Source: a virus
DNA length: 37,439 bases
Strand: one strand, 5' to 3'
Virus record (IMG/VR): IMGVR_UViG_3300042525_000201
Coordinates: 1 to 37,439 of that record
Positions 1 through 37,439 of this stretch are shown here, piece by piece. Every line of letters starts with the position of its first letter. Position 1 is the first letter of the stretch. Under the pieces are notes generated by a model. The model worked only from the letters and a program-made list of their open reading frames with translations, was not told the DNA's origin and ran no database searches. A program made the translations under genes and the position numbers.

Positions 1-127
1 TGATATAGAAGCATCTATCTCACAATCCAAAGGCGTATCACTAGCCCCTTATTACTACAGATACAACTACACCTATAAGCCTTTATATATTTATATATAT
101 GTAAGGGCTTTACCAATGATTGGAACT
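1..127. repeat. Terminal direct repeat, left copy
   Basis: Bases 1-127 are identical to 37313-37439. The contig therefore closes into a circle of 37312 unique bases. The exact length of 127 equals a common maximum assembler k-mer, so the overlap is more likely an assembly sign of a circular or circularly permuted genome than a true short terminal repeat. Sequence alone cannot separate these. The copy contains an AT-rich tract near 80-104, described under the control region. Confidence 0.95.
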
Positions 128-148
128 AGTTACTTAGCATACTAAAGT
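120..148 (+). promoter_or_regulatory. Candidate sigma70 promoter for the rightward early operon
   Basis: TTGGAA at 120-125 and TAAAGT at 143-148 are separated by exactly 17 bases. Each matches the sigma70 consensus at 4 of 6 positions. It lies about 65 bases upstream of the first rightward gene in otherwise gene-free DNA. The match is modest and there is no independent support. Confidence 0.35.
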
Positions 149-210
149 CTAATAGCATCACTACATTTATATGTGATTATTCTCTTACTTAACCTTATAT
201 GGAGATACAC

Positions 211-333
211 ATGAAAGCACTAACCTTAATCAGCAACGTCTTAGCTGTAACACTCTTGGCAGGTTGTGGCCTCACCTTCATTGCACTGATAGTGTTATGT
301 GCTGGTTCAAAGCTAACCGGACTAATCGCCTAA
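211..333 (+). CDS. Small membrane peptide with lipobox-like motif (40 aa)
   Basis: First gene of the rightward operon, with a clear Shine-Dalgarno GGAG 9 bases before the ATG. The 40-aa product is almost entirely hydrophobic: MKALTLISN, then LLAGCG around residues 14-19, then a second hydrophobic stretch ending in SKLTGLIA. LLAGC resembles a lipoprotein lipobox, but a second hydrophobic run follows the cysteine, so a plain inner-membrane peptide is equally possible. No family is recognised. Its early position argues against a lysis role. Confidence 0.6.
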   Translation: MKALTLISNVLAVTLLAGCGLTFIALIVLCAGSKLTGLIA

Positions 334-389
334 CTAATCACAAAGGGGCTAACAGCCCCTCCAACCTTAAACCTATTGGAGCTCACAAC

Positions 390-1106
390 ATGCGTGGATT
401 TATCTTTTATCGTGGTAACTCGCCTATTGACAATGCACCTATTGTCGGTATTGCCGTCTTAAAGTCTCGCAATGAGAAAACCGGGAACATGGTGCAGACT
501 TTCATTCTAAGGGCAGATATCCATCCAATGGATGCGATTAAGTCAGCTGACGATGTCAGCATATGCGGCAGCTGCATCCATCGTGGTGATAGTCAGACTA
601 AGCGTACTTGTTATGTTGATGTAGGCAAGTCTGTTAGTCAGATTTATAAAGCTTTCAAGCGCGGCAGTTACCCGGACATGTCGCGCAATCTTAGCCATGC
701 AGCTGCACAGCTGAAAGGTCGCAAGGTCAGACTTGGGGCCTATGGAGATCCCGCAATGATTTCAGCTGACACATGGTATGCACTGTTAGAACATGCGGCA
801 GATTGGACGGGATACACACATCAATGGCAGCAAGCTTTCGCCATGGCACATCGTGAGTTATGCATGGCCAGCGCTGATTCGATCGAAGATCGAGATATTG
901 CCCGTTCAATGGGGTGGCGTACTTTCCGCGTTATCCCTATCAATGCCGCGCCTAAGCTTGATCGTGAGATCTACTGCCCAGCGTCTCCCGAAGGTGGTAA
1001 TCGTAGGCAGTGCATAACTTGCACAGCATGTGATGGAGCATTAAAACCCGAGTCAGTATCCATTGCCATCGTCGCGCATGGCAAGTCTGCCGCTCACTAC
1101 GCTTAA
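390..1106 (+). CDS. Conserved cysteine-rich phage protein of unknown function (238 aa)
   Basis: The open frame extends upstream to 264, but the ATG at 390 has GGAG 8 bases before it and starts the typical MRGFIFYRG, so it is preferred. Residues about 55-75 hold ICGSCIHRG followed by RTCYV, a cysteine cluster. The middle has RLGAYGDPA and DWTGYTHQW, then CMASAD. The end has CPAS and a CITCTAC cluster. Spaced cysteines at both ends suggest zinc or an Fe-S cluster. From memory, similar proteins occur in many phage genomes and are annotated as hypothetical. It is the largest protein of the first early block. A nuclease, radical-type or binding role cannot be told apart here. Confidence 0.85.
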   Translation: MRGFIFYRGNSPIDNAPIVGIAVLKSRNEKTGNMVQTFILRADIHPMDAIKSADDVSICGSCIHRGDSQTKRTCYVDVGKSVSQIYKAFKRGSYPDMSRNLSHAAAQLKGRKVRLGAYGDPAMISADTWYALLEHAADWTGYTHQWQQAFAMAHRELCMASADSIEDRDIARSMGWRTFRVIPINAAPKLDREIYCPASPEGGNRRQCITCTACDGALKPESVSIAIVAHGKSAAHYA

Positions 1107-1119
1107 TAGGATTAAGGCA

Positions 1120-1200
1120 ATGAAACAAGCTTTTATAGATTGGATCGTTGCCGCTGCCTTTGGCATTGCCTTAGGTGCGGCAGTGTTCTATTACCTGTGA
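1120..1200 (+). CDS. 26-aa single-pass membrane peptide
   Basis: A tiny frame in the gap after the 238-aa gene. The ATG at 1120 is preceded by AGGATTAAGG. The peptide has a short amphipathic start (MKQAFIDW) and one hydrophobic helix rich in Ala and Gly ending in YYL. The next gene begins 10 bases after its stop. Such peptides are hard to prove. Spacing, ribosome site and a clean transmembrane profile support it moderately. Confidence 0.5.
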   Translation: MKQAFIDWIVAAAFGIALGAAVFYYL

Positions 1201-1209
1201 GATATCAAT

Positions 1210-1383
1210 ATGACCATCTTAAAAAACAATGAGTACGGCATTGCTGCCCAGGTTTATCAGAATGCTCGAGGGCAATGGGTTGTCCGTCTAATCGACACTG
1301 ATGCTGACGAAATACTGCCAACCCTGAAGCTTTTCGAGACTGAAGACGAGGCCCTGGCCTTTGCTCGAGACTGTATCGCCTAA
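1210..1383 (+). CDS. Small hypothetical early protein (57 aa)
   Basis: The frame fills the space between the 26-aa peptide and the next gene. It starts at ATG 1210 after GAGATATCAAT. The 57-aa product is acidic in its second half and ends in ALAFARDCIA. Its pattern (GQWVVRLIDTDADE, then LKLFETEDEAL) is that of a small one-domain alpha/beta protein with a closing helix. No family is recognised. Confidence 0.65.
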   Translation: MTILKNNEYGIAAQVYQNARGQWVVRLIDTDADEILPTLKLFETEDEALAFARDCIA

Positions 1384-1421
1384 CCCGCTCGCGAGTCCCT
1401 AACCTAATCGGAGATATCACT

Positions 1422-1628
1422 ATGATCGCAATGACAGCCCGTAAATCAGGAAGATGCGCACGCACTGGCAAAACCATCAAGCCAGGTGATGCCATTCTCT
1501 GGAGTCCGCGCACCAAACAGGCCATGCTAGCCGGTGTCGATACCATCGGTATCGGTGGCAAAACCTACTACCGAAACCGTGCAGGGCGTTGTGAAGATGC
1601 ACCCTGCTGCGGTTGCTGCACCATCTAA
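1422..1628 (+). CDS. Small basic, cysteine-rich early protein (68 aa)
   Basis: ATG at 1422 follows GGAGATATCACT, a strong ribosome site. The product starts MIAMTARKSGRCARTGKTI and ends in the run CEDAPCCGCCTI. One early cysteine plus four or five in the tail could bind zinc. The segment TGKTIKPGDAILW resembles short zinc-binding segments in phage proteins that read a bound-metal treble clef, but this is only a resemblance. It sits in the run of small early genes. Confidence 0.7.
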   Translation: MIAMTARKSGRCARTGKTIKPGDAILWSPRTKQAMLAGVDTIGIGGKTYYRNRAGRCEDAPCCGCCTI

Positions 1629-1694
1629 ACCCGCTTACAAGGCCCTTAATCGGGCCTACAAGCCACTTTCACCTACTTACTGGAGTCAACCTAC

Positions 1695-1895
1695 ATGGAA
1701 GAACGTAAACCGCCTACATGGCTCGATCTTATCGATCATCAAATCCAGCCCGATAAATGGTTTCGACCGGTCGATCAAGTCTGGCGCGAGTACGGTTGGA
1801 AGCCGCCTTCGACCGAGTGCATCGAGACCATGCGAAAGCACAAAGCCTTCCGCACCTGGTCGCATTACACACCCTCGCGGGAGTCCCAATCGTGA
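1695..1895 (+). CDS. Small hypothetical early protein (66 aa)
   Basis: Starts at ATG 1695 with GGAG about 10 bases upstream. The 66-aa product begins MEERKPPTWLDLIDHQ, is rich in Trp and Pro, and ends in SRESQS. Its TGA overlaps the GTG start of the next gene (GTGA), which supports both genes. A longer overlapping frame from 1534 lacks a ribosome site and is treated as a shadow. No family is recognised. Confidence 0.7.
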   Translation: MEERKPPTWLDLIDHQIQPDKWFRPVDQVWREYGWKPPSTECIETMRKHKAFRTWSHYTPSRESQS

Positions 1896-2104
1896 TTGAT
1901 CAAAACAACCCAGAGAACTTGCAGGTGGGCTTACTGGTTGCAGCACATACGATCAAAGCACAGAAAGCATTAATCGATGAACTGGTTGAGGCACTGTGGG
2001 GCATGGTTACCAGTTTCCACGCTGTTGAATACATGGAAGAACATATGAAGCAATCATCAGCAAGGGCTAGAGCTGCCATTGAGAAAGCTAGAGGGAAACC
2101 ATGA
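1892..2104 (+). CDS. Small helical early protein (70 aa)
   Basis: The frame is open from 1757, but GTG 1892 is preferred: GGGAG lies 8 bases upstream and it overlaps the preceding stop. The product, MIDQNNPENLQVGLL onward, looks fully helical with a coiled-coil-like middle (KAQKALIDELVEAL) and a basic tail ending in EKARGKP. It overlaps the next gene by ATGA. Function unknown. Confidence 0.7.
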   Translation: MIDQNNPENLQVGLLVAAHTIKAQKALIDELVEALWGMVTSFHAVEYMEEHMKQSSARARAAIEKARGKP

Positions 2105-2289
2105 GTAAGAAGCAATTGAAAGACCTGGAAACTCAGGCAAGCCTGGATCGATGGCAGGAAGAACTAGCAAGGCATGTCGCCTACCTGCCAGTGCTATGTG
2201 AGCTAGCTAATGTTGATGAACATGAACTGCACCGTGCTATTGAGATTCACTTTTACGTTCGCAGTATGAGTAAGGGAGCTATGCAATGA
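2101..2289 (+). CDS. Small helical early protein (62 aa)
   Basis: ATG at 2101 overlaps the previous stop and has GAGGG upstream. The 62-aa product is helical and charged, from MSKKQLKDLETQASLDRW through a hydrophobic middle (YLPVLCELANVDEHEL) to SMSKGAMQ. It overlaps the next gene by ATGA. It is one of a chain of translationally coupled small genes and matches no family I recognise. Confidence 0.7.
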   Translation: MSKKQLKDLETQASLDRWQEELARHVAYLPVLCELANVDEHELHRAIEIHFYVRSMSKGAMQ

Positions 2290-2513
2290 GTGGAAACAAA
2301 TCAGCAAAGACACCATCCGATGGTTCTATGGCGTGGCAGTGCCAATGCGGTAAAGCGTATACGGTTACTTGTATTTCAAGCAAGCCATCAAAACAATGGG
2401 TTAGCTTGACGGATCAGGAAGTGTGGGAAGCGATTGATGATGTGCTTGAAGGCGGTGGTTGGCTTGATGTAGCGAGAGTACTTGAGCAAGCTTTTAAGGA
2501 GAAGAACACATGA
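2286..2513 (+). CDS. Small early protein with LTDQE motif and KEKNT tail (75 aa)
   Basis: Starts MSGNKSAKTPSDG, has a CQCGKAY segment, then WVSLTDQEVWEAIDD and ends EQAFKEKNT. The W-V-x-L-T-D-E/Q-E motif and the KEKNT tail recur in the next gene, so the two share a C-terminal module. The last codons double as the Shine-Dalgarno (AAGGAGAAG encodes KEK) for the downstream gene. Such LTDEE segments are common in small phage early proteins of unknown role. Confidence 0.75.
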   Translation: MSGNKSAKTPSDGSMAWQCQCGKAYTVTCISSKPSKQWVSLTDQEVWEAIDDVLEGGGWLDVARVLEQAFKEKNT

Positions 2514-2514
2514 G
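2496..2514 (+). repeat. 19-bp direct repeat at gene joint, copy 1
   Basis: AAGGAGAAGAACACATGAG here is identical to 3023-3041. It spans the last codons of one gene, the ribosome site and the start codon of the next. Both copies therefore carry the same gene-joint signal. Confidence 0.85.
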
Positions 2515-3040
2515 CCGTGAAGCTATGCAGATGGCGCTAGAAGCGTTGGAACAACTTGATGGCATAGACACCGAAACAGAGTGCGTGACAATTGACGTTG
2601 ACGACGTAATCACCGCCTTGCGCCAAGCATTGGAGATAGATTTAGCAAGGGTTGGTGAGGTTGGTGTATGGGGCCAGTGCGAACCGCAGCCAGCATTAGA
2701 AGACGGTTGGTCAGATTGGGTATGCCCTAAGCCACAGGGTTATCTCATGCAATGCTGTGATTGCGAGCTTATTCATGAAGTTGATTTCAGGGTAGTCAGA
2801 TATGAATCTGAAGATTCAGAAGTTTATGAGGTGGTTGATGACCCTAATCTTCAGGCACAGATGCGGGTGAAAAGACGTGATGACATTTCACCAAAGCATA
2901 CATGGGTTGGGCTGACGGATGAGGAGATACAAGATTTAGGTTATCTGTCCGAAAAGTTTGATGCAAGTAATTCAGAGTGGTTTGATCGATGGGGATTTGC
3001 CCAAGCCATCGAAGCCAAGCTAAAGGAGAAGAACACATGA
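2510..3040 (+). CDS. Phage early protein with two-part architecture (176 aa)
   Basis: The N-terminal part (residues 1-45) is helical: MSREAMQMALEALEQLDG and DVITALRQAL. This type of start is typical of small phage proteins. The middle (about 65-125) contains DWVCPKPQGYLMQCCDCEL and a beta-rich segment ending QMRVKRRDD. The C-terminal part repeats the preceding gene's module, HTWVGLTDEEIQDLG to KLKEKNT. Cysteines at CPKP and QCCDC may bind metal. It appears to be a fusion of modules that circulate separately among phages. Function unknown. Confidence 0.8.
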   Translation: MSREAMQMALEALEQLDGIDTETECVTIDVDDVITALRQALEIDLARVGEVGVWGQCEPQPALEDGWSDWVCPKPQGYLMQCCDCELIHEVDFRVVRYESEDSEVYEVVDDPNLQAQMRVKRRDDISPKHTWVGLTDEEIQDLGYLSEKFDASNSEWFDRWGFAQAIEAKLKEKNT

Positions 3041-3041
3041 G
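3023..3041 (+). repeat. 19-bp direct repeat at gene joint, copy 2
   Basis: Second exact copy of the gene-joint repeat at 2496-2514. It ends the 176-aa gene and starts the 64-aa gene. Confidence 0.85.
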
Positions 3042-3231
3042 TGGAAACCACAACATGAAACTCATTGCTAGCCTGGCACAAGTCAATGACTTTGTGATGG
3101 TGCATGGCAATGAACTGCAAGCAATCCTTGATTACGTTGAAGACATGGAACAGAGGATCAGCATCGTCAGAGAACAGTTGCAGTATTTGGTTGCAGAATC
3201 TGTCGAACCTGATAAGGAATCTGGAGCTTAG
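3037..3231 (+). CDS. Small helical early protein (64 aa)
   Basis: The frame is open from 2989, but the ATG at 3037 overlaps the previous stop and sits behind AAGGAGAAGAACAC. The product starts MSGNHNMK, almost the same as the 75-aa protein encoded at 2286, and then forms a long helix (LQAILDYVEDMEQRISIVREQLQYLV) with an acidic end. The stop at 3229-3231 overlaps the end of the opposite-strand HNH gene. Function unknown. Confidence 0.7.
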   Translation: MSGNHNMKLIASLAQVNDFVMVHGNELQAILDYVEDMEQRISIVREQLQYLVAESVEPDKESGA

Positions 3232-3683
3232 AAAACCTTGATGGAAACGTCACGAAGGTCTAGTTGGATTGGACTTTCGTTTCGTTCCCGCCAGTCAGTC
3301 ATATCCCAATTGCCTTTACCGTAGTTGCAGTCATGGCAAAGCACTTGCAAGTTGTTAAGGTCTAAAGCCAGATGAGGAAATAGTTTTCTTGGCTTTATAT
3401 GATCCACGTTCATCACAGCACCGTGAGCTGGTGTAGCACCGCAGCACTGGCACTTAGCACCATACTTCTTTAATGCTTCCATCCTTACCTTACGCCATTC
3501 ATAAGTCATAAGGAAAGCATCACTTGAAGTATGAATGCCCCTTACCTTTGATTGTTTCCATTCTTCAGAAAGCTGATTTGCAGACTTACCTTGCTTTTGC
3601 CGCAACTTTGCTGCTCTGATCTTATCTCTACGTTTATTCTTTTTATTCTCTAAACGCATTTGATTAATAAGATACTTCATCAT
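3228..3683 (-). CDS. HNH endonuclease (free-standing, leftward in the rightward arm)
   Basis: A 151-aa protein with a very basic N-terminal region (residues 1-35, many Lys and Arg) and a C-terminal HNH/zinc fold. C78-x-x-C81 pairs with C116-x-x-C119. The active-site strand holds VDHIKP (D94, H95), followed by NNLQVLCHDCN with N111 and N120. Such proteins nick or cut DNA and often spread as homing endonucleases. Some encoded near terminases act in packaging, but this one is far from the terminase. It runs against all its neighbours and its stop overlaps the previous gene's stop, as expected of a mobile insertion. GAGGTG lies 4 bases before the ATG at 3683; a second ATG follows at 3680. Confidence 0.9.
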   Translation of the reverse strand: MMKYLINQMRLENKKNKRRDKIRAAKLRQKQGKSANQLSEEWKQSKVRGIHTSSDAFLMTYEWRKVRMEALKKYGAKCQCCGATPAHGAVMNVDHIKPRKLFPHLALDLNNLQVLCHDCNYGKGNWDMTDWRERNESPIQLDLRDVSIKVF

Positions 3684-3963
3684 TTAACACCTCTTGCTCT
3701 CTGGTGGACGGACTTAGCCTTTCCCGCTAAGCCTTCACTGTTTTGCTCTCCGGAGCCACAGACCCGCCAGCCTTTTGAGACACGGATGCTAGCTTCGCCG
3801 TCCGTTTGTGCGCTGTTTCATTCTCTATCCCACCGGTTGCGCTTTTAAGCAAGAGTCGCCGTTGACGCTGGTAAGCCCGCCCAACTCATGCCGAGCTGTC
3901 GTTTCTTGGCTGGGTTCTGAGTCCCACTTGCTTGCAGCTAACTTTGGTCTGCAATCCAGTGTC

Positions 3964-4044
3964 AAAAACAAAAAAGCCACTTACTGCTGCTTCCGGTAGA
4001 AGTCCATCGGGGGTAAGTCGATGGCAGAAGCATGAGTAAGTGGC
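3964..4044 (-). terminator. Long composite hairpin with U-tract on the minus strand (terminator or end of a small RNA)
   Basis: Three nested helices are visible: GCCACTTACT (3976-3985) with AGTAAGTGGC (4035-4044), TGCTTC (3988-3993) with GAAGCA (4027-4032), and CCATCG (4004-4009) with CGATGG (4019-4024). Read leftward, the hairpin is followed at once by TTTTTTGTTTTT (3975-3964), the form of an intrinsic terminator. It is unusually long (69 nt) and internally structured for a plain terminator. An arm at 3996-4004 (GTAGAAGTC) can also pair with GACTTCTAC at 4057-4065, which allows an alternative fold. No leftward gene lies upstream, so the terminated transcript would be non-coding. Confidence 0.65.
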
Positions 4045-4054
4045 CTTCAGATTG

Positions 4055-4084
4055 TTGACTTCTACGACAACAGGCGAATAGTAC
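4055..4084 (+). promoter_or_regulatory. Candidate promoter for the recombination operon
   Basis: TTGACT (4055-4060) and TAGTAC (4079-4084) are separated by 18 bases, matching sigma70 at 5/6 and 4/6. The gene at 4208 lies about 115 bases after the expected start site. The -35 box overlaps one arm of the GTAGAAGTC/GACTTCTAC inverted repeat. Confidence 0.4.
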
Positions 4085-4113
4085 CTAGTGACTATATTGT
4101 TTGGCAAGTTACC

Positions 4114-4126
4114 CGACCAATGGTCG
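4114..4126. promoter_or_regulatory. Palindrome CGACC-AAT-GGTCG, possible operator
   Basis: A perfect 5-bp inverted repeat with a 3-base centre, about 30 bases downstream of the candidate -10 at 4079-4084. Its position in the leader suits a repressor site, but no cognate regulator can be assigned. The two small helix-turn-helix proteins of this arm are candidates. Confidence 0.3.
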
Positions 4127-4207
4127 ATTCTAATGGTATATGCGTATGTTCCTAGTGTTCGCTTTGATGTAATATCCCTACTGTAGTACTTAACCAAGGA
4201 GATAGAA

Positions 4208-4456
4208 ATGAAGTTTTTGAAATTAATCGATTCAGATTTGTATGACATCAGGCTTGCGACAGTCCACATCATTGAAGACAGCGCCAACATCCAGCGCGTA
4301 TTTGCAGGCGACTGGAATTCAATGTCTAGCTACCAGGTCAAGGTCATTGAACGCTTGTTTGATCGCGTTGAAGAACTTAAGCAGATGATAAAAGTCATCA
4401 AGAACCGTGACGTTGTTAAAGACATAAGCACTTGCTTTGATGAGGAGGCAGCATGA
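4208..4456 (+). CDS. Small hypothetical protein heading the recombination operon (82 aa)
   Basis: ATG at 4208 has AAGGAG 9 bases upstream. The 82-aa product begins MKFLKLIDSDLYDIRLATVH and continues with helices, including VIERLFDRVEELKQMIKVIK, then an acidic end (CFDEEAA). It overlaps the next gene by ATGA. No family is recognised. It is first in the operon that carries the exonuclease and annealing protein. Confidence 0.75.
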   Translation: MKFLKLIDSDLYDIRLATVHIIEDSANIQRVFAGDWNSMSSYQVKVIERLFDRVEELKQMIKVIKNRDVVKDISTCFDEEAA

Positions 4457-4659
4457 GAAAAACAGGCGGGCCAGCGTTTCCGCTGTTTGCAGCAACAGGC
4501 CACAGCGGCATGACCTTGCGTGACTACTTTGCAGTAAAGGCCATGCAGGGATTTATTGATTCAGCCGCCGCCCAAGGCCATTTTGTGCCGCAGGACGATC
4601 AGTTGTCCAAGTGTGCATATGATTTAGCAGACGCTATGTTGAAAGCGAGGGAGCTATGA
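4453..4659 (+). CDS. Conserved small phage protein, GGPAFP type (68 aa)
   Basis: Begins MRKTGGPAFPLFAATGHSG, then MTLRDYFAVKAMQGFI, and ends AYDLADAMLKAREL. The order GGPAFP, GMTLRDYFA-KAMQ and DAML is a familiar signature of small proteins in many phages of Gram-negative bacteria. Their function is unknown to me. It overlaps both neighbours by ATGA and lies directly before the exonuclease gene. Confidence 0.85.
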   Translation: MRKTGGPAFPLFAATGHSGMTLRDYFAVKAMQGFIDSAAAQGHFVPQDDQLSKCAYDLADAMLKAREL

Positions 4660-5546
4660 CTAGCTTTGACACCGAGTCAAGACGTAGAGCAATCTGGGCA
4701 ACCGATGCTCGCAAAATCGTATCTGGCTATGCTGCCGACGTTTACCTAGAAAAGATCGGACAGATAGAACGTGAAGACATAAGCCACATTGAAGCCGTGC
4801 AGTGGGGTCTGAAGCTGCAAGATGTGATTGGCAGAGAAGCTGGTGTAAGGCTCAAGATGGAACTCAAAGAAGCAGACTATGAGTTATTTCATCCTGACCA
4901 CAAATGGATGGCATCTCACTTTGATTTCATCTCTGCTGATGGCACGACACTTGTAGAGGTCAAGAACTACAACCAGAGCAAACGGAACCAATACGATGCA
5001 GAGACTTTACTTATGCCTGCGGCCGACAGAGCGCAATGTATTCATGAAGCTACGGTACACAGGGTACAGCGTATCGTACTTGCGGTGCTCTTTGGGGGAC
5101 AAGAACTGGTGCTCATCGATAAGGAAGTATCAGACGATGAAAAAGACGCGCTCATACGCATGGAAGCTGAGTTATGGGCCTCAGTACAGACCAAGCAGCC
5201 TCCAAGCGCGACTACGGTGGATGCGGCAAGAAAACTCTTCCCAGTATCTACGTCGGCTGGGGTTCTAGCCAATGCTCAATTAGAGCAAGCCTGCCAGCAA
5301 TTAAAGGCGATCAAGAATCAGATCAAGCAGTTCGAGGAGGCTGAAGAGAAGCTACAGGCTTTTATTCAAGGTCAGATGAAAGAAGCAGGCTCACTCATTA
5401 CGTTTGATGGGAAGGTGCTTGCAACATGGAACAGTGCCAAACCTTCTAAACGCTTTGACCCAAAGCTACTGCAAGCAGAGATGCCCGAAGTTTATGAGCG
5501 TTACATCGTTGAACAACCTGGAAGCCGGAGGTTCTTAATCAAATGA
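4656..5546 (+). CDS. YqaJ/lambda-type exonuclease (recombination)
   Basis: A 296-aa nuclease of the YqaJ recombinase family, with the PD-(D/E)XK fold found in lambda exonuclease. Residues 50-65 (WGLKLQDVIGREAG) hold the helix with the conserved Glu. Then HFDFISADG carries D90 and LVEVKNYN carries E101 and K103, the metal-binding catalytic residues. The C-terminal third is a coiled-coil extension (about 205-250) and a short domain ending RRFLIK. Such enzymes resect double-stranded DNA from ends and load an annealing partner, here very likely the next gene. The start overlaps the previous stop by ATGA. Confidence 0.9.
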   Translation: MTSFDTESRRRAIWATDARKIVSGYAADVYLEKIGQIEREDISHIEAVQWGLKLQDVIGREAGVRLKMELKEADYELFHPDHKWMASHFDFISADGTTLVEVKNYNQSKRNQYDAETLLMPAADRAQCIHEATVHRVQRIVLAVLFGGQELVLIDKEVSDDEKDALIRMEAELWASVQTKQPPSATTVDAARKLFPVSTSAGVLANAQLEQACQQLKAIKNQIKQFEEAEEKLQAFIQGQMKEAGSLITFDGKVLATWNSAKPSKRFDPKLLQAEMPEVYERYIVEQPGSRRFLIK

Positions 5547-6397
5547 GTAATTTAGTTGATCCCACAAAACTTGATCAGTCGATCATTGATTCAATCGTAT
5601 TGAGAGGAGACTTGAGTGGACTCAAGGAAGAGCAACTCACTGGATACTACAACTACCGATGCCAGCAAGTCGGCCTTGATCCTTCAGCGAAGCCGTTCGA
5701 TCTTCTTGTCCTGTCAGGAAAGAAGGTCTTGTATGCGAATGCTGGGGCCACACAGCAACTCTCAAATTTGCATGGATTGTCCACTGCGATCACTAACAGG
5801 GAGCGAGTTGAAAATGTGTATCTTGTATCTGTCCGATGCACTGGCAAAGATGGACGAAGCTCTGAGAATCAGGGAGCAGTTGACATCTCAGGTCTTTCTG
5901 GTGAAAAGCTAGCCAATGCTTTGATGAAGGCTACAACAAAAGCCATACGCAGGACTGTGCTTGCACACTGCGGGTTAGGGATGCTCGATGAGACTGAACT
6001 GGACACGATCCCCAATAACCAATATCAGAAGGTCGATATGCCGGTTGCTGCGCCTCTACAACCGATTGCTGAGGTCATTGAAGGCAAATTCAAACTGATG
6101 GTTCCTGAAGGTGATAAAGCCAAGGTTTACAGCTCTCACCAGGATGAGATGGAATGGCAGAACAACTTCTTTGGACTGATTGGCAAGATTGCTGATTCCA
6201 AGAAGATGAGCAATGAGGAGAAGAACGCTAAGTTAGCGAGCCTCTTTCGGGTCAACCATGAAACCTTCGATAACTTTAGCGGGGTTGCAGCCATCAGTTG
6301 GAAGAAGCGCTGTCACGATCATGAGGTCGAGGGTTTTATCCCAAAAAAGGTAGTGACTCTGGATGCGATGGAGGACGATCTGGAAGTTCTAAATTGA
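5543..6397 (+). CDS. RecT/Red-beta-like single-strand annealing protein
   Basis: A 284-aa protein overlapping the exonuclease gene by ATGA. The core (about residues 25-160) includes YYNYRCQQVGLDPSAKPFDL, VLYANAGATQQL and a segment with NALMKATTKAIRRTVLAHC and GLGMLDETELD. The last pattern (KA-TKA-RR with GLGMLDETE) is typical of phage annealing proteins of the RecT/Red-beta superfamily. Such proteins coat single strands made by the exonuclease and anneal complementary strands. The C-terminal half is charged and more variable. The assignment rests on motif and partner gene; an ERF or Rad52-like subtype cannot be excluded. Confidence 0.75.
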   Translation: MSNLVDPTKLDQSIIDSIVLRGDLSGLKEEQLTGYYNYRCQQVGLDPSAKPFDLLVLSGKKVLYANAGATQQLSNLHGLSTAITNRERVENVYLVSVRCTGKDGRSSENQGAVDISGLSGEKLANALMKATTKAIRRTVLAHCGLGMLDETELDTIPNNQYQKVDMPVAAPLQPIAEVIEGKFKLMVPEGDKAKVYSSHQDEMEWQNNFFGLIGKIADSKKMSNEEKNAKLASLFRVNHETFDNFSGVAAISWKKRCHDHEVEGFIPKKVVTLDAMEDDLEVLN

Positions 6398-6588
6398 CGC
6401 AGACGCAGGCAGTGCTTGAGCGTTTGAAACATGGAACGCTCACACAACTGCAAGCGTACTCAGAGATTGGTTCAACAAGACTTGCAGCCAGAGTCGAAGA
6501 ATTGAGAAAGCAGGGTCACACCATTGTGACTCACACCATCAATCGAAATGGCAAATCATTTGCCGAATATCAATTAGTAAGGAAATAA
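6394..6588 (+). CDS. Small helix-turn-helix protein (64 aa)
   Basis: Starts with TTG at 6394, overlapping the previous stop, behind GGAAG. The product is a compact winged-helix/HTH domain: QAVLERLKHGTLTQLQAYSE, the recognition-helix-like RLAARVEELRKQGHTI, and a beta wing (THTINRNGKSFAEYQL). It matches the common phage HTH type in which the LTQLQA and RLAARVEEL segments are conserved. It may regulate early transcription or help replication. No operator can be assigned. Confidence 0.8.
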   Translation: MTQTQAVLERLKHGTLTQLQAYSEIGSTRLAARVEELRKQGHTIVTHTINRNGKSFAEYQLVRK

Positions 6589-6589
6589 C

Positions 6590-6856
6590 ATGAGTTCAAG
6601 TAATTACAAGAATGGCCCAGGTCAAGGTAGTTTCTTCCCAGTCAAAAACAAGAAGCATGAGAAAGCACCTGACTGGGATGGCTACATCATTTGCGATCAG
6701 GACTACAAAACAGGTGAGCAGATCAAGATTGCAGGCTGGGTCAAGCGTGGTACTTGGGGTGAACTATTTAGCCTCAAGATCAACAATTGGAAGCCTGGTG
6801 ATATGCCAGCACCGGCAAGAGAAGTCATGCGTTCAGACGAAGATGTGCCGTTCTGA
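6590..6856 (+). CDS. Putative single-strand DNA-binding protein with SSB-like tail (88 aa)
   Basis: A short N-terminal flexible part (GPGQGSFFPVKNKK) leads into a beta-rich core: APDWDGYIICDQDY, IKIAGWVKRGTWGELFSLKI. The C-terminus is VMRSDEDVPF. The acidic tail ending in Pro-Phe is the hallmark by which bacterial SSB proteins recruit partner enzymes. Together with the small beta core and its place after the exonuclease/annealase pair, this supports a single-strand binding role. It is half the usual SSB length, and I see no clear full OB-fold signature. Confidence 0.65.
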   Translation: MSSSNYKNGPGQGSFFPVKNKKHEKAPDWDGYIICDQDYKTGEQIKIAGWVKRGTWGELFSLKINNWKPGDMPAPAREVMRSDEDVPF

Positions 6857-6858
6857 TC

Positions 6859-7080
6859 ATGATCTGCCCTAAGTGCGCTGAGCAAGGGCAGTTGAACGAT
6901 AGCGTTGTGCTGGACTCACGACGCTATTACAACCGCAATACCTTGCAAGATACCTGGGTGACTCGCAGGAGAAGATGCGTTTCCTGCGGTTACAAGTTCA
7001 CAACCTATGAAACCTTAAAGGGAGTCGATGAGCGTAAGTACATTGCTTACGATGAAGCAGTAAGGGAGGATATGGCGTGA
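6859..7080 (+). CDS. NrdR-like zinc-ribbon protein without ATP cone (73 aa)
   Basis: C3-x-x-C6 and C40-x-x-C43 form a zinc ribbon. The motifs VVLDSRR and RRRRCVSCGYKFTTYE match the N-terminal domain of the ribonucleotide-reductase repressor NrdR. The ATP-cone domain that follows in NrdR is absent; only an unrelated tail ending AVREDMA remains. The protein could bind host nrd operator-like DNA without nucleotide control. The start lacks a good ribosome site (ATG 3 bases after the previous stop), so coupling is likely. Its stop overlaps the next gene's GTG. Confidence 0.8.
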   Translation: MICPKCAEQGQLNDSVVLDSRRYYNRNTLQDTWVTRRRRCVSCGYKFTTYETLKGVDERKYIAYDEAVREDMA

Positions 7081-7289
7081 CTAGAGAAGACATCATCCGC
7101 ATGGCGCGGGAGGCTGGATTAGCTTACGGGCCTGACGAAAAGCCATTGGGTTCCGTGACACGATTCGCCGCCCTTGTTGCCGCTGAGAAAGAGAAGCAGA
7201 TCATCGACATCCTTGAGCGACTGCAAGAGCGAAACGAATCGCACACCTACTACAAGTATGCGATCAACGTCATCAAAGGTGAGATATGA
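7077..7289 (+). CDS. Small phage protein, MTREDIIRMAREAG type (70 aa)
   Basis: GTG start at 7077, overlapping the preceding TGA. The start MTREDIIRMAREAGL and the later VTRFAALVAAEKEK are a pattern seen in many phages. The next gene begins in the same way (MTQEDIIKLARDA), so the two are paralogues. The C-terminal half is helical with NESHTYYKYAINVIKGEI. Function unknown. Confidence 0.8.
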   Translation: MTREDIIRMAREAGLAYGPDEKPLGSVTRFAALVAAEKEKQIIDILERLQERNESHTYYKYAINVIKGEI

Positions 7290-7582
7290 CCCAAGAAGAC
7301 ATCATCAAGCTGGCACGTGATGCTGCATCAGAGGATGGCACCACAAGACCAGACAAGAACATCGTTCTTTATGCGGCCAAGACAAGCAAGTTCTTAGAAC
7401 GCTTTGCACAACTCGTTCGGGCTTACGAGCGTGAGGCGTGTGCGGAGTTGTGTTTAGAAGAAGCGAATGAGGCTTACCACCAAGAAGCGTTTTATCTACC
7501 ACGAGGCAATCAAGGGCTACTGCGTATTGCTGAAGGTGCTAAACGGTGCGCCGAAGCCATCAGAGCAAGGGGTGAGCAGTGA
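7286..7582 (+). CDS. Small phage protein, paralogue of preceding gene (98 aa)
   Basis: The N-terminus MTQEDIIKLARDAASEDG mirrors the preceding protein, and FAQLVRAYEREACAELC matches its FAALVAAEKEK part. The C-terminal half adds RIAEGAKRCAEAIRARGEQ, a common ending of this phage family. Two cysteines near EACAELC are conserved in relatives I recall. It overlaps both neighbours. Role unknown. The tandem arrangement suggests duplication followed by divergence. Confidence 0.8.
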   Translation: MTQEDIIKLARDAASEDGTTRPDKNIVLYAAKTSKFLERFAQLVRAYEREACAELCLEEANEAYHQEAFYLPRGNQGLLRIAEGAKRCAEAIRARGEQ

Positions 7583-7899
7583 CAAAACTGACAGAATCCC
7601 ACATGAAGGTACTTAAGTATCTTTCTAAACGAAAGACTGAAGCAACCTTCAAGGATATTCAAGTGCAAACCAGACTTGGTATTCCGACCGTCAAGTACAT
7701 TATTCGTGGCCTTCTTCATGATGGATATATCAAGAAACGATCAGACAGGCTTAATCGCCCGACAGAGCGTTATTACACCTTTGCTAGTTGGGAACCGGTC
7801 GAGAGAGTCATCATCAAACGTCCAGTCAAATTCACGAAAACCCGTATTACGATAGAACCTAAGTTCTTCAACAATCCGTTTAACGTAGGTGCACCATGA
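7579..7899 (+). CDS. Winged-helix DNA-binding protein (106 aa)
   Basis: GTG start at 7579, overlapping the previous stop. Residues 1-65 make a winged helix: MTKLTESHMKVLKYL, then ATFKDIQVQTRLGIPTVKYI as the HTH, and LLHDGYIKKRSDRL with a wing ending in RYYTFA. The C-terminal 40 residues are basic and beta-rich (VIIKRPVKFTKTRITIEPKF). It is a likely transcription regulator of the early region, or a replication accessory. It overlaps the next gene by ATGA. Confidence 0.75.
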   Translation: MTKLTESHMKVLKYLSKRKTEATFKDIQVQTRLGIPTVKYIIRGLLHDGYIKKRSDRLNRPTERYYTFASWEPVERVIIKRPVKFTKTRITIEPKFFNNPFNVGAP

Positions 7900-8111
7900 G
7901 TGATATGAGTGGTGAAGAGATGCTGGCTAAGATCGAAACGCTCTACCATCTAACAAGAGAGTTGCGAGCCATGCTATCTCGCACTGATCACAAGCTCAAA
8001 GTTAGAGAGATGTTCATCCATGCCTTACTCGACCCTGATGCTTTTGGCTACAGCGTAGAGAATGCTGTCAGGGAAGAAGCCTGGAAAATCTTGCAAGGAG
8101 AACGTGATTGA
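7896..8111 (+). CDS. Small helical early protein (71 aa)
   Basis: ATG at 7896, overlapping the previous stop. The 71-aa product starts MSDMSGEEMLAKIETLYHL, is helical and charged, and carries LLDPDAFGYSVENAVREEAW near its end. No family is recognised. The last bases (AAGGAGAACG) supply the ribosome site for the TTG-started nuclease gene that follows. Confidence 0.7.
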   Translation: MSDMSGEEMLAKIETLYHLTRELRAMLSRTDHKLKVREMFIHALLDPDAFGYSVENAVREEAWKILQGERD

Positions 8112-8422
8112 GCAAGCTAGGCAAGACCAGAGGTGCAAGCTATGAACGTGAGGTCTGTAATGCCCTCTCAGATCGATTAGGAACGAAAGTAAGCCGTGTA
8201 CTAGGGCAAGCCAGAGATGGTGGCTCTGACATCGATTTAGGCCCGTTTATGATCGAATGCAAGCGTCGCAGGAAGATCGCTCTTTACGAATGGATGGAAC
8301 AAGCCAAGGTGTCAGCCAAAGGCGAGAAGATGCCAGTCGTGATTTGCAGGGCTGATGGCAAGGAAAGTCTTGTGATCTTTACGCTTGACGATGCCATGAC
8401 GCTCATGCAGAATGAACTCTAA
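8108..8422 (+). CDS. PD-(D/E)XK nuclease, Holliday-junction-resolvase-like (104 aa)
   Basis: TTG start at 8108 with AAGGAG upstream, overlapping the previous stop. The fold is readable: GASYEREVCNAL (E13) in the first helix, RDGGSDIDL (D41) and MIECKRR (E50, K52), then helix and strand. This matches the minimal PD-(D/E)XK nucleases that resemble archaeal Hjc or phage resolvases. It may resolve recombination or packaging intermediates made by the exonuclease/annealase pair. It is the last gene of the rightward arm; the terminator follows about 90 bases on. Confidence 0.85.
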   Translation: MSKLGKTRGASYEREVCNALSDRLGTKVSRVLGQARDGGSDIDLGPFMIECKRRRKIALYEWMEQAKVSAKGEKMPVVICRADGKESLVIFTLDDAMTLMQNEL

Positions 8423-8512
8423 TGTCTCCGGTGAATCTGCCACTAGGTTAGCGCTGGGAGCAAGCGCCAGCAGATAGCTCCACTCCTCAAGTCGGCTCAC
8501 GACGAGCCTTTG

Positions 8513-8540
8513 CCCCGTCCTAGCGACGGGGTTTTCTTTT
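8513..8540 (+). terminator. Intrinsic terminator of the rightward arm
   Basis: CCCCGTC (8513-8519) pairs with GACGGGG (8525-8531) around a 5-base loop, followed by TTTTCTTTT (8532-8540). A smaller hairpin GGCTC-acgac-GAGCC lies just upstream. Read leftward there is no U-tract, so it acts on rightward transcripts only. It overlaps the last codons of the converging 51-aa gene. Confidence 0.85.
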
Positions 8541-8675
8541 GGCCGTCTTTGCCGCTTCTCGAAAATTCTTAGCGGTGGGAGCACCTGGAGCACCAGGCTT
8601 GCGCATACGCTCACCCGATCCTGCCTTGATGCGTTCTCTCTTTGCTGCAATGTTTGCGTACAGTCCTGGTTTCAT
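8520..8675 (-). CDS. Small basic phage protein, MKPGLYANI type (51 aa)
   Basis: The last gene of the leftward arm. GGAGG lies 6 bases before the ATG at 8675. The product is MKPGLYANIAAKRERIKAGS, then GERMRKPGAPGAPTAKNF, then a Lys/Arg-rich end. This signature (MKPGLYANI, KAGSGE-MRKPG, GAPTA) is one I recognise from many phages as a small basic protein of unknown role, usually among virion or lysis genes. Its final codons form the rightward terminator hairpin. Confidence 0.85.
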   Translation of the reverse strand: MKPGLYANIAAKRERIKAGSGERMRKPGAPGAPTAKNFREAAKTAKRKPRR

Positions 8676-8921
8676 CTAGCACCTCCAACGTCTTCTGGCT
8701 GCTTTACCTCTTGGCCCAGACCATGATCTTGATCGGGCACAGAAACTCTTCTTCCTGGCACGTTCTTTTGGCGTACGAGGGTTAGGTGCAGGTGCTTGCA
8801 GATTGGAGCCTGTAGCCCTGTTATAGGCGTTCCTACCGGCCTCTGTCATACCACCACCCTCAGCGACAGATTGGAAGTGCCTGCCCTTGCCACGGGTTGT
8901 CTTAGCTATTGGGTTTGCCAT
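8676..8921 (-). CDS. Small basic phage protein with KSFCARS motif (81 aa)
   Basis: Starts MANPIAKTTRGKGRHFQSV behind GAGGTAAGC. It continues with MTEAGRNAYNRATGSNLQAP and ends with ARKKSFCARSRSWSGPRGKA and RRRWRC. The order TEAGR-AYN-ATG-NL-AP followed by RKKSFCAR and a final Trp-x-Cys is a recurrent pattern of small phage proteins of unknown function. It starts 2 bases after the lysozyme stop and ends directly before the 51-aa gene. Confidence 0.85.
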   Translation of the reverse strand: MANPIAKTTRGKGRHFQSVAEGGGMTEAGRNAYNRATGSNLQAPAPNPRTPKERARKKSFCARSRSWSGPRGKAARRRWRC

Positions 8922-8923
8922 GC

Positions 8924-9391
8924 TTACCTCATCATCAGCGCTTCAGCTTCTCTACGCCTTGTTAGCCCTGGTAGTACGCGACCTGCTGCCTTATTCCACT
9001 TCCTGCATTCTAGGGCTGCATCTTCCCAATTGCCAGCGTCTACACGCTTCTTAAAGGTGCTGATGCGGTAATTACCTAAGCCACAGTTATACGCCCAACT
9101 AATGACTGCTGCAAAGCGTCGAGGCGTAGCTTGCAAGAGATTGGGTGAGAGTCTTACCAGCCCTGATGTGAAGTACCTGACATGCTTCTGAAGGGCATCT
9201 TCAGCTTGTTCTTTTGTCCAGACAGTGTATTGCCTAATATCACGACCAGTAGAACCGTAACCAATAGTCCAAGGGTCGCCACCAGTAGCGGGGTCAGGAT
9301 AAGCGCAACAATCACCATTAGGAAGACGTTTAGCGTAGCCTTCAAAGGGTTTGATGAGTACGTTTGTGGCAAGCTCAATCGCTTCATTCAC
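8924..9391 (-). CDS. Endolysin, GH24 phage lysozyme (155 aa)
   Basis: Cleaves the glycan of peptidoglycan at the end of infection. The frame is open from 9427, but GTG 9391 overlaps the holin stop (GTGA) and gives a normal GH24 start, MNEAIELATNVLIKPFEGY. The catalytic set is visible: E17 in KPFEGY, D33 in AYPDPATGG and T42 in WTIGYGSTG. The C-terminal part has RFAAVISWAYNCGLGNY, VDAGNWEDAA and GLTRRREAEALMM, all typical of this family. No signal peptide is visible, so it should need the holin just upstream for release. Confidence 0.93.
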   Translation of the reverse strand: MNEAIELATNVLIKPFEGYAKRLPNGDCCAYPDPATGGDPWTIGYGSTGRDIRQYTVWTKEQAEDALQKHVRYFTSGLVRLSPNLLQATPRRFAAVISWAYNCGLGNYRISTFKKRVDAGNWEDAALECRKWNKAAGRVLPGLTRRREAEALMMR

Positions 9392-9870
9392 TTCTGGTAC
9401 TTTTCTATTGATCTTCCGACAAACCAAAACGAAATCACCATAGTGAAGAGTCCAAAGTCATCTTCATCCCATGTCTTAACTAAGACTTCTGCCCAAGGCG
9501 CACCCGTTTGAAATGCAAGAACAAGCGAAGCCGTCTTGACTGCTGCGTACATAGCAAATAGTGCCCAGGTGATTCCTGGACGTACCAGTGCTGAGATTCC
9601 AGCCACAAACTTACTTGCTGCTTTAGCCGTTTCAGCCTGTTCTTCAAAGGCCGATTTGATCGTATCGAGTTGCTGAACACTGTAGTCAACATACTTTTCC
9701 TCCATACGATATTGACCTTTGAGTTTCTCAAGATCAGTCTGCAATTGAAACATGTTGAGTTCATGCTGGCGTTCGTTCTTCTTATCGAGGAACTTCAGCA
9801 CTTCTGGTGCTAGCCGAAACAGGCCACCAAAGATAGAACCTAGTAAACCACCTGATAGCAATTCAAACAT
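9388..9870 (-). CDS. Holin, three-helix phage/GTA type (160 aa)
   Basis: Hydrophobic segments lie at residues about 3-22 (LLGSIFGGLFRLAPEVLKFL), 95-120 (VRPGITWALFAMYAAVKT) and 136-153 (FGLFTMVISFWFVGRSI). A long charged coiled coil (30-90) separates the first two. This is the layout of the 3TM holin family known from gene-transfer agents and many podoviruses. It overlaps the endolysin by four bases, which is the usual lysis cassette. It would form the membrane hole that frees the lysozyme. Confidence 0.88.
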   Translation of the reverse strand: MFELLSGGLLGSIFGGLFRLAPEVLKFLDKKNERQHELNMFQLQTDLEKLKGQYRMEEKYVDYSVQQLDTIKSAFEEQAETAKAASKFVAGISALVRPGITWALFAMYAAVKTASLVLAFQTGAPWAEVLVKTWDEDDFGLFTMVISFWFVGRSIEKYQK

Positions 9871-10139
9871 TACTTTCTAGCCATCTTTTCACGCTCTTCA
9901 AGCAGTCTAACTTTGACTTGAAGTTCGTTGATATGCTGCATGAGTTGCTCTTTCTGTATAGCTCTTTTCTCAGCAGATACAGGAGAGTCAGTAGGTACGC
10001 CTTCCTTTGTGATCAAGGCAGGCATTGCGCCTTCAATCTTAGTGAGTCGTGTCGAGAAGTCAGCGACCTGTCCTAGCAGCCAAGCAAGCGATGCAACAAT
10101 GACAGGGATGACAGCCTTAAGGACATCTGACCAATTCAT
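9870..10139 (-). CDS. Small membrane-anchored coiled-coil protein (89 aa)
   Basis: One N-terminal transmembrane helix (VLKAVIPVIVASLAWLLGQV, residues about 7-26), then a periplasmic or cytoplasmic coiled coil ending LLEEREKMARK. It lies in the lysis cassette and shares one base with the holin start. The architecture suits an inner-membrane spanin subunit or a holin modulator. No matching outer-membrane lipoprotein is seen nearby, so spanin is unproven. Confidence 0.75.
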   Translation of the reverse strand: MNWSDVLKAVIPVIVASLAWLLGQVADFSTRLTKIEGAMPALITKEGVPTDSPVSAEKRAIQKEQLMQHINELQVKVRLLEEREKMARK

Positions 10140-10309
10140 TTGTTCAGAATCTGATCAATGCGGGTATGAGCCTTATCTGCTGTCAGATGGAGATGCTCAA
10201 CCTTTGCTTTGAGTTCTGCCAGGTCTGATCGAATCGCCACATAAGCACCAAAGGCTCCAGCAGCAGCACCAATCAAAGCCTGCACAACTACTGACATCGA
10301 GATTTCCAT
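10136..10309 (-). CDS. Small membrane protein of lysis cassette (57 aa)
   Basis: A frame below 60 aa that fills the gap between two genes. It starts MEISMSVVVQALIGAAAGAF, has one transmembrane helix (about residues 6-26) and a short coiled coil ending HTRIDQILNK. It overlaps the next gene by ATGA. An alternative ATG at 10297 has a better placed GGA. Architecture and context resemble the following 89-aa protein, so both may act in holin timing. Confidence 0.7.
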   Translation of the reverse strand: MEISMSVVVQALIGAAAGAFGAYVAIRSDLAELKAKVEHLHLTADKAHTRIDQILNK

Positions 10310-10651
10310 TTATGCCAAGCCCTCTCCTGGACATATGTAACACACGCATGTGCCACTAGCAGCAATGCCTGCAACATAAACGGTATTGCTTGTAGAGGCT
10401 TGAATACCTGTAATAACAACTCTTGAACCTGCCGGTATTACATGCACATCTTGCGCATTGCCTGACGTCGGAAAGGTTGCAGTAACAGCATTGGTTCGTC
10501 CAAACGCGATAGCAACTGCCGCACTACCTGTGTTTGTGATAGCGAACTGTTGGGCAGGTGTATCGACAGTGACTTCAACATTACTGGTTGTCGCACCTGC
10601 CGATAAAACAACCGAGGGGCCGGTTGCTTGAAAGGCGATATTACTTGCCAC
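10310..10651 (-). CDS. Small beta-structured virion protein, paralogue of the 25116 gene (113 aa)
   Basis: GTG start at 10651. The product has a regular beta pattern: VEVTVDTPAQQFAITNTGS, AVAIAFGR, VHVIPAGSRVVITG, TVYVAGIAASG, ending ICPGEGLA. The layout and the ending match the 113-aa protein encoded at 25116-25457 (QYRVINDGAV, then PGDGL). This looks like a small beta-sandwich as found in head decoration or fibre-tip proteins. The location next to the lysis genes does not exclude a virion role. Confidence 0.75.
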   Translation of the reverse strand: MASNIAFQATGPSVVLSAGATTSNVEVTVDTPAQQFAITNTGSAAVAIAFGRTNAVTATFPTSGNAQDVHVIPAGSRVVITGIQASTSNTVYVAGIAASGTCVCYICPGEGLA

Positions 10652-10805
10652 GTTTAGTCCCCCACTGCTCAGCAGCCGTCATCGTGCCATAGCAGGGAGC
10701 GCCATTGGTGAACTTGGGCTGGAAGTTAGGGGTGACTTGCTTAGGTGCGGCAGCAACGGGTTTAACTGTCACTTGCTTGCTTACTACTTTCATCATCGTC
10801 ATCAT
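10641..10805 (-). CDS. Small basic hypothetical protein (54 aa)
   Basis: The frame runs MMTMMKVVSKQVTVKPVAAA and on to QPKFTNGAPCYGTMTAAEQW and TKRGK. The first ATG (10805) has AAGGA about 9 bases upstream. It overlaps the end of the preceding gene in another frame and its stop overlaps the next start. The AEQWGTKR end is reminiscent of short phage virion-associated proteins. No function can be given. Confidence 0.65.
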   Translation of the reverse strand: MMTMMKVVSKQVTVKPVAAAPKQVTPNFQPKFTNGAPCYGTMTAAEQWGTKRGK

Positions 10806-11004
10806 GCTTTGTTTCCTTTATCAAGGAGGGTAAAAACACCGTGATGGCAAAGATAAACAACGCAGCGAGTCGTTCATAAGTCGGCCCCCACATTGTCCAG
10901 CAAGCCAGCGCAAAAGTCATCGACAATGCCAAGATTGTCAATACCCTAGCCACCACCAATTTCAAAGAAACACGTACTACTTTCAACAGAAGATTTGAAT
11001 CCAT
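10762..11004 (-). CDS. Small two-helix membrane protein (80 aa)
   Basis: ATG 11004 (MDSNLLLKVV) is preferred over 11016 because GAGG lies 8 bases upstream. Two hydrophobic segments follow: VLTILALSMTFALACW and LAALFIFAITVFLPSL. The tail is polar and very acidic (HDDDDESSKQASDS). This is a holin- or antiholin-like layout, but no family is recognised. It may be a second membrane protein of the lysis program. Confidence 0.7.
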   Translation of the reverse strand: MDSNLLLKVVRVSLKLVVARVLTILALSMTFALACWTMWGPTYERLAALFIFAITVFLPSLIKETKHDDDDESSKQASDS

Positions 11005-11045
11005 GCTCAGCCTCATGGGTTAGTTTAAGGTTCACGAATGTTACC

Positions 11046-11255
11046 TTAATTCGCATCTTCTTCGTCATCATTCATAAAACCACTTCCCCACGCTGCATCG
11101 TCTGCTTTCAAGCGTATGGCTTCCAGTTTCAAAGCACGATCTATTACCCGTGTCTTATCAACCATTGAAGCCGTAGTGTCAGCCATGACTTCTGCCAACA
11201 ACTTGCTGATTGCTTCTTCGAGCGCAGGGTTAATACCTGCCTGCTTTTTCCTCAT
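11046..11255 (-). CDS. Small helical hypothetical protein (69 aa)
   Basis: Starts MRKKQAGINPALEEAISKLL, with a helical body through VDKTRVIDRALKLEAIRLKA and an acidic end GFMNDDEEDAN. The ATG overlaps the previous stop by ATGA. The sequence could be a small virion- or assembly-associated protein. No family is recognised. Confidence 0.7.
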   Translation of the reverse strand: MRKKQAGINPALEEAISKLLAEVMADTTASMVDKTRVIDRALKLEAIRLKADDAAWGSGFMNDDEEDAN

Positions 11256-11428
11256 CGGGTCATGCGGCGCTTAGGTTGACGGTCAGGCATCTTTGCAGGC
11301 ATACGTCCTAATGCTCGCTGTGCTGCCAGCGAACCTGCTACTTCGTTACGTCCTGCTTCAGCAGCCTGTGCTTCCTGGCGCTTCATCTCTTTATTGCCTT
11401 CTGCTTTCATCATGACATCGTAGTTCAT
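11252..11428 (-). CDS. Small basic hypothetical protein (58 aa)
   Basis: A short frame overlapping both neighbours by ATGA. The 58-aa product begins MNYDVMMKAEGNKEMKRQEA, has an alanine-rich helix (AGSLAAQRALGRMP) and ends with a basic tail (RQPKRRMTR). AGAGAGG lies upstream. It belongs to the run of very small basic proteins between the interior virion proteins and the lysis genes. Confidence 0.7.
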   Translation of the reverse strand: MNYDVMMKAEGNKEMKRQEAQAAEAGRNEVAGSLAAQRALGRMPAKMPDRQPKRRMTR

Positions 11429-11607
11429 CGCATACCTCTCTTCGTTTTGCGAGCCTTGGAATAGGCAATAGCCGCAGCTTGTTTCACTGCTGCACGTTTG
11501 CTAGCAGGACGGCTTGTGCCAATCTTGCCACTTTCTTTGAATCCACGCACCATCTCACCAATGTTGGTTGAGATTGTCTTTTGACTGCTACCACGCTTAA
11601 GGGGCAT
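11425..11607 (-). CDS. Small basic phage protein, MPLKRGSSQKTIS type (60 aa)
   Basis: Starts MPLKRGSSQKTISTNIGEMV behind CAGGAGGATTAA, continues with SGKIGTSRPASKRAAVKQAA, and ends IAYSKARKTKRGMR. This pattern (MPLK-GSSQ--IS-NI and KQA-AIA-SKAR) is very widespread among phages as a short basic protein of unknown function. Confidence 0.85.
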   Translation of the reverse strand: MPLKRGSSQKTISTNIGEMVRGFKESGKIGTSRPASKRAAVKQAAAIAYSKARKTKRGMR

Positions 11608-13224
11608 TTAATCCTCCTGAGTACGATTGACTGCGCCAGCAGCAACACCAACAGGGCTTACGCGAGTCTGGCGTAAACGCGAAGCAACATCTTCCGGCCT
11701 GAGATATAACTCAGCCATTCTTCTCGCGGCAGGAGGGGCCGCCATGATTGCAGCGCCAGCAGCAGGAAGGTATGGAATATCTCCAGCTAAACCACCGCTC
11801 ATTAAACTTAAGCCAGTTCCTGCTCGCAGCAATCCACCTAGTGTTGTTGCTTCAGTTTGAGGAATTCTTGGCCTAGTAAAAATGCTATAAGTTTGTCCAG
11901 ATTCGGCTAAAGGAACGTATGCACCGCCTCGACCACGCTCTCTGCCATACAAAACATTAGTCGGTTCTACAGCGGCATACTGTTGCGCAAACTTATTGAT
12001 GTCCACATCGCCAGCGCGAATGATTGCAGGGTTTCTTGCATAAGCATCTTCAAACGCTTTAAGGGCTGCGTATTGCTTATCAATCCCTCTAAGAGCCTCG
12101 TAATCATCTTTGCCAAGACTGCGTTTAGCAATGTCATCAAACTGCTGAAGCACCTTCATGCCAACTTGTTTGGGCGCACCTTCTAGCCCATAAACATATT
12201 GAGCCACTTCCGAACGAACCTCTTTCCATAGAGGAGCTGATATTTGTTGTTTAGCTTGCAGAGCCTCGGCAAAAGCAGAAACGCGAGGGCTTCCAACTCT
12301 AAATTCGTTTAACGTAGCGTTCTTATTAAAAGCATCAACTAACTGGTTTCTTGCTGCGTTATCTACATTAATTTCTTTGCCAGCAAGTAATGTGTTGTAT
12401 TGATTAGATAACGCATCATCAGCATCGCGCATAGCTCTCGGAACAAGCGTAGGCTCAACACCGCCAAACGCTTTAGCTACAGCACGATTTGCTGCCGCTT
12501 GATTCTCTCTGCCAAACTTAATGAATTCTTCACGGGAACCAGGGACGAGTTGCATGACTCGTTCAGTTGCAGACAGCGCTCTTGATTCTTTAATCTGGCT
12601 AGGAAGCGGTTGCATACCCGTTTGCAAAGCCTGACTTAACACTCGTTGTTTTTCTTCAGAGCGAATGTTTTCTGGAATCGTATACATGCGCTCACGCATA
12701 CCTTCAGCAACTGGAGCCAATGCTCTACGAGCGGCGGTGCGAACCATTGATGGGCCAACTTCACCAGCAATTCTTGCAGTTTCTGCAATAGGTTCTGGCG
12801 CTCCAGCCTCTCTAGCTCTTGTTGCAACATATTCGCCACCTGCACCTGAAACGCCTGCGCCAGTCGTCATGCCTGCAAGCTGCCTGCCAGTCTGTGGATA
12901 AAGAGCCTGCGCCAAACTTCTTGCGCCTCGCTCAACCGCTCCCATTGCTTGCGGGGCTTTGCCTGCAAGTTTTAATGCCCCGCCAGCAGCGGCACCAAGC
13001 GGCCCTACTGCTGTTGCATATTCTCCAGCCTTTTCAACCATTCGGCCAAATGTGCTTTTTTCTTGCGCTGCACCACCAGATGGGCCAGTAACCGGAGGTG
13101 TTGGTATTTTGGAAACAACATCTTCCGTTGATTCACCAAGGTGTTTCTGAATACGAGCCTTAGCCGCTGTCGGGTCGGTTTCCGACAACTCGTAACTTTT
13201 ACCTTTGTACTCGTAAACAGGCAT
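11608..13224 (-). CDS. Putative internal virion (ejection) protein (538 aa)
   Basis: The N-terminal 50 residues (MPVYEYKGKSYELSE onward) form a small domain, followed by a Pro/Gly linker. Residues about 65-160 are Gly/Ala-rich and mildly hydrophobic. The centre is a long helical domain with TERVMQLVPGSREEFIKFG and RDADDALSNQYNTLL. Near the C-terminus a glycine/alanine-rich stretch (GGLLRAGTGLSLMSGG to PPAARR) could insert in membranes. Large, low-complexity helical proteins at the distal end of a podovirus structural operon are usually ejected into the host envelope with the DNA. The role is inferred. Confidence 0.7.
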   Translation of the reverse strand: MPVYEYKGKSYELSETDPTAAKARIQKHLGESTEDVVSKIPTPPVTGPSGGAAQEKSTFGRMVEKAGEYATAVGPLGAAAGGALKLAGKAPQAMGAVERGARSLAQALYPQTGRQLAGMTTGAGVSGAGGEYVATRAREAGAPEPIAETARIAGEVGPSMVRTAARRALAPVAEGMRERMYTIPENIRSEEKQRVLSQALQTGMQPLPSQIKESRALSATERVMQLVPGSREEFIKFGRENQAAANRAVAKAFGGVEPTLVPRAMRDADDALSNQYNTLLAGKEINVDNAARNQLVDAFNKNATLNEFRVGSPRVSAFAEALQAKQQISAPLWKEVRSEVAQYVYGLEGAPKQVGMKVLQQFDDIAKRSLGKDDYEALRGIDKQYAALKAFEDAYARNPAIIRAGDVDINKFAQQYAAVEPTNVLYGRERGRGGAYVPLAESGQTYSIFTRPRIPQTEATTLGGLLRAGTGLSLMSGGLAGDIPYLPAAGAAIMAAPPAARRMAELYLRPEDVASRLRQTRVSPVGVAAGAVNRTQED

Positions 13225-13232
13225 AAATCACC

Positions 13233-14636
13233 TCAATCAAGTTTGATTGGATTGCCAGGTGTCCCATCACCTTGCGGCTTTGTAGACGTTGGCGCTGATT
13301 GGCCTAAGTAAGCATCTAATGTTTGCTGGTTTATTCCTAATGAACCACCAATTTGACGCTGACGATTAGCAGCATTGTTAATGATTTCAAGTTGCCTATC
13401 AAAGTACATTTTTGCATTGTCAGCACTTGTTGTTGGATTGATCGTGAACTGATCAAAAGATCGTTCTTCCGCTTTTGTAAGCGTTTGACCAAACAAAGTG
13501 TTTCTAACCTTTGCTACAAACTCTCGATAGTCTTTCCACCAGTTAACAGTATCGTTAGTTACTGGAGGAAGTTTTGTGCCAAACGCTCCAGCCACTTGAC
13601 TAGCTATTTGTCCAACTGGCAAGCCGCGATCTACAAGGGTGAGGAAAGTTTCAGCAATTTCTTTCTGAGGGAACAAGCCAAAATATTCGGGTTTTCCTGT
13701 AGAAGAAATACGACCAAGACTATCTTTTACAGAACCAAGATTCTCCAATCGTTTCTCTACAGGGCCAGGAAGTGATTGAATTTTTCCTTCCTGTTTCATC
13801 TGGGCAATTTCACGCTGAAACGCCATGCGCTCTTGTGCAAGTTGAGCTTGTTGTTGCATACGCTCTCTTGCCAACTCAGCCTGTTGCTTCATTTGCAAAA
13901 GCGTTTGCGAGGCACGATCAGAACCTTCTACCGCTTTGAACAAGGCTTCTTGCGCTTGCTTGAACTGTCCTGCTCGCATTTGCGCAGCAAATACGCTGTT
14001 CTGATGCTCAGCTTCTAAAACTTTTAACTCGCCTTCTGCTGCTTTGCGATCTGTTTGCAACAGACTCATAGCCTTGTTGAATCGGTCTAGCACTTGCCGA
14101 TTGTTTTCTTTGATGGCCTCTACATTTTTGGCAAAGACATCAAGTTCGCGCTTGTAAACATCCTGCCTTCCTTGGCGAAAACCTTCTACAGCGCCGTTAA
14201 GAGCTGCCAAAGCACCCATCCCTGACCGCTTAGTAGCACCACCAGTAAGGAAGCCAGCAACAATGCTAAGGCCAAGTACGTTTCTGATGTCTTCCAAGTT
14301 TGCAGAGCTTGGCTCAAATGCTGGTATCTCTTTTTGACGATACTCAGGTGACTTAACAAGTGCTCGTTCTTTGCCAGCAAACTCTTGACCAATCTCTTGC
14401 GCTCGCGTAGCCATGCCAGTACGTTGAGCAGCAGTCTCTTGCAATGACTTTTGAGCTTCTGCACGTTGAGCCTCCATAAGTCCTGGAAGTTGCTCTTCAG
14501 CGGCTACACCTCGCCCAATCCGGCGCTGAATGCTTTGCTCTGGCGTTTCGCTGGCGGTAGGTGTTTGACCAAAAGTCGAACGCATTGCCCTTGTAATAGG
14601 GTCGCCAGTCGTACCAAGTGCGTCTTGCAATGCCAT
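13233..14636 (-). CDS. Putative internal virion protein with long coiled coil (467 aa)
   Basis: ATG 14636 is taken as start. GTG 14645 gives three more residues but leaves no room for the AGGGGG site. The protein is mostly helical. A glycine-rich patch (GLSIVAGFLTGGATKR, about residues 122-138) precedes a long coiled coil with QAELARERMQQQAQLAQERM (about 245-275). The C-terminal part is globular and ends GTPGNPIKLD. It lies between two other long virion proteins and is inferred to be part of the same ejected set. Confidence 0.7.
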   Translation of the reverse strand: MALQDALGTTGDPITRAMRSTFGQTPTASETPEQSIQRRIGRGVAAEEQLPGLMEAQRAEAQKSLQETAAQRTGMATRAQEIGQEFAGKERALVKSPEYRQKEIPAFEPSSANLEDIRNVLGLSIVAGFLTGGATKRSGMGALAALNGAVEGFRQGRQDVYKRELDVFAKNVEAIKENNRQVLDRFNKAMSLLQTDRKAAEGELKVLEAEHQNSVFAAQMRAGQFKQAQEALFKAVEGSDRASQTLLQMKQQAELARERMQQQAQLAQERMAFQREIAQMKQEGKIQSLPGPVEKRLENLGSVKDSLGRISSTGKPEYFGLFPQKEIAETFLTLVDRGLPVGQIASQVAGAFGTKLPPVTNDTVNWWKDYREFVAKVRNTLFGQTLTKAEERSFDQFTINPTTSADNAKMYFDRQLEIINNAANRQRQIGGSLGINQQTLDAYLGQSAPTSTKPQGDGTPGNPIKLD

Positions 14637-14637
14637 G

Positions 14638-15687
14638 TTAGCCACCCCCTGGGGTTGTCTGCGTCGTAGAAGTTGTTACTGGCGTTTGTACGTTGCCATA
14701 AATCGTACGGTACAAATTAGTCAACGTGGTGTTCAGCATGTCACGAGTTGCCTGATCTGCTGCGTATCCGGCTTTAATCGCTGCTGCCTGGTACTGGTCA
14801 CCAATGCCTGCAATCTTCAACCCTTGATCTAATACATCTTGCGCTGCACGTTGTTCACGCATGACTGCTTGCGCCTGTGCTTGTTGCGCTGCGGTACCAG
14901 AGGTTAGTCCACGCTGCGCTAATTGCTGACGCTCTCTTGCTGCTAATGCTTCAAGTTGCTGACGTTGTACAGGTGTAATCTCACCACGCTGACCAGCCGC
15001 AATCATTTGTTGACCTAACGCTCGTTGCGGCGCACCAATAGCCGCTAACTCATTTTGCATACGTCTTGCTTGCTGACCAGCCTGTCTTGCCTGAAAAATG
15101 GCAGCAGCCGTACCAAGACCTGCCAAACCTTCTCTCGTACCAAGCACTTGCTTTGCACCTGATTTCAATAAGTCTTGAAAGCTACGGTCTTCTTGAGGCG
15201 CATTCATATCCATTGGCGTTGCTGTAGCGCCTTGTGGTGCCGTATCGTAAATTGTTGGTGCTATTGCTTGTGGTGCGCCCAATGTTTGCAAGGCGGTGCT
15301 AAATCTATCTTGGCCTGCTGGGGCAGAAACTTGAGGAGCAAAAATTTCAGTTGGATAAAACGTTCCTTGATCGCCAGCCATTTGGCCCGAAACGGGAACC
15401 GCCGGTGTTTCAAACTCCATGCCATAACCCATGTCGGCAGGAGCCTGATCAGCACCTGAAGCCATGTCTTCATAACCACCTAAAAATCCATAGTCAGATT
15501 CCTGAAACTCAGGCAATCCTGTCATAGGATTGATTGCACCAGAACCACCATTAGCCTTGAGCATCTCTGCTTCTCTAGGCGTAATGTGTGCTAACACCGT
15601 GTCTTTACCGCGCCCATGCTGCCGCACTAACTCAGCTAATCGCTGAATATCGACACCACCAAGTAATGCTGCAAGTTGCTTTGCCAT
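14638..15687 (-). CDS. Putative internal virion protein (349 aa)
   Basis: Starts MAKQLAALLGGVDIQRLAEL. The N-terminal half is polar and flexible (Pro, Gln, Ala). The segment around residue 65 (ESDYGFLGGYEDMASGADQA) resembles GAGFVGDYEDLSGAGPADY in the 1416-aa protein next door. The C-terminal half is a Gln/Ala-rich helix (about 195-290). The stop abuts the next start. No family is recognised; position and composition suit an ejected or tail-interior protein. Confidence 0.7.
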   Translation of the reverse strand: MAKQLAALLGGVDIQRLAELVRQHGRGKDTVLAHITPREAEMLKANGGSGAINPMTGLPEFQESDYGFLGGYEDMASGADQAPADMGYGMEFETPAVPVSGQMAGDQGTFYPTEIFAPQVSAPAGQDRFSTALQTLGAPQAIAPTIYDTAPQGATATPMDMNAPQEDRSFQDLLKSGAKQVLGTREGLAGLGTAAAIFQARQAGQQARRMQNELAAIGAPQRALGQQMIAAGQRGEITPVQRQQLEALAARERQQLAQRGLTSGTAAQQAQAQAVMREQRAAQDVLDQGLKIAGIGDQYQAAAIKAGYAADQATRDMLNTTLTNLYRTIYGNVQTPVTTSTTQTTPGGG

Positions 15688-15689
15688 GA

Positions 15690-18600
15690 TCAGATTCCTA
15701 ATGCTCGACGCAGTTTTAATGATCTAACGTTCCATACTGGTTGCTGCTCTTCTTCACCAGTACCTTCAACATCATCACCCATGCCTTCAGACAACTGAAC
15801 CCTTGTAGGCAAGACACTAGAGCCTGTATCTACAACCCTAGTCCCTGGCTTTGGCGTATACACGGCTTTAGGTGCTACTGCAAGTTGTTCTTCTTGCGGA
15901 ATATTGACGGTGCCACCACCTCCTCCACCTATCGTGTCTTCAGCAGGAGGTGCTTCTGGTTCTGTGGGCGTAGGTTCTTGATCTAAGCCTAAGAACCTGA
16001 TGATGTCTTCATCTTCGCCATAGGTAGGAGCCGTGTCTTGCGGTAAGGTATCTTCAACCGTATCAAAGGTTGGTGTAGTGTCAACAGCAGGCGTTGTATC
16101 GACAGTACTAAATGTGTCTTGAGCCTGTACCGTATCTTCTGGCGTATCGATATTGACTCGACCAGGATCAAACGTCAGGTCAATTGATTCTGTAACTGCT
16201 GGTTCTGTTTTAATTCCCGTTTCTGGCAACGGTTTTATAGAAGTATCAAGCGTTGTTTCAGCAGGTAAAACCTGAGTTTTATCCGTAACAACGGGAATCG
16301 TAATGACTTGATCTTCTACAAGCGTTTGACCCGTCTTTGTATCAACCGCTTCAATGGTTTGCGTATTGCCTTTTGTGTCAATCACTAAGGCTGTGTTGTT
16401 AGTTGGATCAACGGCAACAACAATAGCCGTATCTGTCTGACCCAACCTTTGCTGTTGAATTAATGCTTGGACGGCAGGGTCAGATTGCAATCGCTGTAAG
16501 ACTTGCGCGTTGGTAGCGTTATCTCTAGTAAGTTCTGCCACAAATGCAGCGCTTGTTGGCAAACCCATTCTGCCAAGCAGCGCAGCAACATCTTGCGGTG
16601 ATGCAATCTGGTTAGCAACATCAATTTCGGCTGGTCTTTGTTCCTGTACAACCTCTCCGCCAGTAACAATATCCCCTCCGGTTACTACATCACCACCAGT
16701 AACAACGTCGCCACCTACTTTTACATCACCTTCGGTAACAACCTGACCACCAGAAACTATCTTTGTATCTGTATCAACATCAACACCAGGGCCAACTTTT
16801 GTAAACGTATCTTGCGCTTGACCTTTAGCAGCAAATGCCGCAAGAATTTCTGGGTTTGAACGTATGCGGGCTAATACTTCTGCGTTAGTAGGATTGCCTG
16901 CCATTAACGCATCCATCATAGACTGCGTTGGCGTGATGCCCATTTGCCCAAGGAAGTTGACAACTGATGCTAGATTCGCAGCACCAGGAGGGTTCTCCGT
17001 TACGTCTGAAGCAACTCTTTCAGTAGGCGTGATTCCAGCAGATGCAGCAAAAGCAGCAGCAGCTTCGTTCCTTGCCTTTACCGTTGGGTATACGTTGCCA
17101 TTGAAAGTACGACTTTGAACTTCTGCTCTAGCTGTATTTTCAGAAGCTCTAGCTCGCGCAGCCTCGATAGACTGTCTAGCCTGCTCAAATGCAGAATCTC
17201 TTGTAACGCTTATTTCAGGTCTTGTTGATGGCGCAACTTGCTGCGTCGCAACAAGTCTGACTTCAGGCTTACCAGTCTGCAACGATATGCTTGCAGCAAA
17301 ACCAAGTGGACTTAACTGGCCGTTTAAGAAAGAACTTACTTCTTCATATGACTTGCCTTGGTTTAACAAGTCATTGCCAATGCGCGTTAAGTCGTCTTTA
17401 AGCCTTGCATTAGCGGCTTGTTGCGTTGTTGCATAGAACCGATTGTTGTAAGTCTGAGCATCAATACGTTGATTGACTTCAGCCTTTGTAGGATTGCCAG
17501 CCATAAGTTGACTGACAACTTCATTAGTTGGCGTAAACCCAAGACTGGTTAATTTTGTAATGACATCAGCAAGATTGGCATCGTCACGAACGACTGGTTT
17601 TGTGACTGTAAACGTGTCTTCTGGTGTCGTAGTTTCTGGCGTTGCGCGTATACCAAAGTTAGCGTAATAGGCTTGCATGGCAGCATTGCGAGCCTCTACG
17701 GTTGGATACAGAGTGCCTTGAAAAGTGCGTTGTAACTCATCAAGTCTTGCCTCGCCTCTACCTCTTTGGCCTTGCAGATCACCTGTGTAAGGCGTTGTTT
17801 GAGTCCGAGTTACTGTAGAAGTTGATGGTTGTACCGTTTCAGTGCTTAGAGGCGTTTCTTTTGTTTCGGTTGCCGTTATTGTCGGCGTTAACTTCGTTGC
17901 ATCTGACGTAAGTTTGCCGTCAGTTGTAATCGTAAGCGTTTGGCCTTCAGTTACTTTGGTTCCAGTCGAAACATCAGTTGCGCCAACAATCTTGGTTTGA
18001 CCAGAGCTATCAATTACAAGCGCTGTATCTTTTGTAGGATCAGTGCTAATGACTACTGCACTTGGAAGCTGACCAACAGGAACATCGCTGGTTGCTCCTT
18101 GTTTTGTAACCACGCTAGGCGTGATTGCCAACGTTTCACCAGCATCAGCAACAACAGGTTGGTCTGGCGGCAAACGTGTCGATGACACAGTAATAGAACC
18201 AAGCGAAGGAACTTCTGCAAAGGTACGCTGTGATGCCTCTGCAACCTGATCACCTGTTTGCAATGCGCCAGTAGTTTTGCCGCCAATAACGCCACCAAGA
18301 ATAGCGCTACCTGTTGCTGCGTTGCGATCACCAGTAAGAATGTATTGAGTGATCCCCTCTTCTAAAGACTCTTTCAAGCCTTCAACAATAGGCTGTAACG
18401 CTTTGGTATTGGCTCCAGGCAAAAGGCTAGCGACAGCAGTAACCAATCCTGAAATACCAGCGTCGGCTCTAGCAGCTTCAATCAATTGCTGGTTAGTCAT
18501 GTTTGGATTAGCACGACGTAACTCATCAATCTTTTCTAAGGCTTGACCACCAGCAGACTCAGCAATGTTTAAAGCAAAGCCAGCCAACTTGCCTATAGCG

Positions 18601-19940
18601 CCTCCAGGCAGCAATAACGTTGGAAGCTCTTGCATTATTTCTGAGCCAACAAGCGTTAAAGAACCTAAAGGATTTTCAATAGTTGCCTCAACAACCGCCC
18701 TGCCAATATCTGTAGCGCTTGAATTAGGGTTTGATGCAACCCCATAAATCTTGCTGATAAACGCTTGTTGCTGCGCTTTAATATCTTCTGGTATTAGCGC
18801 TTGCCCACCTTGCTCGATAACGCTTAGGTAATCAATGGCACGTTGCAGTGTTTGTGGCGCTATGCCAACTTGCTGTCCTGCTGCAAGCCAGCTTTTTCCA
18901 AGCTCTGCAAGACTTGATTGCAAAAGACCGCGAGCCGAATCAAAGAACCCTGCTTGCACTAATGCAGGGTCGCGCTCACCCATCACATAGTCTGCTGGCC
19001 CAGCACCTGATAGGTCTTCATAGTCACCAACAAAACCAGCACCAGATGCAGCACGTTCTGCTGCCGCTTCTTGCTGATTGATCTTTGCAGTAGAGCCGCT
19101 AATGAATCCTCTAACAAACGATTGACCAGGGTCACCGCCTGTAGCTACTGCTTGAGCAACGCTTGTAGCGCCAGACACTAATCCACTGTCAATGCGTGGG
19201 TCGCCTGTAATGCTTGTGTTTGATAAGGCTGCTTGTGCGCCTGTAGCAATAAGCGAGTTAGTAATTGCATTGCCAATGTCGCCATTTGTTAACGCTGCCG
19301 TAGCGCCAGATTTAATGACGTTATCAATAAAAGGATTGCCAGTTAAGTTTGGTACTAACTGACTTACACCAAATGATGCGGCAGCATTCTTTAAGGCATC
19401 ACCTGGCTTTGCTCCAGCGGCAACGCTTAACGATGCCTGTATGACAGCATTACCTAATGCTTGAGCAGCAACTGCACTTGTTGCACCTAGTGCAGTACCA
19501 ATTGCTACATTAAGACCAGGAATAAACGATACAACAAAAGGCAAGCCTTCTCTAACAAAGCCTTCAAAGAAGCCAATGTCCTGAGCGCCTTTGTAATAAC
19601 TAGGATTTCCTATTGGCGTGAACTTCCCGTTCTGTAAACGGTAGTTCTGAGCAACACGTTCTCTATTTTCACCGCCTGTTTTGCTTCCTACTAAGAAAAC
19701 AAAGTCATCTGAATTGATGTCATTAATCGTAAACGGCGTTTCTTTCCATTTGCCATCAACGTTCTTGTATGTTTTAACGTAGGTGCTTGTATGGCGATTG
19801 CCTTCACTGTCAAAAAGACCGTCGCCTAACCCAGGAATCATCGATATGGCAATATCTTCTGCCAATCCGCCGCTGATGCCCTGTAAACTTCCTCTTGGTT
19901 TAGCACCTACTTGCGCTTCAGTTTCAGGTGGAAAGGCCAT
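15690..19940 (-). CDS. Very large modular virion protein (1416 aa)
   Basis: The longest gene. Residues about 120-300 are Gly/Ala-rich with hydrophobic runs (PFVVSFIPGLNVAIGTALGA). Residues about 430-560 form a domain with KESLEEGITQYIL, like the E--EE--Q motif of large polyvalent/ejected phage proteins. The rest is a mosaic of repeats. RTFQGTLYPTVEARN (about 740) recurs as RTFNGNVYPTVKARN (about 945). A LMAGNPT-AEV motif recurs at about 800 and 1000, with a weaker third copy at about 1125. A DPT--TALVID unit occurs at about 630 and 1175. Hexapeptide repeats lie at 1059-1098. The end is acidic and Pro/Thr-rich. A DNA-ejection or tail-interior role is inferred. Confidence 0.75.
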   Translation of the reverse strand: MAFPPETEAQVGAKPRGSLQGISGGLAEDIAISMIPGLGDGLFDSEGNRHTSTYVKTYKNVDGKWKETPFTINDINSDDFVFLVGSKTGGENRERVAQNYRLQNGKFTPIGNPSYYKGAQDIGFFEGFVREGLPFVVSFIPGLNVAIGTALGATSAVAAQALGNAVIQASLSVAAGAKPGDALKNAAASFGVSQLVPNLTGNPFIDNVIKSGATAALTNGDIGNAITNSLIATGAQAALSNTSITGDPRIDSGLVSGATSVAQAVATGGDPGQSFVRGFISGSTAKINQQEAAAERAASGAGFVGDYEDLSGAGPADYVMGERDPALVQAGFFDSARGLLQSSLAELGKSWLAAGQQVGIAPQTLQRAIDYLSVIEQGGQALIPEDIKAQQQAFISKIYGVASNPNSSATDIGRAVVEATIENPLGSLTLVGSEIMQELPTLLLPGGAIGKLAGFALNIAESAGGQALEKIDELRRANPNMTNQQLIEAARADAGISGLVTAVASLLPGANTKALQPIVEGLKESLEEGITQYILTGDRNAATGSAILGGVIGGKTTGALQTGDQVAEASQRTFAEVPSLGSITVSSTRLPPDQPVVADAGETLAITPSVVTKQGATSDVPVGQLPSAVVISTDPTKDTALVIDSSGQTKIVGATDVSTGTKVTEGQTLTITTDGKLTSDATKLTPTITATETKETPLSTETVQPSTSTVTRTQTTPYTGDLQGQRGRGEARLDELQRTFQGTLYPTVEARNAAMQAYYANFGIRATPETTTPEDTFTVTKPVVRDDANLADVITKLTSLGFTPTNEVVSQLMAGNPTKAEVNQRIDAQTYNNRFYATTQQAANARLKDDLTRIGNDLLNQGKSYEEVSSFLNGQLSPLGFAASISLQTGKPEVRLVATQQVAPSTRPEISVTRDSAFEQARQSIEAARARASENTARAEVQSRTFNGNVYPTVKARNEAAAAFAASAGITPTERVASDVTENPPGAANLASVVNFLGQMGITPTQSMMDALMAGNPTNAEVLARIRSNPEILAAFAAKGQAQDTFTKVGPGVDVDTDTKIVSGGQVVTEGDVKVGGDVVTGGDVVTGGDIVTGGEVVQEQRPAEIDVANQIASPQDVAALLGRMGLPTSAAFVAELTRDNATNAQVLQRLQSDPAVQALIQQQRLGQTDTAIVVAVDPTNNTALVIDTKGNTQTIEAVDTKTGQTLVEDQVITIPVVTDKTQVLPAETTLDTSIKPLPETGIKTEPAVTESIDLTFDPGRVNIDTPEDTVQAQDTFSTVDTTPAVDTTPTFDTVEDTLPQDTAPTYGEDEDIIRFLGLDQEPTPTEPEAPPAEDTIGGGGGGTVNIPQEEQLAVAPKAVYTPKPGTRVVDTGSSVLPTRVQLSEGMGDDVEGTGEEEQQPVWNVRSLKLRRALGI
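16648..16765 (-). repeat. Tandem 18-bp repeats encoding V-V-T-G-G-D hexapeptides
   Basis: About six to seven tandem units of 18 bases, imperfect at the DNA level, encode VVTGGD-type hexapeptides (VKVGGD, VVTGGD, IVTGGE) inside the 1416-aa protein. Regular hexapeptides with a hydrophobic residue every sixth position fit a short beta-solenoid or a flexible spacer. Confidence 0.85.
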
Positions 19941-20279
19941 TTACAGTCCTAGTGCATTGATGATCTGTTGATGAATCAATAAGTGGCCTTGCAGCCATTC
20001 ATAGAAGTCATCTTCCTGATTCCAGTCTGTATCAAAGAGATCAAACGGGTTTTCCAATCCAAGTTGTTCTGCCAGTGCATTATGCTCAACAGAATGCGCC
20101 CACAGCCAGTCGTCCAAGTCCTCAATGTCAGCATCGGCAATCGGGAATCGAGGGATAAGTATTCCCGTATCAGCAAGCTGATTCGCAAACGTTTGGTGCT
20201 GGACGGCGTTTTCAAAGAGCATCTCGCGCAAGCCATCGCTGTCACCAAAAACAACGTTAGATAGAGTCTCCAGATTCAC
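19941..20279 (-). CDS. Small acidic tail-region protein (112 aa)
   Basis: GTG start at 20279, inside the end of the preceding gene and behind AGGAG. The product is acidic and helical, with two related halves around histidines: FENAVQHQTFANQLADTG and WAHSVEHNALAEQLGLENP, then FYEWLQGHLLIHQQIINALG. The repeated aromatic/His-His-x-LA pattern suggests an internal duplication. It precedes the 1416-aa gene and may be its chaperone or a minor virion part. Confidence 0.75.
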   Translation of the reverse strand: MNLETLSNVVFGDSDGLREMLFENAVQHQTFANQLADTGILIPRFPIADADIEDLDDWLWAHSVEHNALAEQLGLENPFDLFDTDWNQEDDFYEWLQGHLLIHQQIINALGL

Positions 20280-20595
20280 TGGAGTTCGCTCCTAAGCTAA
20301 GTTCTATTGCAGGCACAATCCACTGGCAGGTCGCTTCGTCAAGCGTTGCATCATCACTTGGCTTGGGCGGGATGAAGGCATCACGCGCTGCGTCGTAGGT
20401 ATACCCAAGACCTGCGTAATTCTTGCGGAAGTTACCGTTATACGAAGTCTGCTTCCAAGTGCCGCCAAGCAGCCTTTCGCAGAATGCTGCGCCGATATAT
20501 TCCTTCTCTACACCTGAAGCGTCTGCGGTGTCTTTGTTATCAACAACGATAACTTGAACAACAATGTCGTTCTCAATCTTTGCGAAATGGGCCAT
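20257..20595 (-). CDS. Conserved aquatic-phage tail-associated protein (112 aa)
   Basis: Starts MAHFAKIENDIVVQVIVVDN behind GGAGG. It continues with VEKEYIGAAFCERLLGGTWK, TSYNGNFRKNYAGLGYTYD and a DAFIPPKPSDDATLDEATCQ end. This exact order is familiar from cyanophage and pelagiphage genomes, where the protein lies near tail fibres and has no proven function. It overlaps the following gene by 23 bases. Confidence 0.85.
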   Translation of the reverse strand: MAHFAKIENDIVVQVIVVDNKDTADASGVEKEYIGAAFCERLLGGTWKQTSYNGNFRKNYAGLGYTYDAARDAFIPPKPSDDATLDEATCQWIVPAIELSLGANSSESGDSI

Positions 20596-21198
20596 CTATG
20601 CCTCCAACTTAAGACCGGTTAAATCCATTTCCTCGCCAACTGTGCCAACGGGAAACGTGTTAAATGAAAGCGATATGCGGGTTTGCTCACCCTGTACCGT
20701 AGGCACCATGTGCGTCAGGCTTGATGGAAACAGAATCAATCGGCCTGTGAAGGCTTCAAACCACCATGACTCTGAGTTGTACGCATTCCACGATTCGGGC
20801 GGAAACTTGATCTGCTGCCATCCGTCTTTGTAAAAATAAATCCTGTCATCAGGATTGGTCTGTAGATAAAACACGCCGCTGACAAATGAATTGGGATGAG
20901 CATGTTTGTGGTGATACTGCCCCTGCTCACTGTAATTGCACCAGCTTTGTGTGATGCGTAGGCTTACATTGTGCTTAGGGTTGATCGTGTTCTTGAAATA
21001 CTCAGCAACCGAGTCTTCAATGAATGAGCGTAGGCTTGTCATCGCCGGATTGCGAAGCACGAAGTTATCCGTGCTTGTGGTGTTACCCATGTTAGGCCGA
21101 GTCTCAAGCTCACGCACGAAGAACAACTCTTCGTCAGTCAATGCGCGGCCAAGGTCGGCAAATCCCACCGGCGTGGGAAAGAGGTTGTGCATATTCAT
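20596..21198 (-). CDS. 2OG-Fe(II) oxygenase family protein (200 aa)
   Basis: Matches the phage 2-oxoglutarate/iron dioxygenase type with N-terminal LFPTPVGFADLG. The iron site is seen in QYHHKHAHPNSFVSGVFYLQ (H97, H99, H101), the distal H163 in LILFPSSLTHMVP and R174 in EQTRISLSFNTFP, which would bind 2-oxoglutarate. The substrate is unknown. Relatives in marine phages also sit by tail genes and may hydroxylate virion proteins or host targets. It overlaps the 85-aa gene start by ATGA. Confidence 0.88.
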   Translation of the reverse strand: MNMHNLFPTPVGFADLGRALTDEELFFVRELETRPNMGNTTSTDNFVLRNPAMTSLRSFIEDSVAEYFKNTINPKHNVSLRITQSWCNYSEQGQYHHKHAHPNSFVSGVFYLQTNPDDRIYFYKDGWQQIKFPPESWNAYNSESWWFEAFTGRLILFPSSLTHMVPTVQGEQTRISLSFNTFPVGTVGEEMDLTGLKLEA

Positions 21199-21452
21199 GC
21201 CATCGCCTCTTCAATCATCCTTCTTTCGCCAGTGATCTTTTCCCAATCCTCATCAAGCCAGATGGTGGGGATACTTTCCTCAAACTCTTTAATCTTTTCC
21301 ATTACCCAGTAAATCTCTTCCATGGAAGGTTTGGGTCGTGGATCATCCCAACGTGTAATGACGTTATTGGTTATTTCCCACTTGGCATTGGGACGCAGCA
21401 TGTGCATCGCTGTATCAATGCCATAAAACCTCATGATCTTCTTATCGCTCAT
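21195..21452 (-). CDS. Small tail-associated protein, LRPNAKW type (85 aa)
   Basis: Starts MSDKKIMRFYGIDTAMHMLR behind GAGGTCAC. It continues with AKWEITNNVITRWDDPRPKP and SMEEIYWVMEKIKEFE. The LRP-A-W...W-D---PKP--EEI pattern is shared with small phage proteins next to tail fibres (XkdW-like by resemblance), which may help fibre assembly. It overlaps the oxygenase gene by ATGA. Confidence 0.75.
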   Translation of the reverse strand: MSDKKIMRFYGIDTAMHMLRPNAKWEITNNVITRWDDPRPKPSMEEIYWVMEKIKEFEESIPTIWLDEDWEKITGERRMIEEAMA

Positions 21453-21460
21453 GTGACCTC

Positions 21461-23170
21461 TTATTGATTGATCTTAATGATGACGATGCCAGAGCCTCCA
21501 CCACCGCCTACGCCACCGTTATAACCTCCACCACCGCCGCCGCTTCCAGTATTAGCGGTTCCAGACGTTGCAGTTGCTCCAGCCGCCCCCGCACCACCAC
21601 CGCCCGTGCCACCCGTTCCACTTGGTTTTGATCCTCGGGTGTCGCCACCGCCCCCACCACCGCCGGAAAAATAACCAGTAGAAGGCGATCCTCCGGGGCC
21701 AGCACCACCAAAACTTGAAGCAAACGATGGGCCTTGACTACCATTACCGCCGTTCCCTGCGGCACTGCTAGAGGCATTCCCTCCAACCGCTCCAGCACCG
21801 CCCCCACCACCTCCAGTGCCATAACTTGATCCATCTGTACTATTAGAACCGCCGTTATTACCCTGAGATGGTGAGGTGCTTGGTGTATTCCCCGCAGCAC
21901 CAGGACTACCTGGCACAGAATTTTGATACCCAGAGCCACCCCCAGAACCTCCGGTATTTGCCGCGCCGTTTGGATGAGTTCCGCCACCTGCACCGCCACC
22001 TGTTGACGTAATGGTGCTAAATATAGAATCGTTTCCGTTTCCACCCTTTGATCCAGGATTTGATCCAGCCCCGGCAGTACCCCCACCCCCAACTGTAACG
22101 GTGTATTCGGTTCCAGCAGTAACGCTTAACGCGGTTCCAGTTCTAAACCCACCAGCCCCACCGCCTCCGCCGTCTGAACCACCACCACCACCTCCACCAG
22201 CTACCACTAAGTAATCAACAGAAGTAACACCAGTCGGGCAAATCCACTTACCAGAACCTTTGAAGGTGAATACAGTTTGACTTGGTGCTTGGTATTTCAG
22301 GATGACAATGCCGGAGCCGCCTGCGCCGCCTGTAAACGGGCCTCCTGAATTCCCAGTCCCACCAGCACCCCCGCCGCCGCCAGTATTGGGACTTCCAGCA
22401 GAACCTGTTGCCCCGTTTGCGCCACCATTACCACCGCCGCCAGACCCGCCGGTTCCAGCAGTTCCAGTGAAGAAAACACCACCACCGCCGCCACCGGCAT
22501 AGGTAACAGAAGAACCGCTTATAGAACTAGACGTTCCAGCGCCGCCATTACCGCCTGTTGTAGATGTTCCAGTGCCGCCTGTTCCAGTGCTTGCATTTGC
22601 CCCGCCACCCCCACCGGCGCCATAATTTGGTGCAGAAGAAGAGCCATTACCACCATTATTCCCTTGTGATGGAGATACAGATGGTGTGTTCCCTGTCCCT
22701 CCGTTTCCAAGTGTCCCATCTCCAACACCGCCACCGCCAGACCCACCATTATTTCCGTCTTTCGCCCCTACTCCGCCGCCACCGCCTCCACCGCCACCAT
22801 AGGATTTAAGCGTGTTTGTTCCTGCTCCTGATGGACTTTCAGCAATTGGCGAACCAGCTATAGATGAATCACCTCCGTTTGTACCTTTAGCATTGGTTCC
22901 ACCAGAGCCACCCGAACCGACAGTAATAGTGTAGTTAGTACCTGCTGTTACAGATAAACCTGTACCAGTTCTAAAACCACCTGCGCCACCACCACCACCT
23001 ACAATATTGTTGGCAGTTCCAGCACCACCACCACCTCCACCAGCCACAATCAAATACTCAACCTGAGTCACCCCCGTAGGGCAAGTCCAAGTCTGTGTCT
23101 CTGTGAAGGTTTGGATGATGGTGTATCTAGCACCGCCAGCGCCGAGTAATAAGCCAAGAATGCCTGCCAT
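21461..23170 (-). CDS. Glycine-rich adhesin-like tail protein with two tandem modules (569 aa)
   Basis: ATG 23170 (MAGILGLLLGAGGARY) lies 2 bases after the previous stop and is preferred to 23200. The protein holds two modules of about 270 residues. Each opens with WTCPTGVTQVEYLIVAGGGG or WICPTGVTSVDYLVVAGGGG and FRTGT-LSVTAGT-YT-TVG, then long Gly/Ser runs. Each closes with GGSGIVILKYQ or GGSGIVIIKINQ. Such glycine-rich domains occur in fibre tips, where polyglycine sheets carry receptor-binding loops. It is likely the host-recognition protein. The flanking genes are fibre-like. Confidence 0.85.
   Translation of the reverse strand: MAGILGLLLGAGGARYTIIQTFTETQTWTCPTGVTQVEYLIVAGGGGGGAGTANNIVGGGGGAGGFRTGTGLSVTAGTNYTITVGSGGSGGTNAKGTNGGDSSIAGSPIAESPSGAGTNTLKSYGGGGGGGGGVGAKDGNNGGSGGGGVGDGTLGNGGTGNTPSVSPSQGNNGGNGSSSAPNYGAGGGGGANASTGTGGTGTSTTGGNGGAGTSSSISGSSVTYAGGGGGGVFFTGTAGTGGSGGGGNGGANGATGSAGSPNTGGGGGAGGTGNSGGPFTGGAGGSGIVILKYQAPSQTVFTFKGSGKWICPTGVTSVDYLVVAGGGGGGGSDGGGGGAGGFRTGTALSVTAGTEYTVTVGGGGTAGAGSNPGSKGGNGNDSIFSTITSTGGGAGGGTHPNGAANTGGSGGGSGYQNSVPGSPGAAGNTPSTSPSQGNNGGSNSTDGSSYGTGGGGGGAGAVGGNASSSAAGNGGNGSQGPSFASSFGGAGPGGSPSTGYFSGGGGGGGDTRGSKPSGTGGTGGGGAGAAGATATSGTANTGSGGGGGGYNGGVGGGGGSGIVIIKINQ
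21470..22275 (-). repeat. Glycine-rich module, copy 2 of 2
   Basis: Second tandem module, from VFTFKGSGKWICPTG to GGSGIVIIKINQ. Opening and closing motifs match copy 1, while the glycine-rich middle differs in loop sequences. Confidence 0.75.
22300..23115 (-). repeat. Glycine-rich module, copy 1 of 2
   Basis: First of two tandem protein modules in the 569-aa adhesin, from TFTETQTWTCPTG to GGSGIVILKYQ. The DNA is rich in CCACC/CCGCC triplets on the plus strand. This favours recombination between modules and slippage. Confidence 0.75.
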
Positions 23171-23172
23171 AG

Positions 23173-23607
23173 TTAGCTCACATTTCCGGTGATGACGCAC
23201 ACGTTGGATGTCCCACCTGTGCCTGCCGTCCCGACAAATAAAATGGTCGCAACTCCTCGTGTTGCTAACGATACGGAGGCTTTGTCGCTGTCAGTGCCTG
23301 CTATATATGCCGTCGTGATTGAGCATGTAATAGTCAAACTGCCGCTTGTATTGTTGTATAGCGATACAACATCGCCAGCACTGAATGTATTGTCAGGTAT
23401 TGTTATCCCAGCAGATAACGAAATCACCTTGCCAACATCGCTTGTCGCTACTGTAGTGGTCGTAGAACTAACCGGCACATTCAAGTAACCAAGCGTTACA
23501 GCATCTGTTGATGGCAACGTCTGAGTCAGTGAGGAATTGGTATTGGCAGATTGAAGCGTTACTGAACCGCTTCCGCTTGCATTGCCTTTAACTACGATTG
23601 AAGACAT
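23173..23607 (-). CDS. Fibre-associated protein with duplicated C-terminal domain (144 aa)
   Basis: Starts MSSIVVKGNASGSGSVTL behind AAAGGAAG. The N-terminal 50 residues end in TLPSTDAVTLGYLNVPVSS, a motif seen in many phage fibre proteins. Residues about 54-144 (DVGKVISL, ITIPDNTFSAGDVVSLYNN, CSITTAY) closely resemble the C-terminal domain of the 232-aa protein at 25466. It is likely a beta-structured fibre or adhesin subunit. Confidence 0.8.
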   Translation of the reverse strand: MSSIVVKGNASGSGSVTLQSANTNSSLTQTLPSTDAVTLGYLNVPVSSTTTTVATSDVGKVISLSAGITIPDNTFSAGDVVSLYNNTSGSLTITCSITTAYIAGTDSDKASVSLATRGVATILFVGTAGTGGTSNVCVITGNVS

Positions 23608-23617
23608 AGCGCTTCCT

Positions 23618-25102
23618 TTAGAAATTCATGACGACCCAGCGTTCGTCTGTACCTACAGTAACCGTAACGCCTGTGTTGATTGTGACTGGCCCAACACTTA
23701 GCCCGTTATAACCATCTGTAATCGTGTAATTGCTTGAGATCGTGCGCTGGTTCTCAAGAATGACTGATGAACCGCCACCTCCAGTTGATGCAATTGTGAT
23801 CGTTCCATTGCCATTGGTAATCGTGATATTAGAACCTTCAGTCAGCGTCGCTTTGCTTAAACCACCCGTCGCTGTATTACCAATAAGCAACTGACCATCG
23901 GTATAACTTGTTTGTCCTGTACCGCCATTACCAAAAGGCAACGTACCAGTTACACCAGTAGATAGCGGCAAGCCTGTAACGTTAGTCAACGTGCCTGACA
24001 ATGGTGTACCTAACGCACCGCCATTAACGACAAATGCACCTGCCGTCCCAACATTTACTGCAAGTGTTGTGGCTACACTGGTACCAAACCCAGTAATGTC
24101 AGTGCTTAGCGCAACCTGCGTCCATGCAAATGCAGTGCCGTTCCACTTCAAGAACCTGTCTGCCGTTGTAGGCGCAGTAACAAAACTCGTGGAGTTGATC
24201 GTATCTTGATACAACAACTGATTAGCGGCACCGCCTGCAATATCAGCGGCTGAGGTCGCTGAACCAACGGTTACGGTTGATGGCGCTACGTTCTCCCAGT
24301 ACGGGCCTGTAGAGTCGTATTGAAGTAGATCACCGTTTGCTACGCTTGTGATGCGCACATTGTGCAGCTCATCAAGCTCCCAACCATTGCTGATGTTAAG
24401 GAATATCTCACCAGACGATGAGTTAACCTTGACCACCCAGCCAAGAAACACCGTATGCGCAGGTGCTAAAGGTCTGGTTGCTGTAAATCCACCAGCAGTT
24501 TGCGATAGATAAACTGGATCGCCAGCCGTAAACCCATTGGTATTAACACCACGTACTGGGCCAAATGTAGCAATAAAACCTTCAGCGCCAGCGCTGATCG
24601 ATTCAATTACAACGCCAAGTGTGGCAGCAGAAAGTGGTTCACTATCGGCATCGGCAAGCGTTACAGCAGGACGTTGACCTTGAGCACCATTGACTGCAAC
24701 AACCTGGCCGACTGTAAGCGTACTTCCACTATTGTTGTAAACAAGAACTACGCTTTCCTGACCGATCTGTACGTCAGCATTGCCACCTTTTAAGCCAAAA
24801 GCAAGCGCACCATCCCCAGAGTCATACCAAAGTTTACCAACAGCGCTTGTGACAGTTGAATTAGTATCAAACTGAATGTAATCAGGAGTACTGATGCCTC
24901 CTGTAATGCTGTCTAGGCTTGTGATGTTGGTATTAGCACCTGAGTTAGCTGCCCCGAACGTGTTGTAACTAATCGTGCGAGCAGCAGAACCATTGAACGA
25001 TGTGCCTGATGCGTCACCGGTACCGCCATTATTAAAGGTGACTGCAAATGTTGTCGTTCCTGACCCACCACCTGATGTTCTAGAGACTGTCTTTAATGGC
25101 AT
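23618..25102 (-). CDS. Tail fibre protein (494 aa)
   Basis: Starts MPLKTVSRTSGGGSGTTTFA behind AGGAGCCACTG. Repeated Gly/Thr/Ser-rich beta segments run throughout, such as GGTGDASGTSFNGSAARTI and LPFGNGGTGQTSYTDGQLLI, the GNGGTGQTSYT signature of phage fibres. The middle (about 130-230) has a globular beta domain. The C-terminus ends in GTDERWVVMNF. The length and composition are normal for a podovirus fibre shaft, and neighbours on both sides are fibre-like. Confidence 0.85.
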   Translation of the reverse strand: MPLKTVSRTSGGGSGTTTFAVTFNNGGTGDASGTSFNGSAARTISYNTFGAANSGANTNITSLDSITGGISTPDYIQFDTNSTVTSAVGKLWYDSGDGALAFGLKGGNADVQIGQESVVLVYNNSGSTLTVGQVVAVNGAQGQRPAVTLADADSEPLSAATLGVVIESISAGAEGFIATFGPVRGVNTNGFTAGDPVYLSQTAGGFTATRPLAPAHTVFLGWVVKVNSSSGEIFLNISNGWELDELHNVRITSVANGDLLQYDSTGPYWENVAPSTVTVGSATSAADIAGGAANQLLYQDTINSTSFVTAPTTADRFLKWNGTAFAWTQVALSTDITGFGTSVATTLAVNVGTAGAFVVNGGALGTPLSGTLTNVTGLPLSTGVTGTLPFGNGGTGQTSYTDGQLLIGNTATGGLSKATLTEGSNITITNGNGTITIASTGGGGSSVILENQRTISSNYTITDGYNGLSVGPVTINTGVTVTVGTDERWVVMNF

Positions 25103-25115
25103 CAGTGGCTCCTAA

Positions 25116-25457
25116 TCAGAGTCCGTCACCTGGGGTGATGTAAATCGCTGCCGCACTTGATGAGGTGATTGCAGTGAAGTAAGCATTAGGCGGGAACGTG
25201 AGAATTTCATCAGTTCCTGCAAGCAAAGGCAAGACTGTTTTGCTGTTAGAACCTGAACCTGTCGGAATAACACAATTGCTGTCAGCCGTTGCTGCATCCA
25301 TTGCAAAGGATAAGAAGGCTGTAACAGCACCATCGTTGATGACTCGATACTGATTGCCGCCAAGCGTGGTTGATGGCACTTGCACCGAGGAAGGGGCAGT
25401 CGTAGCCGCTGTGATCTTAACGGTCTTGCCGGAAATGGTAAATGCTTGGATTCCCAT
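25116..25457 (-). CDS. Small beta-structured virion protein (113 aa)
   Basis: ATG 25457 (MGIQAFTISGKTVKITA) is chosen over 25496 because GAGGTC lies 6 bases upstream and overlaps the previous stop. The product is beta-rich (QYRVINDGAVTAFLSF, EILTFPPNAYFTAI) and ends IYITPGDGL. It shares layout and ending with the 113-aa protein at 10310. A fibre-tip or decoration role is inferred. Confidence 0.8.
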   Translation of the reverse strand: MGIQAFTISGKTVKITAATTAPSSVQVPSTTLGGNQYRVINDGAVTAFLSFAMDAATADSNCVIPTGSGSNSKTVLPLLAGTDEILTFPPNAYFTAITSSSAAAIYITPGDGL

Positions 25458-25465
25458 ATTGACCT

Positions 25466-26164
25466 CTATGAAGTAACCGCACCAGTAATGATGCAAGCTG
25501 TACTACTTAAAAACAATACTGACGCAATACCTCGCGGAAGAACTTGAATGGTTGCTTTATCACCATCAACACCAGACTGATAAGCCGTTGTAATCGAACA
25601 AGTAACTGTCACGTTACTAGCCGTATTGTTAACAAGCCCGACAACATCACCATTCATAAACACAGCATCTGGGATCGTAATTAACCCACCCGTACCAATC
25701 TCAACATACTTGCCAACATCTGTGCGAGCAAGCGTGTAAGAACCAGTCTTTGCGCCAACCGGAGGAACCGTAAAGTAACCGCCTGTACTAAGTAGCAAGA
25801 ACTGTGTGCCATCGTAAATAATGTCATTGATAGCGCCGGAAGGTATAGCATCTGGGCCAAGCGCTGATCCATTTGGGTAAACAATGTTCTTAACGCCCTG
25901 CCCATTAACATTGATCGTTGATGCGCCTGTGTTAGCAACACTTGTCTTGAATTGTATTCTAAGACCTGCCGTGTAAGTCGTTGTTAAACTTGAAAAAGTT
26001 ACAACGTAGGCGTTAACCACACCGGTATCAACAGCGTAGTTGCTGTAAGTGTTTGCATCGTTGACCGCACCAGAAAGCGTGCTGAAGTTGCTATCAAGCT
26101 GAGACAACGGGATAGTTGTCGTCGCTGTAGCAAAGGTATTAGGTACAACAATAGGCTTAGTCAT
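25466..26164 (-). CDS. Tail fibre-like protein (232 aa)
   Basis: Starts MTKPIVVPNTFATATTTIPL, then QLDSNFSTLSGAVND, a common N-terminal pattern of phage fibre/tail proteins. The centre has AGLRIQFKTSVANTG and TINVNGQGVKNI. The C-terminal 85 residues (DVGKYVEI, LITIPDAVFMNGDVVGLVNN) are the domain duplicated in the 23173 gene. It overlaps the nozzle gene by ATGA. Likely it attaches fibres to the tail. Confidence 0.83.
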   Translation of the reverse strand: MTKPIVVPNTFATATTTIPLSQLDSNFSTLSGAVNDANTYSNYAVDTGVVNAYVVTFSSLTTTYTAGLRIQFKTSVANTGASTINVNGQGVKNIVYPNGSALGPDAIPSGAINDIIYDGTQFLLLSTGGYFTVPPVGAKTGSYTLARTDVGKYVEIGTGGLITIPDAVFMNGDVVGLVNNTASNVTVTCSITTAYQSGVDGDKATIQVLPRGIASVLFLSSTACIITGAVTS

Positions 26165-28041
26165 CAGAACCTCGCACGCAATTCATGCTCTAACTGGAAT
26201 CCATTGATGACAAAGTTTGGCGTGTTCGATGTCACCGTCAAACCAAGATACTTTCCATACTGCTGAGCATCATATTTATAAAGCTGGTAGCCCACAGAAG
26301 CCCATCCAATGGCTGTACCACTATTATTAAGCCAAGGAATGATGTCACCACTATTATTTTGCCAGTTCACCGTGTTTGTGAGTGAAATTCCTGCACTTGA
26401 ACGGTTCTCGTTATCAACCGTAATCGTCAAAATACCAGCCTCAGTGTCAGGAACGGTTGCTTCAACACCAAATTTCAATGCTTGTTTGTCACGAATGGGG
26501 TCATTTAAGGCCCAAAGCGCTGTTTTGATCTGTGTAGCAATGGCTTGCGTACTACTTGAGTACAGTTTAACCAGGCTTGTGCCATCTGTACCGTACATAT
26601 TGAGCTGACCGCTTACAGGAGCAGGAGCAATCACTATGATCTCCCCCTGATAGGTCATAAACCACTTGCGATCAAAGAAAACCGCTTGCAACTTGCGCCC
26701 TGCATACACAAACTGAAACGCAGCGCACAAAATATTGTTAATGACGACTTGACCACCATAAATACCAGCAGTGAAATCGATTCCTGGGAATACGCCATCT
26801 AGCGCATCACTGATCTTGCTTGTCGTAGCACCTACAAGTGCGTAGATACCGTATCGATTCATGAAGAAAATTGACCTAAAGTAAGCAAAAATCGCATACT
26901 TGAAGTTAGAACCAATTGATGCCGAGATGTTTGTATTCGTAAAGAGCGTTATACCCGTCGTACTGACACGCACATCAGAGAATACGTTGATGGAATCGGT
27001 TCCAAAGATGTACAAGAAGTTATTGGCAGAGACAATTTGAATGATGTCACCATGCAGCGTGGCATCAGTAATCGTGATATTGCCTGCCGATACGCTTGTA
27101 AAGTCGTTATAACTGTCTGCTGCTGTGTAATAGATTGTACGATTCTGTGCAATCCACACCCTGCCGCTAAAGGATGCAATGGCAATACCAGGCTGGTTAA
27201 TTCTTGTGGCCGTAGCGGTAGCGCCAGAACCAGAACCATTGTTAACCGTCACATAAAGCAGTGTGGCGGTGCCATTCGTTTGCGAGCCAGAAGTGTGAAC
27301 AGGGGCTGTAGAACCTGTCGTTCCAGCGACAGTTACCATGTAGTAATTGCCACCAGACGATAGCAATGCGCCTAGTGAAACAGCAGTGCTACCTGCCCAT
27401 GCTACAGAACCTTGTGAGCCGATATAAACGCTGGGCGCAGATGTATAGCCTGTACCGTACTCGGTGATGCTAATTGACGTAACTGCTGAGCTACCAACCG
27501 TTGCAGTAGCAGTTGCCTGTATACCGCCAGTCTCATTGGGTGGGCCGATTAAAACGCTCGGCGGCGTGGCGTAACCTGTTCCTGCTGCGGTGATAGTGAT
27601 GGTTGCGACCGAACCGACCCGAACGAGATTCGTCCCGTCGAATGTAGCGTATCCATAAGTTGAGTCAATGATAAGGATTCGCTCATTCTTCCATTGGGTG
27701 ATCTGAGTCGTTGATCCACTGAATGTCGAGGATGCAGCAAGCGTTGATTTAACATTTGTCGAGAGATTGACATACTCAGCGCCTCCATTCGTGAAGAAAG
27801 CAAAGAGATACTCTGAACCGCCAATGTTGCCTTGGCCCATGTAGTAGACCGTGCCACCCCATGTAATCGCACCAACAGCCGTTTGCTTGCCAACCACTTT
27901 CAAATTGCCAAAACCAATGGGCATGACATTCTCTAGCCATGCAAACTCAGTCTCTTGAATCGAAGTGCGGTTAGCCTTGGTATTGATACCCTTAAAGTCT
28001 TTGACAACCTGATACGACTTTTTCTGTTCAGTCGCGGCCAT
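26164..28041 (-). CDS. Tail nozzle / DNA-stabilisation protein, P22 gp10-like (625 aa)
   Basis: The N-terminus has DFKGINTKANRTSIQETEFA and WLENVMPIGFGNLKVV, typical of the podovirus tail protein that closes the head (P22 gp10-like). A beta insertion at about residues 145-215 carries two copies of a GTGY segment: TAAGTGYATPPSVLIGPP and TEYGTGYTSAPSVYIG. The rest is beta-propeller-like (FSGRVWIAQNRTIYYT, SFKYAIF-type strands) and ends GFQLEHELRARF. No clear ribosome site is seen, so translation is likely coupled to the connector gene just upstream. Confidence 0.8.
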   Translation of the reverse strand: MAATEQKKSYQVVKDFKGINTKANRTSIQETEFAWLENVMPIGFGNLKVVGKQTAVGAITWGGTVYYMGQGNIGGSEYLFAFFTNGGAEYVNLSTNVKSTLAASSTFSGSTTQITQWKNERILIIDSTYGYATFDGTNLVRVGSVATITITAAGTGYATPPSVLIGPPNETGGIQATATATVGSSAVTSISITEYGTGYTSAPSVYIGSQGSVAWAGSTAVSLGALLSSGGNYYMVTVAGTTGSTAPVHTSGSQTNGTATLLYVTVNNGSGSGATATATRINQPGIAIASFSGRVWIAQNRTIYYTAADSYNDFTSVSAGNITITDATLHGDIIQIVSANNFLYIFGTDSINVFSDVRVSTTGITLFTNTNISASIGSNFKYAIFAYFRSIFFMNRYGIYALVGATTSKISDALDGVFPGIDFTAGIYGGQVVINNILCAAFQFVYAGRKLQAVFFDRKWFMTYQGEIIVIAPAPVSGQLNMYGTDGTSLVKLYSSSTQAIATQIKTALWALNDPIRDKQALKFGVEATVPDTEAGILTITVDNENRSSAGISLTNTVNWQNNSGDIIPWLNNSGTAIGWASVGYQLYKYDAQQYGKYLGLTVTSNTPNFVINGFQLEHELRARF

Positions 28042-28043
28042 GA

Positions 28044-28679
28044 TCAGTAGGGTGTGCTATAGGGTGTCGGAAGTCTGCGCGTCATCGTCGAAGTCAGTGC
28101 TGCTCGGACTTTCTGATCGTATTGCGCCTTAAATATCTCTGCTTCACCATAACTTTGCTCTTTGTACTTAGCGGTATGCGCTGCGTAGTAAGCAACAGGC
28201 GTGGTGTAAGGGTCAAGAATAGTTTCAACCGATGAGTTTGAAGTCAAAGGCAGTGGCAATACCACCGTATCAACCTCAATCACATAGTTTTGATCGGGAA
28301 TCGGGCCAAAAAAGATTGTTGATTGGCCGTAAAGACTAAATGCAACGGGTCTACCCGTATAGTTCTGCCAGAAACGCAACTGAGCGTTAAAGTCAGACCA
28401 TGCCATGTAGCGCAGTGGTATGCGGGTGTTACCCCAGTACAAGTTGATGTTCAAAACATCAATCGTACGAGTTGCTTCAGGCAATGCCGAGTAGTTAAGT
28501 GTCTCGACAGCATTGGTTGCTATCGATGACTGAAGCGTACGAAGGCAACCAGTATCACGAACGACGCGCTCACGCGCAGCGTTAATGTAGTCTGCTAACT
28601 CGGTATCTGTCCAAAAGTTACCAGCCGCATCGTGCAGAAGCCTTCTAACCTCTGTGATGTACCCAGAGTAAGTTGCCAT
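28044..28679 (-). CDS. Head-tail connector (adaptor), P22 gp4-like (211 aa)
   Basis: Starts MATYSGYITEVRRLLHDAAG, then FWTDTELADYINAARERVVR. These are the helices of the gp4-like adaptor that binds below the portal. A beta part follows (TIDVLNINLYWGNTRIPL, RYMAWSDFNAQLRFWQNYTG, STIFFGPIPDQNYVIEVDTV) and then a helical end. The order capsid, small head proteins, adaptor, nozzle is that of podovirus head-completion genes. GAGGTTTGA precedes the ATG. Confidence 0.83.
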   Translation of the reverse strand: MATYSGYITEVRRLLHDAAGNFWTDTELADYINAARERVVRDTGCLRTLQSSIATNAVETLNYSALPEATRTIDVLNINLYWGNTRIPLRYMAWSDFNAQLRFWQNYTGRPVAFSLYGQSTIFFGPIPDQNYVIEVDTVVLPLPLTSNSSVETILDPYTTPVAYYAAHTAKYKEQSYGEAEIFKAQYDQKVRAALTSTMTRRLPTPYSTPY

Positions 28680-28686
28680 TCAAACC

Positions 28687-29028
28687 TCATTGGCTAGAGG
28701 CCAAGGAGCTGGACTTTTGCCCCGCCTTTCCTTTCGGATGAGGAGGGGCTACTCGCTCCACCACCAGGGCTGACAAGTGGCTGGTAATTACTGGCTCGCG
28801 GCTAAATGAAAAGTTACCAAGACGCTTCATTGCAGCATCATAGTCCGTATTCATTTTCATCCAGCCATGTCGAGCCAAATAAGGAATCTTGTTGTCATCG
28901 CCATACCCAAAGATGTGTTTTGCAACTTCTTCAGGTATCCCGATGCAGGTGTCAGGCGGGAACTCATACGGCTGACCATCGAAATGATCGATCAGTGCAT
29001 GAGCGCCCTTATTGGTAACGTAAATCAC
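28687..29028 (-). CDS. Small head-region protein (113 aa)
   Basis: GTG start at 29028, overlapping the previous stop (GTGA). The first 70 residues are globular: MIYVTNKGAHALIDHFDGQP, YEFPPDTCIGIPEEVAKHIF and HGWMKMNTDYDAAMKRLG. The tail is basic and Pro/Lys/Ser-rich. Located between head and connector genes, it is probably a minor head-completion protein. No family is assigned with certainty. Confidence 0.75.
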   Translation of the reverse strand: MIYVTNKGAHALIDHFDGQPYEFPPDTCIGIPEEVAKHIFGYGDDNKIPYLARHGWMKMNTDYDAAMKRLGNFSFSREPVITSHLSALVVERVAPPHPKGKAGQKSSSLASSQ

Positions 29029-29444
29029 GCTTGCAGTATATCGCCGTAAACGTACACATCAGCCGTTGCAGCCGCACCCTGTGCTGTCGTAAGCGACAAA
29101 TAAAGGTTTGGTACAGACGACTTCACCGTAATGTTGATGCTTGATGCCGTATTAAGCGTCAGATCAAGAAACAGTGCAGAGCTTGTAAGTGTGGAGTAAG
29201 CCTGGGAAGACGCAACAACCGCAGAACCACCCTTGCTAGCAGCGGTATAAACGCCGCCAGCAGCCGTGGATAATGAAATTGAAGCATTGGTCACAACAAT
29301 CCGACGCACAATGTACTTGGCTGGATTGCTAAAGATCGTGATCATTTGATCGGCAGTCGAATTCATGTTCGCGCCGACCAATGTCCCAAGCAGGATACCT
29401 CCGAACTGCTGAGGTAGCAGACTACCTACTTTGTTGGCATCCAT
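29025..29444 (-). CDS. Small beta-rich head protein (139 aa)
   Basis: Starts MDANKVGSLLPQQFGGILLG behind TTGGAG. A long beta pattern follows (KYIVRRIVVTNASISLSTA, LFLDLTLNTASSINITVKS, TADVYVYGDILQA). Adjacent to the capsid gene and to another small beta protein, it may be a decoration or head-fibre protein. No family is recognised. Confidence 0.75.
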   Translation of the reverse strand: MDANKVGSLLPQQFGGILLGTLVGANMNSTADQMITIFSNPAKYIVRRIVVTNASISLSTAAGGVYTAASKGGSAVVASSQAYSTLTSSALFLDLTLNTASSINITVKSSVPNLYLSLTTAQGAAATADVYVYGDILQA

Positions 29445-29456
29445 GCTTTACTCCAA

Positions 29457-29780
29457 TTAACTGTTGTAAGTGCCAGTAGCAGCAGCGCCACCATTGACCG
29501 TTAGGTAAGCAGCAGTCACAGTACCTGAAGTCGAAACGATTTTCACGTTCTGACCATCAGAAACAATCATGCCACCCGTATTAGCGGCAATCACATCAGC
29601 CCATGCAGAGCCGTTGTAAGCCTGAAACTTACAGTTGGCAACTGGATAGACGATGTAAAGACCAGCAGGAACCGTGTAATCGGTGCCAGCAGTTACTGAA
29701 CGTGTTACATAGTCAAAGTAAGCGCCGTCAGCGTCGCTATTAAGACCACTAACGATGATTTTATTAAGTGCAAGTGCCAT
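29457..29780 (-). CDS. Small beta-rich head protein, likely decoration (107 aa)
   Basis: Directly follows the capsid gene, with AAGGAG before the ATG. The product starts MALALNKIIVSGLNSDADGA. It has short beta strands (GTDYTVPAGLYIVYPVANC, MIVSDGQNVKIVSTSG) and a Gly/Ala/Ser end. Small beta proteins in this position often decorate or cement the capsid. This is inference from position. Confidence 0.75.
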   Translation of the reverse strand: MALALNKIIVSGLNSDADGAYFDYVTRSVTAGTDYTVPAGLYIVYPVANCKFQAYNGSAWADVIAANTGGMIVSDGQNVKIVSTSGTVTAAYLTVNGGAAATGTYNS

Positions 29781-29790
29781 TTTTTGCTCC

Positions 29791-30801
29791 TTACAGGGTC
29801 AACGAGTTGTAACCCGTTACCTTGGTCATGGCCTTTGGCTTCGTGCAAACCATTTCTGCAATGGTCAACACAGCGCCAACATAACCAATTTGCCAGTTAG
29901 GTAGCGTGGACTCAAAACCAGTGAACGCAAACTCAGCCTGCTCATGAATGTACATGCTCAGATAGTTGGTGTTCAGCAAGTACAAAGTACCTTCTGGACA
30001 GTACGGATCAGGATAAATCGGCACACCAGCAACCATCAATGCACGGAAGCCAGATGACGGGCCATCAGGACTGTTAGCAAAGTTGCTTCCAGGTGTGATC
30101 ATGTAGGTTTCTTGGCCCACAAAGTCCTGTTGCAACAGCGTCCAAGTGCCAAAACCGCATACGCCAAACGTCGGCACTTCAGCCGAGTTCTTAACCGTAC
30201 CGGAGATGTACTGAAGCAAGTTCTGACGGGTCGGGTTAACCGAGCCAGCAGCGTATTGCTTAGACTTCCACCAGGTGTAGGTCGAACGGTTGATGTTGCC
30301 GTAAGTTGCCGTACCCGTGCCATCATCCACAGCAGCAGGCAAGCCTGTAAACTGTTGCGTGTTGGTCGTGTTGGTGTAAAGCGAGGTTGCCATAGCGTCC
30401 ATCATGACGTTGGTCGCATCGTTCATGCGAGCCTCAATCAAAGGGATCACTGCGTAGTCTTGCTGAACAGCACCTTCCATACCGAGGAACGGTACAGGGG
30501 CGATCATCAGCTTCAGGTTCCACTCGGCGTTATACGCACCCTGCTGAACAGCAGGCTGAGCAAACGAACCAGAGTAGTCCGACCACTGGGCGTTAACAAA
30601 CTGAGAACCCTGAACTGGCACGGTGACGGACGACACACCGCCTGAAGCGGTCTGAGAGTTCGCCAGCAGTGCAGCAAGCAGGGGCGTTGAGTTGTAAAGC
30701 TGGACAACCAGTTTTGGAATGAATGCCCTACGGGTTACATAGGTAAGTTCATTAAACTGACTGGTGCCCGATGCTGGGAGAATACCACCACCGATAGCCA
30801 T
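29791..30801 (-). CDS. Major capsid protein (336 aa)
   Basis: Placed right after the scaffold-like gene and preceded by AGGAGCACAAC, a strong ribosome site. The start is MAIGGGILPASGTSQFNELT, then RRAFIPKLVVQLYNSTPLLA. The body has the alternating helix/strand texture of HK97-fold capsids, including MEGAVQQDYAVIPLIEARMN and MDAMATSLYT, and a late PIYPDPYCPEGTLYLLNTNY and AEMVCTKPKAMTKVTGY. This is also the family of similar-length aquatic podovirus capsids. Position, size and pattern support the call; no single catalytic motif exists. Confidence 0.85.
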   Translation of the reverse strand: MAIGGGILPASGTSQFNELTYVTRRAFIPKLVVQLYNSTPLLAALLANSQTASGGVSSVTVPVQGSQFVNAQWSDYSGSFAQPAVQQGAYNAEWNLKLMIAPVPFLGMEGAVQQDYAVIPLIEARMNDATNVMMDAMATSLYTNTTNTQQFTGLPAAVDDGTGTATYGNINRSTYTWWKSKQYAAGSVNPTRQNLLQYISGTVKNSAEVPTFGVCGFGTWTLLQQDFVGQETYMITPGSNFANSPDGPSSGFRALMVAGVPIYPDPYCPEGTLYLLNTNYLSMYIHEQAEFAFTGFESTLPNWQIGYVGAVLTIAEMVCTKPKAMTKVTGYNSLTL

Positions 30802-30825
30802 GTTGTGCTCCTAAGAAACAGCCCT

Positions 30826-31365
30826 TTAACCTAAACCAATGGGTCGTTGTCGGCTATTGCCGCGCAACTCATTGAACGCTTGTGCAGCCTGCTCTCGCGC
30901 AGCCGCCACCGGATTCTTCAAGAAGTTCTGCACACCCATCTTGTTGATGATGGTTGAGCCATTAAAGACCGGCGTTGGACGGTCGAGCTGCTTCTCTTGC
31001 ATGATGTACTGAGCCGCAGTCTCATGGTTGTTGATGCCTTTCTCAACCATGATTTTCTCGATCATCTTGATGTCGTCATCATTTTCCGCAAAGCCTTTCT
31101 CTTTGAGCGTGTTACGGCGACGGGATAACTCTTCCTTCGCCTCTTTCTCACGGAGTCTTGCTTCTAAAGCGGCAATTTTTGCCTCTTGCGCTGAAATAGC
31201 ACGGTTTGTCTGTTCTTCGATCTCAATCTCAGGGACAGGCAAGTCGGGATGTGCAGTTTTAGTGAGCTTTAAAAACTCTTTGCGAGTCTTCGGGTTTTCA
31301 GCCAACGCTTTTGCAAGCGCAGCCAGCTCATCTCTTGCATCGGAGGTTAATGATTCGAGAGACAT
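30826..31365 (-). CDS. Scaffolding protein (179 aa)
   Basis: A highly charged, nearly all-helical protein: SDARDELAALAKALAENPKT, then a coiled coil (SAQEAKIAALEARLREKEAK, about residues 77-97). The C-terminal part is FLKNPVAAAREQAAQAFNEL, with a basic end. Its place just before the capsid gene and its coiled coil fit the assembly scaffold. Confidence 0.8.
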   Translation of the reverse strand: MSLESLTSDARDELAALAKALAENPKTRKEFLKLTKTAHPDLPVPEIEIEEQTNRAISAQEAKIAALEARLREKEAKEELSRRRNTLKEKGFAENDDDIKMIEKIMVEKGINNHETAAQYIMQEKQLDRPTPVFNGSTIINKMGVQNFLKNPVAAAREQAAQAFNELRGNSRQRPIGLG

Positions 31366-31385
31366 CGTTCAGCCCTTCAAAAAGA

Positions 31386-31568
31386 TTAGTAAACGCGCTT
31401 GGTGTCGCCAGGTTTGCTGAGCGTCATCTTGTTGCGCGAAACTTTGTTAGCACCCGTAAGTCCGCCATACATGTCATAGCGGGGTGGGTTGTAGACCTGA
31501 CCATTTTGCTGCTGGTTATCCAGAGGTTTGCGGATCGTGCCAGCGCGAGGCTTAAACAATTCCATCAT
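31386..31568 (-). CDS. Small basic head-region protein (60 aa)
   Basis: Starts MMELFKPRAGTIRKPLDNQQ behind AGGAGCCT. A second ATG follows at once. It is rich in Asn, Gln, Pro and Lys, contains VYNPPRYDMYGGLTGANKV and ends GDTKRVY. It sits between two scaffold-like genes. It is likely a minor head component; no family is recognised. Confidence 0.7.
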   Translation of the reverse strand: MMELFKPRAGTIRKPLDNQQQNGQVYNPPRYDMYGGLTGANKVSRNKMTLSKPGDTKRVY

Positions 31569-31574
31569 AGGCTC

Positions 31575-32039
31575 CTAAATAGGGAGTGGGGGTTTTTCAG
31601 TACCAGGAACAGGTGACGCAGCCATCGAACGCATCTCAGCCGATGCGCCACCAGCTTGCGGCAGTGTCTGGATCATTTGCATGATGTCAGCCGGTGCAAG
31701 TTCTTTTGCTTTGGCATCCATCTCGCCAAACGCTGAACCTAAACTGCGGATGACATCGGTCAATGCTTTGGCTTCTTTTGAATCATCGGGAAACTTCTGC
31801 AAAGCACCCATCAACATGCCAAGGCCAAGTTGCACATCGATGCGGCCTTGCATCTCTTCACCCTTCTTGGGTTCAGGGGTAGACATGGGAGAAGCCATCG
31901 GAGGAGACTCTGCACCAGACAGCGCAGGCTTCTCTTCATCTTCCATCTCTTCGTCTTCTTTACCCTCGACTTCAACCTCGACCTTGGATTTCCCATTGCC
32001 GCGAATAAGTTTGAGGATTTCTTCCGTTGAAACAGCCAT
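31575..32039 (-). CDS. Acidic scaffold-like or assembly protein (154 aa)
   Basis: Starts MAVSTEEILKLIRGNGKSKV behind AAAGGAACC. A very acidic stretch (VEGKEDEEMEDEEKPAL) is followed by a Pro/Ser/Met linker and a helical part (LGLGMLMGALQKFPDDSKEA). Acidic low-complexity proteins before the capsid gene often assist assembly. It is the first gene after the strong-looking promoter at 32059-32087. Confidence 0.7.
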   Translation of the reverse strand: MAVSTEEILKLIRGNGKSKVEVEVEGKEDEEMEDEEKPALSGAESPPMASPMSTPEPKKGEEMQGRIDVQLGLGMLMGALQKFPDDSKEAKALTDVIRSLGSAFGEMDAKAKELAPADIMQMIQTLPQAGGASAEMRSMAASPVPGTEKPPLPI

Positions 32040-32053
32040 ATTGGTTCCTTTCG

Positions 32054-32087
32054 GACGGTTTGTAAGCGTTTACTTACCGTCTGTCAA
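32054..32087 (-). promoter_or_regulatory. Leftward capsid-operon promoter overlapping inverted repeats
   Basis: Read leftward: TTGACA (32087-32082, a perfect -35), 17 bases, then TACAAA (32064-32059, 4/6 of the -10). The promoter overlaps two nested inverted repeats: GACGGT/ACCGTC (32054-32059 with 32076-32081) and GTAAG/CTTAC (32062-32066 with 32073-32077). There is no U-tract, so it is not a terminator. The repeats could bind a regulator or structure the transcript. Confidence 0.6.
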
Positions 32088-32089
32088 GT

Positions 32090-32137
32090 TTAACGGCGTG
32101 ACGGACGGCTACGACGCAACATTTTTCGCTGAAACAT
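32090..32137 (-). CDS. Possible 15-residue basic peptide gene
   Basis: A 48-base frame encoding MFQRKMLRRSRPSRR. Its ATG overlaps the previous stop (ATGA) and has GGAG 6 bases upstream, an ideal ribosome site. Seven of fifteen residues are Arg or Lys. It ends a few bases before the -35 box of the next promoter. It may be translated, or it may only be a leftover of coupling. Chance cannot be excluded. Confidence 0.35.
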   Translation of the reverse strand: MFQRKMLRRSRPSRR

Positions 32138-32310
32138 CAGTATCTCCTTCCTTCACTACGGTATGCCGTACGGTTCATAGGGGCGCGTTGGTACTGCAAG
32201 CGCGGTGTTTTCGTCATTTGACGCAAATCAGTCTCCGTTACACGCGGTTGATCACCTTGTGAACGGTAAGAATTCTGTTGATTGCTCGATGATTCAGCGT
32301 TGTCGTTCAT
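32137..32310 (-). CDS. Small hydrophilic protein after the portal (57 aa)
   Basis: Overlaps the portal stop (ATGA), with GGAGG 5 bases upstream. The product starts MNDNAESSSNQQNSYRSQGD, is Ser/Asn/Gln-rich, and ends MNRTAYRSEGRRY with a basic tail. Likely disordered. Role unknown; the position suggests a head-assembly or virion helper. Confidence 0.7.
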   Translation of the reverse strand: MNDNAESSSNQQNSYRSQGDQPRVTETDLRQMTKTPRLQYQRAPMNRTAYRSEGRRY

Positions 32311-33932
32311 AAAGCCTCCGGTTGTGCAGCATCAGGTGGCGTTTGTTGGGCTTGCATCATCTGTGCAGCCTGTTGCGCCGCTTGCATCTTCTTCAAATCC
32401 TCTTTCAACTGCTGTTTCATGGGTGGTTCAAGGATGTCAATGAGTCTTTCCTTGGTAATGGCACCCCGATCAGCCAGCGCAAAGGCTAAAGCACGTAAAT
32501 CTTCCGTAAAGATGGGCGAATTGCTGTGTGCATCGACTTTTACGACAAAATCATCGGTAAATTGGTCAGCAATAAACTTTTGGTCGTTCAAATCGGTGTA
32601 AGTACGGTCTGAATACACTCTCATGCACTTCAAATAGAGTGTTGCCATCTTTTCAAGCGCATCTTCAACGATTAATGCCCGTTTTTTAGCCCTGGAAGAC
32701 CCTAAACGCGCTAATTGCGAGGCGTGACCAGCACTTCTAACCCCAGATTCGCCCCTTCCTTGCAACACATTGACGATGCCAGATGCTTCTTCAAACATTT
32801 TGTCGATCTGATCGATCTCTCGGAACAGATCATTAGGGATAGACGGTGCCAATTGCTCAACTTTGGCATTAGGCATATCCGTTGTAAGCAGGCCAGCAGC
32901 ACGATTAAGCGCAAAATTCTTCTCATCCAGCAGTCCTGTAAAGCCAATTAAGGCTGTAGGCGGTGCTACTTGCTTGGACAAAAGGTCAAGAATCTCTGCC
33001 ATACGCTTATTTCGCATGTCTTGCAAGAAGACTAAGCGACCAACCTCTGAGATTCCCCAGTAATAATCGTATTGCGGGGTAGGGCAAATCTGCACAAAGG
33101 GCAATTCACCCTTCAAAAACATGCTTTCACCAGGTCTGTCGTAGATCACAACGTTGGGATCGGCAATAGTGACGCACTGATAGTCTTCTGTATCGTCATT
33201 CCAGACCCACAATTCCGTCATCTTGATGGTTTCTTCCATCACACGAGGCTTATAGGTCTGCATTCCAGCGATGTTCAGGTTCACATTACCGTACATCGTT
33301 GGGTCAGTAGCCGAAAGAATCAGGCGTTGAATGCCATCAGGCACCTTGGACTGCTCTGATTGACCAATCTGGATGCGCTTAAAGATTTCATCTTTGTTGG
33401 GATGCGCATACAGTCTTGCGTATAGCTCAGACGCTGTGATGTAGTAAATCTGAATGAGCGCTTCTTGCCTGTCAGTGTAAGGCGTATCTTCCCGCAACAC
33501 ACCCATCAAGCGTGGATCAACCATGTAAGGGTGCATACCCTTCTTAGGGATGAGCTTGATAAAGGTTGAGTTGTAGCAAAGCGCCCAGTTAAGGGCTTGT
33601 GCAAACACTTGATCAGCGTTGCTGTTGAGCCACTCATCGTTAAGACCGCCCGTAAGCGCAGGAATCATCGCCTGGTAACTAGGCGAAATCGAAGCACCCA
33701 GCGTTAGCGAAAAACGTGTCGTTTCTGCTGAGTAGAGAAACGATGAGAGTTGATCAATGTGAGGATAAATCTTGTTGTAGTAGGCAGGCGGTGCATCAAT
33801 ACCTGCCCCAAACAAGTAGTAAGAACGCAAAGAGTCATACTCACCACCTCGATCTTCAATGCTGACAGAACACTTGTTCACAAGGTCGTTGTAAAACGCC
33901 TCTCTATCGCCAAGTCCTGTCGGTATCTTCAT
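32307..33932 (-). CDS. Portal protein (541 aa)
   Basis: The dodecameric head vertex through which DNA enters and leaves. The length fits T7-type portals (about 535). Typical segments include LRSYYLFGAGIDAPPAYYNK, NADQVFAQALNWALCYNSTF, YWGISEVGRLVFLQDMRNKR, a helical stem region (LAPSIPNDLFREIDQIDKMF) and SAGHASQLARLGSSRAKKRA. The C-terminal 30 residues are Gln/Ala-rich (LKKMQAAQQAAQMMQAQQ), probably the barrel or a crown. It follows the terminase block in normal order and overlaps both neighbours. Confidence 0.88.
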   Translation of the reverse strand: MKIPTGLGDREAFYNDLVNKCSVSIEDRGGEYDSLRSYYLFGAGIDAPPAYYNKIYPHIDQLSSFLYSAETTRFSLTLGASISPSYQAMIPALTGGLNDEWLNSNADQVFAQALNWALCYNSTFIKLIPKKGMHPYMVDPRLMGVLREDTPYTDRQEALIQIYYITASELYARLYAHPNKDEIFKRIQIGQSEQSKVPDGIQRLILSATDPTMYGNVNLNIAGMQTYKPRVMEETIKMTELWVWNDDTEDYQCVTIADPNVVIYDRPGESMFLKGELPFVQICPTPQYDYYWGISEVGRLVFLQDMRNKRMAEILDLLSKQVAPPTALIGFTGLLDEKNFALNRAAGLLTTDMPNAKVEQLAPSIPNDLFREIDQIDKMFEEASGIVNVLQGRGESGVRSAGHASQLARLGSSRAKKRALIVEDALEKMATLYLKCMRVYSDRTYTDLNDQKFIADQFTDDFVVKVDAHSNSPIFTEDLRALAFALADRGAITKERLIDILEPPMKQQLKEDLKKMQAAQQAAQMMQAQQTPPDAAQPEAL

Positions 33933-34363
33933 GATTGAATCTTCAAGTTTTCGTGATCGTTTGTCACAATGCCTGGTTTAGGCGTTGCCAATGTTACTCC
34001 AGAGTTGCGAACCGCTGTCAACCCCCCAACGGTTTCATCCTTAATCGGGTTCAGATTGTAGTTGCTTACGTTCGTAGGACTTCCCCATTGCACAGCAAAC
34101 GGGTTTTGCGCCATTTGTTTTTGTTTAGCATTCAAAAGTGCATGAGGTTGTGCTTCACCTTCACGCACCGACTTGATGTCACTCATGCCGTAATCCTTGG
34201 CAAGCTCTCTCATGGTGGTATCAGCTTGCTTGGTGCTATCTGACTTTAACCCAACGGGTTGCAGAAACACCATTTGCACATCCGTGCAGCCAGCAGGACA
34301 GACTCCTTCTCTTGACTCAAAGAAACCATGCACAGGGCACTTGTAGTCATGAACAACGCTCAT
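33929..34363 (-). CDS. Zinc-ribbon protein between terminase and portal (144 aa)
   Basis: The N-terminus MSVVHDYKCPVHGFFESREG and VCPAGCTDVQMVFLQP form a short ribbon: C9 and H12 with C22 and C26, like FmdB-type ribbons. The rest is polar, with DTTMRELAKDYGMSDIKSVR and a low-complexity end. Similar proteins lie at this place in other podoviruses. It may be a minor virion or packaging protein. It overlaps the portal by ATGA. Confidence 0.75.
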   Translation of the reverse strand: MSVVHDYKCPVHGFFESREGVCPAGCTDVQMVFLQPVGLKSDSTKQADTTMRELAKDYGMSDIKSVREGEAQPHALLNAKQKQMAQNPFAVQWGSPTNVSNYNLNPIKDETVGGLTAVRNSGVTLATPKPGIVTNDHENLKIQS

Positions 34364-34749
34364 CGCTTTCCTTTCATTTGGGTTTGCAAGTCTTGGCGGC
34401 GGTAATCGTCAGCCCTGGGGCGCACGCCAATATCTAACTTAAAACCTGCCCCATCCCAAGCAATCAAAGAGCGCCTCACCATCGAAGGCTTTGGCTCCTC
34501 CCGATACTCCATGTAGCGTCTTAAACCACGCTGCATGATGCGTATCTCACCTGCTAGAACCTGCCCATAGGCTTTATTGACACGACGCTGCAAGCGCTCT
34601 GTCAACGGTTCTGACTTCCTTACAAAGACATCCATGAGATGTGATGGATGCGTACCGCAAAGTTCTGCAAACATGGCAATCGATATACCTCGATTCTTGT
34701 CTGCAAGAAACTTAGGCATCTCTTCCAATAACTGCGCCTTGGTTCGCAT
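34360..34749 (-). CDS. Helix-turn-helix protein next to terminase; candidate small terminase (129 aa)
   Basis: Starts MRTKAQLLEEMPKFLADKNR. Residues 20-60 make an HTH-like unit: GISIAMFAELCGTHPSHLMD, FVRKSEPLTERLQRRVNKAY. The C-terminal half is basic (RRYMEYREEPKPSMVRR) with a beta end. No other gene near the large subunit resembles a small terminase, and small subunits bind DNA by HTH domains. The gene lies downstream rather than upstream of the large subunit, which is not the usual order. Confidence 0.6.
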   Translation of the reverse strand: MRTKAQLLEEMPKFLADKNRGISIAMFAELCGTHPSHLMDVFVRKSEPLTERLQRRVNKAYGQVLAGEIRIMQRGLRRYMEYREEPKPSMVRRSLIAWDGAGFKLDIGVRPRADDYRRQDLQTQMKGKR

Positions 34750-36500
34750 TACACGCCAATGGCTTTCAAGTAGTTATTGATTGACTTTTGCATCACAGGT
34801 TCATCACGCACCACCTCTTGCTCAGCACGTTTTGCCTTCGTTACCCGCAAGGCCATCAAACGAGGCATCACTTGCTCAGCAAAAGCAACGGTTGCCAGTG
34901 CTGTTGCAATCACACGATCATCTTTGTTTCTGCCATGCGCTGCAATCCCACCCATATCTCGAATCACAGACTTCATTTCTTCAAGCAATTCCATCGAACG
35001 TACGGTCAACATGCCACGTTCAAAGTAGTCTTTGAAGTAATTCATCATCCGTTCTTTGGATGAATGTGTGGTGAGGTAGCCAATGGAGTTGGATAGCCCA
35101 CCTAACGAGTCATTACGCCGCCATAGATAGTGCGACATGTGCCCTAAGACATCCATTAAACCTCTAGCCTTCTGAGCATCATAGGTCTGTGCTTGGCGTT
35201 TAAGGTTGCGCATCTCATTGATAACGGCCTGACCTGGCCCATTGACTTCCAGGTTAAGTGTTGAGTTGCGATAAGCACCAGCCAGATAGCAAATTACCCA
35301 AGCAAATTGATAGGTGTTGAGTTCATTGGTTGCAAACTCAGCCACTTGCTCTAAACCATCGGCATAGGCTCGATAGACCTGGATACAGAAGCGATCAGCC
35401 CAGTCTGAAGACCCATAAGCAGGGTCAGCACCGATGACATAGAAAGCATTGTCAATCGGTTCTTCCCAAATCTTTAAGCTCGCTAGCTTTTCAGTGGACT
35501 TGATAAGCGTTGTGTCTTCAAAGAATTGACCAAGGGTGAATCGATAGAAGTCTGGGAGCGATTCTTTAGCAGCACGAGCAGCATCTGTGCAGCGAGAGTG
35601 TGAGAAGAACGATGTGCCTGTCATCACAAAGGCATAGTCTTCAGTCGGAGGAAACTCCTGGTACATCAAGGCTTCATCTTTTAAGCCTTCATACATCTTC
35701 CATCGCCACCAAGCCATCTGGCGTGAGTTGATCTCAATGCCATAGAGTTTCTTGATGTCTTTTGTCCACTCTTTTTCTTCTGGGTTGAGCTTTCCATCCC
35801 AGTACACCTTGTACTCCTTAGTGTCTGCTTCCAGGGAATAGAGTTCATTGCGCCACCAACCACAGAAGATAGCTCTTTGGGTTCTTGCCCGTTTAGCCAC
35901 TGTCCACATGTCATGCCACATGTTGAAGCCACGAGCCGTTGATTCAAATAAGTAAAGGCGATTAGGGTTCTTTTCAGCCAACGACGCTAGCAGTGATGCC
36001 AAGCCTTCTTCATCACCCCAAGAAGATGTCTCTGTGCCATGCAAATAGGTGATGCCCTTGCCTCGACCCAACGAACCCTTAGCTCGCAGTCCTGCTACCT
36101 GGTAAAAGAGCCTGCTACGGTTCTTCAACACCATTTGATTGCGGTTATGCGTTACCAGTGGAATCTTGTACTCCGGTGGCAAGCCATCCATGTACATAGC
36201 AAGCGTGGTTCTGAACTGATCTCGGTTTTCTTCTGTATCCGTTGTCAGCGTTCCTTGAAACCCAGGGTGCTTAAAGTGCCAGTAAAGATCGAGTGCCAGT
36301 GAGATCGTTGTAATCCCAAGCTGACGACCTTTGAGAATCACAAAGAAATGAATGTCGTCATTCAAACCCTTGGCAATCTCTTGCATCACATAGGTCTGGC
36401 TTCCAAGCAAACGATTGCCTAAGCGCTGAATCCCTAACTCTTTGGTTTCAACCTTGAGTTCCTTGCAGAACTTGTAGAAATGATTAAGGTCAAAGTTCAT
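34749..36500 (-). CDS. Terminase large subunit (583 aa)
   Basis: Packages DNA into the prohead and cuts it. ATPase part: an atypical Walker A, LKGRQLGITT (residues 56-65), with KGITYLHGTE (148-157) as the Walker B strand and LYLFESTARGF (182-192) after it. Nuclease part: D359 in YVIGADPAYG, E418 in LNLEVNGPG and D527/D528 in HGRNKDDRVIATA give the RNase-H-type metal site. The length is normal for podovirus terminases. It overlaps both neighbours. Confidence 0.93.
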   Translation of the reverse strand: MNFDLNHFYKFCKELKVETKELGIQRLGNRLLGSQTYVMQEIAKGLNDDIHFFVILKGRQLGITTISLALDLYWHFKHPGFQGTLTTDTEENRDQFRTTLAMYMDGLPPEYKIPLVTHNRNQMVLKNRSRLFYQVAGLRAKGSLGRGKGITYLHGTETSSWGDEEGLASLLASLAEKNPNRLYLFESTARGFNMWHDMWTVAKRARTQRAIFCGWWRNELYSLEADTKEYKVYWDGKLNPEEKEWTKDIKKLYGIEINSRQMAWWRWKMYEGLKDEALMYQEFPPTEDYAFVMTGTSFFSHSRCTDAARAAKESLPDFYRFTLGQFFEDTTLIKSTEKLASLKIWEEPIDNAFYVIGADPAYGSSDWADRFCIQVYRAYADGLEQVAEFATNELNTYQFAWVICYLAGAYRNSTLNLEVNGPGQAVINEMRNLKRQAQTYDAQKARGLMDVLGHMSHYLWRRNDSLGGLSNSIGYLTTHSSKERMMNYFKDYFERGMLTVRSMELLEEMKSVIRDMGGIAAHGRNKDDRVIATALATVAFAEQVMPRLMALRVTKAKRAEQEVVRDEPVMQKSINNYLKAIGV

Positions 36501-36655
36501 TCAGTGCCTGGTTCATATTCGTAGTAAGTGCAAACCTTTTCAGCAAGCATTCCATCCCTTATGCAAATGAGGACAACTTCCTTGCCTTCAAACGTTTCTT
36601 TTACACCAATCTCTTGGCTGTAGTGGCAGTTTCTGCAATCGGGCTTCAATTCCAT
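36497..36655 (-). CDS. Small cysteine-containing protein before terminase (52 aa)
   Basis: A frame below 60 aa starting at ATG 36655 behind AAAGGAAAATT. The product starts MELKPDCRNCHYSQEIGVKE, continues FEGKEVVLICIRDG and ends CTYYEYEPGTE. C7-x-x-C10 with C31 and C42 could bind zinc. It overlaps the terminase start by ATGA and the preceding gene by 68 bases, which is rather long. Support is the strong ribosome site and the coupling. Confidence 0.6.
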   Translation of the reverse strand: MELKPDCRNCHYSQEIGVKETFEGKEVVLICIRDGMLAEKVCTYYEYEPGTE

Positions 36656-36809
36656 AATTTTCCTTTAACCACAAAACCGTCCGCTCTTCATCAGCCGTCA
36701 ATGAACGACGCTTACCCTCATCTCGATACCAACGCCATGCAAGGTAAGGGTAGGTCTTATCTCCCTCCTCATACCGCTTAATCCATCGCACAGCATCTTC
36801 ATGCTTCAC
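36588..36809 (-). CDS. Small hypothetical protein (73 aa)
   Basis: GTG start at 36809, overlapping the previous stop (GTGA), with GGAGG 6 bases upstream. The product starts MKHEDAVRWIKRYEEGDKTY and continues LAWRWYRDEGKRRSLTADEE, a charged, helical, Trp-rich protein ending RDWCKRNV. No family is recognised. It is the second gene of the leftward arm. Confidence 0.7.
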   Translation of the reverse strand: MKHEDAVRWIKRYEEGDKTYPYLAWRWYRDEGKRRSLTADEERTVLWLKENYGIEARLQKLPLQPRDWCKRNV

Positions 36810-37018
36810 TCAACCCTCCACACCCTTACACCACCTTCTACAACCCTCGCTGTAAACTTCTTCCCAGTCTTCTTCCATTCTCTATAACTCGCATTACATA
36901 CCTTAGATAGGTTTCCATCTGGTACTAGGAAACTATCTCCTGGTTGCATCAAAGCATAGGGATACTTCCCTACCTTCTGCTTCACTGGTATCTCTATTCC
37001 CTTCTCTAACACAGTCAT
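36806..37018 (-). CDS. Small conserved phage protein, GKYP...GDSF type (70 aa)
   Basis: First gene of the leftward arm. ATG 37018 (MTVLEKGIEIPVKQKVGKYP) is preferred to 37054, with AAGGAG 10 bases upstream. The order IPVKQKVGKYPYALMQPGDS, KVCNASYREWKKTGKKFTAR and VEGGVRVWRVE is a familiar pattern of small phage proteins of unknown role (GKYP, GDSF, GKKFT-R, GG-RVWR). Its ribosome site sits between the arms of the inverted repeat 37022-37048. Confidence 0.83.
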   Translation of the reverse strand: MTVLEKGIEIPVKQKVGKYPYALMQPGDSFLVPDGNLSKVCNASYREWKKTGKKFTARVVEGGVRVWRVE

Positions 37019-37021
37019 CTC

Positions 37022-37048
37022 GGTACATCTCCTTATTGTCGATGTACC
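37022..37048 (-). promoter_or_regulatory. 8-bp inverted repeat around the ribosome site of the first leftward gene
   Basis: GGTACATC (37022-37029) and GATGTACC (37041-37048) are perfect inverted repeats 11 bases apart. Read leftward, AAGGAG overlaps the loop and arm, 10 bases before the ATG at 37018. The repeat can be an RNA hairpin that hides the ribosome site or a protein operator just downstream of a possible -10 (TATGAT, 37053-37048). Confidence 0.6.
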
Positions 37049-37054
37049 TATCAT

Positions 37055-37312
37055 ATAACAACACTAATAAAGGGTATCCACCAGGTTTGAATTTTCCTTG
37101 GGGCGGGGACGAAGATAGTGCACTCAAAACCCAGACCCCCGTCCCATTCAACCAACCAAAGAGCGAACGAACTAGCGTGATCGTGTGGCCAGATTGCTAC
37201 CCGATCTGCCCTTGAGCACGTGCCTGCTCATGCACTGCGCAATGGAAAAGGGGCGGGATATATCCCTTTGTAACCCATATGGATATATCGGTTTTTTCGA
37301 TATATCAGGGGC
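37055..37312. other. Gene-poor junction region with clustered inverted repeats (candidate origin/control)
   Basis: No supported gene. Visible inverted repeats are GGCCAGAT/ATCTGCCC with one mismatch (37187-37194 with 37204-37211), GAGCA/TGCTC (37214-37218 with 37225-37229), the perfect palindrome GGGATATATCCC (37255-37266), and GATATATCG/CGATATATC (37282-37290 with 37298-37306) around a GTTTTTT loop. The ATATATC core thus occurs three times within 52 bases, next to the AT-rich tract at 80-104 across the junction. Repeats plus an AT-rich element between divergent operons suit an origin or switch. Confidence 0.55.
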
Positions 37313-37439
37313 TGATATAGAAGCATCTATCTCACAATCCAAAGGCGTATCACTAGCCCCTTATTACTACAGATACAACTACACCTATAAGCCTTTATAT
37401 ATTTATATATATGTAAGGGCTTTACCAATGATTGGAACT
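37313..37439. repeat. Terminal direct repeat, right copy
   Basis: Exact second copy of bases 1-127. It should be counted once when the genome is circularised. Everything said about the left copy applies here. Confidence 0.95.

What the first reader, a model, noticed from the sequence alone, without database searches (positions are those of the whole stretch)
3684..4207. Structured gene-free region upstream of a reversed HNH endonuclease
A leftward HNH gene interrupts the rightward operon and is preceded by 524 bases without a gene. The leftward strand carries several hairpins and a 69-nt three-helix hairpin with a U-tract. The combination of an HNH nuclease and an adjacent structured RNA-like stretch recalls mobile elements in which an RNA travels with a nuclease, but no known class (IscB/HEARO, group I or II intron) fits by eye. 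It could be a new HNH-linked RNA element or simply a crowded control region.
Basis: partly seen in the sequence, partly recalled or inferred. Interest (0 to 1): 0.7.

Follow-up and report, generated by a model that had tools for sequence, protein, structure and literature searches.

The report
Modular phage RNA with passenger nuclease
In front of a small virus nuclease gene lies a real, folded RNA gene that many related viruses carry, usually without the nuclease; the viruses swap its 3' part like a cassette, and it carries a copy of its own end that suggests, but does not prove, a role in starting DNA copying.

Summary
Window 4107-3684 (minus strand) is a promoter-headed noncoding RNA running straight into the HNH gene (3683-3228). 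It is not a new HNH-bound RNA. Its core (3891-3762) is a known Rfam family of unknown function, RF02932 'Betaproteobacteria-1' (80 bits). The hairpin with the U-tract is part of a loop-bulge pseudoknot with strong covariation: 22 bulge sequences, 21 matching their own loop, 0/2000 permutations. Most copies lack the HNH. All 24 printed intervals from syntenic phages keep the hairpin and U-tract, but the RNA body behind it is one of at least five types (A-E). There HNH occurs only with type A. In the two type-B relatives compared, both flanks match the window and the block 3222-3894 is replaced. New here: a sharply placed covarying direct repeat. Eight to ten nucleotides in an internal loop (X) equal those at the RNA's 3' end (Y), in type A and related type B; no internal complement was found in type A. 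The best analogue is ColE1 RNA II, whose internal stretch pairs with template DNA, so I favour an R-loop (origin-like) RNA, at about 30%. HNH is most simply a homing-type passenger. HEARO, group I and group II identities failed the tests.

The parts
4078..4107 (-). Leftward sigma-70-like promoter: TTGCCA (4107-4102), 18 nt, TACTAT (4083-4078)
   Evidence: 9 of 12; 2 sites found versus 0.7 expected, so weak on its own; a TATAAT-like box lies mostly 26-35 nt before the hairpin in relatives
4053..4072 (-). HP1, small 5' hairpin; loop GTAGAAGT (4065-4058) pairs with the bulge of HP2
   Evidence: Own-versus-swapped complementarity 7.4 versus 4.4, 22 bulge types, 0/2000 permutations; coordinates
3970..4045 (-). 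HP2, three-helix hairpin with 8-nt bulge ACTTCTAC (4003-3996) and U6 tract (3975-3970)
   Evidence: Fold z = -8; same architecture in dozens of relatives
3908..3957 (-). Conserved 5' domain of the RNA body, shared by body types A and B
3762..3891 (-). RNA core, Rfam RF02932 Betaproteobacteria-1 (body type A)
   Evidence: 80.2 bits, gathering 49.4, E 2e-13; covariation in relatives
3743..3750 (-). X: GAGAGCAA after the conserved GGCUCC of an internal hairpin
3694..3701 (-). Y: GAGAGCAA just after the conserved 3' CCACCA; overlaps the ribosome-binding zone of HNH
3228..3683 (-). HNH endonuclease gene, 151 aa, optional passenger behind the RNA
3222..3894 (-). Block (RNA body 3' part plus HNH) replaced as a unit in HNH-less type-B relatives L390 and L407
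   Evidence: Flank matches break at about 3222 and 3894-3899

Best explanation
This is an autonomous phage RNA gene, not an HNH accessory. SHOWN by sequence: a sigma-70-like promoter, a 5' loop-bulge pseudoknot hairpin ending in a U-tract, then an exchangeable structured body (here type A, Rfam RF02932) whose internal loop X repeats its 3' end Y; the HNH gene is an optional gene right behind it. INFERRED: (1) the leftward transcript partly reads through the U-tract hairpin, so the pseudoknot acts as a gate (about 50%). (2) X and Y share one partner, most simply the template-strand DNA at Y, so the RNA holds an R-loop at its 3' end, as ColE1 RNA II does; it would be an origin- or primer-type RNA of the phage (about 30%). 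(3) The HNH is a free-standing homing-type nuclease that travels with the body-A block by cutting alleles of the locus and being copied in by repair (about 45%).
For: Rfam match; covarying loop-bulge pseudoknot; promoter position in the window and relatives; RNA kept without HNH in syntenic and other phages; block exchange; X=Y repeat in type A and B, peaking exactly at the RNA 3' end with no consistent internal complement in type A; AT-rich DNA after Y; position after helicase and primase genes in many type-A loci and in phage AP1. ColE1 precedent: PMC4412123 and PMC5043065.
Against: No transcript, hybrid or replication data. AT-rich DNA after Y is also usual at gene starts. Window GC skew shows no switch at the RNA. 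Stand-alone chromosomal copies are not explained by an origin role. The U-tract hairpin would stop most transcripts before the body. By eye, some type B and C bodies hold a complement of X, which allows a switch instead. No antisense RNA I-like gene was identified.
Confidence: 0.5

Rival explanations
1. Regulatory leader or attenuator: the pseudoknot and U-tract decide how much transcript reaches the body and the downstream gene, and the body tunes translation of that gene (Y lies at its ribosome-binding zone).
For: Promoter, hairpin, U-tract, RNA, start codon in this order; Y overlaps the HNH ribosome-binding zone in the window.
Against: The downstream gene is unrelated from phage to phage, and many copies have no evident gene directly behind them. 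A leader would not obviously need an exact copy of Y in a loop.
Confidence: 0.2
2. Trans-acting phage RNA (immunity, anti-defence or host-takeover RNA) whose body is swapped because its target differs among hosts or rival phages; X and Y both bind the same outside RNA or protein.
For: Cassette-like body swapping behind a constant 5' unit; stand-alone copies in bacterial chromosomes.
Against: No target found in the window beyond near-chance matches; type A is conserved over very different hosts.
Confidence: 0.2
3. RNA-guided HNH element (HEARO or IscB-like in action): the RNA guides the HNH, X being the guide.
For: RNA directly 5' of a nuclease gene, as in HEARO; recurrent HNH linkage with types A and B; X is a loop copy of an adjacent sequence.
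Against: Most RNA copies have no HNH and X=Y holds without it. Y lies inside the HNH-bearing block, not at its outer edge. The protein has only an HNH domain. No HEARO match.
Confidence: 0.06
4. Processive antitermination RNA (put-like) at the head of an operon.
For: Promoter, then hairpin and U-tract, then structured RNA; in some phages a terminase small subunit or other operon genes follow on the same strand.
Against: In the window and its syntenic group the transcript runs against the neighbouring operon; type B and C copies mostly face opposing genes.
Confidence: 0.06

Closest known systems
Rfam RF02932 Betaproteobacteria-1 RNA (function unknown)
   Same: The 130-nt core scores 80 bits over the full model; same helices
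   Different: Here it is one body of a longer RNA with a 5' pseudoknot unit, a 5' domain and a 3' end carrying the X=Y repeat, none of which is in the 120-position model
ColE1 RNA II replication primer
   Same: Promoter-driven structured noncoding RNA; a stretch of the RNA matches sequence near its 3' end, so it could pair with the template DNA there
   Different: No sequence relation tested or seen; no proof of primer use; no RNA I found; sits in phages
HEARO / IscB omega RNA elements
   Same: Structured RNA directly 5' of an HNH-bearing nuclease gene
   Different: No Rfam match, protein lacks RuvC and is 151 aa, RNA mostly occurs without the nuclease
Free-standing phage HNH homing endonucleases
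   Same: Small HNH protein, presence/absence polymorphism at one locus, block exchange with the adjacent RNA module
   Different: Target site and cutting untested; its neighbour is an RNA gene rather than an intron or coding target

Membership tests
RF02932 Betaproteobacteria-1 RNA | Covariance-model score above the gathering cut-off | tested here: met
   80.2 versus 49.4 bits, model 1-120
RF02932 Betaproteobacteria-1 RNA | Base pairs kept by covariation in relatives | tested here: met
   One helix pair canonical in 117 of 117 with all four Watson-Crick types
HEARO / IscB | Match to the RNA family | tested here: not met
   No match at E up to 5 over window 3500-4300
HEARO / IscB | Nuclease with RuvC and HNH domains | tested here: not met
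   151 aa, HNH only
Group I / group II intron | Match to an intron RNA family | tested here: not met
   No match
Group I / group II intron | Interrupts a gene that is whole in relatives | tested here: not met
   Lies between two genes; relatives keep an RNA of another type there
ColE1 RNA II-type primer RNA | Promoter-driven noncoding transcript | tested here: inconclusive
   Promoter match in the window and relatives; no transcript data
ColE1 RNA II-type primer RNA | Internal RNA stretch able to pair with template DNA near the 3' end | tested here: met
   X=Y repeat
ColE1 RNA II-type primer RNA | Persistent RNA-DNA hybrid, RNase H cleavage, primer use | not testable with these tools
   Needs hybrid mapping and replication assays
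Free-standing HNH homing endonuclease | Present in some, absent from other alleles of the same locus | tested here: met
   Window, L405, L415/L416 versus L390, L407 and others
Free-standing HNH homing endonuclease | Cuts the HNH-less allele | not testable with these tools
   Needs a cleavage assay

The most novel reading that the evidence does not exclude
A previously undescribed class of phage origin RNAs: a constant pseudoknotted 5' hairpin plus interchangeable, sequence-unrelated bodies that share an internal loop copying the RNA's own 3' end, so that the RNA re-invades its template DNA and starts replication; phages swap bodies and sometimes pick up a homing HNH with them.
Probability: 0.22. 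Interest if true: 0.85.

Novelty: new variant of a known kind. Interest (0 to 1): 0.62.

Why it matters
RF02932 is a listed RNA family without a known function. This work extends it on both sides, shows that in phages it is one cassette of a modular RNA locus, finds sister bodies that give no Rfam match (types B-E) at the same locus, and shows an exact coupling between an internal loop and the RNA's own 3' end. That coupling gives a simple experimental handle (swap X, Y or both) on what the RNA does. If it is an R-loop or origin RNA, a large set of environmental phages would start replication by an RNA mechanism best known from ColE1 plasmids.

Tried and rejected
HEARO, group I and II introns: no Rfam match. 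Long minus-strand frame 3886-4290 as a gene: stops in relatives. Folding energy as proof for the whole region: only z -1.6, the signal is in the U-tract hairpin. HNH as obligate partner: rejected by counts. A complement to Y inside type-A RNA: own 5.89 versus cross 5.85. X as guide to an insertion site: Y lies inside the HNH-bearing block. Antitermination leader: orientation not fixed. A repeat or antisense target elsewhere in the window: only short near-chance matches. Named phages: only Acidovorax phage AP1, from one of two RNA queries; plasmids: none for one query. No paper on RF02932 in the library. In an even sample of 150 genomes of the order, 2 had the RNA, one of them the query genome, so it is patchy.

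Full report
OBSERVATION. The HNH gene is window 3228-3683, minus strand, 151 aa, one HNH domain. Upstream there is no credible gene: the long minus frame 3886-4290 has stop codons in most syntenic relatives.

IDENTITY OF THE 3' HALF. Rfam gives one hit in the whole window: RF02932 Betaproteobacteria-1 RNA at 3891-3762, minus strand, 80.2 bits, gathering score 49.4. Around the region nothing else of interest appears at E up to 5, so HEARO and intron families are not supported. In bacterial genomes the family occurs in Paraburkholderia, Caballeronia, Variovorax, Achromobacter and others, 1-4 copies per carrying genome, and it is patchy in the order (2 of 150 sampled, one being the query genome). 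In relatives, one pair of a conserved helix is canonical in 117 of 117 with all four Watson-Crick types, and a pseudoknot that Rfam's printed structure line does not show is supported by swapping tests (0/300). These swapping tests do not correct for relatedness.

IDENTITY OF THE 5' HALF. Relatives of the HNH gene, of the RNA and of a neighbouring gene were collected. In front of the RNA body lies a conserved unit: a sigma-70-like promoter (window 4107-4078; a TATAAT-like box mostly 26-35 nt before the hairpin in relatives), a small hairpin HP1, and a three-helix hairpin HP2 with an 8-nt bulge and a U-tract. The HP1 loop is complementary to the HP2 bulge. Over 43 distinct examples with 22 bulge sequences, own complementarity averages 7.4 against 4.4 for swapped pairs, and no permutation of 2000 reaches the observed sum; 21 of the 22 bulges match their own 5' segment over at least 6 pairs. 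Spurious hits were removed by hand before this test. The unit gave no Rfam match.

MODULAR LOCUS. Phages sharing the neighbouring YqaJ-like recombinase gene keep this locus. All 24 intervals printed carry the hairpin with U-tract, but the body behind it is of several types, sorted here by eye: B in 2, C in 18, D in 2, E in 2; the window, L405 and L415/L416 have type A with HNH. Types C and E look alike at their 5' end, as do A and B. Loci representing types B, C, D and E gave no Rfam match. Hairpin families and bodies recombine: L398 and L406 have the window-type hairpin with body C. Against the two type-B relatives L390 and L407, window matches run on both flanks but break at about 3222 and 3894-3899, so body A plus HNH was exchanged as one block. 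L021 and L025 have the same RNA 3' part and HNH behind different hairpins.

HNH AND RNA ARE SEPARABLE. HNH genes of this family follow types A and B directly in several lineages. But of distinct copies with enough sequence downstream, HNH follows in 15 of 38 (5'-domain pattern) and 3 of 77 (3'-motif pattern; this set contains some chance coding matches). Other copies are followed by unrelated genes, lie after helicase and primase genes (phage AP1; many prophage-like loci), or stand in bacterial chromosomes beside ordinary genes. Conversely, sequence search found the RNA upstream of only 16 or 17 of 80 HNH relatives. The HNH protein itself is ordinary.

A COVARYING DIRECT REPEAT. In type A the 8-10 nt after the conserved GGCUCC of an internal hairpin (X) repeat the 8-10 nt that follow the terminal CACC (Y). 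For 83 distinct RNAs the longest common run is 6.2 nt against 3.8 for swapped pairs, 0 of 500 permutations. Scanning positions shows an excess of 2.8 nt at offset 0, falling to about zero within 8 nt on either side and staying near zero over the rest of the stretch tested. Type B shows the same (17 members, many closely related, 0/1000). In the window both are GAGAGCAA (3750-3743 and 3701-3694). Type-A RNAs hold no consistent contiguous complement. DNA just after Y is AT-rich relative to its contig (+0.14 for A, +0.18 for B), which is also common at gene starts.

MECHANISM. Two segments that must be the same suggest one shared partner. With none found inside type-A RNA, the simplest partner is the template DNA strand at Y. 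ColE1 RNA II is the known precedent: interaction of an rG stretch of the RNA with a dC stretch of the template is essential for its persistent hybrid, which primes replication (PMC4412123, PMC5043065). Placement next to replication genes in many copies agrees, but no origin or hybrid data exist and window GC skew gives no support. I put this at about 30%. Rivals are a leader or attenuator, a trans-acting RNA, antitermination, and an RNA-guided HNH. The last is disfavoured because Y lies inside the HNH-bearing block and most copies have no HNH. By eye, some type-B and C bodies contain a complement to X, so a conformational switch remains possible there.

NOVELTY. The core RNA is known to Rfam. 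Not found in Rfam, or in the papers I could search, are the 5' pseudoknot unit, the exchangeable bodies B-E, the HNH linkage and the X=Y repeat. The held paper library is partial, so earlier descriptions elsewhere cannot be excluded. I rate it a new variant of a known kind, with a real chance of being a new functional class.

Noticed in passing
L390, L407 (type B); L378 and others (C); L391, L396 (D); L393, L404 (E): interval between orthologues of window genes 2989-3231 and 4208-4456: Structured-looking RNA bodies at the same locus with no Rfam match; possibly several new RNA families.
   Followed up: partly
L123 and L087, behind the 5' domain: Two more body types that share the 5' domain but not the type A or B body.
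   Followed up: no
L406, interval 2043-3394: The locus carries body C plus an extra stretch that by eye encodes, on the other strand, a protein like PAPS reductases (not searched), so the site may accept different cargo.
   Followed up: no
L045, L021, L038, L005 HNH genes; L088, L090, L091 downstream frames: Many HNH relatives have an extra N-terminal domain with no Pfam match; short proteins that look like that domain alone follow some type-B RNAs.
   Followed up: partly
L138 and L139: Near-identical type-A RNAs whose X and Y have both changed together.
   Followed up: no
L009, 1793-2211: Three tRNA genes upstream of the HNH relative in this phage contig.
   Followed up: no
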